Assembly (NCBI RefSeq): GCF_009696605.1
Contig: NZ_VULR01000008.1
Coordinates: 62,001-126,000 of the forward strand
Direction: 5' to 3'
DNA length: 64,000 bases
DNA from: Anaerosalibacter bizertensis
Lineage (GTDB): Bacteria > Bacillota > Clostridia > Tissierellales > Sporanaerobacteraceae
This document shows positions 1 through 64,000 of this stretch, in pieces; position 1 is the first letter of the stretch; each line of letters begins with the position of its first letter. The notes beneath the pieces were generated by a model. It was not told the DNA's origin, ran no database searches, and was given only the letters and a program-made list of their open reading frames with translations. The position numbers were made by a program, and so were the translations under genes.

Positions 1-134
1 TAGAAAAGGGAAAAGAAGAGATTAAAAAAATTGAAGAAAAAGAGAAAGCTATAAATAAGGAAATTGAAATGATTTATAGGGAAGAAAAAGGCCTAATATT
101 GAATAAAATTTTTAATGAAGTTTTTAATGGTTAA
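1..134 (+). CDS. 3' end of a coiled-coil V-type ATPase subunit (partial)
   Basis: The window opens inside a reading frame that ends at TAA 132-134, 17 bases before the next gene. The 43 visible residues are almost all Glu, Lys, Ile and Asn in a helical pattern, ending in LNKIFNEVFNG. A charged coiled coil directly upstream of subunit C fits the small stalk subunit called NtpF or AhaH in this operon type, which forms the peripheral stalk with subunit E. The assignment rests on position and composition because the N-terminus lies outside the window. A generic coiled-coil protein cannot be excluded. Confidence 0.6.
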   Translation, partial: EKGKEEIKKIEEKEKAINKEIEMIYREEKGLILNKIFNEVFNG

Positions 135-151
135 TTTAAGGGGCTGAAATC

Positions 152-1141
152 ATGGAAAATGAAAGACGATTTGCAGCATTAAATACTAAGATAAGGGTTT
201 TAAAGGGAAATCTTTTGACAGATGAGGATTTCATATATTTTTTTGATAAAAAAAATGTAGTGGAAATTGCCGAGTATTTAAAAGAAAGTACAAATTATAA
301 AGTAGTTTTAAAAGATGTAAATATAAAAAACATTCATAGGAGAGATTTAGAAAAGTTACTTAAGGAATACATAGTGCTCCAATATAAGAAGCTTCTTTAT
401 TATTTTACAGATGACTATAGAAAGCTATTTGAAACTATATTTATTAGGTATGAAATAGAAGACTTAAAATTGCATTTGAGAAATCTATCAAGGAAAGAAG
501 ATATTAATGAACTTAATAAATTTGTAGAAAGCTTGAAAGAAACAATATATTATCCAGTATTAAAACCTTATTTAACTGAAGAAGACAGAAGACTTTTATT
601 TTATATGGAAATGAATTTAGATAGATTATATTTTTCACTTCTTAGAAAGTATTCTATGGGATTAAATAAAAAGGATAGCCTTTTATTTAGGGAATTTCTT
701 GGAAAAAATATTGATTTATTAAATTTGGAATGGATTTATAGAGGAATAAAATTTTATAAATTAATTCCTGAAGAGCTTATAAACTATACAATTCAAGATG
801 GACATGAATTTAAATGCAAGGATATAAAGTCCCTTTGCTATTCTAATGAAAGACAGTTTAAAGAAAAGGTATTAAATTCAAAATATAGTTTTTTATTTGA
901 TACTAAACAAGATATAGATTTGTATATGGAAAGAAGAATAGAACGGTATTTGTATTTTCAATCCTTAGAATTACTTAGGAAAGGTAAATTAGATATTACA
1001 GTATCTTTAGCTTATATTCATCTATTGGAATACGAAGTGAGAGATCTTTTTTCTACTATAGAAGTTATAAAATATGGACTATCTTTTGAAGAGGGAAAGA
1101 AGTATCTCATAAGGAGAATTGAAGGAAGTGATGATAGATAA
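152..1141 (+). CDS. ntpC: V/A-type ATPase subunit C
   Basis: 329 residues, the usual size for the C (d-type) subunit, which caps the rotor ring and couples the central stalk to the membrane c-ring. The protein is highly helical and rich in Tyr, Leu, Lys and Glu, with repeated hydrophobic three-helix stretches such as LEWIYRGIKFYKL typical of this funnel-shaped subunit. It has no transmembrane segment. The start ATG follows AAGGGG at 138-143. Its stop overlaps the start of the I subunit by one base (TAATG), indicating translational coupling. The position between a coiled-coil subunit and subunit I supports the call. Confidence 0.9.
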   Translation: MENERRFAALNTKIRVLKGNLLTDEDFIYFFDKKNVVEIAEYLKESTNYKVVLKDVNIKNIHRRDLEKLLKEYIVLQYKKLLYYFTDDYRKLFETIFIRYEIEDLKLHLRNLSRKEDINELNKFVESLKETIYYPVLKPYLTEEDRRLLFYMEMNLDRLYFSLLRKYSMGLNKKDSLLFREFLGKNIDLLNLEWIYRGIKFYKLIPEELINYTIQDGHEFKCKDIKSLCYSNERQFKEKVLNSKYSFLFDTKQDIDLYMERRIERYLYFQSLELLRKGKLDITVSLAYIHLLEYEVRDLFSTIEVIKYGLSFEEGKKYLIRRIEGSDDR

Positions 1142-3096
1142 TGGCTGTTGAAAAAATGTCTATGATGAATATTGTAGGAGATGTAAGAATTGCAGATAAG
1201 GTATTGAAGGATCTTATCCTTTTAGAAAGTATTAGTCTAGTTAATGCTCTAAGAGAAATAGAAGAAAATAGCTTTATGTTCAATGTAAAAGACGAAAATA
1301 TTGAAAAGATTATAGATTTAAATTTCATATCATCTTTCCCTAAAGATGAAAAATGTGAAGATTGTTTAAAAAAGGTAGAAAAATTAAATAGTATATTTAA
1401 AGAAGAACTTTATTTAGATAAAAATTCTTTAAAAGAAGATTATGATTTTGAGGAATCTATAAAGGCTTTTCAAAGTATTTATGAAGAAATTATATTAACA
1501 TATGATGAGATATTATCTTTAGAGGATGAATTAGAAAGCATTAATAAAGCTTATAAGAATTTCATGTATTTGCAAGATACCGAAATTCATATGGAAGACT
1601 TAAGAAACTTAAAGTATTTTAATTATGACTTTGGGGTTTTAACAAAAGAAGATAGATTGAAATTGAAAAAGAATTATGAAAATATATTAGCAGCAGTTCT
1701 TCATACAGGTACTGGGGATAATGGAGAAGTATATCTTATTATATATCCTAGTAGCTTAGAAGAGGAGACTACTAGAATTTTAAGATCCCTAAATTTCAAT
1801 AAGATAGATATTCCTGAAGAATTTTCTGGTACTCCACAAAATATAATTGAGGATCTTCATGTAAAGAAAAGTGAAATTGAAGATAAATTAGAATCTCTAG
1901 AAAAAAAGCTAGAAGAGTTAAAGAAGAATAATATAGATGAAGTTCAAAAGTTTCTGAGTAAGGTTCAGATGGCAGAAAAAATTGAAGAGGCAAAGGAAAA
2001 CATGGCCTGCTCCCAAAAATTTTTCTACCTTTCAGCATGGGTGCCAGCTAGCTATAAAAACAATATAGAAGGTGCTCTAGCTAAATATGAAGGATTACTT
2101 ATTACATTTAAAGATGAAAGTGAAATTTCAAAATCTAACCCACCTACTAAACTTAAGAACAATAAAATATTTAGACCTTTTGAAACATTGGTTAAGATGT
2201 ATGGTACACCTTCTTATAATGAATTAGATCCAACACCTTTTTTGAGTATTACATATATGCTTTTATTTGGAGCAATGTTTGGAGATTTAGGTCAAGGACT
2301 AGTACTCCTTTTGGGAGGATATATTCTTTCAAGAAAAAAAGGAAGTAAAGTGTTTGGAGGTTTAGTTTCTAGATTAGGGATTAGCTCTATGATATTTGGG
2401 ACCCTTTATGGAGCTTTTTTTGGATTTGAGGATGTAATTCCAGCCCTTTTAATCAGGCCCTTTGAAAATATAGATATAGTTTTAAAAGCTGCTATAGCCA
2501 TAGGAATACTTTTGTTGTTTATAAGCTATATATTTAGCATGTTAAACAGTATTAAGAGGAAAGATTTAAAGGATGGATTATTTGGAAAAGACGGATTAGT
2601 AGGATTTATGTTCTATATACTTTTATTGCTCCTTATAGGTGGAGTAGTACTTAGAAAGACTATTATTCCTAAAACATTAGGTTTGGTGTTATCTATTGTT
2701 TTTATTGCCTTAATGATTTTAAAAGAGCCATTATCCAATTTAATTTTAGGAAAGAGGCCATTATATGGAGAGGACCCTTCAAGTTATTATATAGAAAGTA
2801 GTTTTTCTATATTGGAAACCCTTCTAAGTATGTTAAGTGGCACAGTATCTTTTATAAGGGTAGGTGCCTTTGCCCTTACCCATGTAGGGCTATTTATAGC
2901 TTTTCAAACTATAGGAGAAATGATAGGTACTCAAGTAGGGAATGTAATTGTTTTGATTTTAGGAAACTTAATCATAATAGGCCTTGAAGGCTTAATAGTA
3001 TTTATACAAGGTTTAAGGCTTCAGTATTATGAATTGTTTAGCAGGTATTATAAAGGAGAAGGTATTGAATTTAAGCCAATAAGAATTGAAAGATAG
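1141..3096 (+). CDS. ntpI: V/A-type ATPase membrane subunit I (a-subunit)
   Basis: 651 residues in two parts. The first ~370 are cytoplasmic and contain a coiled coil (about residues 235-275, Lys/Glu/Leu-rich); the rest holds about seven or eight membrane segments. The motif SFIRVGAFALTHVGL near residues 570-585 carries the conserved arginine (R573) that faces the c-ring carboxylate during ion passage. This subunit forms the ion half-channels and anchors the peripheral stalks. The ATG overlaps the ntpC stop by one base, and ntpK follows after 12 bases with AGGAGG before it. Length and motif match the family well. Confidence 0.95.
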   Translation: MAVEKMSMMNIVGDVRIADKVLKDLILLESISLVNALREIEENSFMFNVKDENIEKIIDLNFISSFPKDEKCEDCLKKVEKLNSIFKEELYLDKNSLKEDYDFEESIKAFQSIYEEIILTYDEILSLEDELESINKAYKNFMYLQDTEIHMEDLRNLKYFNYDFGVLTKEDRLKLKKNYENILAAVLHTGTGDNGEVYLIIYPSSLEEETTRILRSLNFNKIDIPEEFSGTPQNIIEDLHVKKSEIEDKLESLEKKLEELKKNNIDEVQKFLSKVQMAEKIEEAKENMACSQKFFYLSAWVPASYKNNIEGALAKYEGLLITFKDESEISKSNPPTKLKNNKIFRPFETLVKMYGTPSYNELDPTPFLSITYMLLFGAMFGDLGQGLVLLLGGYILSRKKGSKVFGGLVSRLGISSMIFGTLYGAFFGFEDVIPALLIRPFENIDIVLKAAIAIGILLLFISYIFSMLNSIKRKDLKDGLFGKDGLVGFMFYILLLLLIGGVVLRKTIIPKTLGLVLSIVFIALMILKEPLSNLILGKRPLYGEDPSSYYIESSFSILETLLSMLSGTVSFIRVGAFALTHVGLFIAFQTIGEMIGTQVGNVIVLILGNLIIIGLEGLIVFIQGLRLQYYELFSRYYKGEGIEFKPIRIER

Positions 3097-3108
3097 GAGG
3101 AAAATTAA

Positions 3109-3531
3109 ATGACTTTCATAATGATATCAACTACAATCATGGTTTTAATGACTATTGGAACAGGGTTTTATTTTCTATATAAGGGAGTAGAAGCTAATAA
3201 AAGTAAACTTAAAAAGGTACTTTGTTTTAACCTATATGCATTTATACCACTATTAGTTTCAGCTATTGTTATATTTGTACCAAACTTTTCTCAAGCCCAA
3301 GGAGCTAATGCTAGTTCACCTTCAGGACTAGGCCTTATGGCAGCAGCCCTTTCTACAGGACTAGCAACTATTGGTGCAGGATATGCAGTAGGAGTAGTAG
3401 GATCATCTGCCTTAGGTGCTGTATCAGAAGAACCAGGTATATTAGGGAAAACCCTTATATTTGTTGGATTAGCTGAAGGTATAGCTATATACGGTCTTAT
3501 AGTGTCAATCCTTATATTAGGGAGACTGTAG
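3109..3531 (+). CDS. ntpK: V/A-type ATPase rotor subunit K (c-subunit)
   Basis: 140 residues. The C-terminal half (about 73-140) is a glycine-rich helical hairpin typical of rotor c-subunits, with the ion-binding carboxylate at E123 in GLAEGIAIYGL. The N-terminal part has two further hydrophobic segments (about 4-24 and 40-58) that lack the glycine pattern, so only one carboxylate-bearing hairpin is present, unlike the 156-160-residue double hairpin of Enterococcus NtpK. E123 is followed by Gly rather than Thr/Ser, and no Gln is seen in the first hairpin helix, so the usual sodium ligands are not obvious. Ion specificity (H+ or Na+) is not decided by the sequence alone. Confidence 0.92.
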   Translation: MTFIMISTTIMVLMTIGTGFYFLYKGVEANKSKLKKVLCFNLYAFIPLLVSAIVIFVPNFSQAQGANASSPSGLGLMAAALSTGLATIGAGYAVGVVGSSALGAVSEEPGILGKTLIFVGLAEGIAIYGLIVSILILGRL

Positions 3532-3534
3532 AAA

Positions 3535-3840
3535 ATGAGATCATTTCTAATTAGCGACAATAAAGATACAATAGTAGGTCTTAGGCTTGCTGGAATAGAT
3601 GGAGTTTTAGCCACAAAAAGCAAAGACATAATTGAAGAATTAGATAAAGCTATTGAAAATAAGGATATAGGAATAATAATTCTTACAGAAAATACATTTA
3701 ACAAGGTAAAAGATAAGGTCTTGGAGATAAAGCTAAGAAAAAAAGTCCCTTTAATAATTACTATACCTAATAGATATGGAATGAGGGATAAAGATTTTAT
3801 TACAAAATATATAAGAGATTCAATAGGTATTAAAATTTAA
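3535..3840 (+). CDS. ntpG: V/A-type ATPase subunit F (NtpG)
   Basis: 101 residues, the expected length of the small central-stalk subunit that binds subunit D and transmits rotation. The fold signature is visible: an N-terminal Rossmann-like strand-turn (LISDNKDTIVGLRLAGIDG), then IGIIILTENTF and a VPLIITIPN strand, as in archaeal AtpF and Enterococcus NtpG. The start is four bases after the ntpK stop with no strong ribosome site, suggesting coupled translation. The name is fixed by family features and by its place between K and E. Confidence 0.9.
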   Translation: MRSFLISDNKDTIVGLRLAGIDGVLATKSKDIIEELDKAIENKDIGIIILTENTFNKVKDKVLEIKLRKKVPLIITIPNRYGMRDKDFITKYIRDSIGIKI

Positions 3841-3852
3841 GGTGGTGGCATT

Positions 3853-4482
3853 GTGATTACCATTGAAGATAAACTAAATATATTTTATAAGATAGTACTA
3901 GAAAAAGAAAAAGAAGAAAGTCTAAAAGTATTAAATGAGATTGAAGAAAAGAATAAAGCGACTTTAGATAAACATAGAGAAAGACTATTTAAAGTAAAAG
4001 ATGATATCATAGAAAAAAGTATTAAAAATGGAGAATTGAAAAAAGATGAATTAATTTCTCAGGAAATAGTAGAAGCTAGAAAAAGGATATTTACTAAGAA
4101 AGAAGGGTTGTTAGATGACCTTATATTATCTTTAGAGAAAAAAGCTAAAGACTTTGTAAACTCTGAAGAATATAGCCAGTATTTATTAGATGGAATAGGA
4201 AGAGTTTTAAAAGATATAGAGGATGAGGCTATAATAATTTATTTGAAGAATGAGGATAGACTTGGCCTTAGTGGAAGTATAGCTAAGGTAGGTATAGAAA
4301 TAGGTAAGAAAATTTCTTTTGAAAATGCCAATGAAGATATAATTGGAGGATTTATAGTTTCTGATATAGATAAAAAATATTTAATAGATGAAAGCTTTAA
4401 GGGAAAAATAGAAGAAAACAAATACTTAATAGGAGAAGAACTATATAGCACCTTAGGAAAAGCAGGTGATATTCTTGACTGA
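3853..4482 (+). CDS. ntpE: V/A-type ATPase peripheral stalk subunit E
   Basis: 209 residues. The first ~100 are a continuous charged helix (EKEKEESLKVLNEIEEKNK and onward), followed by a mixed alpha/beta C-terminal domain that clamps the catalytic head, with the pattern IIGGFIVSD near the end that is typical of subunit E. GTG start at 3853 preceded by AGGTGGTGG. The end of the gene overlaps the beginning of ntpA by about eight bases, consistent with coupled synthesis. Subunit E pairs with the small coiled-coil subunit whose tail opens the window. Confidence 0.9.
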   Translation: MITIEDKLNIFYKIVLEKEKEESLKVLNEIEEKNKATLDKHRERLFKVKDDIIEKSIKNGELKKDELISQEIVEARKRIFTKKEGLLDDLILSLEKKAKDFVNSEEYSQYLLDGIGRVLKDIEDEAIIIYLKNEDRLGLSGSIAKVGIEIGKKISFENANEDIIGGFIVSDIDKKYLIDESFKGKIEENKYLIGEELYSTLGKAGDILD

Positions 4483-6247
4483 TATATTGGGAAAAGTAGA
4501 TATGATAAACGGGCCTGTTATTAGAGGTGTAGAGATGACAGGATTTAAAATGCGTGAGATGGTGCTAGTTGGCGAAAAAAAGCTTATAGGTGAAGTTATT
4601 TCCATTGATGGGGAGACTGGTATCATACAAGTATATGAGGAGACAGAAGGATTAAAAAAAGGAGAGTCTATTGTATCTACAGGGAAACCTTTGAGCCTCA
4701 AATTAGGACCAGGAATACTTGGAAATATGTTTGATGGTATAGAAAGGCCATTGAAAAAGATAAATAATGATTTTGGAAGCTTTATTCCAGAAGGCATAGG
4801 GCTTATATCCCTTGATGAAGAAAAGCTATGGGAAGTAAATATTTTAGTTAATGTAGGGGATTTTATAAATGAAGGTCAGGTATTTGGAACTGTAGAAGAA
4901 ACATCCCTTATTACCCATAAATTAATAGTGCCTTTTGGAGTTAGAGGAAAGGTTGTTAATATTAAAGAAAATGGCAAATATTCTATAGAAGAAGAGTTAG
5001 TAGTAGTAGAGGATGAAAAAGGGTATAATCATTCGTTAAAGATGTACCAGGAATGGCCTGTTAGAACACCAAGACCAGTTAAAGAAAGATTGCCAATAGA
5101 TAGATTACTCATTACAGGACAAAGGGTATTAGATATATTTTTTCCTATAGCTAAAGGAGGAACTGCTGCTATTCCTGGAGGATTTGGAACAGGAAAAACT
5201 ATGACCCAACATCAATTAGCAAAATGGTCTGATGCAGATATTATAGTGTATATAGGTTGTGGTGAAAGGGGCAATGAAATGACTGAAGTATTGGAAGATT
5301 TTCCGAAATTAATCGACCCTAAAACTAATAAACCTATAATGGAAAGGACAGTCCTCATAGCTAATACATCAAATATGCCTGTAGCTGCCAGAGAAGCTAG
5401 TATATATACAGGAATAACTATAGCTGAGTATTTTAGAGATATGGGATATCATGTAGCCATAATGGCAGATTCTACTTCTAGGTGGGCTGAAGCTTTAAGG
5501 GAAATCTCTGGCAGACTTGAGGAAATGCCAGCTGAAGAAGGATATCCTGCTTATCTACCTACTAGGCTTGCAGAGTTCTATGAAAGAGCAGGATATGTAA
5601 AAAATTTAAACAATGAAGAAGGGTCTGTAACTATTATAGGGGCTGTGTCACCAGCAGGTGGAGATTTTTCAGAACCAGTTACAGAAAATACAAAAAGGTT
5701 TGTAAATGTATTTTTGGCCCTTGATAGAGAATTAGCATATTCTAGACATTATCCAGCTATAAATTGGCTTACAAGTTATAGTGGATATGTAGAAATGCTC
5801 AAAGATTTCTATAGTAGAGAATTAGATGAAGATGTAAAAGAGCTTCGAGGAAAAATGTTGAAGCTTTTATATGAAGAAAATAGGCTTAAAGATTTAGTTT
5901 CATTGGTAGGGGAAGATGTACTTCCAGATGAACAGAGATTTATCCTTGAGATAGCAAGGGTGATAAAGATAGGCTTTTTACAACAAAATGCTTTTCATAA
6001 AGAAGATACATTTGTCCCATTGAAAAAACAAATTCAAATGTTAAAGACAATAGACCATCTCTATGAAAGAGGATTGAATTCAATTGAGAAGGGAATACCA
6101 ATTTCTCAGATAAAGGATAACAAATTATTTGAGGATATTATTAAGATGAAATACAATATTCCAAATAATAATTTAGATGGAATTGTTGAATTAAATGAAC
6201 AAATAGATAATTTTTACAATGATTTAGATGCAAAATACTCTAGGTAG
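4475..6247 (+). CDS. ntpA: V/A-type ATPase catalytic subunit A
   Basis: 590 residues from the TTG chosen here. It carries the catalytic Walker A motif GGFGTGKT at about 235-242, the bulge (non-homologous) region about 110-200 typical of A subunits rather than F1 beta, and the [17 protein letters not shown] signature. It hydrolyses or makes ATP in the hexameric head with subunit B. I chose TTG 4475 because AGGTGA at 4464-4469 is correctly spaced; a GTG at 4466 would add three residues and overlap that site. It overlaps ntpE and is followed 13 bases later by ntpB. Confidence 0.96.
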
Positions 6248-6260
6248 AGAGGTAGATAAT

Positions 6261-7643
6261 ATGAAGAAGGAGTATTTACAATTAGATAGAATTGAAGGAG
6301 CATTGATAGAGCTTTCAAATACTCACAATGTAGGCTATGGTGAAGTAGTAGAAATAGAAAATAATAATGGGAATAAAAAACTTGGAAGGGTTATAAAGAT
6401 AGAGGAAGATAGTGTAATAGTTCAAGTTTTTGGTTCTACAACAGGCATATCTACTAAAAATACTAAGGTGGGATTTAAAGGGAAACCTTTTGAGATATCA
6501 TTGTCAAAAGATATTTTAGGAAGAACTTTTAATGGCATAGGAAAGCCTATAGACGGAATGGGAGAGATATACTCTAGAGAAAGTTACAATGTTAATGGAA
6601 GACCTATAAATCCAGTAGCAAGGGAGTATCCAAGAAATTATATTCAAACAGGAATTTCTTCAATAGATGGACTTATGACATTAATAAGAGGACAAAAACT
6701 TCCTATATTTTCTGGAAATGGCCTTCCACACAATGAATTGGCAGCTCAAATTGTAAGGCAGGCAAAGATAAAGGCTAAAGATGGAAGAGATACAAGGTTT
6801 GGAATAGTATTTGCAGCTATGGGAGTGAAACATGATGAGGCCCATTTTTTCAGAGAAACTTTTAGAAAATCCCATGTATTAGATAGGGTAGTTATGTATA
6901 TAAACTATGCAGATGATCCTATTATGGAGAGAATTATAGCTCCAAGAGCTGCTCTTACAGCAGCTGAATACCTAGCTTTTGAACAAAATATGCATATATT
7001 AGTTATAATGACCGATATTACAAGTTATGGAGAAGCGCTAAGAGAGATATCTTCACTAAGAGAGGAAGTACCTAGTAGGAGAGGATATCCTGGATATCTC
7101 TATTCAGATTTAGCAAGTCTATATGAAAGGGCAGGAATGTTGAAGGATAAAAGTGGTTCAATTACATTGATACCTATACTTACTATGCCTAATGATGATA
7201 TTACCCATCCTATTCCAGATCTAACTGGATACATAACAGAGGGACAAATAGTTCTTTCAAGAGAATTATATCAAAAGAATATTTATCCACCTGTAAATGT
7301 ACTGCCATCACTTTCAAGGTTAATGAAGGATGGTATAGGGGAAGGATTTACAAGAGAAGATCATCCAGATGTATCAAATCAACTTTTTTCTTCCTATTCA
7401 AAAGTTCAAGAAGTAAGATCCCTTGCCCAAATAATAGGAGAAGATGATTTATCAGATAAAGATAAAAGGTATTTAGAATTTGGCAGGAAGTTTGAAGAAG
7501 TATTTGTAAATCAAGATTTTAACGATGATAGGGACATAGAAGATACTTTAAACATAGGTTGGGAATTGTTATCTATCCTACCAATAGAAGAGTTAGATAG
7601 GTTAGATTCTAAATTAATAGAAAAACATATTAAAAATAGGTGA
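6261..7643 (+). CDS. ntpB: V/A-type ATPase regulatory subunit B
   Basis: 460 residues from ATG 6261, which has GAGGTAG just upstream; an earlier ATG at 6228 lies inside ntpA and lacks a ribosome site. The protein aligns by eye to the non-catalytic B subunit: the P-loop position reads SGNGLPHNE (about 151-159) instead of a Walker A motif, as in all B subunits, and the signatures [18 protein letters not shown] and [18 protein letters not shown] are present. It alternates with subunit A in the head and contributes the arginine finger. No odd features. Confidence 0.96.
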
Positions 7644-7647
7644 TAAT

Positions 7648-8262
7648 ATGCCAGTATATAAAATGACCCCTACAAAAGCTAATTTAATTAAAGCTAAAAA
7701 TTCTTTAGAGTTCTCTAAGAAAGGTTATGAGCTGTTAGATAAAAAGAGAACAGTTCTCATAAGGGAAATGATGGCTCTAATTGAAAGTGCTAATAAAATA
7801 GAAAATGAAATAAATATAGCTTTTCAAGAAGCATATAAAAAACTACAGTTTGCTAATATAACTATGGGTTCAGATTCGGTAGAAGAGATAGCCATGTCAT
7901 TAGAAAAAGAAGAAGGTTTTGATATACTTTTTAAAAGTATCATGGGGGTAGAGATTCCTTATATAAAATACGAAGAAGAACCTTTTTCTACAGAATATGA
8001 TTTCTTTAGGACCAATCCTACTTTTGATATGGCAGTATTGTCTTTTATAAAGATAAGATACCTTATTTATAAATTAGCAGAAATAGAAAATTCTGTTTAC
8101 AAGTTGGCTACAGAAATAGAAAAAACTCAAAAAAGAGCCAATGCATTGGAAAAAATCCAAATTCCTAAATACACAAAAGAAATAAAAGTTATTGGAGAAG
8201 TTTTAGAAGAAAAGGAAAGAGAAGACTTTTTTAGACTCAAGAGAGTTAAGGGGAAAAAATAG
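7648..8262 (+). CDS. ntpD: V/A-type ATPase central shaft subunit D
   Basis: 204 residues, with N- and C-terminal helices that would form the antiparallel coiled-coil shaft turning inside the A3B3 head. The start MPVYKMTPTKANLIKAKNSL is a recognisable D-subunit opening (TPTKxxLxxxKxxL), and a KRANALEKIQIPKY motif near residue 165 matches the family. AGGTGATA precedes ATG 7648. It is the last gene of the operon: a strong hairpin terminator begins five bases after the stop. Confidence 0.95.
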   Translation: MPVYKMTPTKANLIKAKNSLEFSKKGYELLDKKRTVLIREMMALIESANKIENEINIAFQEAYKKLQFANITMGSDSVEEIAMSLEKEEGFDILFKSIMGVEIPYIKYEEEPFSTEYDFFRTNPTFDMAVLSFIKIRYLIYKLAEIENSVYKLATEIEKTQKRANALEKIQIPKYTKEIKVIGEVLEEKEREDFFRLKRVKGKK

Positions 8263-8266
8263 ATTA

Positions 8267-8297
8267 AAACATCCTTACTAAAAGGATGTTTTTTTAC
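8267..8297 (+). terminator. Terminator of the ATPase operon
   Basis: A perfect 10-bp stem (AAACATCCTT with AAGGATGTTT) and a 5-base loop followed by a T run, immediately after ntpD. Intrinsic terminator. Confidence 0.9.
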
Positions 8298-8314
8298 TTT
8301 TTAAAAAAGGAGAA

Positions 8315-8341
8315 TTGTCTTAATTATCGAACTAATATAAT
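8315..8341 (+). promoter_or_regulatory. Probable sigma-A promoter for the moxR operon
   Basis: TTGTCT (8315) and TATAAT (8336-8341) are separated by 15 bases, short of the ideal 17, but the -10 is consensus. It lies between the ATPase terminator and the moxR start. Confidence 0.55.
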
Positions 8342-8364
8342 AGAATAAATATTGGAGGGAAATT

Positions 8365-9309
8365 ATGGACAATAAAATTTTTGTAGATTTTAAAGCTAAA
8401 ATTATTAAAAATGTATCCAAAGTTGTAATTGGAAAAGATAATATAATTGAATTATTAATAGTAGCATTAATATCAGGTGGACATGTATTATTAGAAGATA
8501 TTCCTGGTGTAGGGAAGACTATGCTAGTTAAAGCTTTTGCTAAAACATTAGGATTACCTTTCAAAAGAATTCAATTTACCCCAGATCTATTGCCTTCAGA
8601 TATTACAGGTATAAACTATTTCAATCAAAAAATAGATGATTTTCAATTTAGACCAGGGCCATTATTTGCAAATATTGTATTGGCAGATGAAATAAATAGA
8701 GCAACTCCTAGAACCCAGTCCAGCCTTTTAGAAGCTATGGAAGAAAAACAAATAACAGTAGATGGAGAAACTAGAGTATTAAATATTCCTTTTATGGTAT
8801 TGGCTACTCAAAATCCAGTAGAATCTTATGGAACCTTCCCTTTGCCAGAAGCCCAGTTGGATAGGTTTTTTATGAGAATTAGTATGGGCTATCCTACAAG
8901 AGAAGAAGAAAAAGAAGTAATATTTAGAAAACCATCATCCAATATAATAGACGATCTTCCTACAATAGTATCCCAAGATGAATTAGATTATGTACTTAAT
9001 AATTATGGAAAAGTAAAAATCACAGAAGATGTTATGGACTATATTTTAGATATAGTAGAGGCTACTAGAAATAACAGTAAGATTCAGTTAGGAGTAAGTC
9101 CTAGGGGAAGTATAGCTTTATTTAAGGCTTGTCAAAGTTATGCAGCTATAAATGGAAGAGATTATATCATTCCAGAAGATGTAAAAGAACTATGCCCCTA
9201 TGTATTCAACCATAGAATCTTAATAAGAGGAGCAAGTGATATAAAAACTAGCAAAGATATACTTTCCAATATCCTTAACCATATAAAAGTACCTGTGGAA
9301 GAACTTTAG
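8365..9309 (+). CDS. MoxR-family AAA+ ATPase
   Basis: 314 residues. Walker A EDIPGVGKT at 44-52, Walker B VLADEI at 105-110, then the LLEAMEEKQIT sensor region and ATQNPVE motif characteristic of the MoxR family. These ATPases act as chaperones or modulators of a partner, usually a DUF58/von Willebrand-type protein encoded next door, as here. ATG 8365 is preceded by GGAGGG. The DUF58 gene follows after nine bases, and a membrane protein gene follows that with overlap, so the three form one operon. The client is not predictable from sequence. Confidence 0.9.
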   Translation: MDNKIFVDFKAKIIKNVSKVVIGKDNIIELLIVALISGGHVLLEDIPGVGKTMLVKAFAKTLGLPFKRIQFTPDLLPSDITGINYFNQKIDDFQFRPGPLFANIVLADEINRATPRTQSSLLEAMEEKQITVDGETRVLNIPFMVLATQNPVESYGTFPLPEAQLDRFFMRISMGYPTREEEKEVIFRKPSSNIIDDLPTIVSQDELDYVLNNYGKVKITEDVMDYILDIVEATRNNSKIQLGVSPRGSIALFKACQSYAAINGRDYIIPEDVKELCPYVFNHRILIRGASDIKTSKDILSNILNHIKVPVEEL

Positions 9310-9318
9310 GAGGATTAT

Positions 9319-10434
9319 ATGCTTTGGTTTTATATTTTAATATTAATATTTACTTTTTTATTAAATAAATTAACTATAAAATACGGGTTTAAAGGAATAG
9401 AATACTATAGAAAGATATCTAAAACAAATGTTGAAATAGGTGAAGAGTTCAAAATAACTATGATAGTTGAAAATAGAAAACCTCTACCTGTAACTTTTTT
9501 AAAAGTGACAGAACATTTTCCAGATAGCTTTCAATATAAATTCAAAGCAAACCCTATTCAAACAAGTGGATATTTGTATCATGATACAAATATGTTTCTC
9601 ATGCCTTATCAAAGGATAAAAAGGACCTATACTATGATGGGAAGGGAAAGAGGGGTGCATATATTGAGAAATGCTTCTCTGTCAGTAGGAGATTTCTTAG
9701 GTTCTAATACTGAGTATAGAGAAATCGAATATCTTCAAGAGTTAGTAGTGCTTCCTAAAAGTCTCAACATAGCTGAATCTTTAGTAGCTTATGGAGATTA
9801 TAATGGAGATATATCTGTTAAAAGATGGATAATTGATGATCCTTTAATGACTATAGGAATTAGAGAGTATACAGGAAGGGAGCCTCAAAAATATATTCAC
9901 TGGAATTCTTCTTTAAGATATGGGAAGCTTATGGTTAAAAACTTTGATTTTACAACGGATAACAATGTAATGCTTATTTTGAATATCGAGTCCAGTAAAC
10001 CTTTTTGGGCAGATATAAATAAAGAGAGTATTGAAGAATCTATATCTTTATCTAGAGGGGTTATAGAAGAGTTTGAAAAAGAAAAAGTTCCCTATGGGTT
10101 TGCAACAAATTCTCAAATAAATGGATTTAATTATGGAGAAAGTTTAATATATCCAGGAATTGGTACAACCCATTTAGATTATATATTAGAGACATTAGGT
10201 AGAGTTTCTTATAATATACACTATTCTTTTGAAGAATTGATTGAAAAGCAGATGAGAAAAAATGAAAAACATACCACTTATATAGTCATTACACCGAAAG
10301 TTTTAAGCTCTTATATAGAGCCTGTAAAAAGATTAAATAAAATGGCAAATAGACTGGTTCTTATTTCTTTAGACTGTGAAAATTTAGATCTTTTGGATGA
10401 TTCCATAATTAAATATGTGAGGGAGAAAGAATGA
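9319..10434 (+). CDS. DUF58 domain protein (MoxR partner)
   Basis: 371 residues. The N-terminus has a hydrophobic segment (residues 1-16), then a beta-rich domain of unknown type, then the DUF58 signature: REYTGREPQKYIHWNSSLRYGKLMVKNFD at about 174-202 is the classic DUF58 core (written here in two known parts, REYTGREPQKYIHW and SLRYGKLMVK). A vWA-like fold follows. Such proteins pair with MoxR ATPases and often with a transglutaminase or DUF4129 membrane protein. AGGAGG precedes the ATG. Its stop overlaps the next start (ATGA). Confidence 0.85.
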   Translation: MLWFYILILIFTFLLNKLTIKYGFKGIEYYRKISKTNVEIGEEFKITMIVENRKPLPVTFLKVTEHFPDSFQYKFKANPIQTSGYLYHDTNMFLMPYQRIKRTYTMMGRERGVHILRNASLSVGDFLGSNTEYREIEYLQELVVLPKSLNIAESLVAYGDYNGDISVKRWIIDDPLMTIGIREYTGREPQKYIHWNSSLRYGKLMVKNFDFTTDNNVMLILNIESSKPFWADINKESIEESISLSRGVIEEFEKEKVPYGFATNSQINGFNYGESLIYPGIGTTHLDYILETLGRVSYNIHYSFEELIEKQMRKNEKHTTYIVITPKVLSSYIEPVKRLNKMANRLVLISLDCENLDLLDDSIIKYVREKE

Positions 10435-11657
10435 TAGGAATAAAACTTCTCAATATAATGGTAAGACTTTCCTTTGTTTTTGCCATAGCAACTTATTTTT
10501 TTCCATACCACATAATTTCAAATTTTTCAAGAATTCTATCAGTACATATAATCATATATATATGGACAATATTAGTTACTTGTTTTGGTTTTTATCTAAA
10601 GGGAAAAAGAAAACCTTATATTTTAGTAGGCCTTTTATTGATTCCTTTTTTTATATTATTTAAAGAATATATATCTATACTGTTTGTCACTATTATAGTT
10701 GTGTCTATATATTTTTATCTATATAAATATGAAGGAATAGATACAGTAGTTTTTACTACTGAAGAATTTAAAAGAGGTCTTACTGTTTTTATGGTCATGA
10801 TTTTCTTTTCATTTCTAACAGAAACCATATCTTATATTAATAAAAACTCTGGGCTTTTTATGATTATATACTTTTTATCAGGGGTTGTACTACTCCGTAG
10901 TTTAAGACATTTAGAACATAATAGGGATATGAAAGAAATAAATAGACAGAATTTAAAATACTTTATTGGTATTATTATATTTTCTATAATTGGAAGTTCA
11001 GAAAAACTATTAAATGGAATACTTCTTATTTTAAAAAACATTTATATTGCTTTGGTGGAAATATTATCCAAAGTATTTCGTTGGCTTATTATTGGAGTTG
11101 CTTATTTAGTTGTATTCATAATAAATATATTCAAAAAGCGTTTTTCATCAAATAATATAGAAGAGATAAAACCTCAAGAATCTGAACAGATATCTGAAGA
11201 AATTTTAGAAATAACAACTAAAGGAATTTCTCCTACTATTAAGTTAATATTTGAGATTGTATTTAAAATATTTCTTATTGGAATAGTCCTATATATAATA
11301 TGGAGAATGTTCAAAGAAACTAAACAAAAAAGCTCTGAAAAAGAAGGGTATGTAGAAGAAAAAGAATTTATTAAAATAAATAGGAAAAAATCAAGAAGGA
11401 AACTATTAATACCTAAAAAGGGAAAAGAGCTTGTAAGATATTATTATATTAAGTTTTTAAATAAATGTATGGAAAACAATATTATTATAAAAAAACATAA
11501 TACAACGGAAGAAATAAATGATAAAGCAGAAATACTATATAGTAGTGAAGTCTTAAAAGAGTTTAGAAATATCTATATAGATACAAGATATGGAAACAAA
11601 GAAGTAGATAAAAAAGATATAAAGAAATATAAGGCAAACTATAAAAAGTTAAAATAA
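10431..11657 (+). CDS. Multi-pass membrane protein, MoxR/DUF58 operon
   Basis: 408 residues with about nine hydrophobic segments in the first ~300 residues (for example IIIYIWTILVTCFGFYL and LIFEIVFKIFLIGIVLYIIW) and a soluble basic C-terminal tail. The tail pattern (KELVRYYYIKFLNKCMENN... then HNTTEEI) resembles the DUF4129 domain that usually ends the membrane partner of MoxR/DUF58 pairs, but the catalytic transglutaminase core often found there is absent. ATG overlaps the DUF58 stop. Function unknown; possibly cell-envelope assembly. A bidirectional terminator follows. Confidence 0.8.
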   Translation: MIGIKLLNIMVRLSFVFAIATYFFPYHIISNFSRILSVHIIIYIWTILVTCFGFYLKGKRKPYILVGLLLIPFFILFKEYISILFVTIIVVSIYFYLYKYEGIDTVVFTTEEFKRGLTVFMVMIFFSFLTETISYINKNSGLFMIIYFLSGVVLLRSLRHLEHNRDMKEINRQNLKYFIGIIIFSIIGSSEKLLNGILLILKNIYIALVEILSKVFRWLIIGVAYLVVFIINIFKKRFSSNNIEEIKPQESEQISEEILEITTKGISPTIKLIFEIVFKIFLIGIVLYIIWRMFKETKQKSSEKEGYVEEKEFIKINRKKSRRKLLIPKKGKELVRYYYIKFLNKCMENNIIIKKHNTTEEINDKAEILYSSEVLKEFRNIYIDTRYGNKEVDKKDIKKYKANYKKLK

Positions 11658-11683
11658 AAAATCCTAGATATCTAGGATTTTTT
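11656..11683. terminator. Bidirectional terminator between convergent genes
   Basis: A perfect palindrome (AAAAAATCCTAGAT and its complement) flanked by A and T runs sits between the membrane-protein gene and pncB, so it can stop transcription from both sides. Confidence 0.88.
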
Positions 11684-11690
11684 ATTTTTC

Positions 11691-13145
11691 TTATTTATGT
11701 TTTTCTAATAGTTGATTTTTAATAGTCCATAGAGATTCAGATAAGTCTACAAAATATTTATGAGGTTTTTCAAAACGACGTACTTCTTCCCAAAGGGTAT
11801 TTATTTGTTCACCACAATAATTTCTAATATCCTCTATATTTGGACTTTCATATACTGATTCTCCACCATCAAATATTTTAACTAAAAGTTTCTTTGCATA
11901 GAAATTTGTTATGGTTTTGCGTTTCCAAGTATATATAGGATGGAATATTTCATAAGGTTTGGAATCATCTATAACTTCATCATGAAGTGTAATAACATCT
12001 GCTATAGCTTTTCCACTATCTCTATCAAAGAGTCTATATACTTGTTTGAAACCAGGAATAGTTATTTTACCAACGTTTTCACTAACCTTTATTTTAGGAA
12101 TTATTTTTCCATCTTTTTCTATAGCTGCTAATTTATATACTCCACCAAATACTGGTTCAGACTTAGCTGTTATAAGTCTTTCCCCAACTCCAAAGGAATC
12201 TATTTTAGCTCCTTGGTTTAAAAGTTCCCTAATCACATACTCATCAAGAGAACTACTAGCTACAATAGGGCAGTCTTCAAATCCAGCTTCGTCTAGCATT
12301 TTCCTTGCTTCTTTTGAAAGATAAGCAATATCTCCACTATCTATTCTAATGCCTTTTGGTCTATAGCCTCTAGGAACAACTTCTTCATTAAAAGCTTTTA
12401 TAGCATTTGGAACTCCAGACTCTAAAACATTATAAGTATCTACTAAAAGCACACAACTATTTGGATATAGTCTTGCATATGCTTTAAAGGAGTCTAATTC
12501 AGTAGGAAACATTTGTACCCAACTATGGGCCATTGTACCTAGTGCAGGTACCTCAAAATCTCTATCAACTATAGTGCATGCCGTACCTATACATCCTCCA
12601 ATATAAGCAGCTCTAGCTCCCAAAATAGCCCCTTCATATCCTTGGGCTCTACGAGAACCAAATTCCATTACAGATCTACCTTTAGCTGCTCTAACTATCC
12701 TATTAGCTTTAGTTGCAATAAGACTTTGATGATTTATAGTTAATAGAACCATAGTTTCTACTATCTGTGCTTGTATTATAGGGCCTCTAACTGTAACTAT
12801 AGGCTCATGAGGGAATATAGGAGTGCCTTCAGGAACAGCCCATACATCACATTCAAATTTGAAGTTTCTTAGATAATCTAAGAATTCTTCGCTAAATAGA
12901 TTTTTACTCCTAAAATATTCAATATCTTCTTCTTGGAATTTTAAGTTTTTTAAGTATTCAATAAGTTGTTCTACTCCTGCCATTATAGCAAAACCACCAT
13001 TGTCAGGAATAGCTCTAAAAAACATATCAAAGTAGGCTATCTTGTCTTCCATTCCACATTCAAAGTACCCATTAGCCATAGTAAACTCATAAAAGTCTGC
13101 AAGCATTGTTAAGTTCTTCTTATCTTTCCAATCAATATTGGTCAT
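11691..13145 (-). CDS. pncB: Nicotinate phosphoribosyltransferase
   Basis: 484 residues, the usual length for the Gram-positive type. It joins nicotinate to PRPP with ATP hydrolysis to make nicotinate mononucleotide, the entry step of NAD salvage. Seen motifs: LADFYEFTMANGYF at the start, MEFGSRRAQG, the TMAHSWVQMF active-site region, GIRIDSGD (phosphate-binding) and FGVGERLITA. ATG 13145 has AAGGAG upstream on the minus strand. It has its own promoter and is a single-gene unit, separated by a terminator from the RNA gene upstream. Confidence 0.96.
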   Translation of the reverse strand: MTNIDWKDKKNLTMLADFYEFTMANGYFECGMEDKIAYFDMFFRAIPDNGGFAIMAGVEQLIEYLKNLKFQEEDIEYFRSKNLFSEEFLDYLRNFKFECDVWAVPEGTPIFPHEPIVTVRGPIIQAQIVETMVLLTINHQSLIATKANRIVRAAKGRSVMEFGSRRAQGYEGAILGARAAYIGGCIGTACTIVDRDFEVPALGTMAHSWVQMFPTELDSFKAYARLYPNSCVLLVDTYNVLESGVPNAIKAFNEEVVPRGYRPKGIRIDSGDIAYLSKEARKMLDEAGFEDCPIVASSSLDEYVIRELLNQGAKIDSFGVGERLITAKSEPVFGGVYKLAAIEKDGKIIPKIKVSENVGKITIPGFKQVYRLFDRDSGKAIADVITLHDEVIDDSKPYEIFHPIYTWKRKTITNFYAKKLLVKIFDGGESVYESPNIEDIRNYCGEQINTLWEEVRRFEKPHKYFVDLSESLWTIKNQLLEKHK

Positions 13146-13180
13146 GTCAAATCTCCTTTTAAAATTATTTTGTTACTTCA

Positions 13181-13209
13181 ATTATATTTGGAAATATGAA
13201 AAAATTCAA
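13181..13209 (-). promoter_or_regulatory. Sigma-A promoter of pncB
   Basis: Reading the minus strand, TTGAAT (13204-13209) and TATAAT (13181-13186) are 17 bases apart and lie 36 bases upstream of the pncB start. The RNA gene's terminator lies just upstream, so pncB is a separate transcript. Confidence 0.8.
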
Positions 13210-13220
13210 CATTATACTAC

Positions 13221-13268
13221 TAAAAATAAAAACGGATGACTCCAATTCTCCTAATTAGGGCCACCCGT
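13221..13268 (-). terminator. Terminator of the RNA gene upstream of pncB
   Basis: On the minus strand ACGGGTG pairs with CATCCGT (one G-U), with an inner CCTAATTAGG hairpin, followed by TTTTTATTTTT. Confidence 0.75.
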
Positions 13269-13498
13269 TAATCAAGTAAATAGAACCTTATAACCATACT
13301 AGCCTTTGAACAGCAAAAATCTATTTTTTCCAATCTGTTAATTCTCCTTTTCTTGTTTTATAAAAAGCTTAAAGATTAAATTAATTTTTATAAAGTGTAA
13401 AGTAATATATAATAATTGGCCATCTATCTAAATACAAGGGGACCAAGGGACAAAAAGCTTATTGATGAATGGCCAGTAAAGATTATTGGTTCTATTTA
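13221..13498 (-). ncRNA. Structured non-coding RNA candidate (possible 6S-like RNA)
   Basis: Minus strand. A consensus-like promoter ends at 13504, predicting a start at about 13497. The RNA would begin exactly at the 5' arm of an 11-bp perfect closing stem: TAAATAGAACC at 13277-13287 (plus strand) with GGTTCTATTTA at 13488-13498, enclosing about 200 bases. Inside is a hairpin closed by TGGCCAT/ATGGCCA. A terminator follows (13221-13268). No open reading frame of note. Size, closing stem and autonomous promoter/terminator suit 6S RNA, but I could not confirm a central bubble or conserved 6S sequence. The RNA gene is well supported; the name is not. Confidence 0.6.
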
Positions 13499-13503
13499 TA
13501 TTA

Positions 13504-13532
13504 ATTGTATATTAATATAATAGAATTGTAAA
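13504..13532 (-). promoter_or_regulatory. Sigma-A promoter of the RNA gene
   Basis: Minus strand TTTACA (13527-13532), 17-base spacer, TACAAT (13504-13509). The predicted start coincides with the first base pairs of the RNA's closing stem. Confidence 0.8.
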
Positions 13533-13568
13533 GTGTTTTTTCAGAAAATTATAAATATTGGCTAAAAA

Positions 13569-13602
13569 AATTAAGAAGCAATTATAATTGCTTCTTAATT
13601 TT
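13569..13602 (-). terminator. Terminator of the feo operon
   Basis: Perfect inverted repeat TTAAGAAGCAATT with its complement, followed on the minus strand by a T run, just after the feoC-like stop. Confidence 0.88.
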
Positions 13603-13610
13603 AGATATTA

Positions 13611-13871
13611 TTATTTAGAAGTTAATAGCTTTTTACCTTTGTCTGTAATATAAAGGCTATTTGCTATATTTACAGAACATTTTATATTGCAACCTGCACA
13701 TTTTTTATTGCAAAAATTGTTAGGCATTTCTTCCTCTTCAATATATCCCATCCTTTTTAATTGAGTTAAAAGATGTTCAATCATACTTTCACTAGTATTT
13801 AGTTTATTTGCTAATGCTTTCTTAGAAAAAGCCTCCATATTGTTGATTTCTTTTAACATATCTACTAACAT
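13611..13871 (-). CDS. feoC: FeoC-like winged-helix Fe-S regulator
   Basis: 86 residues. The first ~45 form a small winged-helix domain (FSKKALANKLNTSESMIEHLL), followed by four closely spaced cysteines C54, C58, C61 and C65 (CNKKCAGCNIKC), the pattern of FeoC proteins that may hold an Fe-S cluster and modulate or protect FeoB. It lies 12 bases downstream of feoB on the same strand and is the last gene of the operon. ATG 13871 has AAGGAGATG upstream. Short length and cysteine spacing make the family call good; its precise activity is not established. Confidence 0.82.
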   Translation of the reverse strand: MLVDMLKEINNMEAFSKKALANKLNTSESMIEHLLTQLKRMGYIEEEEMPNNFCNKKCAGCNIKCSVNIANSLYITDKGKKLLTSK

Positions 13872-13883
13872 ATGATCATCTCC

Positions 13884-15887
13884 TTAACTTAATCCGAACA
13901 ATCTACCAATTTGGAATATAAGTACTGATACTATCCAACCAATTGCAAAAGTATAGAATGCTGTAAATGCTGCCCATTTAGTTGAATTTGTTTCTCGTTT
14001 TATAGTGCCAATTACTGCAGCACATGGTGTGTATAATAAAGTCATAGCCATAAAGGATATTGCACTTAGTGGTGTAAAAGCTCCTTGAACTGCTGATATT
14101 AGTTTAGCACCTTCTTCAACACCTGCATATACCATACCAAGTGTAGCAACAACGGCTTCTTTAGCAACAATACCTGCAAACAATCCTACTGATGCTTGCC
14201 ATGTACCAAAGCCTGCTGGTTTAAATATAGGAGCAATGAAAGTTCCTATTTTTCCTAGTATACTAGCTTCACTATAAGGTTCTACTCCATATGGTAGGAC
14301 AGATAGTACCCAAAGGACAGTTACAACAGCAAATATTACAGTACCAGCCCTTTTTAAGAAGGAACTTACTTTATCCCACATATTAAGAAGGGTACCTTTT
14401 AAAGTAGGAATCCTATAAGGAGGTAATTCCATGACAAAATAAGAGGATTCTCCTTCAAATAATGTTTTACTGAATATTTTACCCATAATTATAGCTACTA
14501 AAAATCCAAAAGCATATATAGAAAATAATATAAGAGCTTTATGTTTAGGGAAGAAAGCAGATATAAATACTAAATATATAGGCAGTCTAGCTCCGCAAGA
14601 AATAAAAGGATTTATTAAAATAGCTATCATTCTATCTTTTTTGCTATCCAAAGTTCTTGTAGCCATTATTCCAGGAACATTACATCCAACGCCAACCAAC
14701 ATAGATATAAAAGTCTTTCCATGAAGTCCTACAGAACGCATTATTCTATCCATAACATAGGCAGCTCTTGCCATATATCCACTGTCTTCTAAAATTCCAA
14801 GTAATAAGTATAAAACCATTATTAATGGAACAAATTCAACAACTGCTCCAACCCCTCCAAGTATTCCATCGGTGATAAAAGCTGTTAATAATTCTGGAGC
14901 ATTTACACTAATAAGAAAGCCTTCAATAGCCTCGGTAAGAGCTTCCATTCCAGCGTTTAAACCTTCTTGAAGAATATCTTCTCCTATGGCAAAAGTTAAC
15001 TGATATACAGCAAGCATTATGAGAGCAAATATAGGAAGACCAAACCATTTGTGGGTTAAAACTTTATCAATTTTATCCGACTTAGTAATTACTTCTTCCT
15101 TAGGTTTTTTAACAGCTTTATTAACTATATTTCCGATAAATTCATATCTTTTATCAACTATTATAAGTTCAGGTTCCATAGCTGCAACTGCAATAGTATC
15201 GCTACTTTTTTGAGCTATGTTAAGAATATTTTTATCTATTATTTTAGAAATATACTCATCACCTTCAAGAAGTTTGATAGCAATCCATTCTGAAGGATAA
15301 CCAGTATTTAAATTAGCATTTTCTATAACTTCTTTAAGTCTATTAATTTCTAGATCAATATCTTTTCCGTAATCTATCTTATTTTGAGATGTTTTTTCTC
15401 TTCCCATGAAATCAATGGCTTCTTTAACTAAATCATCTATTCCGTTCTTTTTAGAAGCTACTGTAGCTATAACAGGTACCCCTAATTCTTTTGAAAGTTT
15501 CTTTATATCTATGGAAATATTTTTTTCTTTAGCTTCATCCATCATATTTAAAGCAATAATAACCTTTGTACCCATTTCTAATAGCTGGGTGGTAAGATAT
15601 AAATTTCTTTCAATATTTGTTGCATCCACTACATTTATAACTATATCTGGATCATCCTTCATAATAAAATCCCTAGCAACAACCTCATCTTCAGAATAGG
15701 CCCCTAAACTATAGGTTCCAGGTAAATCTACTATATTGTATTTTTTACCGTTAAAGTCAAGGGTTCCTTCTTTTTTCTCTACAGTAACTCCAGGCCAATT
15801 TCCTACATGCTGATTAGTTCCTGTAAGAGCATTAAATAAGGTGGTTTTTCCACTATTAGGATTTCCAACTAATGCAATTGTGTTCAA
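13884..15887 (-). CDS. feoB: Ferrous iron transporter FeoB
   Basis: 667 residues. The N-terminal GTPase domain shows G1 GNPNSGKT (8-15), G3 DLPG (54-57) and G4 NMMDEAK (114-120). The membrane domain from about residue 280 has two Gate motifs including VGVGCNVPGIMATR, with the cysteine proposed to line the iron path. It imports Fe2+ across the cytoplasmic membrane. Start is TTG 15887 with AGGAGG eight bases before it. A near-consensus Fur box lies just upstream (15909-15923), so iron can regulate it independently of feoA. Confidence 0.96.
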   Translation of the reverse strand: MNTIALVGNPNSGKTTLFNALTGTNQHVGNWPGVTVEKKEGTLDFNGKKYNIVDLPGTYSLGAYSEDEVVARDFIMKDDPDIVINVVDATNIERNLYLTTQLLEMGTKVIIALNMMDEAKEKNISIDIKKLSKELGVPVIATVASKKNGIDDLVKEAIDFMGREKTSQNKIDYGKDIDLEINRLKEVIENANLNTGYPSEWIAIKLLEGDEYISKIIDKNILNIAQKSSDTIAVAAMEPELIIVDKRYEFIGNIVNKAVKKPKEEVITKSDKIDKVLTHKWFGLPIFALIMLAVYQLTFAIGEDILQEGLNAGMEALTEAIEGFLISVNAPELLTAFITDGILGGVGAVVEFVPLIMVLYLLLGILEDSGYMARAAYVMDRIMRSVGLHGKTFISMLVGVGCNVPGIMATRTLDSKKDRMIAILINPFISCGARLPIYLVFISAFFPKHKALILFSIYAFGFLVAIIMGKIFSKTLFEGESSYFVMELPPYRIPTLKGTLLNMWDKVSSFLKRAGTVIFAVVTVLWVLSVLPYGVEPYSEASILGKIGTFIAPIFKPAGFGTWQASVGLFAGIVAKEAVVATLGMVYAGVEEGAKLISAVQGAFTPLSAISFMAMTLLYTPCAAVIGTIKRETNSTKWAAFTAFYTFAIGWIVSVLIFQIGRLFGLS

Positions 15888-15908
15888 AGTATTCGCCTCC
15901 TAATCAAT

Positions 15909-15923
15909 TAATAATCATTATCA
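15909..15923 (-). promoter_or_regulatory. Internal Fur box before feoB
   Basis: TAATAATCATTATCA on the plus strand matches the 7-1-7 Fur box TGATAATcATTATCA with one mismatch. It lies between feoA and feoB, 22 bases from the TTG start. Confidence 0.75.
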
Positions 15924-15955
15924 ATCACATTTTAAAAAAATAATATACAAACTAA

Positions 15956-16183
15956 TTATTGTTTATTAATCAGTATTTTTTGAGCAAGTCCACGTCCCAA
16001 GGCAATTTTATAGCCAGACAGGGAAACGATAATAGGGCCTGCATCATTTTTCATAACTTTTACTTCCGTTCCTTTGTTAAACCCCATTTCATATAATCTT
16101 TTAGATACTTTTTCGCCACCTAAAATATTTTCAACCGTACCTTTTTCACCAGTGTTAAAAAAACTTAAAGGCATATTGTTCAT
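15956..16183 (-). CDS. feoA: FeoA domain protein (second copy)
   Basis: 75 residues, an SH3-like FeoA domain (EKGTVENILGGEKVSKRLYEMGFNKG, written in part) with the typical GF.KGTEVKVMK and ALGRGLAQKI ends. FeoA is a small cytoplasmic partner of FeoB required for iron uptake. AGGAGGTG precedes ATG 16183. It is the second of two feoA genes in the operon; the pair is common in Clostridia. The two copies differ clearly in sequence, so this is an old duplication. Confidence 0.92.
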   Translation of the reverse strand: MNNMPLSFFNTGEKGTVENILGGEKVSKRLYEMGFNKGTEVKVMKNDAGPIIVSLSGYKIALGRGLAQKILINKQ

Positions 16184-16200
16184 ATTTTCACCTCCTAAAG

Positions 16201-16422
16201 CTATTCTACTATTATATTAGCAGCTTCATTTTTTCTTAAAGTAAGTTTATATCCTCTTAATAATATTTCAATAGGATCACCTAAAGGAGCCTTACCTTTA
16301 ATTTCTATTTCTACCCCTGGAACTACCCCCATATCCATAAGCCTTCTTCTAACAGAAGTATTTTTTGATATCTGTTTAACTTTAGCTTTTGAGCCTAAAG
16401 GCATTTCATCTAAACTTTTCAT
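16201..16422 (-). CDS. feoA: FeoA domain protein (first copy)
   Basis: 73 residues from ATG 16422, which lies six bases after AAGGAGG; an ATG at 16428 abuts that site and longer frames read into the promoter. The sequence (MKSLDEMPLGSKAKVKQI, then LMDMGVVPGVEIEIKGKAPLGDP) is a canonical FeoA domain. It is the first gene of the Fur-controlled feo operon and lies 17 bases upstream of the second feoA. Cytoplasmic partner of FeoB. Confidence 0.93.
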   Translation of the reverse strand: MKSLDEMPLGSKAKVKQISKNTSVRRRLMDMGVVPGVEIEIKGKAPLGDPIEILLRGYKLTLRKNEAANIIVE

Positions 16423-16454
16423 TTTCATCCTCCTTATCCGAACTTTTTCGAAAA

Positions 16455-16503
16455 TGATAATCATTATCAAATACATGATAATACATAATAGATTTAAAAT
16501 CAA
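16455..16503 (-). promoter_or_regulatory. feo promoter with perfect Fur box
   Basis: Minus strand TTGATT (16498-16503), 17 bases, TATCAT (16475-16480). A perfect 7-1-7 Fur box TGATAATCATTATCA (16455-16469) covers the predicted start point, so Fe2+-Fur would block initiation. Confidence 0.85.
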
Positions 16504-16558
16504 TAGGTTTTGTTAAAAAATATCTAAACTTTTTTAAAAAATTGAAAGGGGAGTAAGA

Positions 16559-16602
16559 TGTAACTAGTCTGTAACTATTTTTATGCAAAATAGTACTATA
16601 AT
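16559..16602 (+). promoter_or_regulatory. Candidate activator site and promoter of the small RNA
   Basis: Two direct repeats TGTAACTA start at 16559 and 16570, exactly 11 bases apart, and TATAAT follows at 16597-16602. There is no good -35. An 11-bp direct repeat upstream of a -10 is the usual layout for OmpR/PhoB-family response regulators. Confidence 0.45.
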
Positions 16603-16608
16603 AAGTAT

Positions 16609-16718
16609 TAGATAATAAATTCAATTAAAAACTTAATGCATATGTGCAATATTTACTACTAAGACGCCCCTTAGTATCCCCTTCCTACCTACTATTTTAA
16701 AATAGTAGGTATTTTTCT
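16609..16718 (+). ncRNA. Candidate C-rich small regulatory RNA
   Basis: A ~110-base transcript is predicted from the TATAAT at 16597 to a strong terminator (16686-16711, 13-bp perfect stem, then TTTTT). It contains a hairpin TACTAAG/CTTAGTA (16657-16676) whose loop and flank are C-rich (CGCCCC, ATCCCCTTCCTACC), resembling the unpaired C-rich segments with which Firmicute small RNAs such as RoxS/RsaE and FsrA pair with ribosome sites. No reading frame. Promoter and function are inferred; the terminator is clear. An alternative is a short untranslated remnant. Confidence 0.45.
16686..16718 (+). terminator. Terminator between the feo and cop operons
   Basis: Perfect palindrome TACCTACTATTTT with its complement, then ATTTTTCTG. 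It points on the plus strand and has no protein gene in front of it. Confidence 0.85.
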
Positions 16719-16768
16719 GTTCAATAAACTGATTAGAAATATATAATTGAGAAAAACTATATAATGGC

Positions 16769-16822
16769 TTTACAAATTTAAAAGATAATGATACTATATA
16801 TTCAGACACCCCCCATGGGGGT
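16769..16822 (+). promoter_or_regulatory. copA promoter with CsoR operator
   Basis: TTTACA (16769-16774), 17 bases, TACTAT (16792-16797). The GC-rich palindrome ACCCCCCATGGGGGT (16808-16822) lies over the start point and matches CsoR operators. The cognate repressor is encoded at the operon end. Confidence 0.85.
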
Positions 16823-16839
16823 AGGGAAGGAGTGAAAAA

Positions 16840-19212
16840 ATGGGTACAAAAAGTATAACTTTAAATATATCTGGTATGTCCTGTGCTGCATGTGCACAGA
16901 GAATAGAGAAGGTACTTTCAAAACATGAAGGCATAGAATCTTCAGTAGTCAATTTATTGGCAGAAAAGGCTACAATAGAGTATTATGAAGATAAAATTTC
17001 CTTAGAAGATATAGTAAAAACTATTGAAAAAACAGGTTATGAAGTCAGGTTGAATAAAGTAAATCTTTTAATTGAAGGAATGACCTGTTCAGCTTGTTCT
17101 GCAAGGGTTGAAAAGGCTTTAAATAAAATAGATGGAGTAGTAGAAGCTAATGTAAACTTAACTTTAAACAGGGGAACTATAAGCTATATATCTGACGAAT
17201 TAGATCCTAAAGAATTTGTAAAGGCTGTAGAAAAGGCTGGATACAAAGCAGAAATAGAAAAGGAAAGGGATGCAGATAGGGAAAAAGAAGCAAGAGAAAA
17301 AGAGATAAAGTCTTTAAAAACTTCTTTTATTATATCAGCTATATTAAGCATACCACTATTTTCAGCAATGTTCTTCCATATGGCTGGAGTACACACTATA
17401 CTTAATAATGGATATTTTCAATTAGCATTGGCAACTCCAGTACAATTTATAATTGGGTATAGATTCTACAAAGGTGCTTTTAACTCATTAAGAGGTGGAG
17501 GAGCCAATATGGATGTGCTAGTGTCTATGGGAACTAGTGCGGCATATTTCTTTAGTTTATATAATTTATTGTCAGGAGTAGAAGAATACTATTTTGAAGC
17601 TTCGGCAGTTATCATTACTTTAATCCTTCTAGGAAAGACCTTTGAAGCAGTAGCTAAGGGAAAGACTTCAGAAGCTATTAAAAAGCTAATGGGTCTTCAA
17701 CCTAAGACTGCAAGGATTATAAAAGATGGTGAAGAAATAGATATTCCAATAGATGATGTAGAAGTAGGAAATATTATTGTAGTTAGACCAGGAGAAAGGA
17801 TTCCAGTAGATGGAGTGATAGTAGAGGGGAGTTCATCTATTGATGAATCTATGATTACAGGGGAAAGTATTCCAGTAGATAAGAAGGCTGGGGATGAAGT
17901 AGTTGGAGCAACTATAAATAAATTTGGTACATTTAAATTTGAAGCAAAAAAGGTAGGAAAAGATACAGCATTGGCTCAAATCATTAAATTAGTAGAAGAT
18001 GCTCAAGGTTCAAAGGCCCCAGTTCAAAGATTAGCAGACAAAATATCAGGAGTATTTGTTCCTACCGTATTAGTTATTGCATTACTAACCTTTTTAATAT
18101 GGTATTTTGTAAAAGGAGATTTTACCCATGCCCTAATTAGCTCAGTAGCCGTACTTGTTATAGCTTGTCCTTGTGCATTAGGATTAGCAACTCCAACGGC
18201 TATTATGGTTGGAACAGGAAAAGGTGCAGAAATGGGTATTTTAATCAAGGGCGGAGAGCATTTAGAGAAAACCCATGAACTAGACACTATAGTATTTGAC
18301 AAAACAGGAACTATAACTAAAGGAGAACCTGAAGTTACAGATATAATAACTTTTGGAGAAGATAAGGACAATATTCTGAGATTAGGAGCAATAGCTGAAA
18401 AAACATCGGAACATCCATTAGGCCAAGCAATAGTTATGAAGGCAAAAGAAAAAGATATGGAGTTAATAGATCCTGAAATGTTCTTAGCTATACCAGGAAA
18501 AGGGATCCATTCAGTAATAGATGGAAAGCATATCTATATAGGAAATAAAAAATTAATGAAGGATGCAAGTATAGAAGTGGAAATAGCAGAAGAAGAGCTT
18601 ATACGATTAGAAGATGAAGGAAAAACTGCTATGCTTCTTTCCATAGATGGGGAGATAAAAGGTATAATAGCTGTAGCAGATAGTGTAAAAGAAAGCTCTA
18701 AAGAAGCTATAGACCAGTTAAAGAATATGGATATAGATATATATATGATAACTGGGGATAATGAGAGGACTGCAAAAGCTATTGCCAACGAAGTTGGAAT
18801 TAAAAATGTATTGGCAGAGGTACTTCCAGAACATAAGGCAGAAGTAGTAGAAGATATTAGGGCTAAAGGAAAGAAAGTAGGTATGGTAGGGGATGGAATA
18901 AATGATGCACCAGCATTAGTTGCAGCAGATATAGGATTTGCCATAGGTACTGGTACAGATGTAGCTATGGAAGCAGCAGATATAACCCTTATGGGAGGAG
19001 ATTTGAAGGATATAGCTAAGGCTATAAGATTGAGCAAGAGGACTATGAAAACTATTAAACAAAATCTATTCTGGGCCTTTGCATACAATACAGCTGGAAT
19101 CCCTATTGCAGCCATGGGCTTTTTAAATCCTATGATAGCAGGTGCAGCAATGGCCTTTAGTTCAGTATCAGTTGTAACAAACTCTTTAAGGCTTAAAAAT
19201 TTTAAAGGATAA
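16840..19212 (+). CDS. copA: Copper-exporting P1B-type ATPase CopA
   Basis: 790 residues. Two N-terminal heavy-metal domains with CxxC at C15/C18 and C83/C86, then eight membrane helices. The ion-binding CPC motif is at C443-P-C445 and the phosphorylated Asp at D487 in DKTGT; TGES and GDGINDAP are also present. It pumps Cu+ out of the cytoplasm using ATP. GGAAGGAG precedes ATG 16840. First gene of the CsoR-controlled operon with copZ and csoR. All catalytic residues are intact. Confidence 0.97.
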
Positions 19213-19233
19213 AATAAAAAAGGAGAGATTATC

Positions 19234-19440
19234 ATGGAAAAAACAATATTAATAGAAGGTATGTCTTGTGGTCACTGTGTTAAGGCAGTGAAAGAAGCAT
19301 TGAAAGAATTAGACGGGGTTAAATCTGTAGTTGTAGATTTAGAAGGAAAAAAAGCAGTTGTTGAAGGGGATAATTTAGATGATAATAAAATAAAAGAAGC
19401 CATAGATGAAGCAGGATATGATATAATTGAAATAAAATAA
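19234..19440 (+). CDS. copZ: Copper chaperone CopZ
   Basis: 68 residues, a single heavy-metal-associated domain with the metal-binding GMSCGHC motif (C12, C15). It carries Cu+ in the cytoplasm to CopA and can pass copper to CsoR. AAAGGAGAG precedes the ATG, 21 bases after copA; csoR follows after 20 bases. Length and motif are standard for the family. Confidence 0.95.
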   Translation: MEKTILIEGMSCGHCVKAVKEALKELDGVKSVVVDLEGKKAVVEGDNLDDNKIKEAIDEAGYDIIEIK

Positions 19441-19460
19441 TGTAGATGGTGATAAAGAAA

Positions 19461-19733
19461 ATGATGAATGATGAGAAAAAAAAGGCAATGAATCTTTTAA
19501 AGACTGCAAGAGGTCAAATAGATGGTATTGTGAGGATGATAGAAGATGATAGATACTGTGTAGATATATCAACTCAAATACTATCAGCAATAGCCCTTTT
19601 AAAAAAAGCTAATATAAATATATTGGACCAACATCTGAAACACTGTGTTAGCGAAGCTATATTGAAAGGTGAGCATGAAGGAGAAGAAAAAATAAACGAG
19701 ATAATTACTATAATAGATAAATATATAAAATAA
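19461..19733 (+). CDS. csoR: Copper-sensing repressor CsoR
   Basis: 90 residues from ATG 19461 (GGTGAT seven bases upstream; a frame-consistent ATG at 19446 overlaps that site). Helical DUF156-family repressor with the Cu+ ligand set C33, H58 and C62 (H-x3-C), which separates CsoR from formaldehyde and nickel sensors of the same family. Cu+ binding releases it from DNA. Its predicted operator is the GC palindrome before copA, so the operon is autoregulated. A perfect hairpin terminator overlaps its stop codon. Confidence 0.93.
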   Translation: MMNDEKKKAMNLLKTARGQIDGIVRMIEDDRYCVDISTQILSAIALLKKANINILDQHLKHCVSEAILKGEHEGEEKINEIITIIDKYIK

Positions 19734-19763
19734 ACTGATGCCATATGGCATCAGTTTATTTTA
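19732..19763 (+). terminator. Terminator of the cop operon
   Basis: Perfect 13-bp stem AAACTGATGCCAT with its complement, then TATTTTAT, overlapping the csoR stop codon. Confidence 0.9.
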
Positions 19764-20041
19764 TATACTAAATAGATGAATAACATATTTGTTTTAAATT
19801 ATTGAAATATTAAATATTTGATGATAGTACTGAAGTTGAATGGTGTTTATAATCATATTTCTTGTTGTAAGTTAAATAATGGAACAAAATAAATTAAATT
19901 GTTAATAGCCAGCTATAAATATTAAAAGGAAAATATGATATAAAAGCCCTAAGAATTAATATATTTAATTTAATATTTCAAGATAGATAGTGTATGTTGA
20001 TTTAATCTTAAAATTTGGGGGGATTTTAATACTTTTTACTA
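19764..20041. other. AT-rich intergenic gap before padR
   Basis: About 280 very AT-rich bases between the cop terminator and the padR promoter. I see no reading frame with a ribosome site, no stable hairpin and no repeat worth naming. Confidence 0.5.
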
Positions 20042-20087
20042 TTGACAAATATCATATATCGTGTTACTATGTATAGTGTTACTACAT
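20042..20087 (+). promoter_or_regulatory. padR promoter with candidate autoregulatory operator
   Basis: TTGACA (20042-20047), 17 bases, TACTAT (20065-20070). ATGTA (20069) and TACAT (20083) form an inverted repeat over the start region, and GTGTTACTA occurs twice (20061, 20076). PadR regulators bind ATGT...ACAT sites, so autoregulation is likely. Confidence 0.65.
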
Positions 20088-20112
20088 ATAATACTTATGA
20101 GGTGTTTTAATC

Positions 20113-20445
20113 ATGAATACTGAGTTATTAAAGGGAGTTGTAGAAATCTTCATATTGGGTTTAGTTTTTAAAAAGGATAGCTATGGATATGAAATAGCGA
20201 AAAATATAAAAGATTTGTCCAACGAAAAATATGCTATAGCTGAAGGTACTCTATATCCCGCCTTAAAGCGGTTGGAGAATAAAGGGTGCTTAAAATCATA
20301 TATGCATTTTAACCAGGAAAACAAACGAAAAAGAAAATATTATAAGATAACGGAAGATGGTAAAAAGGAATTTTTTTCAAAGTGTCAAGAATTTAAAGAG
20401 TTAGGTTCTTTAATAAAATATCTAGAGGAGGGTATATGTAAATGA
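20113..20445 (+). CDS. PadR-family transcriptional regulator
   Basis: 110 residues. The winged-helix opening ELLKGVVEIFILGLVFKK (residues 3-20) and the YGYEIAKNI and EGTLYPALKRLENKG motifs are diagnostic of PadR; YYKITEDGKKEF ends the wing. These are usually repressors that respond to small molecules or membrane stress. The stop overlaps the start of the next gene (ATGA), a membrane HAAS protein. That pairing is widespread in Firmicutes. The ATG follows a GAGGTG site. Confidence 0.92.
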   Translation: MNTELLKGVVEIFILGLVFKKDSYGYEIAKNIKDLSNEKYAIAEGTLYPALKRLENKGCLKSYMHFNQENKRKRKYYKITEDGKKEFFSKCQEFKELGSLIKYLEEGICK

Positions 20446-21323
20446 AAAGTTTGATAGATAAATACATATCTTCTGTGATAGAACAAATAGGTATAAATGA
20501 AGAAGAAAAAGCAATAGTTAAAAATGAAATAAAATCTCATTTAGAAGAATCTAAGAGTACCTACATGAAAAATGGATTATCTGAAAAAGAAGCTGAAAAA
20601 GAATCTATTAATGATTTTAAGTATAGTAATTTTATTTCCGATATGAAAGAAGCCTATACTATCAATAAACAGTCACATTTTTATATAAAAGACTATTTTA
20701 AATCAATAGCTTTAATGGTGCTTTTATATTTTATGTCGTTATACCTTTTTGCACATATTTTAGGAGTTCCAGATAATTTACCACAAAGTAAATCTTTCTT
20801 TTTTTCTTATTTAATAATATATATATATATAAAAATTAAATTAATAAAAAACAATACTCTAGAGACCATGAAAGTATTAGTTTTTATAGGTATAGTTTCT
20901 TTATTAATAATAACTATAATAGATAGTTTTGTATTTTTTATATTAAGTCAATTTACTAAATTTACTTACTCATTTGATGTTAACTTATTAAAGTTATTAT
21001 TATTTAGTTTGCCTTTATTTTATTTATTAGATTATTTAATAAATAAAATAGATTTTTTATCAAGAATTAATATATATAATCTTAGCTTTATAAATTTTTT
21101 ATTTATAATACTAATTATCGTACTTAATATATTGTATATAATAATACCAAATAGATTTTATGCAATCAGTTTACTACTCTCTAAATTAAATTTAAATATA
21201 AAAAACAAAAATATATTATACATCACTACTAGTAGCAATGTTTTCCTGCCTAATGTAGGTTTAATATTATTAATTATATTTGTCGCCAAAAAACTTTCAA
21301 ATAAAAATAAAGTGAAAGATTAA
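20442..21323 (+). CDS. HAAS-domain multi-pass membrane protein
   Basis: 293 residues. Residues 1-80 are a charged helical HAAS (DUF1700-type) domain (IVKNEIKSHLEESKSTYMKNGLSEKEAEKES, seen in part), followed by about six membrane helices such as FINFLFIILIIVLNILYIIIP. HAAS proteins are encoded with PadR regulators and are thought to pass envelope signals to them; the mechanism is not established. Translationally coupled to padR by a 4-base overlap. The stop codon sits inside a bidirectional terminator. Confidence 0.82.
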   Translation: MKSLIDKYISSVIEQIGINEEEKAIVKNEIKSHLEESKSTYMKNGLSEKEAEKESINDFKYSNFISDMKEAYTINKQSHFYIKDYFKSIALMVLLYFMSLYLFAHILGVPDNLPQSKSFFFSYLIIYIYIKIKLIKNNTLETMKVLVFIGIVSLLIITIIDSFVFFILSQFTKFTYSFDVNLLKLLLFSLPLFYLLDYLINKIDFLSRINIYNLSFINFLFIILIIVLNILYIIIPNRFYAISLLLSKLNLNIKNKNILYITTSSNVFLPNVGLILLIIFVAKKLSNKNKVKD

Positions 21324-21344
21324 AATCTTTTAATCTTTCACTTT
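21309..21344. terminator. Bidirectional terminator
   Basis: Perfect 14-bp inverted repeat AAAGTGAAAGATTA and its complement between two convergent genes. The left arm includes the HAAS-protein stop codon. Confidence 0.85.
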
Positions 21345-21349
21345 ATAAT

Positions 21350-21853
21350 CTATTTAGGACATCCTATACAATTAAGATCCTGTGTATACACATGCATATT
21401 TGCAATAACTTGGAAATTATTATAATTTGTGAGTCTAATTTTATACCATCCTGGATCTAGTTTTTTAAAATATACAGTTCCTTTTCCATTTTTAACTATT
21501 CTAGAATTAACAACTTTTCCATCTTTCATTAGTTCTATCTTGAAATTTTTATTACCGCCTATGCTATAGCTTACCTTAAAAGTTGAGTAATAGGTATTAC
21601 TTCCTACTGCATTTCTTGTATTGAAACCTTGTTTATTGGGGTGGTCCATATACCTTTGACTATGAGCAGGTATTTTTACTGGTTTGCCAGACCAATCATA
21701 CATTGTACAAGGTTCCACTACTAAATCTGTTGAAAAATCGAACTCTTCTAATGAATCACTACTAGCATAAATATCTTTACTTTGTGGAAATGCTATTAGT
21801 ACAAAAAATAATGAACCTAATAGTAATAAAGAAATCTTTTTTTTCATGTCCAT
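21350..21853 (-). CDS. Secreted protein of unknown function
   Basis: 167 residues from ATG 21853 (AGGAGG four bases upstream). A signal peptide is evident: MDMKKK then a hydrophobic core to FPQSKDIYA, with cleavage likely after about residue 29. The mature part is beta-rich, has aromatic residues throughout and ends in NCIGCPK, a C-terminal CxxC. I do not recognise the family; the pattern KLDPGWYKIRLTN looks like a small carbohydrate-binding or Ig-like fold. No neighbour suggests a role. It converges on the padR pair. Confidence 0.7.
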   Translation of the reverse strand: MDMKKKISLLLLGSLFFVLIAFPQSKDIYASSDSLEEFDFSTDLVVEPCTMYDWSGKPVKIPAHSQRYMDHPNKQGFNTRNAVGSNTYYSTFKVSYSIGGNKNFKIELMKDGKVVNSRIVKNGKGTVYFKKLDPGWYKIRLTNYNNFQVIANMHVYTQDLNCIGCPK

Positions 21854-21886
21854 ATAACCTCCTTTTAGTATTTGAGGAAATTGCAC

Positions 21887-22310
21887 ATTTAACTTATCTA
21901 CAATACCACTTCAATATAGAGTATGTAAATTTTAAATATATGCTATATGTTGTTATGCTATATCTATTTAGCTTTGGATTTTAAATTATGCAATTTTCTC
22001 ATTTAAATACTAAATTATCATACAAACACGATAAACTTTGTCATAATATGTAATACTTAAGTCGTAAATTATAACAAAGTTTTCATGTTTTATTGTAAAA
22101 GCATTGCTCTAACTAATTTTGTGGTACTGGTATATAGACCTAAGCCAGTGAGGTGGATTTGAAGAAATGATTGCTTGTTTGGGTTTGTGAGGAAGCTGAT
22201 ACATCAGCTGGTACATTTTATTATTTAAGTTTGTAATTTAATTTATGATTTTAACATGAGAGGTGCTCTTTTCTAACAAGACATATTTATTTCGTGATAT
22301 TTATTTTATA
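21887..22310. other. Intergenic gap with an atypical-composition patch
   Basis: About 420 bases with no supportable gene. Most is AT-rich, but 22110-22215 is clearly richer in G and contains GCTGATACATCAGC and phrases unlike its surroundings. On the minus strand a 35-codon frame (MYQLMYQLPHKP...) is open but has no ribosome site. I take this patch as a remnant of something lost. Confidence 0.4.
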
Positions 22311-22727
22311 TTATCTATTTTTTAAATATGGAACAATCAATTTAGTCATATCTTTTATTAAATTTATCTCTGTTTTAGAACAACGTTGTAATATATTAAG
22401 TAGTTCTTTAATATCTTCATCTAACGCTTTATTATAATTTTCTTCACTATTTTCTAGTACATGAAATTCTTTTTGTAAATCTAATTCTTCGTTAGATTTT
22501 TTACAACCTTTCAATATATAATCTACAGATACATGAAGAGAATTAGATATTTTAACCAAGGTGTCAACGCTCATTTTCCTATCCCCTCTTTCTATTTGAC
22601 CTATATAAAAAGGGGACAATCCAATAATTTCTGCAAGTTTTTCTCTAGTTAAATTTAACCTTTCTCGTTCTGCTCTTATTCTTGCTCCTATCTCTATAAA
22701 GTTTAAATCTTTTTCTTTTTTGTCCAT
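22311..22727 (-). CDS. XRE-family transcriptional regulator
   Basis: 138 residues from ATG 22727 (GAGGAG eight bases upstream; GTG 22736 would abut it). An N-terminal helix-turn-helix (about 10-65: RIRAERERLNLTREKLAEIIGLSPFY seen in part, then IGQIERGDRKMS) is followed by a helical C-terminal tail of unknown role. It is divergent from the Spo0E-like gene, and the shared region holds that gene's promoter, so it may regulate itself and its neighbour. Such regulators are common near sporulation genes in Clostridia. The target is inference. Confidence 0.85.
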   Translation of the reverse strand: MDKKEKDLNFIEIGARIRAERERLNLTREKLAEIIGLSPFYIGQIERGDRKMSVDTLVKISNSLHVSVDYILKGCKKSNEELDLQKEFHVLENSEENYNKALDEDIKELLNILQRCSKTEINLIKDMTKLIVPYLKNR

Positions 22728-22809
22728 ATACTCCACTCCTCATGATTAACTGTATTATTTTACTATTTACAACTAAATAAGCTGTTAGCATAAAAAAATA
22801 CTTGCCAAT

Positions 22810-22838
22810 TTGCACAAAAAACGCTATTCTATTATATA
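22810..22838 (+). promoter_or_regulatory. Promoter of the Spo0E-like gene
   Basis: TTGCAC (22810-22815), 17 bases, TATATA (22833-22838), 46 bases upstream of the start codon. Confidence 0.65.
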
Positions 22839-22883
22839 AGTAAAAAATTAATAATAATAAAAAGTTATATGGGAGGAAGTCTG

Positions 22884-23024
22884 GTGTTGGATAAGGTTGA
22901 AAAAATAAGGGAGAAATTAAATAAGCAGGTAAATTTTAAAAATATCAATACTAAAGAAGTTTTAAAAATAAGTAAAGAGTTAGATGAGGTCATATTAGAA
23001 TATTATAAAGAAGGAATAAAATAA
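22884..23024 (+). CDS. Spo0E-like aspartyl-phosphate phosphatase
   Basis: 46 residues from GTG 22884 with GGAGG seven bases before it. The sequence holds the Spo0E-family core SKELDEVILEYYK (residues about 31-43), close to the SQELD motif that contacts Spo0A~P, preceded by a charged helix IREKLNKQVN. Family members dephosphorylate Spo0A~P and delay sporulation. Length is right for the short Clostridial form (Spo0E itself is longer). It has its own promoter and a clear terminator, and it is divergent from an XRE regulator. Confidence 0.85.
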   Translation: MLDKVEKIREKLNKQVNFKNINTKEVLKISKELDEVILEYYKEGIK

Positions 23025-23048
23025 AAAAGCATATTAAAATAAATTTAA

Positions 23049-23082
23049 TAGGAAAAGCTAGTACTAGCTTTTCCTATTTCTT
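23049..23082 (+). terminator. Terminator of the Spo0E-like gene
   Basis: Perfect 13-bp inverted repeat TAGGAAAAGCTAG with its complement, followed by TTTCTTT. Confidence 0.85.
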
Positions 23083-23093
23083 TGTATTTATTA

Positions 23094-23148
23094 TTGATTT
23101 TTTTCTTAAAAAACCATATAATAGATATAAAGGTCAGAGAAAGTCAAA
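23094..23148 (+). promoter_or_regulatory. dnaJ-like/clpB promoter with CtsR operator
   Basis: TTGATT (23094-23099), 17 bases, TATAAT (23117-23122). GGTCAGAGAAAGTCAAA (23132-23148) matches the CtsR heptad repeat RGTCAAA-NAN-RGTCAAA with one mismatch and lies over the start region. Confidence 0.88.
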
Positions 23149-23189
23149 ATCAGATAAGCGTTTATTTTATTATAAAGGAGGGATGAGAT

Positions 23190-24122
23190 TTGGAATATAA
23201 GGATTATTATAAAATACTGGGAGTAGATAGGAATGCAGATCAAGAAGAAATTAAAAAAGCATATAGGAAATTAGCTAAAAAATATCATCCAGATTTAAAT
23301 CCAGGAGATAAAAGTGCACAAGAAAAATTTAAGGATGTTAACGAAGCCTATGAGGTATTGGGAGATGAACAGAAAAGGAAAAAGTATGATATGTTTGGTA
23401 GTAATGGTAATTTTACTAATGGTCAAAATTTTGATCCCTCCCAATTTGGATTTGACAATTTTGGCAACGGAAGAAGTTATACCTACACCTACACCACTAA
23501 TGGTGAAGGTTTTAGTGACTTTTTTAATATGTTCTTTGGAGGAGAAGATTTTGGAATAAGTGATTTATTTGGTGGAGGTAGAAGAAGACAAAACTTCTAC
23601 AATGAACCAAAACAAAATATAGAAAGTGAAATTAGTATATCCTTAAGAGAAGCCTATAAGGGAACTAGAAAGAAGGTATCTTTTAGAATAGGGAATGAAA
23701 CTAAGACTATTTCAGTAAATATACCAAAAGGTATTCTTCCAGGTAAAAAGATAAAAATAGATGGTAAAAAAATAGGAATTAATGGAGATTTATATTTAAA
23801 GGTTAATATTTTAGAAGATGCTAAATTTAAACTAGATGGATTAGATTTAACTACTAGAATAAAAATACTACCTTGGGAGGCAGTATTTGGAACTGAAGTA
23901 TTAGTAGAAACACTATCGGGAAAAATAAAAGTTAAGATACCTAGTGGTATAGAAAGTGGTAAAAAAATAAGGATACCGAGAAATGGATATAGTGATATGA
24001 AGGGAAATACAGGAGATTTATATATAGAAATAGTTATAGTAAATCCACCATATTTAACAGAAGAGCAAAAAAGACTTTATAAAAAGTTAAGGGATATTTC
24101 AAATTATAATCCAAGAGAATAG
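23190..24122 (+). CDS. cbpA: DnaJ-like co-chaperone without zinc finger (CbpA type)
   Basis: 310 residues. J domain at 1-70 with the HPD motif at 33-35 that stimulates Hsp70 ATPase, then a Gly/Phe/Asn-rich linker (about 75-140), then two C-terminal substrate-binding beta domains. The CxxCxGxG zinc repeats of true DnaJ are absent, so this is the type II/CbpA form. TTG start with AAGGAGGG seven bases before it. Four bases separate the stop from the clpB ribosome region, so both are in one CtsR-controlled operon. A role in disaggregation with ClpB and DnaK is likely. Confidence 0.9.
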
Positions 24123-24135
24123 GAGTGTGATATAT

Positions 24136-26718
24136 ATGGATATGGAAAGATTTACTCAAAAAAGCCAAGAGGCTATAGGTAGAGCTCAAGAGTTAGCTAT
24201 AAAATATGAAAATCCTCAAGTTGAAGATCTACATCTATTTTTAGCCCTTATTGAAGATAGGAATGGACTTATTCCAAAACTCATAAATAATATGGGAGAA
24301 AATGTAGATTTAATAAGGGAAGATGTAAAAAGGGCTGTAGATAGTCTTCCAAAACAATATGGTTCCAATTCTCTTTATAATAGCAGAGCTTTTGCAAAAA
24401 TACTTTTAAGAGCAGAAGATGAAGCTGAAAAACTTGGAGATCAATTTATTAGTGTAGAACATTTATTTATATCTATGCTTAAAGAAAGAGGAATTTCTTC
24501 TGAAAAAATCCTTAAAAAATATAATATCAATCTTGAAAGGACTATGGAAGAATTAAAAAATATAAGAGGAAATCAAAGTGTTAATTCAGACAATCCAGAA
24601 GGAACTTATAATCCATTAAAACAATATGGAAGGGATTTAGTTAAAGAAGCTAAAGATGGAAAATTGGATCCTGTTATAGGAAGAGATGATGAGATTAGAA
24701 ATACAATTAGAATCCTTTCAAGAAGGACTAAAAATAATCCAGTTTTAATAGGAGAGCCAGGAGTAGGAAAAACTGCTATAGTAGAAGGATTGGCTCAAAG
24801 AATAGTTAATGGTGATGTGCCAGAAGGACTTAAAGATAAAACTATATTTGAATTAGATATGGGTTCATTAGTAGCAGGAGCAAAATTTAGAGGAGAATTT
24901 GAAGAAAGGTTAAAAGCAGTTTTAAAAGAAGTAGAAAAATCAGAGGGAGAAATAATATTATTTATTGATGAAATTCACACCATAGTAGGTGCAGGAGCAG
25001 CAGAAGGAGCAATGGATGCTTCAAATATTTTAAAACCTATGCTTGCAAGAGGAGAACTTCACTGTATAGGAGCTACTACCCTTGATGAATATAGACAGTA
25101 TATAGAAAAGGATGCAGCTCTTGAAAGGAGATTCCAAAAAGTATTAGTAGATGAACCAGATGTAGAAGCTACTATAGCTATTTTGAGAGGACTTAAAGAG
25201 AAATATGAAATTCACCATGGTATTCGTATATCAGATAGTGCTGTAATAGCCTGTGCTACTTTGTCAGATAGATATATATCAGATAGATTTTTACCAGATA
25301 AGGCAATAGATTTAATGGATGAAGCTTCAGCTATGATAAGGACAGAAATAGATAGTATGCCTGTAGAATTAGATGAAATAAGAAGAAAGATTATGCAACT
25401 CGAAATTGAAAGAGAAGCTCTAAAAAAAGAAACAGATGAAAGTTCTTTACAAAGATTGGAAAAACTAGAAAAGGAGTTATCCAATTTAAAGGAAGAATAT
25501 GAACATAAGAAAGAACAATGGGAAGAAGAAAAAGAAGATATAAAAAAGGTAAAAGATATAAAAGAAGAAATAGATAATACTAAAAGAGAAATAGAAGAAG
25601 CCGAAAGAGAATATGATTTAGAAAAACTATCAGTATTAAAATATGGAAAGTTGCCAGAACTTGAAAAGGAGTTAGAAAAAACTAAAGAGTTAAATAAGAA
25701 TGAAGATAGGATGTTGAAAGAAGAAGTAACTGAAGAAGAAATTGCAGAAGTAGTATCTAAATGGACAGGAATTCCTGTAACCAAATTAGTAGAAAGTGAA
25801 AAAGAAAAACTACTTAACTTAGAAAATATACTTCATAAAAGGGTAGTAGGGCAAAATGAAGCAGTAAAAAGTGTTTCGGATGCAGTTATTAGGGCAAGAG
25901 CAGGACTAAAATCTTTCAACAGACCTGTAGGAAGCTTTATATTTTTAGGTCCAACAGGGGTAGGAAAGACTGAGCTAGCTAAGTCTCTAACAGAAACACT
26001 ATTTGATGATGAAAGAAATATGATAAGGATAGATATGAGTGAATATATGGAGAAATTTTCAGTATCAAGACTTATTGGTGCTCCTCCAGGATATGTAGGC
26101 TATGATGAAGGAGGACAGCTTACAGAAGCAGTAAGAAGGAAGCCTTATTCTGTAATATTGTTTGATGAAATAGAAAAAGCTCATCCAGATGTATTTAATA
26201 TACTGCTCCAAGTATTAGATGATGGAAGGCTTACAGACAATCAAGGAAGAATTGTGGACTTTAAGAATACAGTTATAATAATGACTTCTAATCTAGGTTC
26301 TTCTTATTTGTTAGAAGGTCTAGAAGAAGATGAAGAAATAAGTGAAGAAGCAAAAGAAAGAGTAAGAGAAGAGATGAGGAGAACTTTCAAACCAGAGTTC
26401 TTAAACCGTATAGATGAAATAGTTATGTTTAAACCTTTAGGAAGAAAAGAGATATTTAAGATCATAGATTTACAACTTAAAGATATTCAATATAAATTAA
26501 AAAACAGACAAATTAATATAAAACTAACAGATGAAGCAAAAGAATTGGTATTAGATAGAGCTTATTCATTCAAATATGGTGCAAGACCAGTAAAAAGATT
26601 TTTACAACGAGAAATAGAGACTGAATTAGGGAAAAAGATTATAGCTGGCGAAGTAAAAGATAAGGACAATATAGTAGTGGAAGTGGAAAATGGAGATCTT
26701 AAATTTAATATAGAGTAA
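24136..26718 (+). CDS. clpB: Protein disaggregase ClpB
   Basis: 860 residues. Clp N-domain repeats (about 1-145), first AAA+ domain with Walker A GEPGVGKT (206-213), a long coiled-coil middle domain (about 410-520) that distinguishes ClpB from ClpA/C, and second AAA+ domain with GPTGVGKT (605-612). It threads aggregated proteins with DnaK/DnaJ help. ATG 24136 is ten bases after AGGAG; a GTG at 24127 is too close. Downstream of the dnaJ-like gene and under the same CtsR box. Terminator follows. Confidence 0.96.
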
Positions 26719-26720
26719 AT

Positions 26721-26757
26721 AAAAACTGTTAAGTTTTTACTTAACAGTTTTTATTTT
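26721..26757 (+). terminator. Terminator of the clpB operon
   Basis: Stem AAAACTGTTAAG with CTTAACAGTTTT, then TTATTTTT. Confidence 0.88.
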
Positions 26758-26770
26758 TCATGAAATTCCC

Positions 26771-26871
26771 TTGACAAATCTTTAAAAGTTAAATACAATT
26801 AAATCAATCATAAACAGTCATAAATAGCTATTATAAATCGCTGAAATTGATAAAACAATTATAAACAATCA
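26771..26871 (+). promoter_or_regulatory. fru operon promoter with repeated operator-like elements
   Basis: TTGACA (26771-26776), 17 bases, TACAAT (26794-26799). Downstream of the start point ATAAA recurs at 26810, 26820, 26833, 26850 and 26861, several within (C/T)ATAAACA(A/G)TCA. These are candidate sites for the DeoR-type repressor encoded first in the operon. Confidence 0.7.
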
Positions 26872-26884
26872 GAGAGGTGTATAT

Positions 26885-27640
26885 ATGTTTGCAGAAGAAC
26901 GTCGCATGAAAATAATAGAAATGATAAAAAAAGGTGAGAGCGTTAAAGTATCTGAGCTTACGAAAAGGTTTAATGTATCAGAATCAACAATTAGGAGGGA
27001 TTTAGTAGAGCTTGAGAGATCAGGGAAAATATTGAGAACCCATGGAGGAGCTGTATCTAAAAGTATTAATAAGTTAGAAGCTACTTTTTTAGAAAAACAA
27101 GATAAATATGCGGAAGAAAAAGATAGAATAGGCAGAATAGCTGCAAGCCAAATTGAAGATGGAGATACTATAATTATAGATTCAGGAACAACTACTTATT
27201 ATATATCTAAATATTTAAAAGCAAAGGATATAACTATAATTACTAATTCAATTGTATTGACTTATGAATTAGCCAATAGGGAGGACATAGAGGTAATAAA
27301 TACTGGTGGTACTATTAGAATCAATACAAAAGCGCAAGTAGGGCCTATAACAGAAAGAACTATAAAACAATTTAGAGTAAATAAAACTTTTCTAGGGGCT
27401 AATGGATTATCCATAAAATATGGAGTAACTACTCCAACATTAGATGAAGCAGTGATTAAACAAGCTATGATAGATGCAACAAGTCAAGTGTATCTTTTAG
27501 TAGATGAGTCTAAATTTAGTCAAGTGTATTCTTCTGTAATATGCAGTTTAGATGAACTGGATTATATAATTACCAATAATGAAAGACCAGAAGAAGAAGT
27601 TGAATACTATGAAAAATGTGGAATTAAAGTTTTAACTTAA
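26885..27640 (+). CDS. fruR: DeoR-family repressor, FruR-like
   Basis: 251 residues. DeoR helix-turn-helix at about 6-57 (VKVSELTKRFNVSESTIRRDL) and a sugar-phosphate sensor domain with TIIIDSGTTT and FLGANGLS motifs. It heads a fruK operon, so fructose-1-phosphate is the likely effector and autoregulation through the repeated ATAAA elements is likely. GAGAGGTG precedes the ATG. Family certain; the effector is inferred from context. Confidence 0.88.
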   Translation: MFAEERRMKIIEMIKKGESVKVSELTKRFNVSESTIRRDLVELERSGKILRTHGGAVSKSINKLEATFLEKQDKYAEEKDRIGRIAASQIEDGDTIIIDSGTTTYYISKYLKAKDITIITNSIVLTYELANREDIEVINTGGTIRINTKAQVGPITERTIKQFRVNKTFLGANGLSIKYGVTTPTLDEAVIKQAMIDATSQVYLLVDESKFSQVYSSVICSLDELDYIITNNERPEEEVEYYEKCGIKVLT

Positions 27641-27658
27641 GCTTAAGGGAGGAAAAAA

Positions 27659-28588
27659 ATGATTTATACTGTAACATTAAATCCAGCTATAGATAAAACT
27701 ATAATATTGGAAGAGCTAAAAAAAGGGGAAGTAAATAGAATATTAAATTCTAGAGTAGATGTAGGTGGAAAAGGAATAAATGTCTCTAAAGTATTGTGTT
27801 CATTAAATACTAGAAGTATATGTACTGGAATATTAGGAAAAGAAAATTCTGATTTTTTTCTAAAATATCTAACAAACTTGGGCATAGATACTAATTTTCA
27901 TATTATATCTGGTGAAAATAGGACCAATATAAAAATAGTGGAGAAGACTAATTATATCCTAACAGATATAAATGATAGAGGATTTAAAATGACTATGAAA
28001 GATTTGGACAATTTTTTAAGTTATTTTTTATTTTTTGTAAAAGAAGGAGATATAGTAGTTATTTCTGGTAGTTTACCAGAAGGTATAGATTCCGATTCCT
28101 ATGGGTATATAATAGAAAAACTAAAGGAAAAAAAAGCAAAAGTAGTATTAGATGCAGATGGGGAACCTTTATATTATGGAATGAAATCTATTCCATATGC
28201 TATAAAGCCCAATATAGATGAGTTAAAAAAGGTTATGGAAATAGATGAAAATGATATGGATTCTATTTTAAGTGGAGGAAAACGTTTAGTAGATACAGGT
28301 ATAAAGAAGGTTCTAATATCATTAGGTAGTAAAGGTGCAATATATATAACTGAAGAAGGTAGTTTTTTTTCTGAGAGTTTCAAAGTTCCTGTTAAGAGCA
28401 CAGTAGGAGCAGGGGATGCTATGGTAGCAGCATTAGCTTATGCTATAAAGAATCAATTAAATGATATTGATACATTAAAATTGGCTACAGCTTGTGCAGC
28501 TTCTAAAGTTATGACAGAAGGCACAAAAAAACCAGATAGATTATTAATAAATAAGATTGTAAAAGATGTTGGAATAAGACAACTATAA
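27659..28588 (+). CDS. fruK: 1-phosphofructokinase (PfkB family)
   Basis: 309 residues. PfkB-family kinase with the N-terminal TVTLNPAIDKTI opening and GGKGINVSK motif typical of FruK/LacC, the VISGSLPEG strand, and the C-terminal anion-hole/base motif GAGD at 250-253 (D253 the catalytic base). It phosphorylates fructose-1-phosphate to fructose-1,6-bisphosphate. GGAGG precedes ATG 27659, 18 bases after the regulator. Tagatose-6-phosphate kinase is the alternative; context with a DeoR regulator and fructose-type IIA favours FruK. Confidence 0.88.
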   Translation: MIYTVTLNPAIDKTIILEELKKGEVNRILNSRVDVGGKGINVSKVLCSLNTRSICTGILGKENSDFFLKYLTNLGIDTNFHIISGENRTNIKIVEKTNYILTDINDRGFKMTMKDLDNFLSYFLFFVKEGDIVVISGSLPEGIDSDSYGYIIEKLKEKKAKVVLDADGEPLYYGMKSIPYAIKPNIDELKKVMEIDENDMDSILSGGKRLVDTGIKKVLISLGSKGAIYITEEGSFFSESFKVPVKSTVGAGDAMVAALAYAIKNQLNDIDTLKLATACAASKVMTEGTKKPDRLLINKIVKDVGIRQL

Positions 28589-28604
28589 TAGAAAGGAGAG
28601 CGAC

Positions 28605-29051
28605 ATGGATATTGAAGAGCTTTTAACAAAAGATAGAATATCTTTCAACTTAAAAGGATTAACGAAAGAAGAGGTAATAGATGAATTAATAGAAATTCTT
28701 TTTAATGATAATGTAATTGAAGACAAACATAAATTTAAAATAGCAGTTATGAAAAGGGAAGAAGAATTTTCTACTGGTATTGGTAATGGGATAGGTATAC
28801 CTCATGGAAAAAGTAAATTTGTAACTGAAGCAGCTATAGCTTTTGGAATAAGTAAAAATGGGGTAGATTTTGATTCTATGGATGGAGAGCCAGCACATTT
28901 AATATTTTTAATAGCAGTTCCTGAAAAATCTGATGATATACATTTAAAAGTTTTAAGTTATATTTCAAGAAGACTTATGCATAATGAAGTTAGACAAGCC
29001 TTAATAGAAGCTGAGAATTATGATGATATAATTAAAGCTTTTGAAAAATAA
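28605..29051 (+). CDS. PTS fructose-type IIA component
   Basis: 148 residues, a free-standing EIIA of the fructose/mannitol class with the phosphorylated histidine H67 in the motif GIGIPHGKS. It receives phosphate from HPr and passes it to a IIB domain. No IIB or IIC gene lies in the operon: a strong terminator follows directly. The membrane permease must therefore be elsewhere, or this IIA serves a regulatory role. Start ATG 28605 with AAAGGAGAG. Coordinated with fruK, 16 bases upstream. Confidence 0.9.
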   Translation: MDIEELLTKDRISFNLKGLTKEEVIDELIEILFNDNVIEDKHKFKIAVMKREEEFSTGIGNGIGIPHGKSKFVTEAAIAFGISKNGVDFDSMDGEPAHLIFLIAVPEKSDDIHLKVLSYISRRLMHNEVRQALIEAENYDDIIKAFEK

Positions 29052-29054
29052 AAG

Positions 29055-29097
29055 AAAAGTAGTTGTGATTCAATTTTGAATCACAACTACTTTTATA
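29055..29097. terminator. Bidirectional terminator, fru operon and ubiB
   Basis: An 18-bp perfect stem with a 4-base loop, A-rich on the left and T-rich on the right, between convergent genes. It overlaps the last bases of the minus-strand gene. Confidence 0.9.
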
Positions 29098-30673
29098 GTT
29101 TTCCTGATTTAATTATTGAAATAAGTAGCCAAAACCCAGCTATAGCAGCACCTAAATATCCTATAAGGCCAAAGGCTGATATTCCATATATTTTAAGTCC
29201 TACATTAGCATTTATAACTATAGAAGAGCTAACAACCAATCCTGCGACTATCATTCCAAAGATCAATCTATTGACCATCTTATTTAACTCATTTGAAGCT
29301 TCTTCTGATTCTTTAAATTCTATTTGGGTTCTTAAATTTCCAGCTTTAATTTGTTCTATTAATTCAATGATCTTTGAAGATAATATTAAATTAGACTTTA
29401 TTATTTCATATAGGGAACGAAGGGTTTCTATAGAATTTAAATCTTTTAATTTTTCATTAGTAATATGCTCTTTTACATAAGGAAGAGCTATATCCATAAT
29501 ATTTATTTCTGAATCTAGCTTAGCTATTAGCCCTTGAATAGTCATTAGACCTTTTACTAGCAAAGTAATATCTTTTGGCATATATATATTATTGTCTTTA
29601 CATACTTTAAATATCTCTTCAATTATTTGAGGAAGATCATAATCCTGTATAGATTCCTCAATGTATTGGTCATAGATTATTTCAATATCTTCATATAATC
29701 TGCTTCTATCTACAGGACCTCTTTTTTGGCCAATTTTCATTACAGATTTAGTCATTAAATTTACATCTCTATTGGCTACTGCTTCAAGAAATTCATTGAA
29801 CTTTTTTCTGAGGTTATCGTCTAGAACCCCCATAAGGCCAAAGTCTATATATCCTATTTTCCTACCACATAAAAATATATTGCCTGGATGAGGATCTGCA
29901 TGGAAGAAACCATCTTCAAATATTTGCTTAAAGTAATTGTATGTAAGTTTAGTAGCAAGATCTTTTAAATCATAACCTTCTTCTTTCAATTTATCTATAT
30001 TATCAATCTTTATACCTTCAATATAGTCCATTACTATAATTTTTTCCGTACAATAATCTTCATATATTTTGGGACATAAAATGAACTTTACATCTTTATT
30101 TTTCTCTCTAAAACATTTAGTGTTTTTTGCTTCATTTATAAAATCTAATTCCTTTTTAGTTGCAGCAGCCAACTCTTCTATAACCTCTTTAGCATCCATA
30201 GCACTTCCTGTAGGGGTGAGATTTATAAAAGGGGCTAATTTTCTCAAAATATCTATATCAGCCATCATCATCTTTTTTGCATTTGGTCTTTGAACCTTTA
30301 CTACTACTTTCTCCCCAGTTTTTAATTCAGCATAATGAACTTGAGAAAGGGAAGCAGAAGCAATAGGTTCTTCTTCAAATATAGCAAAATTTTCTTCTAA
30401 AGGATTATTTAATTCACTTTCTATTGCATTTTTAACCATTTCAAATTTCTCAGGTTTTACATCATCTTGTAGTCTTTGTAACTCTAAAATATATTCTTTA
30501 GATAAGATATCAGGCCTTGTAGAAAGTATTTGGCCAATTTTTATAAAAGTAGGACCTAGTTCTTCCAAAGCTTCTCTAAGTTGGCTAGGATTATTTATTC
30601 CACCTTTCAATCCATGCTTTACAGAAACAGAAACTATTTCTTTTAATCTTTTTTTAGTATAATTTGTTTTCAT
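29093..30673 (-). CDS. UbiB/AarF (ABC1) family atypical kinase
   Basis: 526 residues. The family KxGQ motif is at K45-I-G-Q48, followed by the ASLSQVHYA Ala-rich loop, catalytic HADPHPGN and metal-binding DFG. Two membrane helices at the C-terminus (about 465-520) anchor it. ABC1 proteins act as ATPases in lipid or quinone handling; in quinone-poor Clostridia the role is unknown. It has no recognisable ribosome site upstream of ATG 30673, and a hairpin terminator separates it from the phasin-like gene, so its expression is odd. Ends in a shared terminator. Confidence 0.9.
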   Translation of the reverse strand: MKTNYTKKRLKEIVSVSVKHGLKGGINNPSQLREALEELGPTFIKIGQILSTRPDILSKEYILELQRLQDDVKPEKFEMVKNAIESELNNPLEENFAIFEEEPIASASLSQVHYAELKTGEKVVVKVQRPNAKKMMMADIDILRKLAPFINLTPTGSAMDAKEVIEELAAATKKELDFINEAKNTKCFREKNKDVKFILCPKIYEDYCTEKIIVMDYIEGIKIDNIDKLKEEGYDLKDLATKLTYNYFKQIFEDGFFHADPHPGNIFLCGRKIGYIDFGLMGVLDDNLRKKFNEFLEAVANRDVNLMTKSVMKIGQKRGPVDRSRLYEDIEIIYDQYIEESIQDYDLPQIIEEIFKVCKDNNIYMPKDITLLVKGLMTIQGLIAKLDSEINIMDIALPYVKEHITNEKLKDLNSIETLRSLYEIIKSNLILSSKIIELIEQIKAGNLRTQIEFKESEEASNELNKMVNRLIFGMIVAGLVVSSSIVINANVGLKIYGISAFGLIGYLGAAIAGFWLLISIIKSGKL

Positions 30674-30682
30674 AATGTTTAT

Positions 30683-30713
30683 TAAAAATACCTTGATAAA
30701 TCAAGGTATTTTT
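30683..30713 (-). terminator. Hairpin between phasin-like gene and ubiB
   Basis: AAAAATACCTTGAT with its complement; on the minus strand it ends in a T run 10 bases before the ubiB start. It can act as a terminator or attenuator. Confidence 0.75.
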
Positions 30714-30725
30714 AATCCTCCCATA

Positions 30726-31022
30726 TTAATTATTTTTTTCTAGATTATCAATTCTAGTTTTTAAGTCTTCAATATCTTTCTTAGTAGGTAGATCTAATTG
30801 TTGGATGATATTTTTTAATGTTTCAGTGTCTATATTTGTTGTGCTTTGATTATTGGTATTATTGTCTATAACTTTTTTTAGTTCTTCATTTAACTGCTTA
30901 CCTTGATTGACAGTGATTTCGCCTTTTTGAACTAAAGTTTCTACCATACTACTAGCTTTTTCATAAGTATAAGCCATACTACCTATTCCAGCCAATAGTA
31001 TATTTTTTAAAGTATTATCCAT
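30726..31022 (-). CDS. Phasin-like small coiled-coil protein
   Basis: 98 residues. A short hydrophobic/aromatic N-terminus (LKNILLAGIGSMAYTYEKA) is followed by a Glu/Lys-rich helix and a C-terminal coiled coil (LPTKKDIEDLKTRIDNLEK). This organisation matches the short phasin-superfamily proteins often found beside aarF/ubiB in Clostridia; the family name does not imply polyester granules here. GGAGGG precedes ATG 31022. Likely a membrane- or partner-associated helical protein; function unknown. Confidence 0.7.
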   Translation of the reverse strand: MDNTLKNILLAGIGSMAYTYEKASSMVETLVQKGEITVNQGKQLNEELKKVIDNNTNNQSTTNIDTETLKNIIQQLDLPTKKDIEDLKTRIDNLEKNN

Positions 31023-31090
31023 TCTAATCCCTCCTATTTTAAAGAAACTATTAACTTAATAATAGCATAATAAGCTTTTCAATCAATATT

Positions 31091-31540
31091 CTATGTTAAA
31101 ATGTCGAGAAGTAAACCTTTAATATCATCTAATCTATTTAAAATTCTAAGTCTATTATTTTCTATATCTAAAAAGTCTTTAGTTAACTCATCTAACTCGG
31201 TATCTACTTTTTTAACTATAGAATATATTCTATGCCTTCCTCTTCTATCTAAGGAATTTTCTTTATAAAATATATGGGAATTGTTCACTGAAATATCTAG
31301 AAAATCTCTAACTAGTTTTTTATATTCCACTAAATCTTCTATGAAAAGCCTATCTTGAAGTTTTGAAGTTTGACCTTCAATTTTGGAAAATAAAGTTTTC
31401 AACTCATCCCTTATTTGCTCTTGTTTTAGATTTTCTAACTTCTCTTTAAAAGTAGTATTTATTGTTTTCTTGTCTTGGTTTTTTACCCTTTCTATTTTAG
31501 GTATATTATTTTGCCCATTTATAGGTTCTATTTTAACCAA
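31091..31540 (-). CDS. yaaR: YaaR-family protein (DUF327)
   Basis: 149 residues from TTG 31540, nine bases after GGAG; the GTG at 31549 lies too close to that site. All-helical protein with the family's LFIEDLVEYKKLVRDFLD and RRGRHRIYSIVKKVDTEL motifs. In B. subtilis yaaR lies in the tmk-holB cluster; here it is displaced beside the flagellar genes. A GCCGATAA element upstream on the minus strand suggests a sigma-D promoter and a motility link. No catalytic residues are known for the family. Confidence 0.85.
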   Translation of the reverse strand: MVKIEPINGQNNIPKIERVKNQDKKTINTTFKEKLENLKQEQIRDELKTLFSKIEGQTSKLQDRLFIEDLVEYKKLVRDFLDISVNNSHIFYKENSLDRRGRHRIYSIVKKVDTELDELTKDFLDIENNRLRILNRLDDIKGLLLDILT

Positions 31541-31573
31541 AGAGATCACTCTCCTTCTATTTCTTATTATATA

Positions 31574-31581
31574 TTATCGGC
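31574..31581 (-). promoter_or_regulatory. Possible sigma-D -10 element before yaaR
   Basis: Minus-strand GCCGATAA is a perfect sigma-28 -10. No TAAA lies at the correct distance, so the promoter is only half supported. Confidence 0.45.
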
Positions 31582-31606
31582 AAGAAAATATAAATTAAAA
31601 GTCTTT

Positions 31607-31633
31607 TAAAGAAAACTATGTAAATGACGATAA
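31607..31633 (+). promoter_or_regulatory. Sigma-D (sigma-28) promoter of the flagellar operon
   Basis: TAAA (31607-31610), exactly 15 bases, GACGATAA (31626-31633), seven of eight matches to GCCGATAA. It lies 30 bases upstream of the first flagellar-cluster gene. Confidence 0.82.
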
Positions 31634-31662
31634 AATTAGTAGAAAATATAAAGGTGGTCTAA

Positions 31663-34086
31663 ATGAATTCTATAAAAAATATAAATAATGAAAATTTAAT
31701 AAATGCCTATGATATTAAACCAACCCTTTCCTATGACATAGAAGGGATTCTTCTTGAAAAAGAAGGAAAAAATATAAAAGTAGAATCCCAAGTAGGAGGT
31801 AAGGTTGTAGAATATACATTAAAATTAAAAGAAGAGATAGAAGAAGAAAAAGGTGAAGAAGTTTTAATAGAGAAGGAAAATATATTATCCTCCAAATATT
31901 CTATAAAAGAAGAAGAGGGTAAAGAAGGGTCAAGAAAAATAGAAGATTTACTTAAAAGTACAGGAGTTAAAATAACAGAAGAAAATCTTAAAATAGCAGA
32001 AATATTATCAAAACAAGGTATACCAATAACCAAAGAAAATATAGAAAAATTTTCTGTATGTGAAAAATACTTAGATGAGATAATAGAAAAACTGGACTAT
32101 GACTCCGCTATAAAACTTCTAAAAAAAGATATAGATTTAGAAGGAGAATCTCTTCAAAAAATTGCAGAATATATAAATGAAATAGAAGTAGAAGAAGATT
32201 TTTCATTGGCTAAGATATTGGGTTTAAAAAAAGATTTAACCTATAAAGAGGCAGAAGAAATTTGTATACAAATCTATGGTAGGAGAATGGGAAAAGATAT
32301 CTATGATAGCATCATAGCTTTGCATAAAGAAGGAATAGAAATAAACAAGGAAAATATTGAAAAGGTAAGGGAAGTTGTGTATAAACTTCAGGATTTAAAA
32401 GATATAGAAAATGGAGATTTAGTCAAAATAATTAAAAAGGATCTAACTCCTAATATAGAAAATATATATAAGACAAAACACTCCTATAGTATTACAGAAA
32501 CAGATAGAAATCTAGCTGTAAATAAATATAATGATTTTATAATCCAATCTAAAGCTACAGAACAAGATATATTAAAACATATTGCAAAACTAGGACTAGA
32601 GCCTTCAAAAGAAAACTTAAATATTGTAGAGCAGTTTATTGTGAATGATTTAGATATAACTGTTGACAACATAGCAGAAATAGAAGAAATGAAAGAAGCT
32701 TTAAAGGAGCTTGAAAATTTGCTAGATGAAGAAAAAGTTTCATTACTTTTAAATAAAGGTGTAGATCCATTAAAAGAAGATATAAGAGAACTTTCTAAAA
32801 TTATTAAAGAAGATGAAGTGGAGAAAACCCCTGAAAATACAGATATAGATAGTGGGAAAACAAGAGAAATACTTAAGGAAATCAAAGCGTTAGAAAATAT
32901 AAAGGATGAAGAATTAATATCTTTAATAAAAAAAGGTGAAGACTTTAAAATAGAAAATTTGAAAAATCTATCTACATTTCAAAATATATCAAAAGAAGAA
33001 AGCAATAAACTTGTGGATAAGGTACTTAAGGTATCCAATATTATCCACAGTTTAGGAGAGTTGTCATCAGATACTATCTCTCTAACTGTTAAGAAATTTT
33101 CAACTATTAGTTTAAATAGCTTATATGAAAGTAAGATGACAGTACAAGAAAACTATGTGGAGATACCATCTATAGAGAAATCAACAGAAAATTTAATTAG
33201 AGAAGAATATTTAAAAGCTAAAAAAAGCCTTTCATTAAATATAGTTAAGGAAAGTGTAAAAGAAGGTTTAGAAATAGAATATATGCCTTTAGATGAATTA
33301 AATGAATACATAGAAAAGATAAATAAATATAGACAAGGAGAAAATATTCTTCAAAAGGTAAAATCCTTAAAAGGGAAAGAAAGTGATTTAATAACTATGG
33401 CTATGAAAAATGATTTGGATATTTCCTTAAAGGAACTGGGAAGGATAGATTCTTTTCAAAAAAATGAAAATGGATTGGGGAAAGCTATAGACGATTTAAT
33501 AAAAGAAGGGAAATATGTAGAAAGCTCAGAGTTGAGACAAGCCATAGAGAATATAGAAGAAAAGTCTAAACAAGTTTCTAATAGTATAAGAAATGGAGAA
33601 GAAAAATCTAAAAGAGAGTATAAAGAACTAATAAAACAAATCGAAGAGTTGACTAGTTCCTTTGATTTTAAAGATGATGGAAAACAAAAAGATAGATTTA
33701 GACAGATGAGAGAAGCACTATCTATACGAAAAGCTCTTTCCAAAGATGATCTAGTATTAGAAATTCCTATTTCTATAGAAGATGGCTATGAAAATTTGCA
33801 ACTTATAATTCCTAATTTAAATAAAGGAATAAATAAAAGCAATATGAGGTTTCTTTTAAATCTAAATGCAAAGAACTTAGGTAATATAAAATTTAGTTTA
33901 GAAGTAGAAGGCAAAGATATTTCAGTAAGCTTTATATCAAGCAAAGAAAATATACCTAAACTTTTAAAAAAGGAAAGTATTTTTAAAGAAGGGTTAAAAA
34001 ATATTGGATACAATTTAAAAGATTTTTCTCAGGAAGACAAAGAAGGGGAAGAATATTCTCTTAAAACTGTGGACAGGAGGATATAG
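31663..34086 (+). CDS. Large helical protein with FliK-like C-terminus
   Basis: 807 residues, mostly Glu/Lys-rich helix with repeated short units (LKKDIDLEGESLQKIAEYI, ITKENIEKF and similar). The last ~120 residues (LQLIIPNLNKG, FLLNLNAKNLGNIKFSLEVEGKDISVSF) look like the FliK hook-length-control C-terminal domain, which binds FlhB and switches export. I recall similar long proteins grouped as DUF6240 in Clostridial flagellar loci, but cannot check this. Sigma-D promoter upstream; AAAGGTGG before the ATG. A role in hook length or filament assembly is inference. Confidence 0.7.
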   Translation: MNSIKNINNENLINAYDIKPTLSYDIEGILLEKEGKNIKVESQVGGKVVEYTLKLKEEIEEEKGEEVLIEKENILSSKYSIKEEEGKEGSRKIEDLLKSTGVKITEENLKIAEILSKQGIPITKENIEKFSVCEKYLDEIIEKLDYDSAIKLLKKDIDLEGESLQKIAEYINEIEVEEDFSLAKILGLKKDLTYKEAEEICIQIYGRRMGKDIYDSIIALHKEGIEINKENIEKVREVVYKLQDLKDIENGDLVKIIKKDLTPNIENIYKTKHSYSITETDRNLAVNKYNDFIIQSKATEQDILKHIAKLGLEPSKENLNIVEQFIVNDLDITVDNIAEIEEMKEALKELENLLDEEKVSLLLNKGVDPLKEDIRELSKIIKEDEVEKTPENTDIDSGKTREILKEIKALENIKDEELISLIKKGEDFKIENLKNLSTFQNISKEESNKLVDKVLKVSNIIHSLGELSSDTISLTVKKFSTISLNSLYESKMTVQENYVEIPSIEKSTENLIREEYLKAKKSLSLNIVKESVKEGLEIEYMPLDELNEYIEKINKYRQGENILQKVKSLKGKESDLITMAMKNDLDISLKELGRIDSFQKNENGLGKAIDDLIKEGKYVESSELRQAIENIEEKSKQVSNSIRNGEEKSKREYKELIKQIEELTSSFDFKDDGKQKDRFRQMREALSIRKALSKDDLVLEIPISIEDGYENLQLIIPNLNKGINKSNMRFLLNLNAKNLGNIKFSLEVEGKDISVSFISSKENIPKLLKKESIFKEGLKNIGYNLKDFSQEDKEGEEYSLKTVDRRI

Positions 34087-34087
34087 A

Positions 34088-34288
34088 GTGAAACTTAGAT
34101 TGGTTCCTAAAAGTCAAATAAAGAAGGCCTATGAAAGAGAATATAGAGAAAATAAATTAGATATAAAGGATAGATTGGAAACAGATAGTATAGACAAAGT
34201 TCCAGAAGAACTTTTTCTAATACTATCAGAGACTTTAAATTTTATAGAAAAAGTGTACAAAGGAGAGGAAGAAAATGAGAATAAATAA
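34088..34288 (+). CDS. Short FlhB-like C-terminal protein
   Basis: 66 residues from GTG 34088 (AGGAGG upstream inside the preceding gene). The C-terminal half, KVPEELFLILSETLNFIEKVYK, strongly resembles the end of the FlhB/FlhX cytoplasmic domain, but the NPTH autocleavage site is absent, so it is either a reduced FlhX-type protein or an unrelated helical protein. It overlaps the flagellin gene by 14 bases and follows the FliK-like gene by one base. An interaction with the FliK-like protein would make sense. Confidence 0.6.
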   Translation: MKLRLVPKSQIKKAYEREYRENKLDIKDRLETDSIDKVPEELFLILSETLNFIEKVYKGEEENENK

Positions 34289-35132
34289 TAATATACCAGC
34301 ATTAAATACCCATAGAATATTTACTGGAAATACAAATGCTATGCAAAAGTCTTTAGAAAGATTGTCATCAGGAAAAAGGATCAATAGGGCTGCTGACGAT
34401 GCAGCAGGAATGGCAATATCACAAAAAATGCAAGCTCAAGTAAGAGGGCTTAGACAAGCTAGTAGAAACTCTTTAGATGGTATATCCCTTATACAAACAG
34501 CAGAAGGAGCACTAAATGAAATTCATGCTATGCTTCAAAGAATGAGAGAGCTTTCTGTACAAGGTGCAAATGGTACTTATACAGAAGATGATTTAAAAGC
34601 TATAGGGGATGAAATAGTACAGTTAACAGAACAGATAGATCAAATAGCCAATAATACAGAATTTAATGGAAAGAAATTATTAAATGGAAAAGAAAAGGTT
34701 CAATTACAAGTTGGTGCAAATGAAGGACAAACTATAGAGATAGATATGAATGATATAAATGCTACAATTTCTGGACTAGAAATTAATGATTTTAAAAAGG
34801 AAATAGAAGATGCAATAAAAGCAGCAGAAAAGGATGAGAAATTAAGCAATGAAAAAATTGCAAATGGTATAGAAATTTTCAATACTGCCATAGACAGGGT
34901 AGCAGGTATGCGTTCAAAACTTGGAGCTTATCAAAATAGACTAGAACATACTATGAAAAATATTGACAACACTGCTGAAAACTTAACATCTTCTATGTCA
35001 AGAATAGAAGATGCAGATATGGCCCTTGAAATGAGTGAATTTACAAGACTAAATATACTCCAACAAGCAGGAACAGCTATGTTGGCCCAAGCTAATCAAC
35101 TTCCACAAGGAGTATTACAATTACTTAGATAA
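34275..35132 (+). CDS. hag: Flagellin
   Basis: 285 residues. Conserved N-terminal D0/D1 region (MRINNNIPALNTHRIF, LSSGKRINRAADDAAGMAIS) and C-terminal D1/D0 region (MSRIEDADMALEMSEFTRLNILQQAGTAMLAQAN, seen in part, ending LPQGVLQLLR) flank a very short variable middle, so the filament surface is minimal. Start ATG 34275 with AAAGGAGAGG upstream, overlapping the previous gene by 14 bases, which is unusual because flagellin normally has its own strong promoter. FliS follows. Confidence 0.96.
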   Translation: MRINNNIPALNTHRIFTGNTNAMQKSLERLSSGKRINRAADDAAGMAISQKMQAQVRGLRQASRNSLDGISLIQTAEGALNEIHAMLQRMRELSVQGANGTYTEDDLKAIGDEIVQLTEQIDQIANNTEFNGKKLLNGKEKVQLQVGANEGQTIEIDMNDINATISGLEINDFKKEIEDAIKAAEKDEKLSNEKIANGIEIFNTAIDRVAGMRSKLGAYQNRLEHTMKNIDNTAENLTSSMSRIEDADMALEMSEFTRLNILQQAGTAMLAQANQLPQGVLQLLR

Positions 35133-35146
35133 TAGGAGATGGATAT

Positions 35147-35587
35147 ATGCTTAATAAAGAGGAAATAGAAAAGAGAATATTATCTACTAATGAAGCAGGA
35201 CTAGTAACTATATTGTACGAGGCAATAATAGATAATTTTGAAGATAGTATAGTTGCTATAGATGAAAAAGATTATAATGAGCTGAATTATATAAATAATA
35301 ATTCCAGAGATATTCTAGCAGAGCTTCTTTCTACCCTGCAAGGGAATTCAGAAATAGCAAAGAATTTAAAAGAAATATATATCTATATAAATAAGCTTCT
35401 AACTATGGGAGAAAGTAATAAGGATAGGACTTATTTTGAAAAAGCTATTAAGATAACTATGCCACTTAAAGAAGGCTTTAGTGAATTAGAGAAAAATATA
35501 GATCCTAAAATAGTTACAGGACTTACTTATGGAAAATCTAATCTTGCCGAATATCAATTAAAAGGAAATAAAGATTTTAAAGGATAA
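35147..35587 (+). CDS. fliS: FliS-type flagellar export chaperone
   Basis: 146 residues, helical bundle. The family pattern is recognisable in LNKEEIEKRILSTNEAGLVTILYEAIIDNFEDSI (seen in part) with an acidic second helix and LLTMGESNKDRTYFEKAI. FliS binds the flagellin C-terminus to prevent early polymerisation. It lies 14 bases after flagellin with AGGAGATGG upstream, and a terminator follows. It is longer than B. subtilis FliS (133) and divergent, so I call it FliS-type. Confidence 0.8.
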   Translation: MLNKEEIEKRILSTNEAGLVTILYEAIIDNFEDSIVAIDEKDYNELNYINNNSRDILAELLSTLQGNSEIAKNLKEIYIYINKLLTMGESNKDRTYFEKAIKITMPLKEGFSELEKNIDPKIVTGLTYGKSNLAEYQLKGNKDFKG

Positions 35588-35590
35588 AAT

Positions 35591-35625
35591 AAAAACTGTC
35601 TCTTAATATTAAGAGACAGTTTTTT
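35591..35625. terminator. Bidirectional terminator, fliS and SRP RNA
   Basis: 16-bp perfect stem AAAAACTGTCTCTTAA with its complement and a 2-base loop, between fliS and the convergent SRP RNA gene. Confidence 0.9.
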
Positions 35626-35636
35626 CTCATATGTAA

Positions 35637-35904
35637 GCCGTGCACCTAGCGTAGACTTATTACCCTAGACGTTACCTAAACAGTTAACTCGGACTAGGCA
35701 CTCCCACGGCACATGAAAGTGTTCACTTACCGCTGCTTCCTCCCGGACCTGACGGAGTTCATGAATTTCCATTGCGCAGGACCCAATCGTCAACATCACT
35801 TATTTAGGGCAGACCCTAGAATAAATAAGCCGAAACTAGGAATTCAATCCTGCTATAGCGGATTGCAGGTTACAGGGCACCGCTACCTCCCCATCTAGCA
35901 CGGC
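35637..35904 (-). ncRNA. ffs: Signal recognition particle RNA (large, Bacillus type)
   Basis: Minus strand. The universal helix-8 core reads GTCAGGTCCGGGAGGAAGCA near 35744-35765. The ends pair as GCCGTGC/GCACGGC (35898-35904 with 35637-35643), giving a ~268-base RNA with an Alu domain (GGGGAGGTAGCGGTGCCCTG near the 5' end), as in B. subtilis scRNA. It forms the SRP with Ffh. It lies 11 bases after tRNA-Ser and appears cotranscribed from the tRNA promoter; this neighbourhood with dnaX matches B. subtilis. Confidence 0.95.
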
Positions 35905-35915
35905 AAAATTTCTTA

Positions 35916-36006
35916 TGGCGGAGAGAGTGGGATTCGAACCCACGAGACGCGTTAACGTCTACCCGCTTTCCAGGCGAGCACCTTCAGCCAACTCGGTCAT
36001 CTCTCC
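35916..36006 (-). tRNA. tRNA-Ser (GGA)
   Basis: 91 bases on the minus strand. Acceptor GGAGAGA/TCTCTCC with encoded CCA, anticodon loop CTGGAAA giving anticodon GGA, a long variable arm (TAGACG...CGTCT) typical of serine tRNAs, and T-loop GGTTCGAATCCC. It reads UCC/UCU codons. Followed by the SRP RNA. Confidence 0.97.
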
Positions 36007-36055
36007 AAATTTTGACTAAATTTAAAAACTTTAAATTTGTACATTACAGATTCTT

Positions 36056-36084
36056 ATTATACAAGAAAAACTAGAGTATGTCAA
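36056..36084 (-). promoter_or_regulatory. Consensus promoter of tRNA-Ser/SRP RNA
   Basis: Minus strand TTGACA (36079-36084), 17 bases, TATAAT (36056-36061): exact consensus at ideal spacing, as expected for stable RNA genes. Confidence 0.93.
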
Positions 36085-36148
36085 ATTTATTTTTGTCATT
36101 AAATTTAGTCTTTTTATATACAAAAATTTTTAGAATATAATTAAGGTA

Positions 36149-36177
36149 TGTATTTGACAAGAGTTATTTGGTATAAT
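36149..36177 (+). promoter_or_regulatory. Extended -10 promoter of dnaX
   Basis: TATAAT (36172-36177) preceded by TGg, an extended -10, with TGTATT 17 bases upstream as a weak -35. A TTGACA at 36154 is too close to serve. Confidence 0.65.
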
Positions 36178-36211
36178 ATATTTATTAAGTACAATAAAGG
36201 TGGAAAATAAT

Positions 36212-37879
36212 ATGTATCAAGCACTTTATAGACGCTTTCGTCCTAAAACCTTTGATGAAGTATTAGGACAGGAACATATAACTACTACTTTAAAAAATCA
36301 AATATTAAGAGATAATATAGGCCATGCTTATCTCTTTTCAGGAACTAGGGGAACAGGTAAAACTTCTGCAGCCAAAATCTTTGCAAGAGCTGTAAATTGC
36401 ACTAATTCAAAGGATGGCAATCCATGCAATAGTTGTGATATATGTAGTGGAATTATTGATGAAAGTATAATGGATGTAATAGAGATGGATGCAGCTAGTT
36501 ACAACAGTGTAGATGATGTAAGGGAATTGAGAGAAAAAGTACAATACCCTCCATCTAGGGCAAAGTATAAGGTCTATATAATAGATGAGGTTCATATGCT
36601 TTCAAAGGGAGCTTTTAATGCCTTATTAAAAACATTGGAAGAACCGCCGAAACATTTAATATTTATACTTGCCACTACTGAAGTTGAAAAACTTCCTCAG
36701 ACTATTCTTTCCCGATGCCAAAGGTTTGACTTTAAAAGGATTGGCACACAAGATATAATTAAAAATTTAAATAATATATGTAATGAAATAGGTCTTGAAG
36801 CAGAAGAAGGTGCACTAAAACTTATTGCAAGGAACTCAGATGGAGCAATGAGGGATGCTTTAAGTTTACTTGACCAATGTATATCTTTTAGAGAAGGTAT
36901 CCTAACCTATGAAGATGCACTAGACATATTGGGTATAGCTAACAATGATCTAATGTTTAATCTAATAGACAGTATAAAAGATAAAAAACTAGAAGAAGCA
37001 TTGAATGTAGTTGATGACATTATACAAAATGGTAAAGATATTAACCAATTTATAAAGGATTTAATATACCATTTTAGGAATTTAATGATATCAAAAACTT
37101 CTACAGACCCATGGGATATAATAGATTTAGAAATTGAAATAGTAGAAAGATATACTAAACAAGCTAAAGAACTATCTCTTAATTTCATATTAAAAGCAAT
37201 TCAAGTTTTAAATGAAGGAGAAAATCAAGCTAAATGGTCTAGTCAACCTAGGATAATTCTCGAAATGATAGTTGTAAGACTTATATCATTAACTGGAGAG
37301 GATAGCCTTGAAGAAAGAATAGATAAATTAGAAAAGATGATACAAAGTGGAAATATAACTGTATCAGAAAAAAAAGCAGATGAAAAAATAAATACTAAAA
37401 ACAAAATAGAGAAAAAACAGAATACAAGTAAACAAGTTGAAGAAAAAACTCATGAGGAAGATACTGAAGAAATAGAGGAAGTAGTAGATATAGTAGATGA
37501 TGGAAAAGATATAAGTTTTAATGAAATAAAAAAAGAATGGCCAAATGTTTTAAAATTGGTAAAAAGTAAAAGAGTTTCTACACAAGCTTTGTTGAAGGAA
37601 GGCAAGCCACTGTTTTATGATAATAAGATGTTGACAATAGGGTATGGTGATGGCTTTGGATTTCACAAACAGGCTATAGAAAAAGATCACAATAGAGAAT
37701 TTGTTGAAAAAATTATTTCCAGCCATTTCAATAAAAATATAAAAGTGAAATTTGTTATGGCAAATAGTATGGAAAATGAAGATGGAAAAGAAGAAAAAAA
37801 AAACAATGAAATAAAGGAAATGGCTAAAGAAGTAATAGACTTCTTTGGAGAGGACTTAGTCCGAATAATAGATGATTAA
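36212..37879 (+). CDS. dnaX: DNA polymerase III subunit gamma/tau
   Basis: 555 residues from ATG 36212, eight bases after AAAGGTGG (the GTG at 36200 lies inside that site). Clamp-loader AAA+ domain with Walker A GTRGTGKT (44-51), zinc ligands C63, C72, C75, C78, and sensor [16 protein letters not shown]. Residues ~365-430 are a charged linker followed by a tau-like C-terminal domain. It loads the sliding clamp and organises the replisome. Followed by ybaB and recR, as in most Firmicutes. Confidence 0.96.
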
Positions 37880-37893
37880 GGAGGCAAAAAATT

Positions 37894-38229
37894 ATGGCTA
37901 GAGGTGGATTCCCAGGAATGGGCAATATGGGTGGTATGATGAAACAAGTTCAAAAAATGCAAAAAGAAATGGCAGAGCTTCAAGAAAAATTAGAAGAAAA
38001 GGAAATAGAAGCTAGCGCAGGTGGAGGAGCAGTAACTGCAGTAGCTAATGGTAAAAAACAAGTAGTTTCTATTACTATAGATGAAGATGTAGTAGATCCA
38101 GATGATATAGAAATGTTACAAGATTTAGTATTAGCAGCTGTAAACGAAGCGTTAAGAAGTGCAGAAGATTATGTTTCAAAAGAAATGCAAAAGATTACTG
38201 GAGGAATGAATATTCCAGGTCTTTTCTAG
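37894..38229 (+). CDS. ybaB: YbaB/EbfC-family nucleoid-associated protein
   Basis: 111 residues. Gly/Met-rich start ([15 protein letters not shown]), helix [19 protein letters not shown], then [17 protein letters not shown] and the [22 protein letters not shown] end, all typical of YbaB. It binds DNA as a dimer. GGAGGC precedes the ATG, 14 bases after dnaX; recR follows after 13 bases. Conserved dnaX-ybaB-recR operon. Confidence 0.96.
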
Positions 38230-38242
38230 GAGGCAATAAAGT

Positions 38243-38842
38243 ATGGAATATTATGCATTACCTATAGCCAATCTAATAGATGAACTATCTAGACTTCCAG
38301 GAGTAGGTAAAAAAACAGCTCAAAGATTAGCTTTTCATATTCTTGAAATGGAGCCTTTAGAAGCAGAAAAATTGGCACATTCAATTGTAAACGCAAAGGA
38401 AAAAATTAAATACTGTAGTATATGTTGTAATTTAACAGATGAAGATCCTTGCCATCTTTGCAAGAATACAAAGAGGGACAATTCTACAATATGTGTAGTA
38501 CAAGGACCAAAAGATGTAGTAGCTATGGAAAAAACTAAAGAATACAATGGAATGTATCATGTTCTTCATGGTGCCATATCACCTATGGATGATATAGGAC
38601 CAGATGATATAAGAATAAAAGAGCTTTTAAAAAGGCTTCAAGATGGTGAAGTAGAAGAAGTAATCCTAGCAACAAACCCTACAGTAGAAGGAGAAGCAAC
38701 AGCAATGTATATTTCAAAACTTCTAAAACCAATGGGAATTAAAACAACAAGGATAGCCCATGGTATACCTGTGGGAGGAGACTTAGAGTACTATGATGAA
38801 GTCACACTTTCCAAGGCACTGGAAGGTAGAAGAGAGTTGTAA
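38243..38842 (+). CDS. recR: Recombination mediator RecR
   Basis: 199 residues. Helix-hairpin-helix ([18 protein letters not shown]), zinc finger with C58, C61, C70 and C73, and a Toprim domain ([30 protein letters not shown]) matching RecR closely. It acts with RecF/RecO to load RecA at gaps. GGAGGCAATAAAGT before the ATG. The bofA-type genes that follow recR in Bacillus are found about 9 kb away here. Confidence 0.97.
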
Positions 38843-38860
38843 AGCTGGGGGTGAACTTTT

Positions 38861-39277
38861 ATGACAGATAGAGAAATATTAGAATCTATATTGAGGGAAA
38901 TGACATCAATGAAAGATGAAATGACTTCAATAAAAAGTGAAATGACATCAATGAAGGATGAAATGACTTCAATAAAAAGTGAAATGACATCACTAGATGA
39001 AAAGCTGACGGGGAAAATGGCATCAATGAAAGGTGAAATGTCATCAATTAAGGATGAAATAAAATGGATTAAAGAGCAACAAAAAGAGGATCATTCCATA
39101 TTGAAGGCATTGATGCACAATTCGGAAATAAATAAAGCAGAACATGATAAAATGTCTAATGATATAGCACATATACAAGGATATTTAAAGAATGTGGATG
39201 AAAATCTTGAAGCAGTAAAAGATATAATAGGAAGACATGAAGTAGATATTAAAGTATTAAAAAATAGGCCAGTATAA
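38861..39277 (+). CDS. Tandem-repeat coiled-coil protein
   Basis: 138 residues. Residues ~10-70 are heptad-like repeats of the pattern MTSMKDEMTSIKSE, written in the DNA as 42-base direct repeats, then EIKWIKEQQKEDHSILKALMHNS and a second helical section ending in IIGRHEVDIKVLKNRPV. No signal peptide or catalytic motif. The C-terminal part resembles the short coiled-coil proteins of unknown function common in Clostridia. GGGGGTG precedes the ATG, 18 bases after recR, so it may be cotranscribed. Repeat number may vary between strains. Confidence 0.75.
   Translation: MTDREILESILREMTSMKDEMTSIKSEMTSMKDEMTSIKSEMTSLDEKLTGKMASMKGEMSSIKDEIKWIKEQQKEDHSILKALMHNSEINKAEHDKMSNDIAHIQGYLKNVDENLEAVKDIIGRHEVDIKVLKNRPV
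38900..38983 (+). repeat. 42-bp tandem repeat inside the coiled-coil gene
   Basis: Two 42-base units (38900-38941, 38942-38983) differ at one base, and a partial third begins at 38984. Each encodes two heptads. Confidence 0.9.
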
Positions 39278-39291
39278 TAATATAATTTGCT

Positions 39292-39348
39292 AGAAACCAT
39301 AGTTCTAGGGTGAGAATGATTACCTTAGAGCTATGGTTTCTATTATTT
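39292..39348 (+). terminator. Terminator after recR/coiled-coil gene
   Basis: AGAAACCATAG pairs with CTATGGTTTCT around a larger imperfect stem, then TATTATTTTT. Confidence 0.8.
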
Positions 39349-39358
39349 TTCATTTTTA

Positions 39359-39682
39359 TTAGATAGATTTATTAGTTATTCCACCCATATCTTTTATTAT
39401 TTCTTCAGCTTTATCAGAATTTGTTTCATTTGTTTTAACAATGATACTGCATCCTATATTTGTCATTTCATCAGAATCATTAGCATTATTTACTTCAGAG
39501 TTTAAAATTATATCTGAAGAAAGATTTGTTCCATTAGTGCCAGAAAAATTAGTTTTAGAATTTCTATTCCTTATATAATGTATACTATTATCTAAATGAA
39601 CATCTTCAAATCCTTCTGACCTTAGTTTTTCTACGGTCTCATTAGCTGATTTTGAGTTTTCAAAAAAACCTTTGACTTCCAA
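39359..39682 (-). CDS. Paralogue A of a stress-like protein pair
   Basis: 107 residues from TTG 39682, eight bases after GGAGGG. N-terminal half (EVKGFFENSKSANETVEKLRSEGF) resembles the YflT/GsiB-like fold of general stress proteins, where a residue pattern of gaff-ENSxSA...LRxxGF is seen; the C-terminal half has IIVKTNETNSDKAEEIIKDMGG. Clearly related to the gene at 44354-44800: same start, same NRN...TN and (I/V)VxTxxTNSxKAEEIIKxMGG. It lacks the long linker of its partner. Function unknown. Confidence 0.75.
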   Translation of the reverse strand: MEVKGFFENSKSANETVEKLRSEGFEDVHLDNSIHYIRNRNSKTNFSGTNGTNLSSDIILNSEVNNANDSDEMTNIGCSIIVKTNETNSDKAEEIIKDMGGITNKSI

Positions 39683-39714
39683 AAATATCCCTCCATTTTT
39701 ATATTCACAAATCA

Positions 39715-39740
39715 ATATTAGTATTTACTTTTTATAAGAA
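39715..39740 (-). repeat. 26-base upstream repeat, copy A
   Basis: Identical over 26 bases to 44834-44859 and in the same position upstream of a paralogous gene. Probably a shared promoter or operator that duplicated with the gene. I cannot assign the sigma factor. Confidence 0.7.
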
Positions 39741-39900
39741 ATATATTTTTATAAAATAAGGCAAAAAGCTATTTCAATTAAATGAGTTCTACACATGAAA
39801 TATTAAAAAGACAATGATGAAGTTTATAATTTATGATATTATATAAATAATATAGAAGATATTATTTAGAGATACATTAAATATAACTGGAGGTGGAAAT

Positions 39901-40454
39901 ATGACTCCTCAAGAAAAAGAAATTTCATATAAAAAATTTTTAGAAATAGATAAAAAGAGTAATGATAATTTAGAGTTTATAGATGGTAAGATATATCTAC
40001 TATCTGCTCCTTCTGTAATTCACCAAATAGTTGTTACTAATCTTTCAACAGAATTTGGTAATTACTTCAAAGGTAAAGAATGTAGACATTTTGTTGCTCC
40101 TTTTGATGTGGTTTTAAAGCATGAAGATAAAACCCATAGAGTTCAGCCAGATTTGACTGTAATTTGTGATAAAGAAGGTTTAGGAGAACAAAACTATATT
40201 GGTGTTCCTACCCTTGTTGTTGAAGTATTATCTCCTTCTACTGCTTCTAATGATTTCATTAAAAAATGGGATTATATATGAAGGTAGGGGTGAAAGAATA
40301 TTGGATAATATCTCCTCAAAATAAAACAGTTCAAATTTTTAACTTGAATGAGGATGATTTTTATTCAGAACCAATTATTTACTCTAAAGAAGATATAATA
40401 AAATCGGTAATATTTAAAGATTTGATAATTAAATTGTCTGATATATTTGAGTAG
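39901..40454 (+). pseudogene. Frameshifted Uma2-family (DUF820) nuclease
   Basis: Two frames together give a near-complete Uma2 protein of the PD-(D/E)xK type: the first (39901-40281) ends ...VEVLSPSTASNDFIKKWDYI, the second resumes as LYMKVGVKEYWIISPQNKTVQIF and runs to 40454. The break is at about 40267-40280, where a single base is missing relative to the expected KWDLYMKVGVKEYW. GGAGGTGG precedes ATG 39901. A sequencing error or programmed -1 shift on AAAAAAT is possible; simple decay is likelier. Confidence 0.75.
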
Positions 40455-40501
40455 GTGTGGGAGAAAGAAACAAAAGCATACTAATTGGGCAGGTGAAAAC
40501 A

Positions 40502-41065
40502 ATGAGGCGAAAAGACAGAGAAATGACTAAGGCGTTTGGTTTAGAAGTCATAGACAAGTCTAAATATGGAGTTATATCTATGATTGATGAAGATAATGAA
40601 CCTTATGGCATACCTCTTTCTATTGTAAGGGATGAAAACAACCTATATTTTCATTCGGCTATGGGTGGGAAAAAGGTTGAAATATTTGAAAAAAACCCTA
40701 AAGTCAGTATAGCCTTTGTAGGAGAAACAAAAATTCCAGAAAACTATACCAAAGAGGAATTAGATGAAATAGTAAAAGATGAGTCGAAAGCAGTGTTACT
40801 TATTAGCAAGGTCTTTACAACTGAATATGAGTCTGCTGTTGTCACAGGTAAAGTAAAATTAGTAGAAGATGAGGAAGAAAAAGTTAAAGCTATGAGATTG
40901 ATATGTGAGAAATATACTAAGACAAAGATGGATTATTTTGACATGGCTATTAAAGCAGGATTGAAAAGGACCAATGTATATAGAATAGATATAGAAGAAA
41001 TCAATGCCAAGAGAAAAAAATATGATTTAAATGGTGAAGAAATGAAATGGGGTAGAATGGAGTAA
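40502..41065 (+). CDS. Pyridoxamine 5'-phosphate oxidase-fold protein (NimA-like)
   Basis: 187 residues from ATG 40502 (AGGTGAA upstream; a GTG at 40457 adds an unlikely lead). Flavin/heme-binding split-barrel fold with the family motifs KYGVISMIDEDNEPYGIPLS, LYFHSAMGGKKVE and VTGKVKLVEDEEEK. Members include NimA-type nitroimidazole reductases; substrate not predictable. A broken relative lies at 44071-44304. It stands between a decayed nuclease and an acetyltransferase gene. Confidence 0.85.
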   Translation: MRRKDREMTKAFGLEVIDKSKYGVISMIDEDNEPYGIPLSIVRDENNLYFHSAMGGKKVEIFEKNPKVSIAFVGETKIPENYTKEELDEIVKDESKAVLLISKVFTTEYESAVVTGKVKLVEDEEEKVKAMRLICEKYTKTKMDYFDMAIKAGLKRTNVYRIDIEEINAKRKKYDLNGEEMKWGRME

Positions 41066-41082
41066 GGAAGGGAGCTATAAGT

Positions 41083-41586
41083 TTGGAACTTCGAAAAGCT
41101 TTTAAATCAGATGCCAATAGTATAATGAATATTATAAAGCAGGCACAAGACTATTTTAAAGAACAAGAAATTGACCAGTGGCAAGACAACTATCCTAATT
41201 ATGAAACAGTTTGTAATGATATTGCTAATAATTATGGATATGTATTGTTAAAAGATAATATTATAGTTGGCACTGCAGCAGTTTCCTTTGATGGAGAAAA
41301 AACTTATGAACATATTTATGATGGTGAATGGATTAGTGATGGTGAATATGTTGTTATTCATAGAATAGCTATTGATTCAAAATATAAAGGAAAAGGATTA
41401 GCAAGTTTGATTTTAGAGAATGTAGAGAAAATTTGTTTGGGAAAAAATGTACATAGCATAAAAATAGATACCCATAGGGAAAATTTGGCCATGCAGAAAC
41501 TGCTTAAGAAAAATGGATTTAAATATTGTGGAATAATTTATTTAGAAGATGGAAGTGGAAGAATAGCTTTTGAAAAAATTTTTTAG
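41083..41586 (+). CDS. GNAT-family N-acetyltransferase
   Basis: 167 residues, TTG start with AAGGAAGGGAG upstream. GNAT fold: N-terminal LRKAFKSDANSIMNIIKQAQ, acetyl-CoA loop VIHRIAIDSKYKGKGLASLIL (R/Q-x-x-G-x-G/A as KGKGLA) and the C-terminal LLKKNGFKYCG. The opening QEIDQWQDNYP is typical of a subgroup that sits in accessory loci. Substrate unknown. No operon partner other than the NimA-like gene 17 bases upstream. Confidence 0.88.
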   Translation: MELRKAFKSDANSIMNIIKQAQDYFKEQEIDQWQDNYPNYETVCNDIANNYGYVLLKDNIIVGTAAVSFDGEKTYEHIYDGEWISDGEYVVIHRIAIDSKYKGKGLASLILENVEKICLGKNVHSIKIDTHRENLAMQKLLKKNGFKYCGIIYLEDGSGRIAFEKIF

Positions 41587-41633
41587 ATATAATAGTATTA
41601 GGATTTTTATAAGATTATAAAGGAGAAAGTACT

Positions 41634-41850
41634 ATGAGAAGTGAAAAGGAGAAAATGTTAGCAGGTGATTTTTATAATGCTAATGATAAAGAATTAGTGA
41701 GAGAAAGAGAATATGCAAGAGAATTAACTTTTGAGTTCAACAATACAAGACCTGGTGAAAAGAGAAAAAAAGAAGAGATATTAAGAAGATTGATTATTGC
41801 AAAATGTAGTTGCCGTAGGAAATCCTTGTAAGGTAATTAGGGAGATTTAG
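41634..41850 (+). pseudogene. maa: Maltose O-acetyltransferase remnant (internal deletion)
   Basis: The first ~55 codons match the Maa N-terminus (MRSEKEKMLAGDFYNANDKELV and EFNNTRPGEKRKKEEILRRL). The frame then drops straight to the Maa C-terminus in a shifted frame, VVAVGNPCKVIREI, ending at TAG 41848-41850. About 110 codons of left-handed beta-helix are missing, including the active-site histidine. The ribosome site AAAGGAGA is intact. An acetyltransferase broken by an internal deletion. Confidence 0.85.
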
Positions 41851-41891
41851 ATAGTACAAGAGAGCTTTTTGATGTAAAGGGGAGTTTATAA

Positions 41892-41954
41892 ATGAATGAT
41901 AGGTATATGGCAGAAGATATTATTCCTAATTCTGCAGAACCATTCACCCAGTAA
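41892..41954 (+). pseudogene. Truncated start of an alpha/beta hydrolase
   Basis: AAAGGGGAG is correctly spaced before ATG 41892, but the frame stops after 20 codons: MNDRYMAEDIIPNSAEPF then TQ. The phrase (D)IIP..AEPF resembles the first residues of carboxylesterase/monoacylglycerol-lipase-like hydrolases. The rest to 42150 shows no matching frame. Weak evidence because of the short length. Confidence 0.4.
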
Positions 41955-42161
41955 GAAAAAAGATGTTTTTTCTCAAGAATATAGAGAGCACATAATATAG
42001 GCATATGAACGGGAAGTAAATAGACTTCACATTGTATTTTTTCTGAAAAATAAGCAAACTTATAAGTGAAAGTTTTAGCAAGAAATAAAGATTAAAAATA
42101 TGTAACAACTAAAACATTCCAGTGACATATATTATAAACTTTAAATTAGGATGTGATGGAA
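41955..42161. other. Decayed intergenic stretch
   Basis: About 200 bases after the truncated hydrolase start. I see no reading frame with a ribosome site and no hairpin; probably remnant sequence. Confidence 0.4.
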
Positions 42162-42533
42162 ATGTATTCGAATAAGGTTATTGAGCATTTTATGACTCCA
42201 AGAAATGTGGGAACTATGGCTGAGGCAGATGGTAAAGGAACTTTTGGTGACCCTGGATGTGGTGATTCACTAACTATCTACATAAAGGTTAAAGACGAGG
42301 TAATTGAAGATATATCTTTCTTAGTATTTGGATGTACTGCTTCAGTTGCTACAAGTAGTATGACTACAGTTCTTGCAAAAGGAAAGACAATAGAAGAAGC
42401 TTTAGAAATACAAGAAGAGGATATAGTTGAAGCATTAGACGGTCTTCCTGAGAATAAGCTACATTGTTCTAATCTTGGAGTTCAAGCACTTAGAAGTGCA
42501 ATAAAAGACTATTTAAACAAGAAGGAAAAATAA
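42162..42533 (+). CDS. NifU/IscU-like iron-sulfur scaffold
   Basis: 123 residues from ATG 42162 (MYSNKVIEHFMTPRNVG, the normal IscU/NifU opening). The three scaffold cysteines are present: C33 in GDPGCGD, C58 in FGCTA and C102 in LHCSN. It assembles Fe-S clusters with a cysteine desulfurase, which is not encoded in this window. FGCTAS instead of FGCGAA is a small variation. AGGATG precedes the ATG. A bidirectional terminator follows, so it is a single-gene unit. Confidence 0.92.
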   Translation: MYSNKVIEHFMTPRNVGTMAEADGKGTFGDPGCGDSLTIYIKVKDEVIEDISFLVFGCTASVATSSMTTVLAKGKTIEEALEIQEEDIVEALDGLPENKLHCSNLGVQALRSAIKDYLNKKEK

Positions 42534-42538
42534 GATAA

Positions 42539-42573
42539 TAAAAAATCTGAGCCAGAATTAGCTCAGATTTTTT
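42539..42573. terminator. Bidirectional terminator, nifU-like and yfcC-like
   Basis: AAAAATCTGAGC pairs with GCTCAGATTTTT between two convergent genes. Confidence 0.9.
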
Positions 42574-42575
42574 AT

Positions 42576-43988
42576 TTACATTCCTACAGCAGTTGCAATA
42601 AATATTATTATCATTTGCATAACATACATTATTCCAAATAGAGGAATGAAGAATTTCCACCATTTATCAATAGGTATACCTGCTATTCCACAGGCTGTTA
42701 CAATACCGCATGTTGGCCATAGTAGATTTGATAGTCCATCTCCCATTTGATAAGCTAAAACAGTTATTTCCCTGCTTACACCTACTAAATCACCTATAGG
42801 TGCCATCATAGGTATTACGGTTGCAGCTTGGCCTGACCCTGAAGGTATAAAGAAATTAATTATAGTTTGTATAAATAGCATACCTTGAGCTGCTATTGCA
42901 GGATGAAAACGGCCTAGACTGGAGCCCATGAAATTAACTATAGTGTCTATTACTTGAGCTTCCTTAAGCACTACTAAAATAGCCCCTGCAAAACCTACTA
43001 TTAATGCTCCATATACAATATTCCTACAGCCTTCTATAAATTCTTCAGCTATTTTATTAGGGCTCCATCCATTGATTAGGGCAGCTATAATTCCCATTAA
43101 CAAGAATATACCAGATAATTCAATAGAACCCCATTCAAGTTTGATAAATCCATACATTATAAGTAATAATGCTAATAGCATTTCAATAAATATTAAAATA
43201 TGTTTATTGGTTACTTCGTATTCTATTAATTCTTCTCTGTCAAAAGAAAACATTGTTTCTTCATCTTTCATCAAACTATTTGCTGGATCTTTTTCTAGCT
43301 TTCTAGCATATCTAAAAATCCAATATATACCTATAATGTTGAAAACAATGAATATACCTATTCTAAATGGAGTATTAGAATATATAGGAACTCCAGCTAT
43401 ACTTTGGGCCACTACTATTGTAAATGGATTCATAATTGCTGCTGCAAATCCTAAGCTCCTGCCTAACTCTATAATTGCGAAACCTAACATTGCATCATAA
43501 CCTAAGGCAGTTCCAAGTCCAACAAAGATTGGAATTAGACCATTGTATTCATTATTCATACCAAATAGAGAAGCGCCTAAGCCAAATAATACAAAGAATA
43601 CAGGAATAATAATTTTTGATTTATTTCCAAGCTTTCTAAGAAGTGATCCAAGCATTGCATGAAAAGCACCAGTTTTTACAATCAATGCAAAAGCGCCATT
43701 CACTATGAATATTAGCATCATAACTTCTGCATTATTTATCATTCCTTTATGAAAGGAACTCATAAATTCTATTAGTCCAGCCCTTGTAGTCTCTTCTTTT
43801 GGTATAATCTTATAAGAACCAGGTACAGCGACATTTCTTACAACTCCGTTAACATTGATTTCCTCATATTCAAATTCTCCTGAAGGTATAAACCATGTAG
43901 AAATGGCAGCAATAAGAACTAAGAAAAAAACTATTACATATACATGAGGGACTTTAACTTTTTTCTTTTCCTTGACTTCCAAATCCAT
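42576..43988 (-). CDS. YfcC-family membrane transporter
   Basis: 470 residues from ATG 43988; the upstream ribosome site AAAGGAG also permits TTG 43982 or TTG 44000. About 12 membrane helices. It has the DcuC/YfcC family pattern: PSGEFEYEE after the first helix, GLGASLFGMNNEYNGLIPI, INFFIPSGSGQAATVIPMMAP and a paired late helix. Members move C4-dicarboxylates, arginine/ornithine or related amino acids; the substrate cannot be fixed from sequence. Single-gene unit on the minus strand. Confidence 0.88.
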   Translation of the reverse strand: MDLEVKEKKKVKVPHVYVIVFFLVLIAAISTWFIPSGEFEYEEINVNGVVRNVAVPGSYKIIPKEETTRAGLIEFMSSFHKGMINNAEVMMLIFIVNGAFALIVKTGAFHAMLGSLLRKLGNKSKIIIPVFFVLFGLGASLFGMNNEYNGLIPIFVGLGTALGYDAMLGFAIIELGRSLGFAAAIMNPFTIVVAQSIAGVPIYSNTPFRIGIFIVFNIIGIYWIFRYARKLEKDPANSLMKDEETMFSFDREELIEYEVTNKHILIFIEMLLALLLIMYGFIKLEWGSIELSGIFLLMGIIAALINGWSPNKIAEEFIEGCRNIVYGALIVGFAGAILVVLKEAQVIDTIVNFMGSSLGRFHPAIAAQGMLFIQTIINFFIPSGSGQAATVIPMMAPIGDLVGVSREITVLAYQMGDGLSNLLWPTCGIVTACGIAGIPIDKWWKFFIPLFGIMYVMQMIIIFIATAVGM

Positions 43989-44070
43989 TCTCCTTTCCAA
44001 TATAATATTTCAAAAATTCTTATATTAAGATAATATCTTAAAGCAATAAATTTTTCAATAAATAGCAATT

Positions 44071-44304
44071 ATGGAAAAGATATATTTCCACACAGGTTTT
44101 AAAGGAAGAAAACTAGATAATATAGGATATAATCCTAAGGTTTGTTTAGAAGTTAGTAGTCCAGGAAAAATATATTCTACATCTGAGGCTAAAGATTTCA
44201 CCATGAGGTTTTGGAGTGTATTAGTTTTTGGGGAAGCTAGTATAGTTCACGATGATGAATTCAAGCTTATGATAATGAATAAGCTCATGGAAAAGCAAGT
44301 ATAG
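44071..44304 (+). pseudogene. Truncated NimA-like flavoprotein fragment
   Basis: 77 codons corresponding to the middle of the split-barrel fold (IYFHTGFKGRKLDNIGYNPKVC, FGEASIV). The first third of the protein is missing and the end is cut. No ribosome site precedes the ATG. Related to the intact gene at 40502 but not a recent copy. A remnant. Confidence 0.75.
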
Positions 44305-44313
44305 ATCCAGTAT

Positions 44314-44350
44314 AAAAAGGTAGGTGCTGTTAACAGCACCTACCTTTTTT
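44314..44350. terminator. Bidirectional terminator
   Basis: Perfect 18-bp palindrome AAAAAGGTAGGTGCTGTT with its complement between the remnant and paralogue B. Confidence 0.88.
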
Positions 44351-44353
44351 ACC

Positions 44354-44800
44354 TTAATATTTCCTGGTATTTTTTGTTATTTCTCCAAAGTCTATATCAG
44401 CCTTAGATATTTCTTTATTTCTGCTTACATTAGGGTCATCAGTCATTCCACCCATATTCTTAATTATTTCTTCAGCTTTGGTAGAATTTGTTCCATCTGT
44501 TTCTACAACTACACTAAAATTTATATCTGTTATTTCTTCAAAGTTGCCCATGCCACTTACCATTGGATTAGCTGCGGCTAGTGGAGCTTCATCCCTTTCA
44601 ATATTATTAGAACCTGAATTTATTACTAAATCTGAAAGACTTCCAGCACCATCAGCTCCAGGAAGGTTGGTTTGAACATTCCTATTCCCTATATAATGAT
44701 CATTAGCATCTAAATAGGCATTCTTAAAGCCTTCTTTTTTAAGCTCTTCTATTGCTTTATTTGCTGATTTTAAGTTGCTAAAAAAACCTTTTATTTTCAA
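44354..44800 (-). CDS. Paralogue B of a stress-like protein pair
   Basis: 148 residues from TTG 44800, with GGAGGG upstream at the same distance as in paralogue A. N-terminal KIKGFFSNLKSANKAIEELKKEGF and C-terminal VVVETDGTNSTKAEEIIKNMGG are conserved; the linker contains NVQTNLPGADGAG and a Gly/Met stretch (ANPMVSGMGNFEEI), absent in A. The fold looks like the YflT family of general stress proteins. The 26-base upstream repeat suggests a shared regulator. Function unknown. Confidence 0.75.
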   Translation of the reverse strand: MKIKGFFSNLKSANKAIEELKKEGFKNAYLDANDHYIGNRNVQTNLPGADGAGSLSDLVINSGSNNIERDEAPLAAANPMVSGMGNFEEITDINFSVVVETDGTNSTKAEEIIKNMGGMTDDPNVSRNKEISKADIDFGEITKNTRKY

Positions 44801-44833
44801 AAAATATCCCTCCAATTTGATATTTAAGGCTTG

Positions 44834-44859
44834 ATATTAGTATTTACTTTTTATAAGAA
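44834..44859 (-). repeat. 26-base upstream repeat, copy B
   Basis: Identical to 39715-39740; upstream of paralogue B at nearly the same distance from its start codon. Confidence 0.7.
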
Positions 44860-44977
44860 TATATTTTTTAACGAAATAAAAATAATTGTTCCTAATGTCC
44901 AAAGTTTATATCCTACTTTTTAGGGTAACATTTATATAAGAGAGAAGTAAAGTTATTTTGGGAAGGGGAATTTAGAT

Positions 44978-45589
44978 ATGGAAAAAGTTAAATTAGCGAT
45001 TATATATTATAGTTCCACAGGGACTAATTATCAGCTGGCTAAATGGGCTGAAGAAGGAGCGAAAGAAGCAGGGGCAGAAGTAAGGGTGTTAAAGGTTCCA
45101 GAATTGGCACCTGAAGAAGCGATTAATTCAAAACCAGAATGGAAAGCTCATGTAGAGGCGACCAAAGATGTAGCTGTTGTTTCTGAAGCCGATATAGAAT
45201 GGGCTGACGCATTTATACTTAGTTCACCAGCTCGTTTTGGAAATGTAGCTTCTCAAATGAAGCAATTTTTAGATACAATGGGGGGAATGTGGGCAGCAGG
45301 AAAATTAAATGACAAAGTAGTAAGTGCTATGTCTAGTGCAGGAAATGCTCATGGTGGGCAAGAAGCTACTGTTCAAGCGTTATATACATCAGCAATGCAC
45401 TGGGGAGCAATAATTGTACCTCCTGGATATACAGACAAATCTATTTTTAAGGCTGGAGGAAACCCTTATGGAACCAGCGTAACAATAGATCAAGATGGAA
45501 AAATGATTGAAGATGTAGAAGAAGCAGCAAAACATCAAGGTAAACGAACAGCTATGGTAGCACAATGGCTTAAAAACGGAAAAAATTAA
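44978..45589 (+). CDS. wrbA: WrbA-type NAD(P)H:quinone oxidoreductase
   Basis: 203 residues. Flavodoxin-like fold: FMN phosphate loop YYSSTGTNYQLA (about 10-21), the SSPARFGNVASQMKQFLD motif, and GGQEATVQALYTSAMHWGAIIVPPGYT, which is diagnostic of WrbA. It reduces quinones by two electrons and limits oxidative stress. GGAAGGGG precedes the ATG. Terminator follows; single gene. Confidence 0.94.
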   Translation: MEKVKLAIIYYSSTGTNYQLAKWAEEGAKEAGAEVRVLKVPELAPEEAINSKPEWKAHVEATKDVAVVSEADIEWADAFILSSPARFGNVASQMKQFLDTMGGMWAAGKLNDKVVSAMSSAGNAHGGQEATVQALYTSAMHWGAIIVPPGYTDKSIFKAGGNPYGTSVTIDQDGKMIEDVEEAAKHQGKRTAMVAQWLKNGKN

Positions 45590-45602
45590 ATAGTTTAGAA
45601 AC

Positions 45603-45645
45603 AAAGAGGTGAGTAAAGGTAAAGTCTTTACTCACCTCTTTTAAT
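45603..45645 (+). terminator. Terminator of wrbA
   Basis: 16-bp stem AAAGAGGTGAGTAAAG with its complement, loop about 7 bases, then TTAATCTTTC. Confidence 0.85.
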
Positions 45646-45746
45646 CTTTCACTTGACAAACTTATAGGTATAGGTTTGTAAAATTGAAAAGAATTTTCAT
45701 AAAGAATTAAATTAAGGGGTGAAAGTATGTCTAAGTTTAGATTTTA

Positions 45747-45920
45747 TTAAGATGGTAATTTTTTTGATACATATACAAATAACGTTGTTATGACTGTTAT
45801 AACAAATGTAATTTTTAAATTTCCTACAATGTTAAATGTACGATCAATTAATAAATCAGCAAGGAAAAATATAATAAAATATTCTGCATATCTACTAACA
45901 AACTTTTTTATAATGTCCAT
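45747..45920 (-). CDS. Small membrane protein
   Basis: 57 residues from ATG 45920 with AAAGGAG six bases upstream. Charged N-terminus (MDIIKKFVSR), then two hydrophobic segments (about 12-22 and 35-50) ending in VYVSKKLPS. No recognised family. It lies 12 bases downstream of the secreted CxxC reading frame on the same strand and could have been coexpressed with it. Confidence 0.6.
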   Translation of the reverse strand: MDIIKKFVSRYAEYFIIFFLADLLIDRTFNIVGNLKITFVITVITTLFVYVSKKLPS

Positions 45921-45931
45921 AATATTCTCCT

Positions 45932-46261
45932 TTAATAAGATTTTATTTTGCAATATTTACACTTTGATCTAGGAGCCGCTTTATATGTTACTACGTATTT
46001 TTTTCCTTGTCTAACAACTGTTCTAGTATATGAGGTATGATAATTACGATGAGATGCCCACATTGATAATCCTACAATCGTTTTGCCAACTGAAGCTGAT
46101 TCTGGTTCTATATTTTCTTCAGATGTGTCGTTGTGGTTATGTGTTTCTATTAGTTGATTTTGAGAAGATGGTAAATTAGTTTCAGCAAATGTTAAACTAG
46201 AAAAGCTTAAAAAAAATGTACTAACTATAATTAAACAAATAATTTTTTTATAATTTCCACC
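45932..46261 (-). pseudogene. Secreted CxxC protein reading frame without a start codon
   Basis: On the minus strand a frame of ~103 codons ends at TAA 45932. It reads as a secreted protein: hydrophobic IICLIIVSTFFLSFSSLTFA, then ETNLPSSQNQ, and later SRSKCKYCKIKSY at the end (written from PRSKCKYCKIKSY). No ATG/GTG/TTG precedes the signal sequence. A ribosome site AGGTGG stands upstream, and adding one base at the TAT/A7 tract (46243-46254) restores ATG or GTG. So the gene is broken, uses ATT, or has a sequencing error. Confidence 0.55.
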
Positions 46262-46642
46262 TCATTTCATTTATAATAGAAACTTTATAGTTAAATTATA
46301 GAATATTATGAAGTATAATGCAAACCCTTAATATTCATGTTGTCACAACCTAATCTGGCAACAGAGGAGAAGTGATTCAATGCTTATAAGCAAAAAGAGA
46401 GGGGTTTTTATATAGACAGAAAATAGTTTCTTCCTCATTATATTCACAACCTTTCTATTACATTGTACAAAAAAGATCCTGTAGAAGTAGACTTTTTTCA
46501 TTGTCTACTCCATAGGATCTTTTTTATATTTATAGCCTAGTTTTTTTATTATATCTGTTTAATATTTTTAGGTCTATATAGTTAGAGTGTTAAATAGATA
46601 TAATAGAGAGAACTATATTATTTTAAGAATGTAGGTAATAAA
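46262..46642. other. Intergenic gap upstream of cwlD
   Basis: A TATAAT near 46315 and a terminator at 46469-46526 could bound a ~200-base transcript, but the only frame in it is 11 codons (MLISKKRGVFI). I see no clear RNA structure. Region upstream of cwlD has TATAAT near 46599. Confidence 0.4.
46469..46526 (+). terminator. Long hairpin terminator without an obvious gene
   Basis: AAAAAGATCCT and AGGATCTTTTT enclose AGTAGAC/GTCTACT, followed by TATAT. It points on the plus strand; nothing recognisable precedes it. Confidence 0.75.
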
Positions 46643-47374
46643 ATGAAGAGAAAACCAAGAATTTATGTAATCAAATTAAATAGGAAATTAATATTGGCTC
46701 TATTGGGTTTAATAATATTTTTAATTATACTCATCACTTTTTTTAGTAACTCAAAGTCACTTAGCATATTTAAATATAATAGCAATGGAGTAATTGTAGT
46801 AGACCCGGGCCATGGGGGAATTGATGGAGGTACAAGTGATAGGGATGGACTACTTGAAAAAGATATAAATTTAGATACAGGGCTATATTTAAAGCAGGAG
46901 CTAATAAAAGAAGGATTCAATGTAGTCATGACAAGGGAGGCTGATGAATCCTTAGAAGATTTTAGTAGTATCAATGCTTCTAGATATAGAAGGGATTTAA
47001 ATGCAAGAAAGACTATTATAAACAAAAGTAAGCCAGTTGCTTTTGTAAGTATTCATGTTAATTCAAGTAAAAGTCCTTCAGCTAGAGGTATTCAAGTATA
47101 TTATTATCCAGATTCATCTGAAAGTGAAAAATTAGCTAAAAGCATCTGTGATTCAATAAATACAAATGTATATAAGAATTATTTAAAAGAAGATTTGAAT
47201 GCTAAATATTTTCCCTATGATTATTTTATATTGAGAGAAACAGAATATACTGGGGTATTAGTTGAAATAGGCTTTATAACTAACTCAAAGGATAACGCTT
47301 TATTAAAAGATGATAAATATAAGGAAAAAGTTGCTTATTCTATAAGAAAAGGCATAAGCAAATGGTTAGAATAG
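46643..47374 (+). CDS. cwlD: N-acetylmuramoyl-L-alanine amidase CwlD
   Basis: 243 residues. Membrane anchor at about 14-34, then a zinc amidase_3 domain: H57 in VDPGHGGIDGG, E72, H138 in SIHVNSS, and the catalytic glutamate in VEIGFITN near residue 216. CwlD removes peptides from muramic acid to begin muramic-delta-lactam formation in spore cortex. Length is right for the germination-specific form. Weak ribosome site GTAGGT. Single gene. Confidence 0.92.
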   Translation: MKRKPRIYVIKLNRKLILALLGLIIFLIILITFFSNSKSLSIFKYNSNGVIVVDPGHGGIDGGTSDRDGLLEKDINLDTGLYLKQELIKEGFNVVMTREADESLEDFSSINASRYRRDLNARKTIINKSKPVAFVSIHVNSSKSPSARGIQVYYYPDSSESEKLAKSICDSINTNVYKNYLKEDLNAKYFPYDYFILRETEYTGVLVEIGFITNSKDNALLKDDKYKEKVAYSIRKGISKWLE

Positions 47375-47443
47375 TTTAATGAGTATAATATTCCCCTTTT
47401 TTGTTAAAGATATATATTAATAAAAAAAGTCGGGGGGATTATT

Positions 47444-47746
47444 ATGGCTGATATAAAGGAAGATTATAAGAAAAGACCAGAAAAGATAATGGATACAGTA
47501 AGACTTTTTTCGGAAAAAATTAAAGAGTTAAGTGGAAACAAGGAGTTAACAGAGGAAGAAGAGATAGTTAATAAATTGAGGGAAGCTTTTGAAGAATGGA
47601 AGAAAAAAGAAATTTACTTTGAATCTGTTACAGAACCAGACTTAATAGATCATGCTATATATGAAATAGAAGCCTCTAAGATAAAATACATTTATTTTCT
47701 AAAAAAGGCTAAGAAAAAGGATATAAGAATAAAATCATACTTGTAA
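47444..47746 (+). CDS. yaaL: DUF2508 (YaaL-like) protein
   Basis: 100 residues. The C-terminal half FESVTEPDLIDHAIYEIEASKIKYIYFLKKAKKKDI is the DUF2508 signature; the N-terminal 50 residues are a charged helix that makes it longer than B. subtilis YaaL (~74). It precedes bofA, as in Bacillus, where the order is recR-yaaL-bofA; here recR is 9 kb away. GGGGGGA precedes the ATG. Function unknown. Confidence 0.82.
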   Translation: MADIKEDYKKRPEKIMDTVRLFSEKIKELSGNKELTEEEEIVNKLREAFEEWKKKEIYFESVTEPDLIDHAIYEIEASKIKYIYFLKKAKKKDIRIKSYL

Positions 47747-47797
47747 AAAGACTTCCCTATTATATAATATTGTAAACATATAATAAGGGGGGATAGT

Positions 47798-48058
47798 ATG
47801 AATTTCAGCATAGTACTTGCTTATGCTTTTGGGTTAATGCTTCTATATCTAATTGGGATGCTATTGGTTATTCCTATTAAGATAATAATTAAATTAATAA
47901 TAAATGGTATACTGGGGGGAGTGATACTCCTTTTAGTAAATCTTATTGGAGGACTTTTTGGACTATCTATAGTGATAAACCCTTTAAATGCTTTAGTTGC
48001 AGGTTTTCTAGGGGTTCCAGGAGTAATTCTCTTATTTATACTTCAAGCAATACTGTAA
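47798..48058 (+). CDS. bofA: Pro-sigma-K processing inhibitor BofA family
   Basis: 86 residues with three hydrophobic segments and the family C-terminus NPLNALVAGFLGVPGVILLFIL. BofA restrains the SpoIVFB protease in the forespore outer membrane until a checkpoint signal, timing sigma-K activity. AAGGGGGGATAGT precedes the ATG. It follows the DUF2508 gene. In Clostridia that process sigma-K differently the role may vary. Confidence 0.9.
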   Translation: MNFSIVLAYAFGLMLLYLIGMLLVIPIKIIIKLIINGILGGVILLLVNLIGGLFGLSIVINPLNALVAGFLGVPGVILLFILQAIL

Positions 48059-48073
48059 AAATTGACTGGGAAT

Positions 48074-48131
48074 TTGCAAATATTCAATTTTTCTGATATA
48101 ACTAATGTAATATCGTTTTACCAAACGATAT
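48074..48131 (+). promoter_or_regulatory. rplY promoter with a leader hairpin
   Basis: TTGCAA (48074-48079), 17 bases, TATAAC (48097-48102). A 9-bp stem ATATCGTTT/AAACGATAT (48110-48131) would form at the 5' end of the mRNA. Possibly mRNA-stabilising or a protein site. Confidence 0.65.
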
Positions 48132-48161
48132 AGCTAAAAATACACGAAGGGGGCTATAAAA

Positions 48162-48803
48162 ATGGCAGAAGTTAAAATGGCTGCAGAATTAAGAAATGAG
48201 ATGGGGAAAAACAGATCTAGGCAATTAAGAAATAAAGGTTATATTCCAGGTATTTTATATGGAAAAGGAATGGAAACACAACCTGTAAAAGTAGATGAAG
48301 CAGAATTTAGAAAGGTGTTGAGAAAACATGGCTCCTCATCACTAATGGATTTAGAATTAGATGATAAGGTAATTCCAGTAATAATAAAAGAAATACAAGA
48401 ACATCCTATTAAGAATCAATATCTTCATGTTGATTTCCAAAAACTTCGTATGGATGAAACGGTTAAACTTACTATACCTATAACTATAGTAGGAAGAGAA
48501 AATGTTGAAAAGGGAGATATTATACTAGTTCAACAAATTGATGAAGTTAATATTGAATGTTTACCAGCGAATATACCTCAATCAGTAGAGGCAGATGTTT
48601 CTAATATTGATTTAAATACTCCTTTACTTATTGAAGACTTAGATATAGCTAAAGATGAGAATATAACTATATTGGATGATGTAAAAGATCCAATAGCTGT
48701 ATTGACTGAAGTAGCTGAAGAAGTGGAAGAAGATTTAGAAGAAGAAATGCCAGAAGTAGAAGTAATCGGTGAAGAATCTGAAGAAGATGCTGATGAAGAA
48801 TAA
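48162..48803 (+). CDS. rplY: 50S ribosomal protein L25 (Ctc/TL5 type)
   Basis: 213 residues. N-terminal L25 domain (RNEMGKNRSRQLRNKGYIPGILYGKG), which binds 5S rRNA, and a C-terminal TL5/Ctc beta domain, then a long acidic tail (EVEEDLEEEMPEVEVIGEESEEDADEE, seen in part). This is the stress-associated form. GAAGGGGGC precedes the ATG. It has its own promoter. The acidic tail is longer than in many relatives. Confidence 0.92.
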   Translation: MAEVKMAAELRNEMGKNRSRQLRNKGYIPGILYGKGMETQPVKVDEAEFRKVLRKHGSSSLMDLELDDKVIPVIIKEIQEHPIKNQYLHVDFQKLRMDETVKLTIPITIVGRENVEKGDIILVQQIDEVNIECLPANIPQSVEADVSNIDLNTPLLIEDLDIAKDENITILDDVKDPIAVLTEVAEEVEEDLEEEMPEVEVIGEESEEDADEE

Positions 48804-48879
48804 ATAATTTATAGTAATAGATATTAGTATCTGATATAATGTATAGAAATAATGTGTTGCACTGGTGGTGAACTATCAT

Positions 48880-49053
48880 ATGAAATACATTATTTCTATT
48901 ATTATCCTAATGTGCATATTCACTTTTTTAACCTATGCATTTAGGGATTTAGAAAAGGATTATAAACTTTCAAGAAGTAAGAAGAAAGGCAAAGTATCTT
49001 CTATTAATTCTTCAAAGTTTCAAGTAAATCCCAGCCATTACAAAACGAAATAA
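48880..49053 (+). CDS. Small single-pass membrane protein
   Basis: 57 residues from ATG 48880, nine bases after TGGTGGTG (GTG 48865 and 48868 lie in that site). One membrane helix (YIISIIILMCIFTFLTYAF) then a basic/polar tail (KLSRSKKKGKVSSINSSKF). No family recognised. A terminator follows. Between rplY and the AmmeMemoRadiSam genes. Confidence 0.6.
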   Translation: MKYIISIIILMCIFTFLTYAFRDLEKDYKLSRSKKKGKVSSINSSKFQVNPSHYKTK

Positions 49054-49057
49054 TGTC

Positions 49058-49117
49058 AAAAGAGGTTGTCTTTAAATGATTTTAAGAGAAATCATGGGAC
49101 AGCCTCTTTTATTTTTG
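49058..49117 (+). terminator. Terminator after the small membrane protein gene
   Basis: AAAAGAGGTTGTC pairs with GACAGCCTCTTTT (one G-U), then TATTTTT. Confidence 0.8.
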
Positions 49118-49118
49118 G

Positions 49119-49166
49119 CAATAAATATCAAACAAGTTTGATATTTATTGATTATTTGCTTACAAT
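49119..49166 (+). promoter_or_regulatory. AmmeMemoRadiSam promoter with a 15-bp inverted-repeat operator
   Basis: TTGATA (49138-49143), 17 bases, TACAAT (49161-49166). A perfect 15-bp inverted repeat (CAATAAATATCAAAC, 49119-49133, with its complement 49136-49150, 2-base loop) covers the -35. No T run follows, so it is not a terminator. A dedicated repressor or activator site is likely. Confidence 0.8.
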
Positions 49167-49208
49167 AGAAGATAAAGGAAAACGTTAAAACAATTGGAGG
49201 TGAAAAAA

Positions 49209-50618
49209 ATGGGAAAATTATTAGGTACCTATCTATTTCCTCATCCCCCAATAATAGTTGAAGAAATAGGAAGAGGTGGAGAAAAAGGAGCAGAAAATAC
49301 TATTGTAGGAGTAAAAAAACTAGCAAAAGATATAAAATCAAAAAAGCCAACTACTATAATTATAATTACTCCTCATGGTCCAGTTTTTAGCGACGCTTTA
49401 TCTATATCTTGCGAAGAAATACTTATGGGAAGCTTTAAAAATTTTGGCAGGAAAGATTTAAAATTTAAGTTTAGGAATAATAGAGATATAGTAAATAAGA
49501 TTGTTAGAAACGCTGGCAAAGAAGGAATAGCTATTGCACCTATAGATAAGGAGTTCGCTTTAGATTATAATATTGAAACAGAAATAGACCATGGTACATT
49601 GGTTCCATTATACTTTGTAAATAAGGAATATGAAGACTATAAATTAGTTCACATTACTTATGGACTTATATCACCTTTAGAACTATATAGATTTGGAACT
49701 ATCCTACAAGAAATTGTTTTAGATTCAAAAGAAGAAGTAGTATTTATTGCAAGTGGAGACTTGTCTCATAGACTTTCTAATAAAGGACCCTATAGTTATT
49801 CACCAGATGGAGAAGTATTTGATAAAAAAATAGTTAAATATTTGAGAAATAATGATTTTGAATCTATAGCTTCCTTTGATATTAACTTAGGAGAAAGTGC
49901 AGGAGAATGTGGACTAAGATCTTTAATGATCATGGCAGGGTTTTTAGATGGATTTGATGTAGAAACTCAAGTTTACTCCTATGAAGGACCTTTTGGAGTT
50001 GGATATTGTACAGCAAAAGTAGATATAAAGGGAAGAGATGACAATAAAAAATCATATGATAAATTAGAAGAAAAAGAAAGGAATAGACTGAAATCTATAA
50101 GAGAAAATGAAGATGAGTATGTGTCTCTTGCTAGAAAAAGTTTAGAATACTATATAAAAAACAAAAAACAGATGAAAATTCCTAACAATCTCGGCAAGGA
50201 TTTAACAGATAAAAGAGCCGGTGTATTTGTTTCCATTAAAAAAGATGGAAAGCTAAGAGGATGTATAGGTACAATAGATCCTGTCCAATCTTCTGTAGCA
50301 GAAGAAATAATTAAAAATGCTATAAGTGCAGGTACAAGGGATCCTAGGTTCCCAGTTGTATATGAAGAAGAATTAAAGGATTTAGTGTATTCTGTAGATA
50401 TATTAAAAGAAGCAGAAGAAGTAGACTCTATAGACCAATTAGATGTAGAAAAGTATGGTGTTATAGTTTCAAAGGGCTTTAGAAGAGGATTACTTTTACC
50501 TAATTTAGAAGGGATAACTAGTCCTGAAGAACAGGTTAAAATAGCTCTTCAAAAAGCAGGTATAAATGAAAAGGAAGATTATACTATAGAAAGATTTGAA
50601 GTGGAAAGACATTCATAA
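49209..50618 (+). CDS. AmmeMemoRadiSam protein: Memo/LigB domain fused to AMMECR1
   Basis: 469 residues from ATG 49209 (GGAGGTG upstream). Residues ~5-270 are a class III extradiol dioxygenase-like (LigB/Memo) domain (YLFPHPPIIV, IIITPHGPVFSD, FIASGDLSHRL, with metal-ligand histidines); residues ~300-469 are AMMECR1 (VFVSIKKDGKLRGCIGTIDPVQ, TRDPRFPVVYEEEL). Fused genes of this type pair with a radical-SAM enzyme in the AmmeMemoRadiSam system. Its reaction is not established. Next gene is 15 bases on. Confidence 0.9.
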   Translation: MGKLLGTYLFPHPPIIVEEIGRGGEKGAENTIVGVKKLAKDIKSKKPTTIIIITPHGPVFSDALSISCEEILMGSFKNFGRKDLKFKFRNNRDIVNKIVRNAGKEGIAIAPIDKEFALDYNIETEIDHGTLVPLYFVNKEYEDYKLVHITYGLISPLELYRFGTILQEIVLDSKEEVVFIASGDLSHRLSNKGPYSYSPDGEVFDKKIVKYLRNNDFESIASFDINLGESAGECGLRSLMIMAGFLDGFDVETQVYSYEGPFGVGYCTAKVDIKGRDDNKKSYDKLEEKERNRLKSIRENEDEYVSLARKSLEYYIKNKKQMKIPNNLGKDLTDKRAGVFVSIKKDGKLRGCIGTIDPVQSSVAEEIIKNAISAGTRDPRFPVVYEEELKDLVYSVDILKEAEEVDSIDQLDVEKYGVIVSKGFRRGLLLPNLEGITSPEEQVKIALQKAGINEKEDYTIERFEVERHS

Positions 50619-50633
50619 TAGGAGGAGTTTTCC

Positions 50634-51620
50634 ATGGAAAAACTTAAAGAAGCACTGTACTATGAAAAAATTAGAGATAAAAAAGTAAAATGTCATTTAT
50701 GTCCTCATGGCTGTATTATAGTGGATGGAAATCTAGGATTTTGTAAAGCAAGGCAGAACAAAAACGGGGTATTATATACACTAAACTATGGGAAAGTTTC
50801 TTCCTATGCCTATGATGCTATAGAAAAAAAACCATTATATCATTTCTATCCAGGGAGCAAAATATTTTCCATAGGAACCTTTGGGTGTAATTTAGAATGT
50901 AGTTTTTGCCAAAACTGGGAAATTGCCCATTCCAATCCAGCCACAGTAGAAATATCTGATGGAGATATTTTAAAACTAGCAAAGTCCAATTCTTCTATAG
51001 GTGTAGCTTATACCTATAATGAACCTTCCATATGGTATGAATATATTTTAAATATGTCAAAAAAAGTAAAAGATGAAGGGCTTAAAAATGTCTATATTAC
51101 TAATGGGTATATAGAAAAAGAACCTTTAAAAAGACTATTACCTTATATAGATGCTATGAATATAGACTTAAAATCTATAGATGATGAATTTTATAAGGGA
51201 CTATGTAAAGGTAGTCTAGAACCAGTACTAGAAACTATAAAATTGGCTGAAGAAAAAACCTTAATTGAAGTAACAACCCTTCTTATAGGAGGCAGGAATG
51301 ACTCTGTAGAAAAGATTAGAGAAATTTCAAAGTGGCTATCCAGTATAGATAAAAACATTCCTCTACATCTGACTAGATATTATCCAGCTTTTAGAATGAA
51401 TGTTCCTTCAACTAGTTACGCTTCTCTTTTAAATGCCAAAAATGAAGCAATTAAATACTTAAACTATGTCTATATAGGCAATGTGTGGGGAGCAGATGCC
51501 AATACCTATTGTCCAGAATGTAGCACAAAATTAGTAGAGAGAAATTATGGTGTAGAAATCATAGGTATTGAAGATAACAAATGTACAAATTGTGGCTATA
51601 ATATAAGATTGAAATATTAG
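50634..51620 (+). CDS. AmmeMemoRadiSam system radical-SAM enzyme
   Basis: 328 residues. [4Fe-4S]-binding cysteines C85, C89, C92 (GCNLECSFC) of the pyruvate-formate-lyase-activase-like clade. An N-terminal cysteine cluster C20, C23, C27, C37 and a C-terminal CPEC...CTNC pair suggest extra metal sites. GAGGAG precedes the ATG, 15 bases after the Memo/AMMECR1 gene. The substrate is unknown. No glycyl-radical enzyme is encoded nearby. Confidence 0.92.
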   Translation: MEKLKEALYYEKIRDKKVKCHLCPHGCIIVDGNLGFCKARQNKNGVLYTLNYGKVSSYAYDAIEKKPLYHFYPGSKIFSIGTFGCNLECSFCQNWEIAHSNPATVEISDGDILKLAKSNSSIGVAYTYNEPSIWYEYILNMSKKVKDEGLKNVYITNGYIEKEPLKRLLPYIDAMNIDLKSIDDEFYKGLCKGSLEPVLETIKLAEEKTLIEVTTLLIGGRNDSVEKIREISKWLSSIDKNIPLHLTRYYPAFRMNVPSTSYASLLNAKNEAIKYLNYVYIGNVWGADANTYCPECSTKLVERNYGVEIIGIEDNKCTNCGYNIRLKY

Positions 51621-51714
51621 ACTCCTTATAAACAAGCACAATTTTCCTAAAATAAGAATAATATGTAATGTATAGGCAATAATCATAATAAAAGCTTGTT
51701 AAGGAGTTGATTAT

Positions 51715-51882
51715 TTGTACTGTGCAGTTTGTAAACAAAATAAAGATGAAGGGATAAAATTTTTAGAAGTACATTTATGTGAAAAATGTTTAGATAATAT
51801 TACAAAGACGAGAGTTGAAGATGAAGAGTATAAAAAATATATGGATATCTTTAAAGATATATTAAAAGAGTGTCAGGTTTAA
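51715..51882 (+). CDS. csfB: Sigma-G inhibitor Gin (CsfB)
   Basis: 55 residues from TTG 51715, eight bases after AAGGAG. Zinc-finger cysteines C3, C6, C22, C25 (CxxC...CxxC) and the Gin-type C-terminal part ITKTRVEDEEYKKYMDIF. Gin binds sigma-G (and sigma-E) early in the forespore. A CATAATA upstream at 51684 resembles the -10 of sporulation promoters. Order gin-yaaO-tmk matches B. subtilis csfB. The stop lies inside a hairpin terminator. Confidence 0.88.
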   Translation: MYCAVCKQNKDEGIKFLEVHLCEKCLDNITKTRVEDEEYKKYMDIFKDILKECQV

Positions 51883-51904
51883 TTAAACTGATACTCTTTT
51901 TTGT
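51864..51904 (+). terminator. Terminator of csfB
   Basis: Imperfect stem AAAAGAGT...GGTTT with AAAC...ACTCTTTT, followed by TTG TTAT. It begins inside the csfB coding sequence. Confidence 0.65.
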
Positions 51905-51942
51905 TATAATATACATATATAATAAATTGAAAGGAGCAAAAA

Positions 51943-53355
51943 ATGCAAACTCCAATATTTGAAGGACTTAAACAATATATAAAAGAAAATAATATATCTT
52001 TTCATACTCCAGGTCATAAAGGTAGATATACTACTATAAATTGGGAAAAATATATACCGACTATAGACTTAACAGAAGTAGAAGGTCTTGATAATTTACA
52101 AGACCCTAGTGAGATAATACTTAAAAGTCAAAAGCTAGCTGCTAAGACCTTTAAATCAAAATCAACATTCTATTCTGTAAATGGAACTACAGGGGGAATA
52201 TATATAGGGTTGTCTGCTATAACAAACCCTGGAGACAGTGTGCTTATTCAAAGAAATTGTCACAAATCTGTTTATAATGGAATCATTTTAAATAATCTTG
52301 TTCCCAAATATATTTATCCAAACTATAATGAAAAACATAATATTATAACGGGAATCCATCCAATAGATATAGAGAATAGCTTAAAAGAAAATCCAGATAT
52401 AAAGGCAGTTGTCATTACCTATCCTAGTTATTATGGAATATGTAGTCATATAGAAAAGATAGTAGATATAGTTCACAAATACGATAAAATACTTTTAGTA
52501 GATGAAGCCCATGGTAGCCATTTAGTATTTTCTGATACTCTTCCCAAGTCTTCATTAGAGGTAGGAGCAGATATAGTAATCCAAAGCACTCACAAAACAT
52601 TACCTAGCTTTACACAGACTTCTATGATTCATGTAGGATCTGATAGGGTAGATATAGATAAATTGAAAGATATGTATAATCTATATCAAACTACTAGTCC
52701 TTCCTACATATTTATGGCTTCATTAGATATAGCTAGAGCTTATATGGCTGAAGAAGGAAAGGAAAGACTGAATAAACATATACAAAATATAAAGAAATGT
52801 ATATCAGAAATAGAAGAAATAGATAGAGTATCTATATTTACAGGTGATATAGAAGATTCTACTATTAAAGATGTGGATATAACTAAAATGCTTTTAAGTA
52901 TAGAAGGAATAAGGGGGACTGAGCTAGAAAAGATATTAAGGGAGAAATATAATATACAATTGGAAATGTCAGATTATTATTATGCATTGGCTTTGACTAC
53001 CCTTATGAATACAGAAGAAGATTTAAATAGTCTTGTATCTGCTTTAAAAGATATATCTAAATGGGCACCATATGAAGAAAAGAGAGATTTTAATTTTGAA
53101 GAGTTTAAGCCAATTATATCCAGGTCAATAAGGGAAGGATTTTTCAGTAAAAAGCAGTCTTGTAAATTAAAGGACAGTATAGGTAGAACCTCTGCCAGCT
53201 TTATCATTCCCTATCCACCAGGAATACCAATAGTAGTGCCAGGAGAAATAATTACTGAAGAAATATACGAATATATAAACTTTTTAAAGAAAAACAATGT
53301 AGAAATAATTGGACTACTAGATTATAATAAAGAAAAGATAAATGTAGCCATATAA
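51943..53355 (+). CDS. yaaO: Orn/Lys/Arg decarboxylase-family PLP enzyme
   Basis: 470 residues. Fold-type I PLP protein: the PLP-lysine is K218 in STHKTLPSF, with HTPGHKGRY at the start, DEAHGSHLVF for the cofactor Asp, and TSPSYIFMASLD. The C-terminal region VPGE and IPYPPGIPIVVPGE is typical of Orn/Lys/Arg decarboxylases. It is shorter than SpeA-type enzymes because the wing domain is missing. AAAGGAG precedes the ATG. The position before tmk matches B. subtilis yaaO. Substrate: arginine, lysine or ornithine, undecided. Confidence 0.88.
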   Translation: MQTPIFEGLKQYIKENNISFHTPGHKGRYTTINWEKYIPTIDLTEVEGLDNLQDPSEIILKSQKLAAKTFKSKSTFYSVNGTTGGIYIGLSAITNPGDSVLIQRNCHKSVYNGIILNNLVPKYIYPNYNEKHNIITGIHPIDIENSLKENPDIKAVVITYPSYYGICSHIEKIVDIVHKYDKILLVDEAHGSHLVFSDTLPKSSLEVGADIVIQSTHKTLPSFTQTSMIHVGSDRVDIDKLKDMYNLYQTTSPSYIFMASLDIARAYMAEEGKERLNKHIQNIKKCISEIEEIDRVSIFTGDIEDSTIKDVDITKMLLSIEGIRGTELEKILREKYNIQLEMSDYYYALALTTLMNTEEDLNSLVSALKDISKWAPYEEKRDFNFEEFKPIISRSIREGFFSKKQSCKLKDSIGRTSASFIIPYPPGIPIVVPGEIITEEIYEYINFLKKNNVEIIGLLDYNKEKINVAI

Positions 53356-53373
53356 GAAAGGAATGACCAGTAA

Positions 53374-53991
53374 ATGAGTGGAATATTCATAACATTAGAA
53401 GGACCAGATGGTTCAGGGAAAAGCACAATCGTGAAATTGCTTTCAAAATACTTAGAAGAAAAGAAAATAGATTTTATATTTACGAGAGAACCAGGAGGAA
53501 CACCTATTGGAGAAGATATAAGAGATATAATACTTAACAACAAAAATATACATATGTCCCCTAGAACAGAAGCACTACTCTATGCAGCTTCTAGAAGCCA
53601 ACATATTTCTGAAAAGATAAAGCCAGCATTAGAAGAGGGAAAAGTAGTTATATGTGAAAGATTTGTACTATCTAGTCTTGCTTATCAAGGAGTGGCAAGA
53701 GGATTGGGAATCGAAGATGTTAAGTCTATAAATGACTTTGCTATAGAAGGAGTTAATCCAGATCTTACTCTATTTTTTGATGTGGATCCAATATATGCCT
53801 TAAACAGGAAGACTAATAAAAAAGAAGGGGATAGATTGGAAAAAGAAGGACTTAATTTCCACAAAGAAGTATATGATGGATATAAGGAGCTTATTTCTAT
53901 GTATCCAGAAAATATAAAGGTAATAGATGCTTCTAAGTCAGTAAAGGAAACTTTTGAGCAAGTTAGAAAAGAGATAGAAAATATACTTTAA
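53374..53991 (+). CDS. tmk: Thymidylate kinase
   Basis: 205 residues. P-loop EGPDGSGKS (about 9-17), DR-type REPGGTPIGEDIR, and LID region RKTNKKEGDRLEKEG. It phosphorylates dTMP to dTDP. AAAGGAATG precedes the ATG. It heads the conserved tmk-yaaQ-holB-yaaT block. Length and motifs standard. Confidence 0.96.
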   Translation: MSGIFITLEGPDGSGKSTIVKLLSKYLEEKKIDFIFTREPGGTPIGEDIRDIILNNKNIHMSPRTEALLYAASRSQHISEKIKPALEEGKVVICERFVLSSLAYQGVARGLGIEDVKSINDFAIEGVNPDLTLFFDVDPIYALNRKTNKKEGDRLEKEGLNFHKEVYDGYKELISMYPENIKVIDASKSVKETFEQVRKEIENIL

Positions 53992-54004
53992 GGAGGTATA
54001 TATT

Positions 54005-54331
54005 ATGAAACTTATAATTGCCATTGTTCAAGATGAAGATGCACCTGGTTTAATAGAGGATTTAACTGAAGAAGAATACAGGGTTACAAAATTAGCTTCA
54101 ACAGGAGGATTTTTAAAATCAGGAAATACTACCCTTTTAATAGGGGTTGAAGATGAACAGGTAGATAATGTATTGAATATAATAGAAGATACTTGTAAAA
54201 CTAGAGAAATTACTACTTCTTTAATGACTGTGACTATGCCAGGAGATACTTATATACCATATCCTTTAGATGTTAAAATAGGTGGGGCTACTATATTTAT
54301 ATTAGATGTAGAAAAATATATTAGGGTTTAA
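54005..54331 (+). CDS. darA: Cyclic-di-AMP receptor DarA/PstA-type (first copy)
   Basis: 108 residues, PII-like fold. The motif YRVTKLASTGGFLKSGNTTLLIGVEDEQV contains the T-loop and c-di-AMP-contacting TxxTGxFLRxGNxT region, and GGATIFILDVEKY is the family end. It senses c-di-AMP; target unknown. AAGGAGG precedes the ATG. A tandem homologue starts 18 bases after its stop. The long B-loop (TSLMTVTMPGDTYIPYP) is present here and absent from the second copy. Confidence 0.92.
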   Translation: MKLIIAIVQDEDAPGLIEDLTEEEYRVTKLASTGGFLKSGNTTLLIGVEDEQVDNVLNIIEDTCKTREITTSLMTVTMPGDTYIPYPLDVKIGGATIFILDVEKYIRV

Positions 54332-54349
54332 TTGAAGGGAGATGTATTT

Positions 54350-54634
54350 ATGAAACTTATAATATCTATAGTTCAAGATAAGGATGTAGCAAAAGTTGTA
54401 AAAGCTTTAATGGACAAAAAATATAGGGTTACAAAGCTAGCATCCACAGGAGGATTTTTAAAAGCAGGTAATACCACCCTTTTAATAGGGGTTGAAGATG
54501 AAAAGGTAGATGAAGTTATAGATACTATAAAAGATTTATGCAATGGAACGAAAGTTGACAATGGAAGTAAAGATGTAGAAGTAGGAGGAGCTACAATCTT
54601 TGTTATAGATACAGATGAGTTTAGAAGGATTTAA
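54350..54634 (+). CDS. Cyclic-di-AMP receptor DarA-type (second, shorter copy)
   Basis: 94 residues from ATG 54350 (GAAGGGAG upstream). KLIISIVQDKDVAKVVKAL then YRVTKLASTGGFLKAGNTTLLIGVEDEKV, and GGATIFVIDTDEF at the end, parallel the first copy almost exactly, but the loop between is shortened (KVDNGSKDVEV). The ligand loop TGGFLKAGNTT is retained, so ligand binding is likely, while partner choice may differ. It is followed 15 bases later by holB. Confidence 0.88.
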   Translation: MKLIISIVQDKDVAKVVKALMDKKYRVTKLASTGGFLKAGNTTLLIGVEDEKVDEVIDTIKDLCNGTKVDNGSKDVEVGGATIFVIDTDEFRRI

Positions 54635-54649
54635 TATTGGAGGAATTTC

Positions 54650-55627
54650 ATGGATTTTAATGATATAGTAGGTCATGAAAGAATTATAAAAAATCTTAAA
54701 AATTCTATAAAAAAAGATAGTATAAGCCATAGTTATTTATTTCAAGGTTCAGAAGCTATCGGCAAAAAGAAAGTAGCTATGGCCTTTTCTAAAACCCTCC
54801 TTTGTAAAAAGGGAGGGTTAGAACCTTGCAATGAATGTAGTTCCTGTATTAAATTTGATTCAGGAAATCATCCAGATTTTTATTTAATTGAAGAAGACGG
54901 AAATATTATAAGAAAAAAACAGATAGAAGAAGCAATAAAAAGTATGATTACTAAACCTCTTGAAAGCAAGAGAAAAATATATATTATAGATAATAGCTTT
55001 AAGATGAGAGTTGAAGCACAGAATAGTTTTTTAAAAACATTGGAAGAGCCACCTAGCTATGTAAATATAATTTTAATAAGTACAAGCACTGAAAAGCTTC
55101 TACCTACTATCCTTTCTAGATGTGAAATTATAAAGTTTAATCCAATAAAAAAGGATGATATATCCGCTTTTTTACAAGAAAACTACAATAAAACTGTAGA
55201 AGAAGCTGAATTTATTTCTTCTTTTTCTAAAGGAAGTATAGGTATGGCAATAAACTTATCTACTAATGAGGAGTTTTTTCATAGAAGGGAAGAATTGATA
55301 AAAATAATTGATAATATAATTAAAGGGGATAAGTTAAAAGTATTTGCTTCTATAGATTTTTTTGATGAAAATAAAGATTTTATTAATGAAATTTTAGATA
55401 TAATTATATATTGGTTTAGGGATTTATATATATTTAAAGAACTAGGCAACAATGATTTAATCATAAACAAGGATAAATTAGATTTATTATCCACCCAAGT
55501 ATCCTTATCTAATGATAAAATAAATGATATAATAAAAGATGTAGAAAAGACAAGACAGAATATAGAAAGAAGGGTAAACTACCAACTTTCAATAGAAGGA
55601 ATGCTTCTTAAAATGCAGGAGGTATAA
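54650..55627 (+). CDS. holB: DNA polymerase III delta-prime subunit
   Basis: 325 residues. Clamp-loader domain: SYLFQGSEAIGKKKVA at the degenerate P-loop (no functional Walker lysine context), zinc ligands C52, C60, C63, C66, KTLEEPPSYVNIILIST and LLPTILSRCEII. It completes the clamp loader with DnaX. GGAGG precedes ATG 54650. Position after yaaQ and before yaaT matches B. subtilis. Confidence 0.93.
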   Translation: MDFNDIVGHERIIKNLKNSIKKDSISHSYLFQGSEAIGKKKVAMAFSKTLLCKKGGLEPCNECSSCIKFDSGNHPDFYLIEEDGNIIRKKQIEEAIKSMITKPLESKRKIYIIDNSFKMRVEAQNSFLKTLEEPPSYVNIILISTSTEKLLPTILSRCEIIKFNPIKKDDISAFLQENYNKTVEEAEFISSFSKGSIGMAINLSTNEEFFHRREELIKIIDNIIKGDKLKVFASIDFFDENKDFINEILDIIIYWFRDLYIFKELGNNDLIINKDKLDLLSTQVSLSNDKINDIIKDVEKTRQNIERRVNYQLSIEGMLLKMQEV

Positions 55628-55630
55628 TAG

Positions 55631-56632
55631 ATGATTACAGTTGTAGGAGTAAGATTTAAAAAAGCAGGCAAGATTTATTATTTTGATCCAGATGAATGGG
55701 AGATAGAAAAAAATGATAGGGTTATAGTAGAGACTGCAAGAGGCATAGAGTTTGGTCATGTAGTAGTAGGCCCTAAGGAAGTTACAGAAGAGGAGATAGT
55801 TCCACCTTTAAAAAAGGTTCTTAGGGTTGCTACAGAAGAAGATGTGCAAGTTCACAATGAAAATAAAAAGAAAGCAGAAGAAGCTTTCTTTATATGTATA
55901 GATAAAATAGAAGAACATGGTCTTGAAATGAAGTTAGTAGATGTAGAGTATACCTTTGACAACAATAAGGTTATATTTTATTTTACAGCTGATGGAAGAG
56001 TAGATTTTAGAGAGCTTGTTAAAGATTTAGCGGCTATCTTTAGGACTAGAATAGAGTTAAGACAAATAGGAGTAAGAGATGAAGCTAAAATGATAGGAGG
56101 ACTAGGTCCTTGTGGGAATCCAGCATGTTGTACTATTTTTCTAGGAGATTTTGACCCTGTTTCAATTAAAATGGCAAAGGAACAAGGGTTGTCTTTAAAT
56201 CCAACAAAGATCTCAGGACTTTGTGGTAGACTTATGTGTTGTTTAAAATATGAACATGAAACCTATGAAGAATTGCTTAAAAAGTTACCTGCTGTAGGTA
56301 CAGTAGCTATGACGCCTTTAGGTAAAGGAACAATAGTAGAAGTATATACTCTTTTGGAAACTGTTAAGGTAAAAGTAAGGCTAGAAGATGATACAGAAGA
56401 TATATTTACCTATAAAATAGATGAAATTGAAGTAACTGAAGAAAAAGATTCCAAGTATTTTAAAGCAGATGAATATAATAAGGAAGAAGCGAATTTCCAT
56501 GAGGAAAAGAAATGTCATGAAAAATGTCAAAACAGCTGTCCTGTAAAAGAAGTTATAAATAATGGAAAAGTTAAGGACAAGGAATTAGAGACAGATAGCC
56601 CTATTAAAGATAGAAGAAAATGTGATAAATAA
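55631..56632 (+). CDS. ricT: RicT (YaaT/PSP1 domain) protein
   Basis: 333 residues. PSP1 domain; the cysteine set in GPCGNPACCTIF and GLCGRLMCCLKYE supplies Fe-S ligands of the Ric complex. RicT with RicA and RicF promotes RNA processing by RNase Y and affects Spo0A phosphorylation. Start ATG 55631, three bases after the holB stop. A charged C-terminal tail with more cysteines (HEEKKCHEKCQNSCPVKEV) is longer than in B. subtilis YaaT. RicA/RicF are not in this window. Confidence 0.92.
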   Translation: MITVVGVRFKKAGKIYYFDPDEWEIEKNDRVIVETARGIEFGHVVVGPKEVTEEEIVPPLKKVLRVATEEDVQVHNENKKKAEEAFFICIDKIEEHGLEMKLVDVEYTFDNNKVIFYFTADGRVDFRELVKDLAAIFRTRIELRQIGVRDEAKMIGGLGPCGNPACCTIFLGDFDPVSIKMAKEQGLSLNPTKISGLCGRLMCCLKYEHETYEELLKKLPAVGTVAMTPLGKGTIVEVYTLLETVKVKVRLEDDTEDIFTYKIDEIEVTEEKDSKYFKADEYNKEEANFHEEKKCHEKCQNSCPVKEVINNGKVKDKELETDSPIKDRRKCDK

Positions 56633-56737
56633 GGGGACAATGAGTAATTTCAAGAAAAAGTATAAAAAAAATCATATAAATATAAGTAATAAGTCTTTTA
56701 TTCTTTATCAATAAATGATAGAATATTAACAGTTGCA

Positions 56738-56752
56738 TAGACATAATGTCTA
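56738..56752 (+). promoter_or_regulatory. Perfect palindrome upstream of the ferredoxin gene
   Basis: TAGACAT-A-ATGTCTA, a 7-1-7 palindrome, ends 14 bases before the ferredoxin ATG. Possible operator or leader hairpin near the ribosome site. Confidence 0.5.
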
Positions 56753-56766
56753 AGGGGGTGAACTAG

Positions 56767-56937
56767 ATGGCTTATAAAATAACTGATGCTTGTATTAGCT
56801 GTGGTGCTTGTGCTGCAGAATGCCCTGTTGAAGCTATCAGCGCAGGAGATGATCAATACGTTATAGATCCAGAAAAGTGTATTGAGTGTGGAGCATGCGC
56901 TAATGTATGCCCTGTAGATGCTCCTCAACAAGCTTAA
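56767..56937 (+). CDS. 2[4Fe-4S] ferredoxin
   Basis: 56 residues, the classic clostridial ferredoxin size. Two CxxCxxCxxxCP clusters: [12 protein letters not shown] and [12 protein letters not shown]. It carries low-potential electrons between oxidoreductases and, plausibly, to the radical-SAM enzyme. ATG 56767 has AAGGGGGTG upstream. A palindrome sits just before it and a terminator after it. Single gene in the yaaT-yabB interval, where Bacillus has yabA. Confidence 0.97.
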
Positions 56938-56950
56938 TTGTACTTAGTAT

Positions 56951-56980
56951 AAAAAAAGACCCTATTCAAGGGTCTTTTTT
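56951..56980 (+). terminator. Terminator of the ferredoxin gene
   Basis: AAAAAAGACCCT pairs with AGGGTCTTTTTT, loop ATTCA. Confidence 0.9.
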
Positions 56981-57030
56981 AGTATATACTGGCCAATTTT
57001 AAACTCTCAGCTTATTGAAAGGAGTATAAT

Positions 57031-57789
57031 ATGGAATTAGAGATTAAGAAAGATGAAAGAATTGATATTATTCCAGGAAGCGATTTAAAAATAATTCAAA
57101 ATAGGAAGAAATTTAGTTATGGTATGGATGCTGTACTTTTATCAGGGTTTTCTTCTATGAAAAAGGAAGATAGGGTAGTAGACTTAGGTACTGGTACAGG
57201 AATCATACCATTACTTTTACAATCTAGATATAAGCCAAAAAAAATATATGGGATAGAATTCCAAGAAGAAGTAGCTAATATGGCTACTAGGAGTGTTCAT
57301 TTAAATAATTTAGATGAAAAGATAGAGATATTGAATATGGATTTAAAAAATATTCCCCAAGTATTTAATAGCAATCAATTTGATGTTGTTACTTCAAATC
57401 CGCCATATATGAATAAAGGTGGAGGAATTATAAATAGTGAATATAATTTTGCTATTTCTCGTCATGAAATTGCTTGTACATTAGAAGATATAATAGAGAT
57501 TTCCAGTTTTCTGCTTAAAAATGGAGGGAAATTTTTCTTAGTTCATAGACCACATAGACTAGTTGATATAGTTTATCTACTTAGAAAGTATAATATAGAG
57601 CCAAAGGAGATACAATTTGTTCATCCAAAAGTTGAAGAAAAACCTAATTTACTCCTTTTGAAATGCAGAAAAGGTGGTAAACCAGAGCTTAAGTTTAGAG
57701 AACCCCTATATGTATATAATGAAGATAATACATATACTGATGGAATCTATAAAATATATGGAATAGATAAGGAGAATACAAATGACTAG
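57031..57789 (+). CDS. yabB: tRNA1(Val) A37 N6-methyltransferase (TrmN6/YabB)
   Basis: 252 residues. SAM-binding VVDLGTGTGIIPLLL, and the N6-adenine/N5-glutamine catalytic motif NPPY at 123-126, with N-terminal SYGMDAVLLSGF, typical of the TrmN6 family. It methylates a tRNA adenine. GAAAGGAG precedes the ATG. It overlaps rsmI by eight bases, as in Bacillus yabB-yabC. Confidence 0.9.
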   Translation: MELEIKKDERIDIIPGSDLKIIQNRKKFSYGMDAVLLSGFSSMKKEDRVVDLGTGTGIIPLLLQSRYKPKKIYGIEFQEEVANMATRSVHLNNLDEKIEILNMDLKNIPQVFNSNQFDVVTSNPPYMNKGGGIINSEYNFAISRHEIACTLEDIIEISSFLLKNGGKFFLVHRPHRLVDIVYLLRKYNIEPKEIQFVHPKVEEKPNLLLLKCRKGGKPELKFREPLYVYNEDNTYTDGIYKIYGIDKENTND

Positions 57790-58609
57790 AGGTACCCTTT
57801 TTGTTTGTCCAACTCCTATTGGAAATTTAGAAGACATAACTTTACGAACTTTAAGGACATTGAAAGAAGTAGACTTAATAGCAGCAGAAGACACAAGACG
57901 TACTATTAAATTATTAAATCACTATAAAATTAAAAAACCACTTACAAGTTATCACGAACATAACAAATGGGAAAAAGGAGAAATATTGTTAAAGAAACTT
58001 AAAGGTGGAGAGGATATAGGATTAGTTTCAGATGCAGGAATGCCAGGTATATCGGATCCTGGAGAAGAACTTATAAAATCGTCTATTGAAGAAAACATAG
58101 AGGTTGAAGTACTTCCAGGACCTACGGCTTCTATAACTGCTTTGATTCTTTCTGGACTTTCAACAGATAAATTTGTATTTGAAGGGTTTTTACCTTCAAA
58201 TAAAAAAGATAGAATTAAAGAATTGGAAAGACTCCGAAATGAACAAAGGACTATAATTATATATGAATCCCCTTATAGATTGTTAAATATGTTAAGAGAT
58301 ATAAAAGAGGTTCTAGGAAATAGACAAATTTCTATATCTAGGGAACTTACCAAGGTCTATGAAGAAACTTTTAGAGGTACAGTAGAAGAAGGAATAGAAA
58401 ACTTTAAGGAACAGAAAAAAGGGGAATTTGTAATAATAGTTGAAGGTGGAAAAATAGAAGAAAAAAAACCTTTTGAAAAGATTTCAATAAAGGATCATAT
58501 AAGAATGTATATAGAAGAAGGTTGTTCTAAAAAAGATGCGGTAAAAAAAGTTGCTTTGGAAAGGAAATTACCTAAAAACCTAGTATATAAAGAGAGTATT
58601 GAGCTATAG
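57782..58609 (+). CDS. rsmI: 16S rRNA (cytidine-2'-O)-methyltransferase RsmI
   Basis: 275 residues. SAM-MTase of the tetrapyrrole-like fold: FVCPTPIGNLEDITLR at the start, EDTRRTIKLL, LVSDAGMPGISDPG and FEGFLPSNKKDR are RsmI signatures. It methylates the ribose of C1402 in 16S rRNA. Overlaps yabB by eight bases. A shared terminator with the convergent abrB follows. Confidence 0.95.
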   Translation: MTRGTLFVCPTPIGNLEDITLRTLRTLKEVDLIAAEDTRRTIKLLNHYKIKKPLTSYHEHNKWEKGEILLKKLKGGEDIGLVSDAGMPGISDPGEELIKSSIEENIEVEVLPGPTASITALILSGLSTDKFVFEGFLPSNKKDRIKELERLRNEQRTIIIYESPYRLLNMLRDIKEVLGNRQISISRELTKVYEETFRGTVEEGIENFKEQKKGEFVIIVEGGKIEEKKPFEKISIKDHIRMYIEEGCSKKDAVKKVALERKLPKNLVYKESIEL

Positions 58610-58610
58610 A

Positions 58611-58647
58611 ATAAATTATCCCGGTCTATTAGATCGGGATAATTTAT
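58611..58647. terminator. Bidirectional terminator, rsmI and abrB
   Basis: AAATTATCCCG pairs with CGGGATAATTT around GTCTATTAGAT, between convergent genes. Confidence 0.85.
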
Positions 58648-58651
58648 TTGG

Positions 58652-58891
58652 TTATCTTTGAAGTTCTTCAAGGCAAGCAGGACAAATATTTTTGTTTTTA
58701 AAAACAACTACATCTTTAGCTTGTCCACAAAATATGCAAGCAGGTGCATATTTTTTAAGTATAATTTGTTCGCCGTCTACATAGATTTCTAATGCGTCTT
58801 TCTCTGCAATTTCCAATGTTCTTCTTAGTTCGATTGGTATAACTACTCTTCCAAGTTCATCTACTTTTCTAACAATACCAGTTGATTTCAC
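58652..58891 (-). CDS. abrB: AbrB/SpoVT-family transition-state regulator
   Basis: 79 residues from GTG 58891 (GGAGG eight bases upstream). Swapped-hairpin AbrB DNA-binding domain (STGIVRKVDELGRVVIPIELRRTLEI) and a C-terminal region with cysteines CIFCG...CPAC. It represses post-exponential genes and is itself repressed by Spo0A~P. Its promoter is exact and a near-Spo0A box overlaps the start. Position next to rsmI matches B. subtilis abrB-yabC. Confidence 0.93.
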   Translation of the reverse strand: MKSTGIVRKVDELGRVVIPIELRRTLEIAEKDALEIYVDGEQIILKKYAPACIFCGQAKDVVVFKNKNICPACLEELQR

Positions 58892-58922
58892 AGCTCATTC
58901 CTCCTATTATAAATCGACTTTT

Positions 58923-58963
58923 TTCTACAAAGAAATAGTACCATATATACCAAATAAAGTCAA
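58923..58963 (-). promoter_or_regulatory. abrB promoter with a Spo0A-box-like site
   Basis: Minus strand TTGACT (58958-58963), 17 bases, TACTAT (58935-58940). TGTAGAA (58923-58929), one base from the 0A box TGTCGAA, lies at the start point. Confidence 0.75.
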
Positions 58964-59070
58964 CCCATTTATAAATAAATTAGTATATATATTACAAATT
59001 GTTTATATTTATTTTAAGAATTTTGATATACTTAATATACAATCTTCATAAGTGGGGTGGTATTTGTATT

Positions 59071-60072
59071 ATGTATGAAATAAGTAAAGAGCTTAAAGAA
59101 AAAGTAACCCAATTAAATTCTACACTAGTAGACAAGTATAAGGATTTTTTTAATATGGATAGTATTCAATTAAGGGATTTTATAGATAAAAATGTAGGAG
59201 AAATAGTTGAGATAAAAAAGCTTACAAAAGATGAATTGACTAAATGCTCAGAAAAAGGCGGTATTGTAGGAGTAGATGGCTCTAAGAATAGGGTGGGAGG
59301 GGCCTATCCTCATTATGTAGAGATATTTCAAGGGTTAGCTAAAAGTACCCTACATAAAGAAAAACCTATTTTTAAAGCAGATTTTTATACACCTCTTTAT
59401 TTAGAAGGAGAAAGAGAACTACTTAAAAAATTTGAAGAAGAAGAAAATAAAGAAGAGGCAATTAGGGATTATAAGCTTTCTGGTATAGAAGTAGAAGTGG
59501 CTTTAGAAGCAGTTGAAAAATTTAGCCCTTATGCCATAATGATGGATGGTTCGCTGATACGATATGATATAGAATGCTTTGATAAATGGATAGAGCTTAG
59601 AAAGAAATGTGAAGAAAGAGGTATCATCCTTATAGGAGTTATAAAAGATATTAAAACTTCCATCATAGGACAAAGTTTAGTTGAACAGAACAATTTAAAT
59701 ACTAAAGAATTTTTATATGATAGAGAAATACTCTATGGTTTACTTGGATATGGCGAAATGATTAGAGTAGAGGATAGTATGACTAAGAAATCTAAGGAAG
59801 GGTTTACTTCTATATTTATGAGAAGTTCAAAGGCACCTAATATTATTGGAATGGATATATTGGATAGTCAAAGAGAATATTTAGATGAAATGGCAAGGCT
59901 AGTCTTTTCTTTGACTCCATCTAGTAGTAGAGGGGTTCCCCTATGGCTTGATATAGTTGATAGTCAAGTAAAAGTATCGGACAAGATGATGAGAAGTCTT
60001 TTAGAGAGATATTTAGATAGACAAGTGTTGGAAAAGTTTTTCATATCTGAAAGGGATAAGAGAATACTTTAG
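59071..60072 (+). CDS. nurA: NurA-family nuclease
   Basis: 333 residues from ATG 59071 (GTGGGGTGG upstream; a longer frame to 58999 has no ribosome site). Core motif GIVGVDGSKNRVGGAYP supplies the catalytic Asp, and YAIMMDGSLIRYD a second metal-ligand Asp. It is a 5'-3' exonuclease that acts with HerA at DNA ends. HerA follows 11 bases later. Assignment is strengthened by the pairing. Confidence 0.88.
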   Translation: MYEISKELKEKVTQLNSTLVDKYKDFFNMDSIQLRDFIDKNVGEIVEIKKLTKDELTKCSEKGGIVGVDGSKNRVGGAYPHYVEIFQGLAKSTLHKEKPIFKADFYTPLYLEGERELLKKFEEEENKEEAIRDYKLSGIEVEVALEAVEKFSPYAIMMDGSLIRYDIECFDKWIELRKKCEERGIILIGVIKDIKTSIIGQSLVEQNNLNTKEFLYDREILYGLLGYGEMIRVEDSMTKKSKEGFTSIFMRSSKAPNIIGMDILDSQREYLDEMARLVFSLTPSSSRGVPLWLDIVDSQVKVSDKMMRSLLERYLDRQVLEKFFISERDKRIL

Positions 60073-60083
60073 GAGGGATTAAT

Positions 60084-61919
60084 ATGAAAGTTGTAGGTAT
60101 TACAACTCAACAAGAAGTATATGTTGGATCAAAGGATAGAAATTTTAGAATAAATGAATTCTTAATTATAATGGATGAATATCAGGGAGATTTAATGGGA
60201 GAAGTTGTAGAAGCTAAAACCTATAATAGGTATATACCTTTAAATATAAATGGAGATTTAGTAGATTCATCTGTATTAGAATCTTTAAAAGCTATAGGAT
60301 ACAATGTAGATGAAGATACTATATATATAGCTAAAGTAAGACTTTTAAATGAAGCTCAATATCCTATAGAGACTGGCTCAGATGTTAGGGTACCTAGGTT
60401 TAAAGAAGTTAAAAATCTCATGGTCAAATCTACAAAAGAAGAAGGTTTAGTTCTTGGAGCTATAAAGAATACAGATCAGATGGAAAAGGATATGGACGAG
60501 GAATTTAAAAAGCTATTGTATTTATTTGAAGATGGTCAGTTGATTCCTCAAAAGGGTATACCATTTATATTTGATTTAAAGTCTATGCATCAATATCCCC
60601 ATATAGGTGTATTTGGGGGCTCAGGCTCAGGGAAGTCTTTTGGACTTAGAGTAGTACTTGAAGAGTTAATGAAGCTTAATATACCTACTATAATATTAGA
60701 TCCACATTTTGAAATGGATTTTTCTGAAAGCCAAGACTATATGCCTGAAGAGGAGAAAGAGGATTTTAATGAAAGGTTTAAATGCCTCCAAGTAGGTTAT
60801 CATGTAGGGGTTAGATTTGAAGAGTTAAATCCTCAAGACTTGAAAAACCTTTTAGATGCCTCAAGTCCATTAACAGATGCCATGAATAATGTAGTAGATA
60901 TATTGTTTAAAAAGAATGATTCTTTCCAAAGTTTCCATGATAGATTGAAGATGCTTTCAGAAGCACAAGAAGAAGGTTCTCCAGATAAAATAAGGAGAAG
61001 GATTGAAGAAGCAACAACAGAGGCAGAAAGGGATGGGTGGAAAAGAAGGAAGGAACTATATGAAACCTATGACAAAATCTGTCCTTATAGTTCAGTAAGG
61101 GGTATATTCTGGAGACTAAAAAGGTTAGAAAATGAAGGTATATTTTCCAATGATATACATGAGATAGAAGAAGGTTTGAAGATGGGTAAACTAATAGTTA
61201 TTCAAGGTAGTACTAGAATGTTGCAGGTATTTAGCACCTATCTTTTAAACAATTTATATCATAGGAGAAGGGATTTTAAAGATGCTGAGTACAAGCATAC
61301 TACAGCAGACTATTTTCCACCATTTATAATAGTAACAGATGAGGCTCATAACTTTGCACCAAAAGGATATGATTCCCCTTCAAAGTCTATACTTAAAGAA
61401 ATATCTCAAGAAGGTAGAAAATATGGGGTCTTTTTAATACTTGCAACTCAAAGACCTACATTATTAGATGAAACTATAACTGCACAGTTAAATACTAAAT
61501 TTATCTTTAGAACTGTAAGGGCTTCAGATATTCAAACTATAAAAGAAGAAACAGATATTACAGAAGAAGAAGCAAGGAGGCTCCCTTATTTACAATCTGG
61601 AGATGTATTTATATCTTCAGCTACTATGGGAAGAACCATATATGTAAGAATCAGAGCTTCCAAAACTACTAGTCCTCATACTATGAATCCTTTTGATGAA
61701 CTTTTAAATTATAGTCAGGAAAGAGAAGAAAAATTTTACAGACTTGTAAAGGATAAACTTCCTATAAATGATTCACAAATTCTTTTTACATTGACAGAAA
61801 TAGAGAAAGAATCTGGTGAAGTTTTAAATATGGATCAATTTAAAGAGAAATTAGAAAATCTAGTGTTAAAGGGGAAAATAGAAAAGGTAACAACCCCCTT
61901 TGGAGATATGTATAAATAG
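60084..61919 (+). CDS. herA: HerA-like bipolar helicase/translocase
   Basis: 611 residues. N-terminal beta-barrel (HAS) domain, then a FtsK/HerA-type RecA fold with Walker A GGSGSGKS at 178-185, a Walker-B-like IIVTDEAHNF near residue 415 and the later ILATQRPTLLDETITAQLNTKF motif. With NurA it resects DNA ends; in some bacteria such pairs act in phage defence. AGGAGG precedes the ATG. It lies after nurA and before spmA. Confidence 0.92.
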   Translation: MKVVGITTQQEVYVGSKDRNFRINEFLIIMDEYQGDLMGEVVEAKTYNRYIPLNINGDLVDSSVLESLKAIGYNVDEDTIYIAKVRLLNEAQYPIETGSDVRVPRFKEVKNLMVKSTKEEGLVLGAIKNTDQMEKDMDEEFKKLLYLFEDGQLIPQKGIPFIFDLKSMHQYPHIGVFGGSGSGKSFGLRVVLEELMKLNIPTIILDPHFEMDFSESQDYMPEEEKEDFNERFKCLQVGYHVGVRFEELNPQDLKNLLDASSPLTDAMNNVVDILFKKNDSFQSFHDRLKMLSEAQEEGSPDKIRRRIEEATTEAERDGWKRRKELYETYDKICPYSSVRGIFWRLKRLENEGIFSNDIHEIEEGLKMGKLIVIQGSTRMLQVFSTYLLNNLYHRRRDFKDAEYKHTTADYFPPFIIVTDEAHNFAPKGYDSPSKSILKEISQEGRKYGVFLILATQRPTLLDETITAQLNTKFIFRTVRASDIQTIKEETDITEEEARRLPYLQSGDVFISSATMGRTIYVRIRASKTTSPHTMNPFDELLNYSQEREEKFYRLVKDKLPINDSQILFTLTEIEKESGEVLNMDQFKEKLENLVLKGKIEKVTTPFGDMYK

Positions 61920-61929
61920 AAGTTATTAT

Positions 61930-61973
61930 AACGCTCCTCCTTTCATATATTTTAGTGGAAGGGGAGTTTTTTT
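61930..61973 (+). terminator. Hairpin between herA and spmA that includes the spmA ribosome site
   Basis: CTCCTCCTTT pairs with AAGGGGAG and a T7 run follows. The right arm is also the ribosome site for spmA (ATG 61974), so it can terminate herA transcripts or mask spmA translation. Confidence 0.6.
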
Positions 61974-62549
61974 ATGCTGAATACTATATGGTTTTTATTA
62001 ATATTTACAGGCATAATATATTCTGTTTTTAATGGTACATTGGTAGAAATAAACAATGTAATATTGAAAGAAGCTCAAGAAGGGGTTATGTTCTGCATAA
62101 GTATTATGGGGATCATGTCTTTTTGGCTTGGAATAATGAATGTAGCCGAGAAATCAGGACTTTTAAAACAATTTTCTAAAGGGTTAAGGCCTATTACGAG
62201 ATTTTTATTTCCCGATATTCCAAAAGACCATCCAGCTGAAAGGTGGATGGTTATGAATCTAATTGCAAATATGTTTGGAATAGGGAATGGCGCTACAGCT
62301 TTTGGTTTAAAGGCAATGGAGGAAATGGATAGTTTAAATAGACATAAAAAAAGAGCTACAAATGCTATGTGTATGTTTCTAGTTATAAATATGTCATCTG
62401 TCCAATTGGTTCCTTTAACTGTGCTCAAAATAAGATATGATTATGGTTCTGCAAACCCTTCAGAAATTGTAGGGCCAGGTATTTTGGCAACATCTATTTC
62501 TACAATAGTAGGAATAGTAGCCGTAAAACTTCTTGAAAAGAGGTATTGA
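61974..62549 (+). CDS. spmA: Spore maturation protein SpmA
   Basis: 191 residues, about five membrane helices. Motifs GMFCISIMGIMSFWLGIMNVAEKSG (seen in part), GNGATAFGLKAMEEM and VINMSSVQLVPLTVLKIR are SpmA signatures. With SpmB it is needed for full spore-core dehydration. Ribosome site lies in the preceding hairpin arm. spmB starts one base after its stop. Confidence 0.92.
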   Translation: MLNTIWFLLIFTGIIYSVFNGTLVEINNVILKEAQEGVMFCISIMGIMSFWLGIMNVAEKSGLLKQFSKGLRPITRFLFPDIPKDHPAERWMVMNLIANMFGIGNGATAFGLKAMEEMDSLNRHKKRATNAMCMFLVINMSSVQLVPLTVLKIRYDYGSANPSEIVGPGILATSISTIVGIVAVKLLEKRY

Positions 62550-62550
62550 T

Positions 62551-63069
62551 ATGGATATATTTTCTGCAGCATTAGTTCCATTTTTAGTGTTAATTATCCT
62601 TCTATATGGGTATATAAAAAATGTAGACATATATAGTTCTTTTGTAGAAGGAGCTAAGGAAGGTTTAAAAGCTTCCTTAAAGATAATGCCTTATCTAATA
62701 GCAATATTTGTATCCATAGGTATATTTAAAAGTTCTAAGGCTATGGATATGCTCCTATATGTTTTTAGTCCTATTATGAAGATAGTAGGATTTCCTGAAG
62801 AGATTTTTCCACTTGTGATTTTAAGGCCTATATCAGGTAGTGGAGCATTGGCTGTAGTCAAATCTATAATTGAAGACTATGGGCCAGACTCATATCCAGG
62901 TAGAGTAGCTTCTATTATGGCAGGCTCTTCTGAGACAATTTTTTATACTATGGCTGTTTATTTTGGCTCTATTGGCATAAAAGATCATAGACATACTTTA
63001 AAAGCAGCCCTCATATCCTACATATCTTCAATATTTGCTTCAATATTTATATCGAATATATTTTTTTAA
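62551..63069 (+). CDS. spmB: Spore maturation protein SpmB
   Basis: 172 residues from ATG 62551 (AAGAGGT upstream inside spmA). Four membrane helices with the nucleoside-recognition-domain motifs FKSSKAMDMLLYVFSPIMKI, RPISGSGALAV and GSSETIFYTMAVYFGSIGIK. Partner of SpmA. Convergent with the 3D-domain gene; a bidirectional terminator follows. Confidence 0.92.
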   Translation: MDIFSAALVPFLVLIILLYGYIKNVDIYSSFVEGAKEGLKASLKIMPYLIAIFVSIGIFKSSKAMDMLLYVFSPIMKIVGFPEEIFPLVILRPISGSGALAVVKSIIEDYGPDSYPGRVASIMAGSSETIFYTMAVYFGSIGIKDHRHTLKAALISYISSIFASIFISNIFF

Positions 63070-63108
63070 AAATATATAGATTTGGCAATAAGCCAAATCT
63101 ATATATTT
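63070..63108. terminator. Bidirectional terminator, spmB and 3D-domain gene
   Basis: 17-bp stem AAATATATAGATTTGGC with its complement and a small loop, between convergent genes. Confidence 0.88.
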
Positions 63109-63144
63109 AACAAACCATATTTATTTTATTATTTTTTAATATTC

Positions 63145-64000
63145 TTACTTAAGGATATAGACTCTTACTTGTCTTCTTCCAAAAGCTTTAGCTGCAGAAC
63201 TGCTAGGGAAGAATAAGTCAATCCTATTTCCTTTAATTGCACCACCTGTATCCTCAGCTACAGCGAAACCATAGTCTCTTGTACCATCAAGAGATTCAAC
63301 ATAAAGCCTAGTACCTAGGGGAATGACTCTTGGATCCACTGACACTACTCCAGGTCTTACCCTAGTACCTGAGGCAGTAATTCCATAGCCAGGTTCTCCT
63401 GGATTTTTACCACAACTTGCAAAGGACAAGTCGTAAGCAGTTGCTACTACATTGAAAGCTTTTTTATAATTTATATTTCCATTTTTAGTAGATGCAGTAC
63501 TTCTAGGAGTACTTCTATTTCTCCTTGAAGGAGTAGATCCTCTAGAAGCAACTTGGATAGTTTTAGGCTTTTCAATTTCTTTAACGCCTTTTTCAACTAC
63601 TTTTGAAACAGGTGCTGAAACTACTTCTTCAGAAATTACATCTTCAGAAATTAAATTTCCATTTTCAAATACTTTTTTAATTTTTATTTCTTTAACACCT
63701 TTTTTTCCTTCTTGAACAATATTTGATTTTCCTTTTTCTAATTTATTATTATTCTTAACAATATTTTCGAAAGGTATGTCATTTTTTACTACATCAATTT
63801 TTTCAACAACTTTTACTATTTCAATTTGGCCTTCAGGCTTAACTTTTTTATTCATATCAGGTTTAGTATAGTCTTTTTCATCTAGCTTAATATCTAAATC
63901 TTTTAGTATGTCTTTTACTACATTTTCAGTTGACTGCATTTCAGTAACCCTTTTACCTAATTTGATTTTATAAGTTTTTGGTTTTTTAATTATAATCTTA
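63145..64000 (-). CDS. 3D-domain cell-wall protein, YabE-like (partial)
   Basis: The frame runs from 63145 through the right edge without a stop, so the N-terminus is missing. The visible ~285 residues hold a repeated DUF348/G5-like beta region (IEIVKVVEK, IKIKKVFENGN, PVSKVVEKGVKE) and a C-terminal 3D domain with its three aspartates: GVVSVDPRVIPLGTRLYVE, YGFAVAEDTGGAIKGNRIDLF. Such proteins are lytic transglycosylase-like wall enzymes (B. subtilis YabE). The linker TPSRRNRSTPRSTAS is flexible. Location near abrB/spm suits YabE. Confidence 0.85.
   Translation of the reverse strand, partial: KIIIKKPKTYKIKLGKRVTEMQSTENVVKDILKDLDIKLDEKDYTKPDMNKKVKPEGQIEIVKVVEKIDVVKNDIPFENIVKNNNKLEKGKSNIVQEGKKGVKEIKIKKVFENGNLISEDVISEEVVSAPVSKVVEKGVKEIEKPKTIQVASRGSTPSRRNRSTPRSTASTKNGNINYKKAFNVVATAYDLSFASCGKNPGEPGYGITASGTRVRPGVVSVDPRVIPLGTRLYVESLDGTRDYGFAVAEDTGGAIKGNRIDLFFPSSSAAKAFGRRQVRVYILK

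Follow-up and report, generated by a model that had tools for sequence, protein, structure and literature searches.

The perfect palindrome over the promoter of an AmmeMemoRadiSam unit in Anaerosalibacter bizertensis: probably the outcome of a template switch, not a maintained operator

The window analysed here is a stretch of 64,000 nucleotides of Anaerosalibacter bizertensis, in which an AmmeMemoRadiSam gene pair lies downstream of a promoter and a perfect inverted repeat. Human MEMO1 and AMMECR1 have relatives among the parts of the AmmeMemoRadiSam set. The locus was compared with two congeners, namely a sister species (G001) and a third species (G002), and is composed of the following features, numbered from the first base of the window:

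48865-49053, plus strand: small membrane-protein-like ORF of 62 amino acids, lying after rplY and before the palindrome; divergence in G001 is 5.8%
49058-49110, plus strand: candidate terminator of the transcript of rplY and the small ORF, AAAAGAGGTTGTC / GACAGCCTCTTTT and then a T-rich run, arms 92% complementary
49119-49133, plus strand: left arm of the palindrome, CAATAAATATCAAAC, 6 of 15 bases different in G001
49134-49135, plus strand: palindrome spacer AA; TT, its reverse complement, in G001 and TT at the ungapped position of G002
49136-49150, plus strand: right arm of the palindrome, GTTTGATATTTATTG, containing the -35 element, 2 of 15 bases different in G001
49138-49166, plus strand: sigma-70-type promoter TTGATA-17-TACAAT, with a homologue in front of a membrane-protein gene in G002
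49167-49208, plus strand: leader; a deleted membrane-protein gene has left its 3' tail in that of G001, mostly lost here
49209-50618, plus strand: LigB/Memo-like domain fused to AMMECR1 (ORF list and profile searches)
50634-51620, plus strand: AmmeMemoRadiSam radical-SAM (rSAM) enzyme (TIGR04337), with an N-terminal CxxCPHxC..C motif, a CxxxCxxC core and a C-terminal CxxC..CxxC motif

The two ORFs are separated by 15 bp on the same strand. The first may start at TTG 49194 or at ATG 49209, the ATG being the likelier start on sequence grounds because it is preceded by GGAGGTG (49196-49202), which the TTG would overlap. The encoded fusion scores 164.6 bits against Pfam LigB and 156.6 bits against AMMECR1, yet only 19.7 against Memo, below the gathering score of 27. 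Among the NCBIfam models, TIGR04335 (protein A) matches it with 134.7 bits, over the curated cut-off of 99, and TIGR04336 (protein B, Memo-like) with 24.5, slightly under its cut-off of 26; the second protein reaches 305.8 bits against TIGR04337, whose curated cut-off is 220. The same trend is seen in 26 scanned fusions, all matched by TIGR04336 at E<=0.01 (best 8e-11) and by LigB, with weak Memo matches in 22. By these profiles the fusion is AmmeMemoRadiSam A carrying a predicted LigB-type B part, so that all three parts stand side by side. The locus agrees with the known system in the adjacency of its genes, in the curated scores of A and rSAM and in the fusion of A to a B-like domain, as in nearly all phylum loci examined, and differs from it in the B part, which falls short of TIGR04336. 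The two-gene unit proposed by the first-pass annotation is thus borne out by ORFs, domain scores and wide conservation, and so is its view of a recognised family with no established reaction: a literature search found none assigned to AmmeMemoRadiSam.

The unit is widespread. The fusion, or its two halves, occurs in 53 of 80 relatives and an rSAM protein over the cut-off in 43; order-wide, as read from coordinates, the partner is adjacent in 42 of these 43, the single exception being a fragmented assembly. The gene order is reversed in three genomes of one family, the halves of the fusion are separate genes in two other genomes, and fusions without an rSAM partner also occur (four examples). 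Across the phylum, in 29 loci with a readable rSAM ORF, a LigB/AMMECR1 partner adjoins rSAM in 27, either as a fusion directly upstream (26/29) or as two separate genes (1/29), and no partner lies inside the short flank examined in the other two. The fusion protein, used as query against the named genomes, retrieved two loci only. Hence, the gene pair is an ordinary copy of a widespread bacterial enzyme set. Some peculiarities of the loci in relatives are worth mentioning: (i) in four of them the fusion keeps all active-site residues while lacking the rSAM partner; (ii) a gene which by eye resembles M29-type aminopeptidases follows rSAM in 5 of the 29 phylum-wide loci; and (iii) in three loci of one genus rSAM is directly followed by a membrane gene with an APGVSGG motif, DUF368-like by eye.

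The extra cysteine clusters that had been singled out at both ends of the rSAM protein are indeed present, and they are not peculiar to it. The N-terminal CxxCPHxC..C is found in 26 of 26 relatives, and a looser CxxCPxxC..C in all 29 rSAM proteins of the phylum set; since the N-terminal motif occurs in every relative examined, the clusters are, from their sequence distribution, family features. The C-terminal CxxC..CxxC, present in 19 of 26 relatives (73%) and, by a simple pattern, in about 18 of the 29, is by the same token apparently dispensable in some lineages. The nearest solved relative by sequence is the pyruvate formate-lyase activating enzyme (3c8f, 8fo0), which differs from the present protein by these clusters; in addition, no glycyl-radical enzyme gene adjoins rSAM here.

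As for the fusion (residues in ATG numbering; add 5 for the TTG start), an alignment of 30 such proteins shows H12, H56, D127-H128, D184, H187, C234 and E259 to be invariant in 30/30, E233 being Glu in 28 and Gln in 2; the LRGCIG motif (349-354) of the AMMECR1 part is invariant among the aligned fusions. The LigB score and the profile matches to PDB chains 8iq8, 8ihg and 3vsg relate the fusion to the class III extradiol dioxygenases (LigB, HpaD, aminophenol dioxygenase). Their His-His-Glu facial triad and acid-base His are present in the fusion alignment at the sequence level, the Glu being aligned with the GE of HpaD: where HpaD (8iq8) reads G-E-G-G, the fusion carries a Glu (E233) and, one residue further on, a Cys (C234). 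The invariant Cys beside the Glu, the AMMECR1 part and the rSAM partner set the fusion apart from these dioxygenases, as does its occurrence in presumably anaerobic clostridia, in which O2-dependent ring cleavage is unlikely. In MEMO1, the iron ligands are H49, H81 and C244, and C244 occupies the place of the LigB Glu (PMC11081632). MEMO1 belongs to the same fold superfamily and its ligands have likely counterparts in H12, H56 and C234, whereas the fusion falls under the Pfam Memo cut-off and keeps the adjacent Glu. AlphaFold models of both proteins, built on three-sequence alignments, were too poor (pLDDT 46 and 52) and were not used for fold search, so that the metal site is read from sequence.

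On this reading, the fusion would supply an Fe-type site made of H12, H56, E233 and/or C234, together with H128 and H187, as well as the AMMECR1 LRGCIG site; the rSAM enzyme would act on the same substrate, and the pair would perform a constitutive housekeeping modification chemistry. For the host clostridia are presumed anaerobes, an oxygen-independent reaction comes into consideration: that the iron site of this phylum's units, LigB-like but bearing one more invariant Cys and joined to AMMECR1 and rSAM, may run a reaction new to the LigB superfamily is a tentative and rather doubtful suggestion.

The neighbouring genes, namely rplY, the small membrane ORF, a Gin-like gene, a decarboxylase, tmk and holB, make up a conserved housekeeping neighbourhood. 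Among the ORFs of 45.5-55.5 kb no regulator gene was recognised except the Gin-like one. The latter is a short ORF just after rSAM (51715-51880, 55 amino acids, TTG start) matching Gin, an inhibitor of sigma-G (PF10764, 43.5 bits). The repeat at 49058-49110 was not called by a simple terminator scan (loop limit of 8 nt), and its role as terminator is inferred.

The palindrome at 49119-49150 has fully complementary arms (2x15 bp, 100%) around a 2-nt spacer. Its right arm does embed the -35 element of the promoter, as previously annotated: TTGATA (49138-49143) is followed, at a spacing of 17 nt, by the -10 element TACAAT (49161-49166). Chance is a poor explanation for such a structure, as no perfect repeats with arms of at least 15 and gaps of up to 8 turned up in 30 simulations of a 64-kb sequence with matching composition. 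The window is, however, rich in perfect repeats, with 16 having arms of at least 13 against 0.07 expected, many of them terminator-like; therefore, non-randomness alone does not make an operator.

The distribution of the palindrome speaks against the dedicated operator, and the signal control, that the first-pass annotation had drawn from it. Allowing up to 3 mismatches, the 2.46-Mb genome contains no copy beyond the one at 49119-49150; its 20-bp core, under the same tolerance, is no commoner in that genome than a reversed control (4 versus 9), and the core does not occur in any of 248 further genomes from the order. Likewise, none of the palindromes upstream of the fusions in 29 relatives resembles it. 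Nor is the repeat conserved in the sister species, despite 92% identity of the fusion protein; the first-pass annotation had itself named such non-conservation as refuting its operator. In the ungapped alignment 10 of 32 bases differ, mostly in the non-promoter arm and in the spacer, where both bases are changed, whereas no mismatch (0/22) is seen in the 22 bp that follow, as far as and including the -10. Divergence from G001 is about 6% in the flanks and 5-10% in the surrounding genes, and within the 11 kb compared no other 32-bp stretch is as diverged as the palindrome, leaving out the alignment edge and a block of poorly alignable intergenic DNA (45.9-46.4 kb). The G001 sequence keeps 9 of 15 Watson-Crick pairs (11 with G-U), as against 11-13 of 13 pairs in the other perfect repeats of the window that can be aligned ungapped. 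Most likely, then, the palindrome is not a maintained operator.

The promoter itself has a traceable history. In the third species, TTTGATAATTATTGACTATTTGTTTAAAATAGTAGGTGAAAGGGG is identical to the promoter region at 34 of 45 bases (28 at the next best place) and precedes a membrane-protein gene whose end meets the fusion start. A gene of this kind, with no convincing Pfam match, occupies 959-1504 of locus L008 (reverse-complemented), and five loci of other relatives have a similar one at the matching place upstream of the fusion; it was deleted in the lineage of A. bizertensis. From these sequences, the promoter appears to be older than the palindrome and to drive, in G002, the membrane-protein gene that immediately precedes the fusion. 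A remnant of that gene survives in the sister species, in which the promoter is followed by AAAGGGG and then by KRGKRYSLIFDPS, a stop and AMLK, corresponding to the membrane-gene tail (KRGRKRYFFSFNPSASML in G002). The remnant peptide KRGKRYSLIFDPS is aligned against KRGRKRYFFSFNPS, and the underlying DNA alignment scores 63, the maximum in 1000 shuffles being 35. By sequence comparison, the common ancestor of A. bizertensis and G001 lost most of the gene, probably by a deletion between two AAAGGGG repeats, this heptamer being common to the promoter end and to the membrane-gene tail of G002. The leader of A. bizertensis has lost about 37 nt more than that of G001. On this sequence evidence, the promoter owes its place next to the fusion to the loss of the membrane gene, and did not arrive there as a dedicated control region. 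The notion that the promoter was carved from membrane-gene codons was rejected, the same promoter being found before that gene in G002.

How did perfect symmetry arise over an inherited promoter? The spacer offers the clue. Positions 49119-49135 are exactly the reverse complement of TT plus the right arm. A single template switch, of the kind known as quasi-palindrome correction, would have perfected an imperfect repeat: the left side would have been rewritten as the reverse complement of right arm plus spacer, which makes the left arm a perfect partner and inverts the spacer. Given an ancestor with the TT spacer of G001 and the right arm of A. bizertensis, the switch predicts CAATAAATATCAAAC AA, which is the sequence found. 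An imperfect core such as the one that G001 retains, TATTAAAC TT GTTTGATA, would seed the event. In contrast, eight independent symmetry-restoring substitutions at flank rates have a probability of 6e-10 to 7e-8. Arm homogenisation with spacer inversion is the signature published for template switches (PMC8604942); the present case shares both, except that it is deduced from two species and was not seen as an event. Along the same line, the inverted repeat at 45606-45638 has arms identical in G001 and a spacer that looks inverted (GTAAAGT versus GCTTTGC), and may be regarded as another possible template switch, suggestive only.

Three alternatives deserve consideration. The first is a species-specific operator, at which a dimeric repressor sitting on the -35 would shut the unit until a signal arrives. 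A perfect palindrome is well placed there for a repressor, its 2x15 symmetry is far from random, and both right arm and promoter are conserved. The promoter, though, is enough to explain the conservation of the right arm, and selection acting on operator symmetry could account for the arms and not for an inverted spacer; with one site in the genome, none in the order, loss in the sister species and no adjacent regulator, the proposal is improbable. A better operator candidate in the window is the perfect 26-bp palindrome TACCTACTATTTTAAAATAGTAGGTA at 16686-16711, with divergent feoA-like genes on one side and a CopA-type ATPase gene (16840-19212) on the other. It differs at 2 of 26 bases in the sister species, and the two weaker sites found elsewhere, one of them inside a coding ORF, lend it no regulon support.

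According to the second alternative, an ancestral operator would have decayed in G001 only. Indeed, at the centre of the repeat 7 of 8 positions can still pair in G001 (TATTAAAC/GTTTGATA), and two left-arm positions of A. bizertensis agree with G002. Such decay, however, needs about 8 changes in 17 bp where the flanks have about 6%, and would have to invert the spacer exactly, into the TT that the outgroup also has. G002, moreover, has a homologous promoter without a palindrome there; its left arm is barely alignable (9-10 of 18 bases match ungapped). The sequences of the two congeners thus favour, if weakly, the imperfect state with a TT spacer as ancestral and the perfect palindrome as derived, and make decay in G001 a very improbable course. 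A transcript hairpin, acting as terminator or attenuator of rplY read-through, is hardly credible, for although the palindrome comes just after a terminator-like repeat in a window where many perfect repeats look alike in this respect, its stem is A+T-rich (3 G-C pairs of 15), no T-run follows on either strand, the predicted transcription start is downstream of the palindrome and G001 has not kept the repeat.

To sum up, the locus is most likely a standard AmmeMemoRadiSam unit served by an inherited sigma-70-type promoter, over which one template switch would have drawn a palindrome that is not maintained as an operator. The present copy gives no special handle on the reaction of the AmmeMemoRadiSam system. 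More generally, one replication error can be enough to create a perfect palindrome over a promoter, and a single sister genome, in which the spacer is inverted, one arm rewritten and the promoter intact, suffices to suspect a copying error before proposing a regulator.
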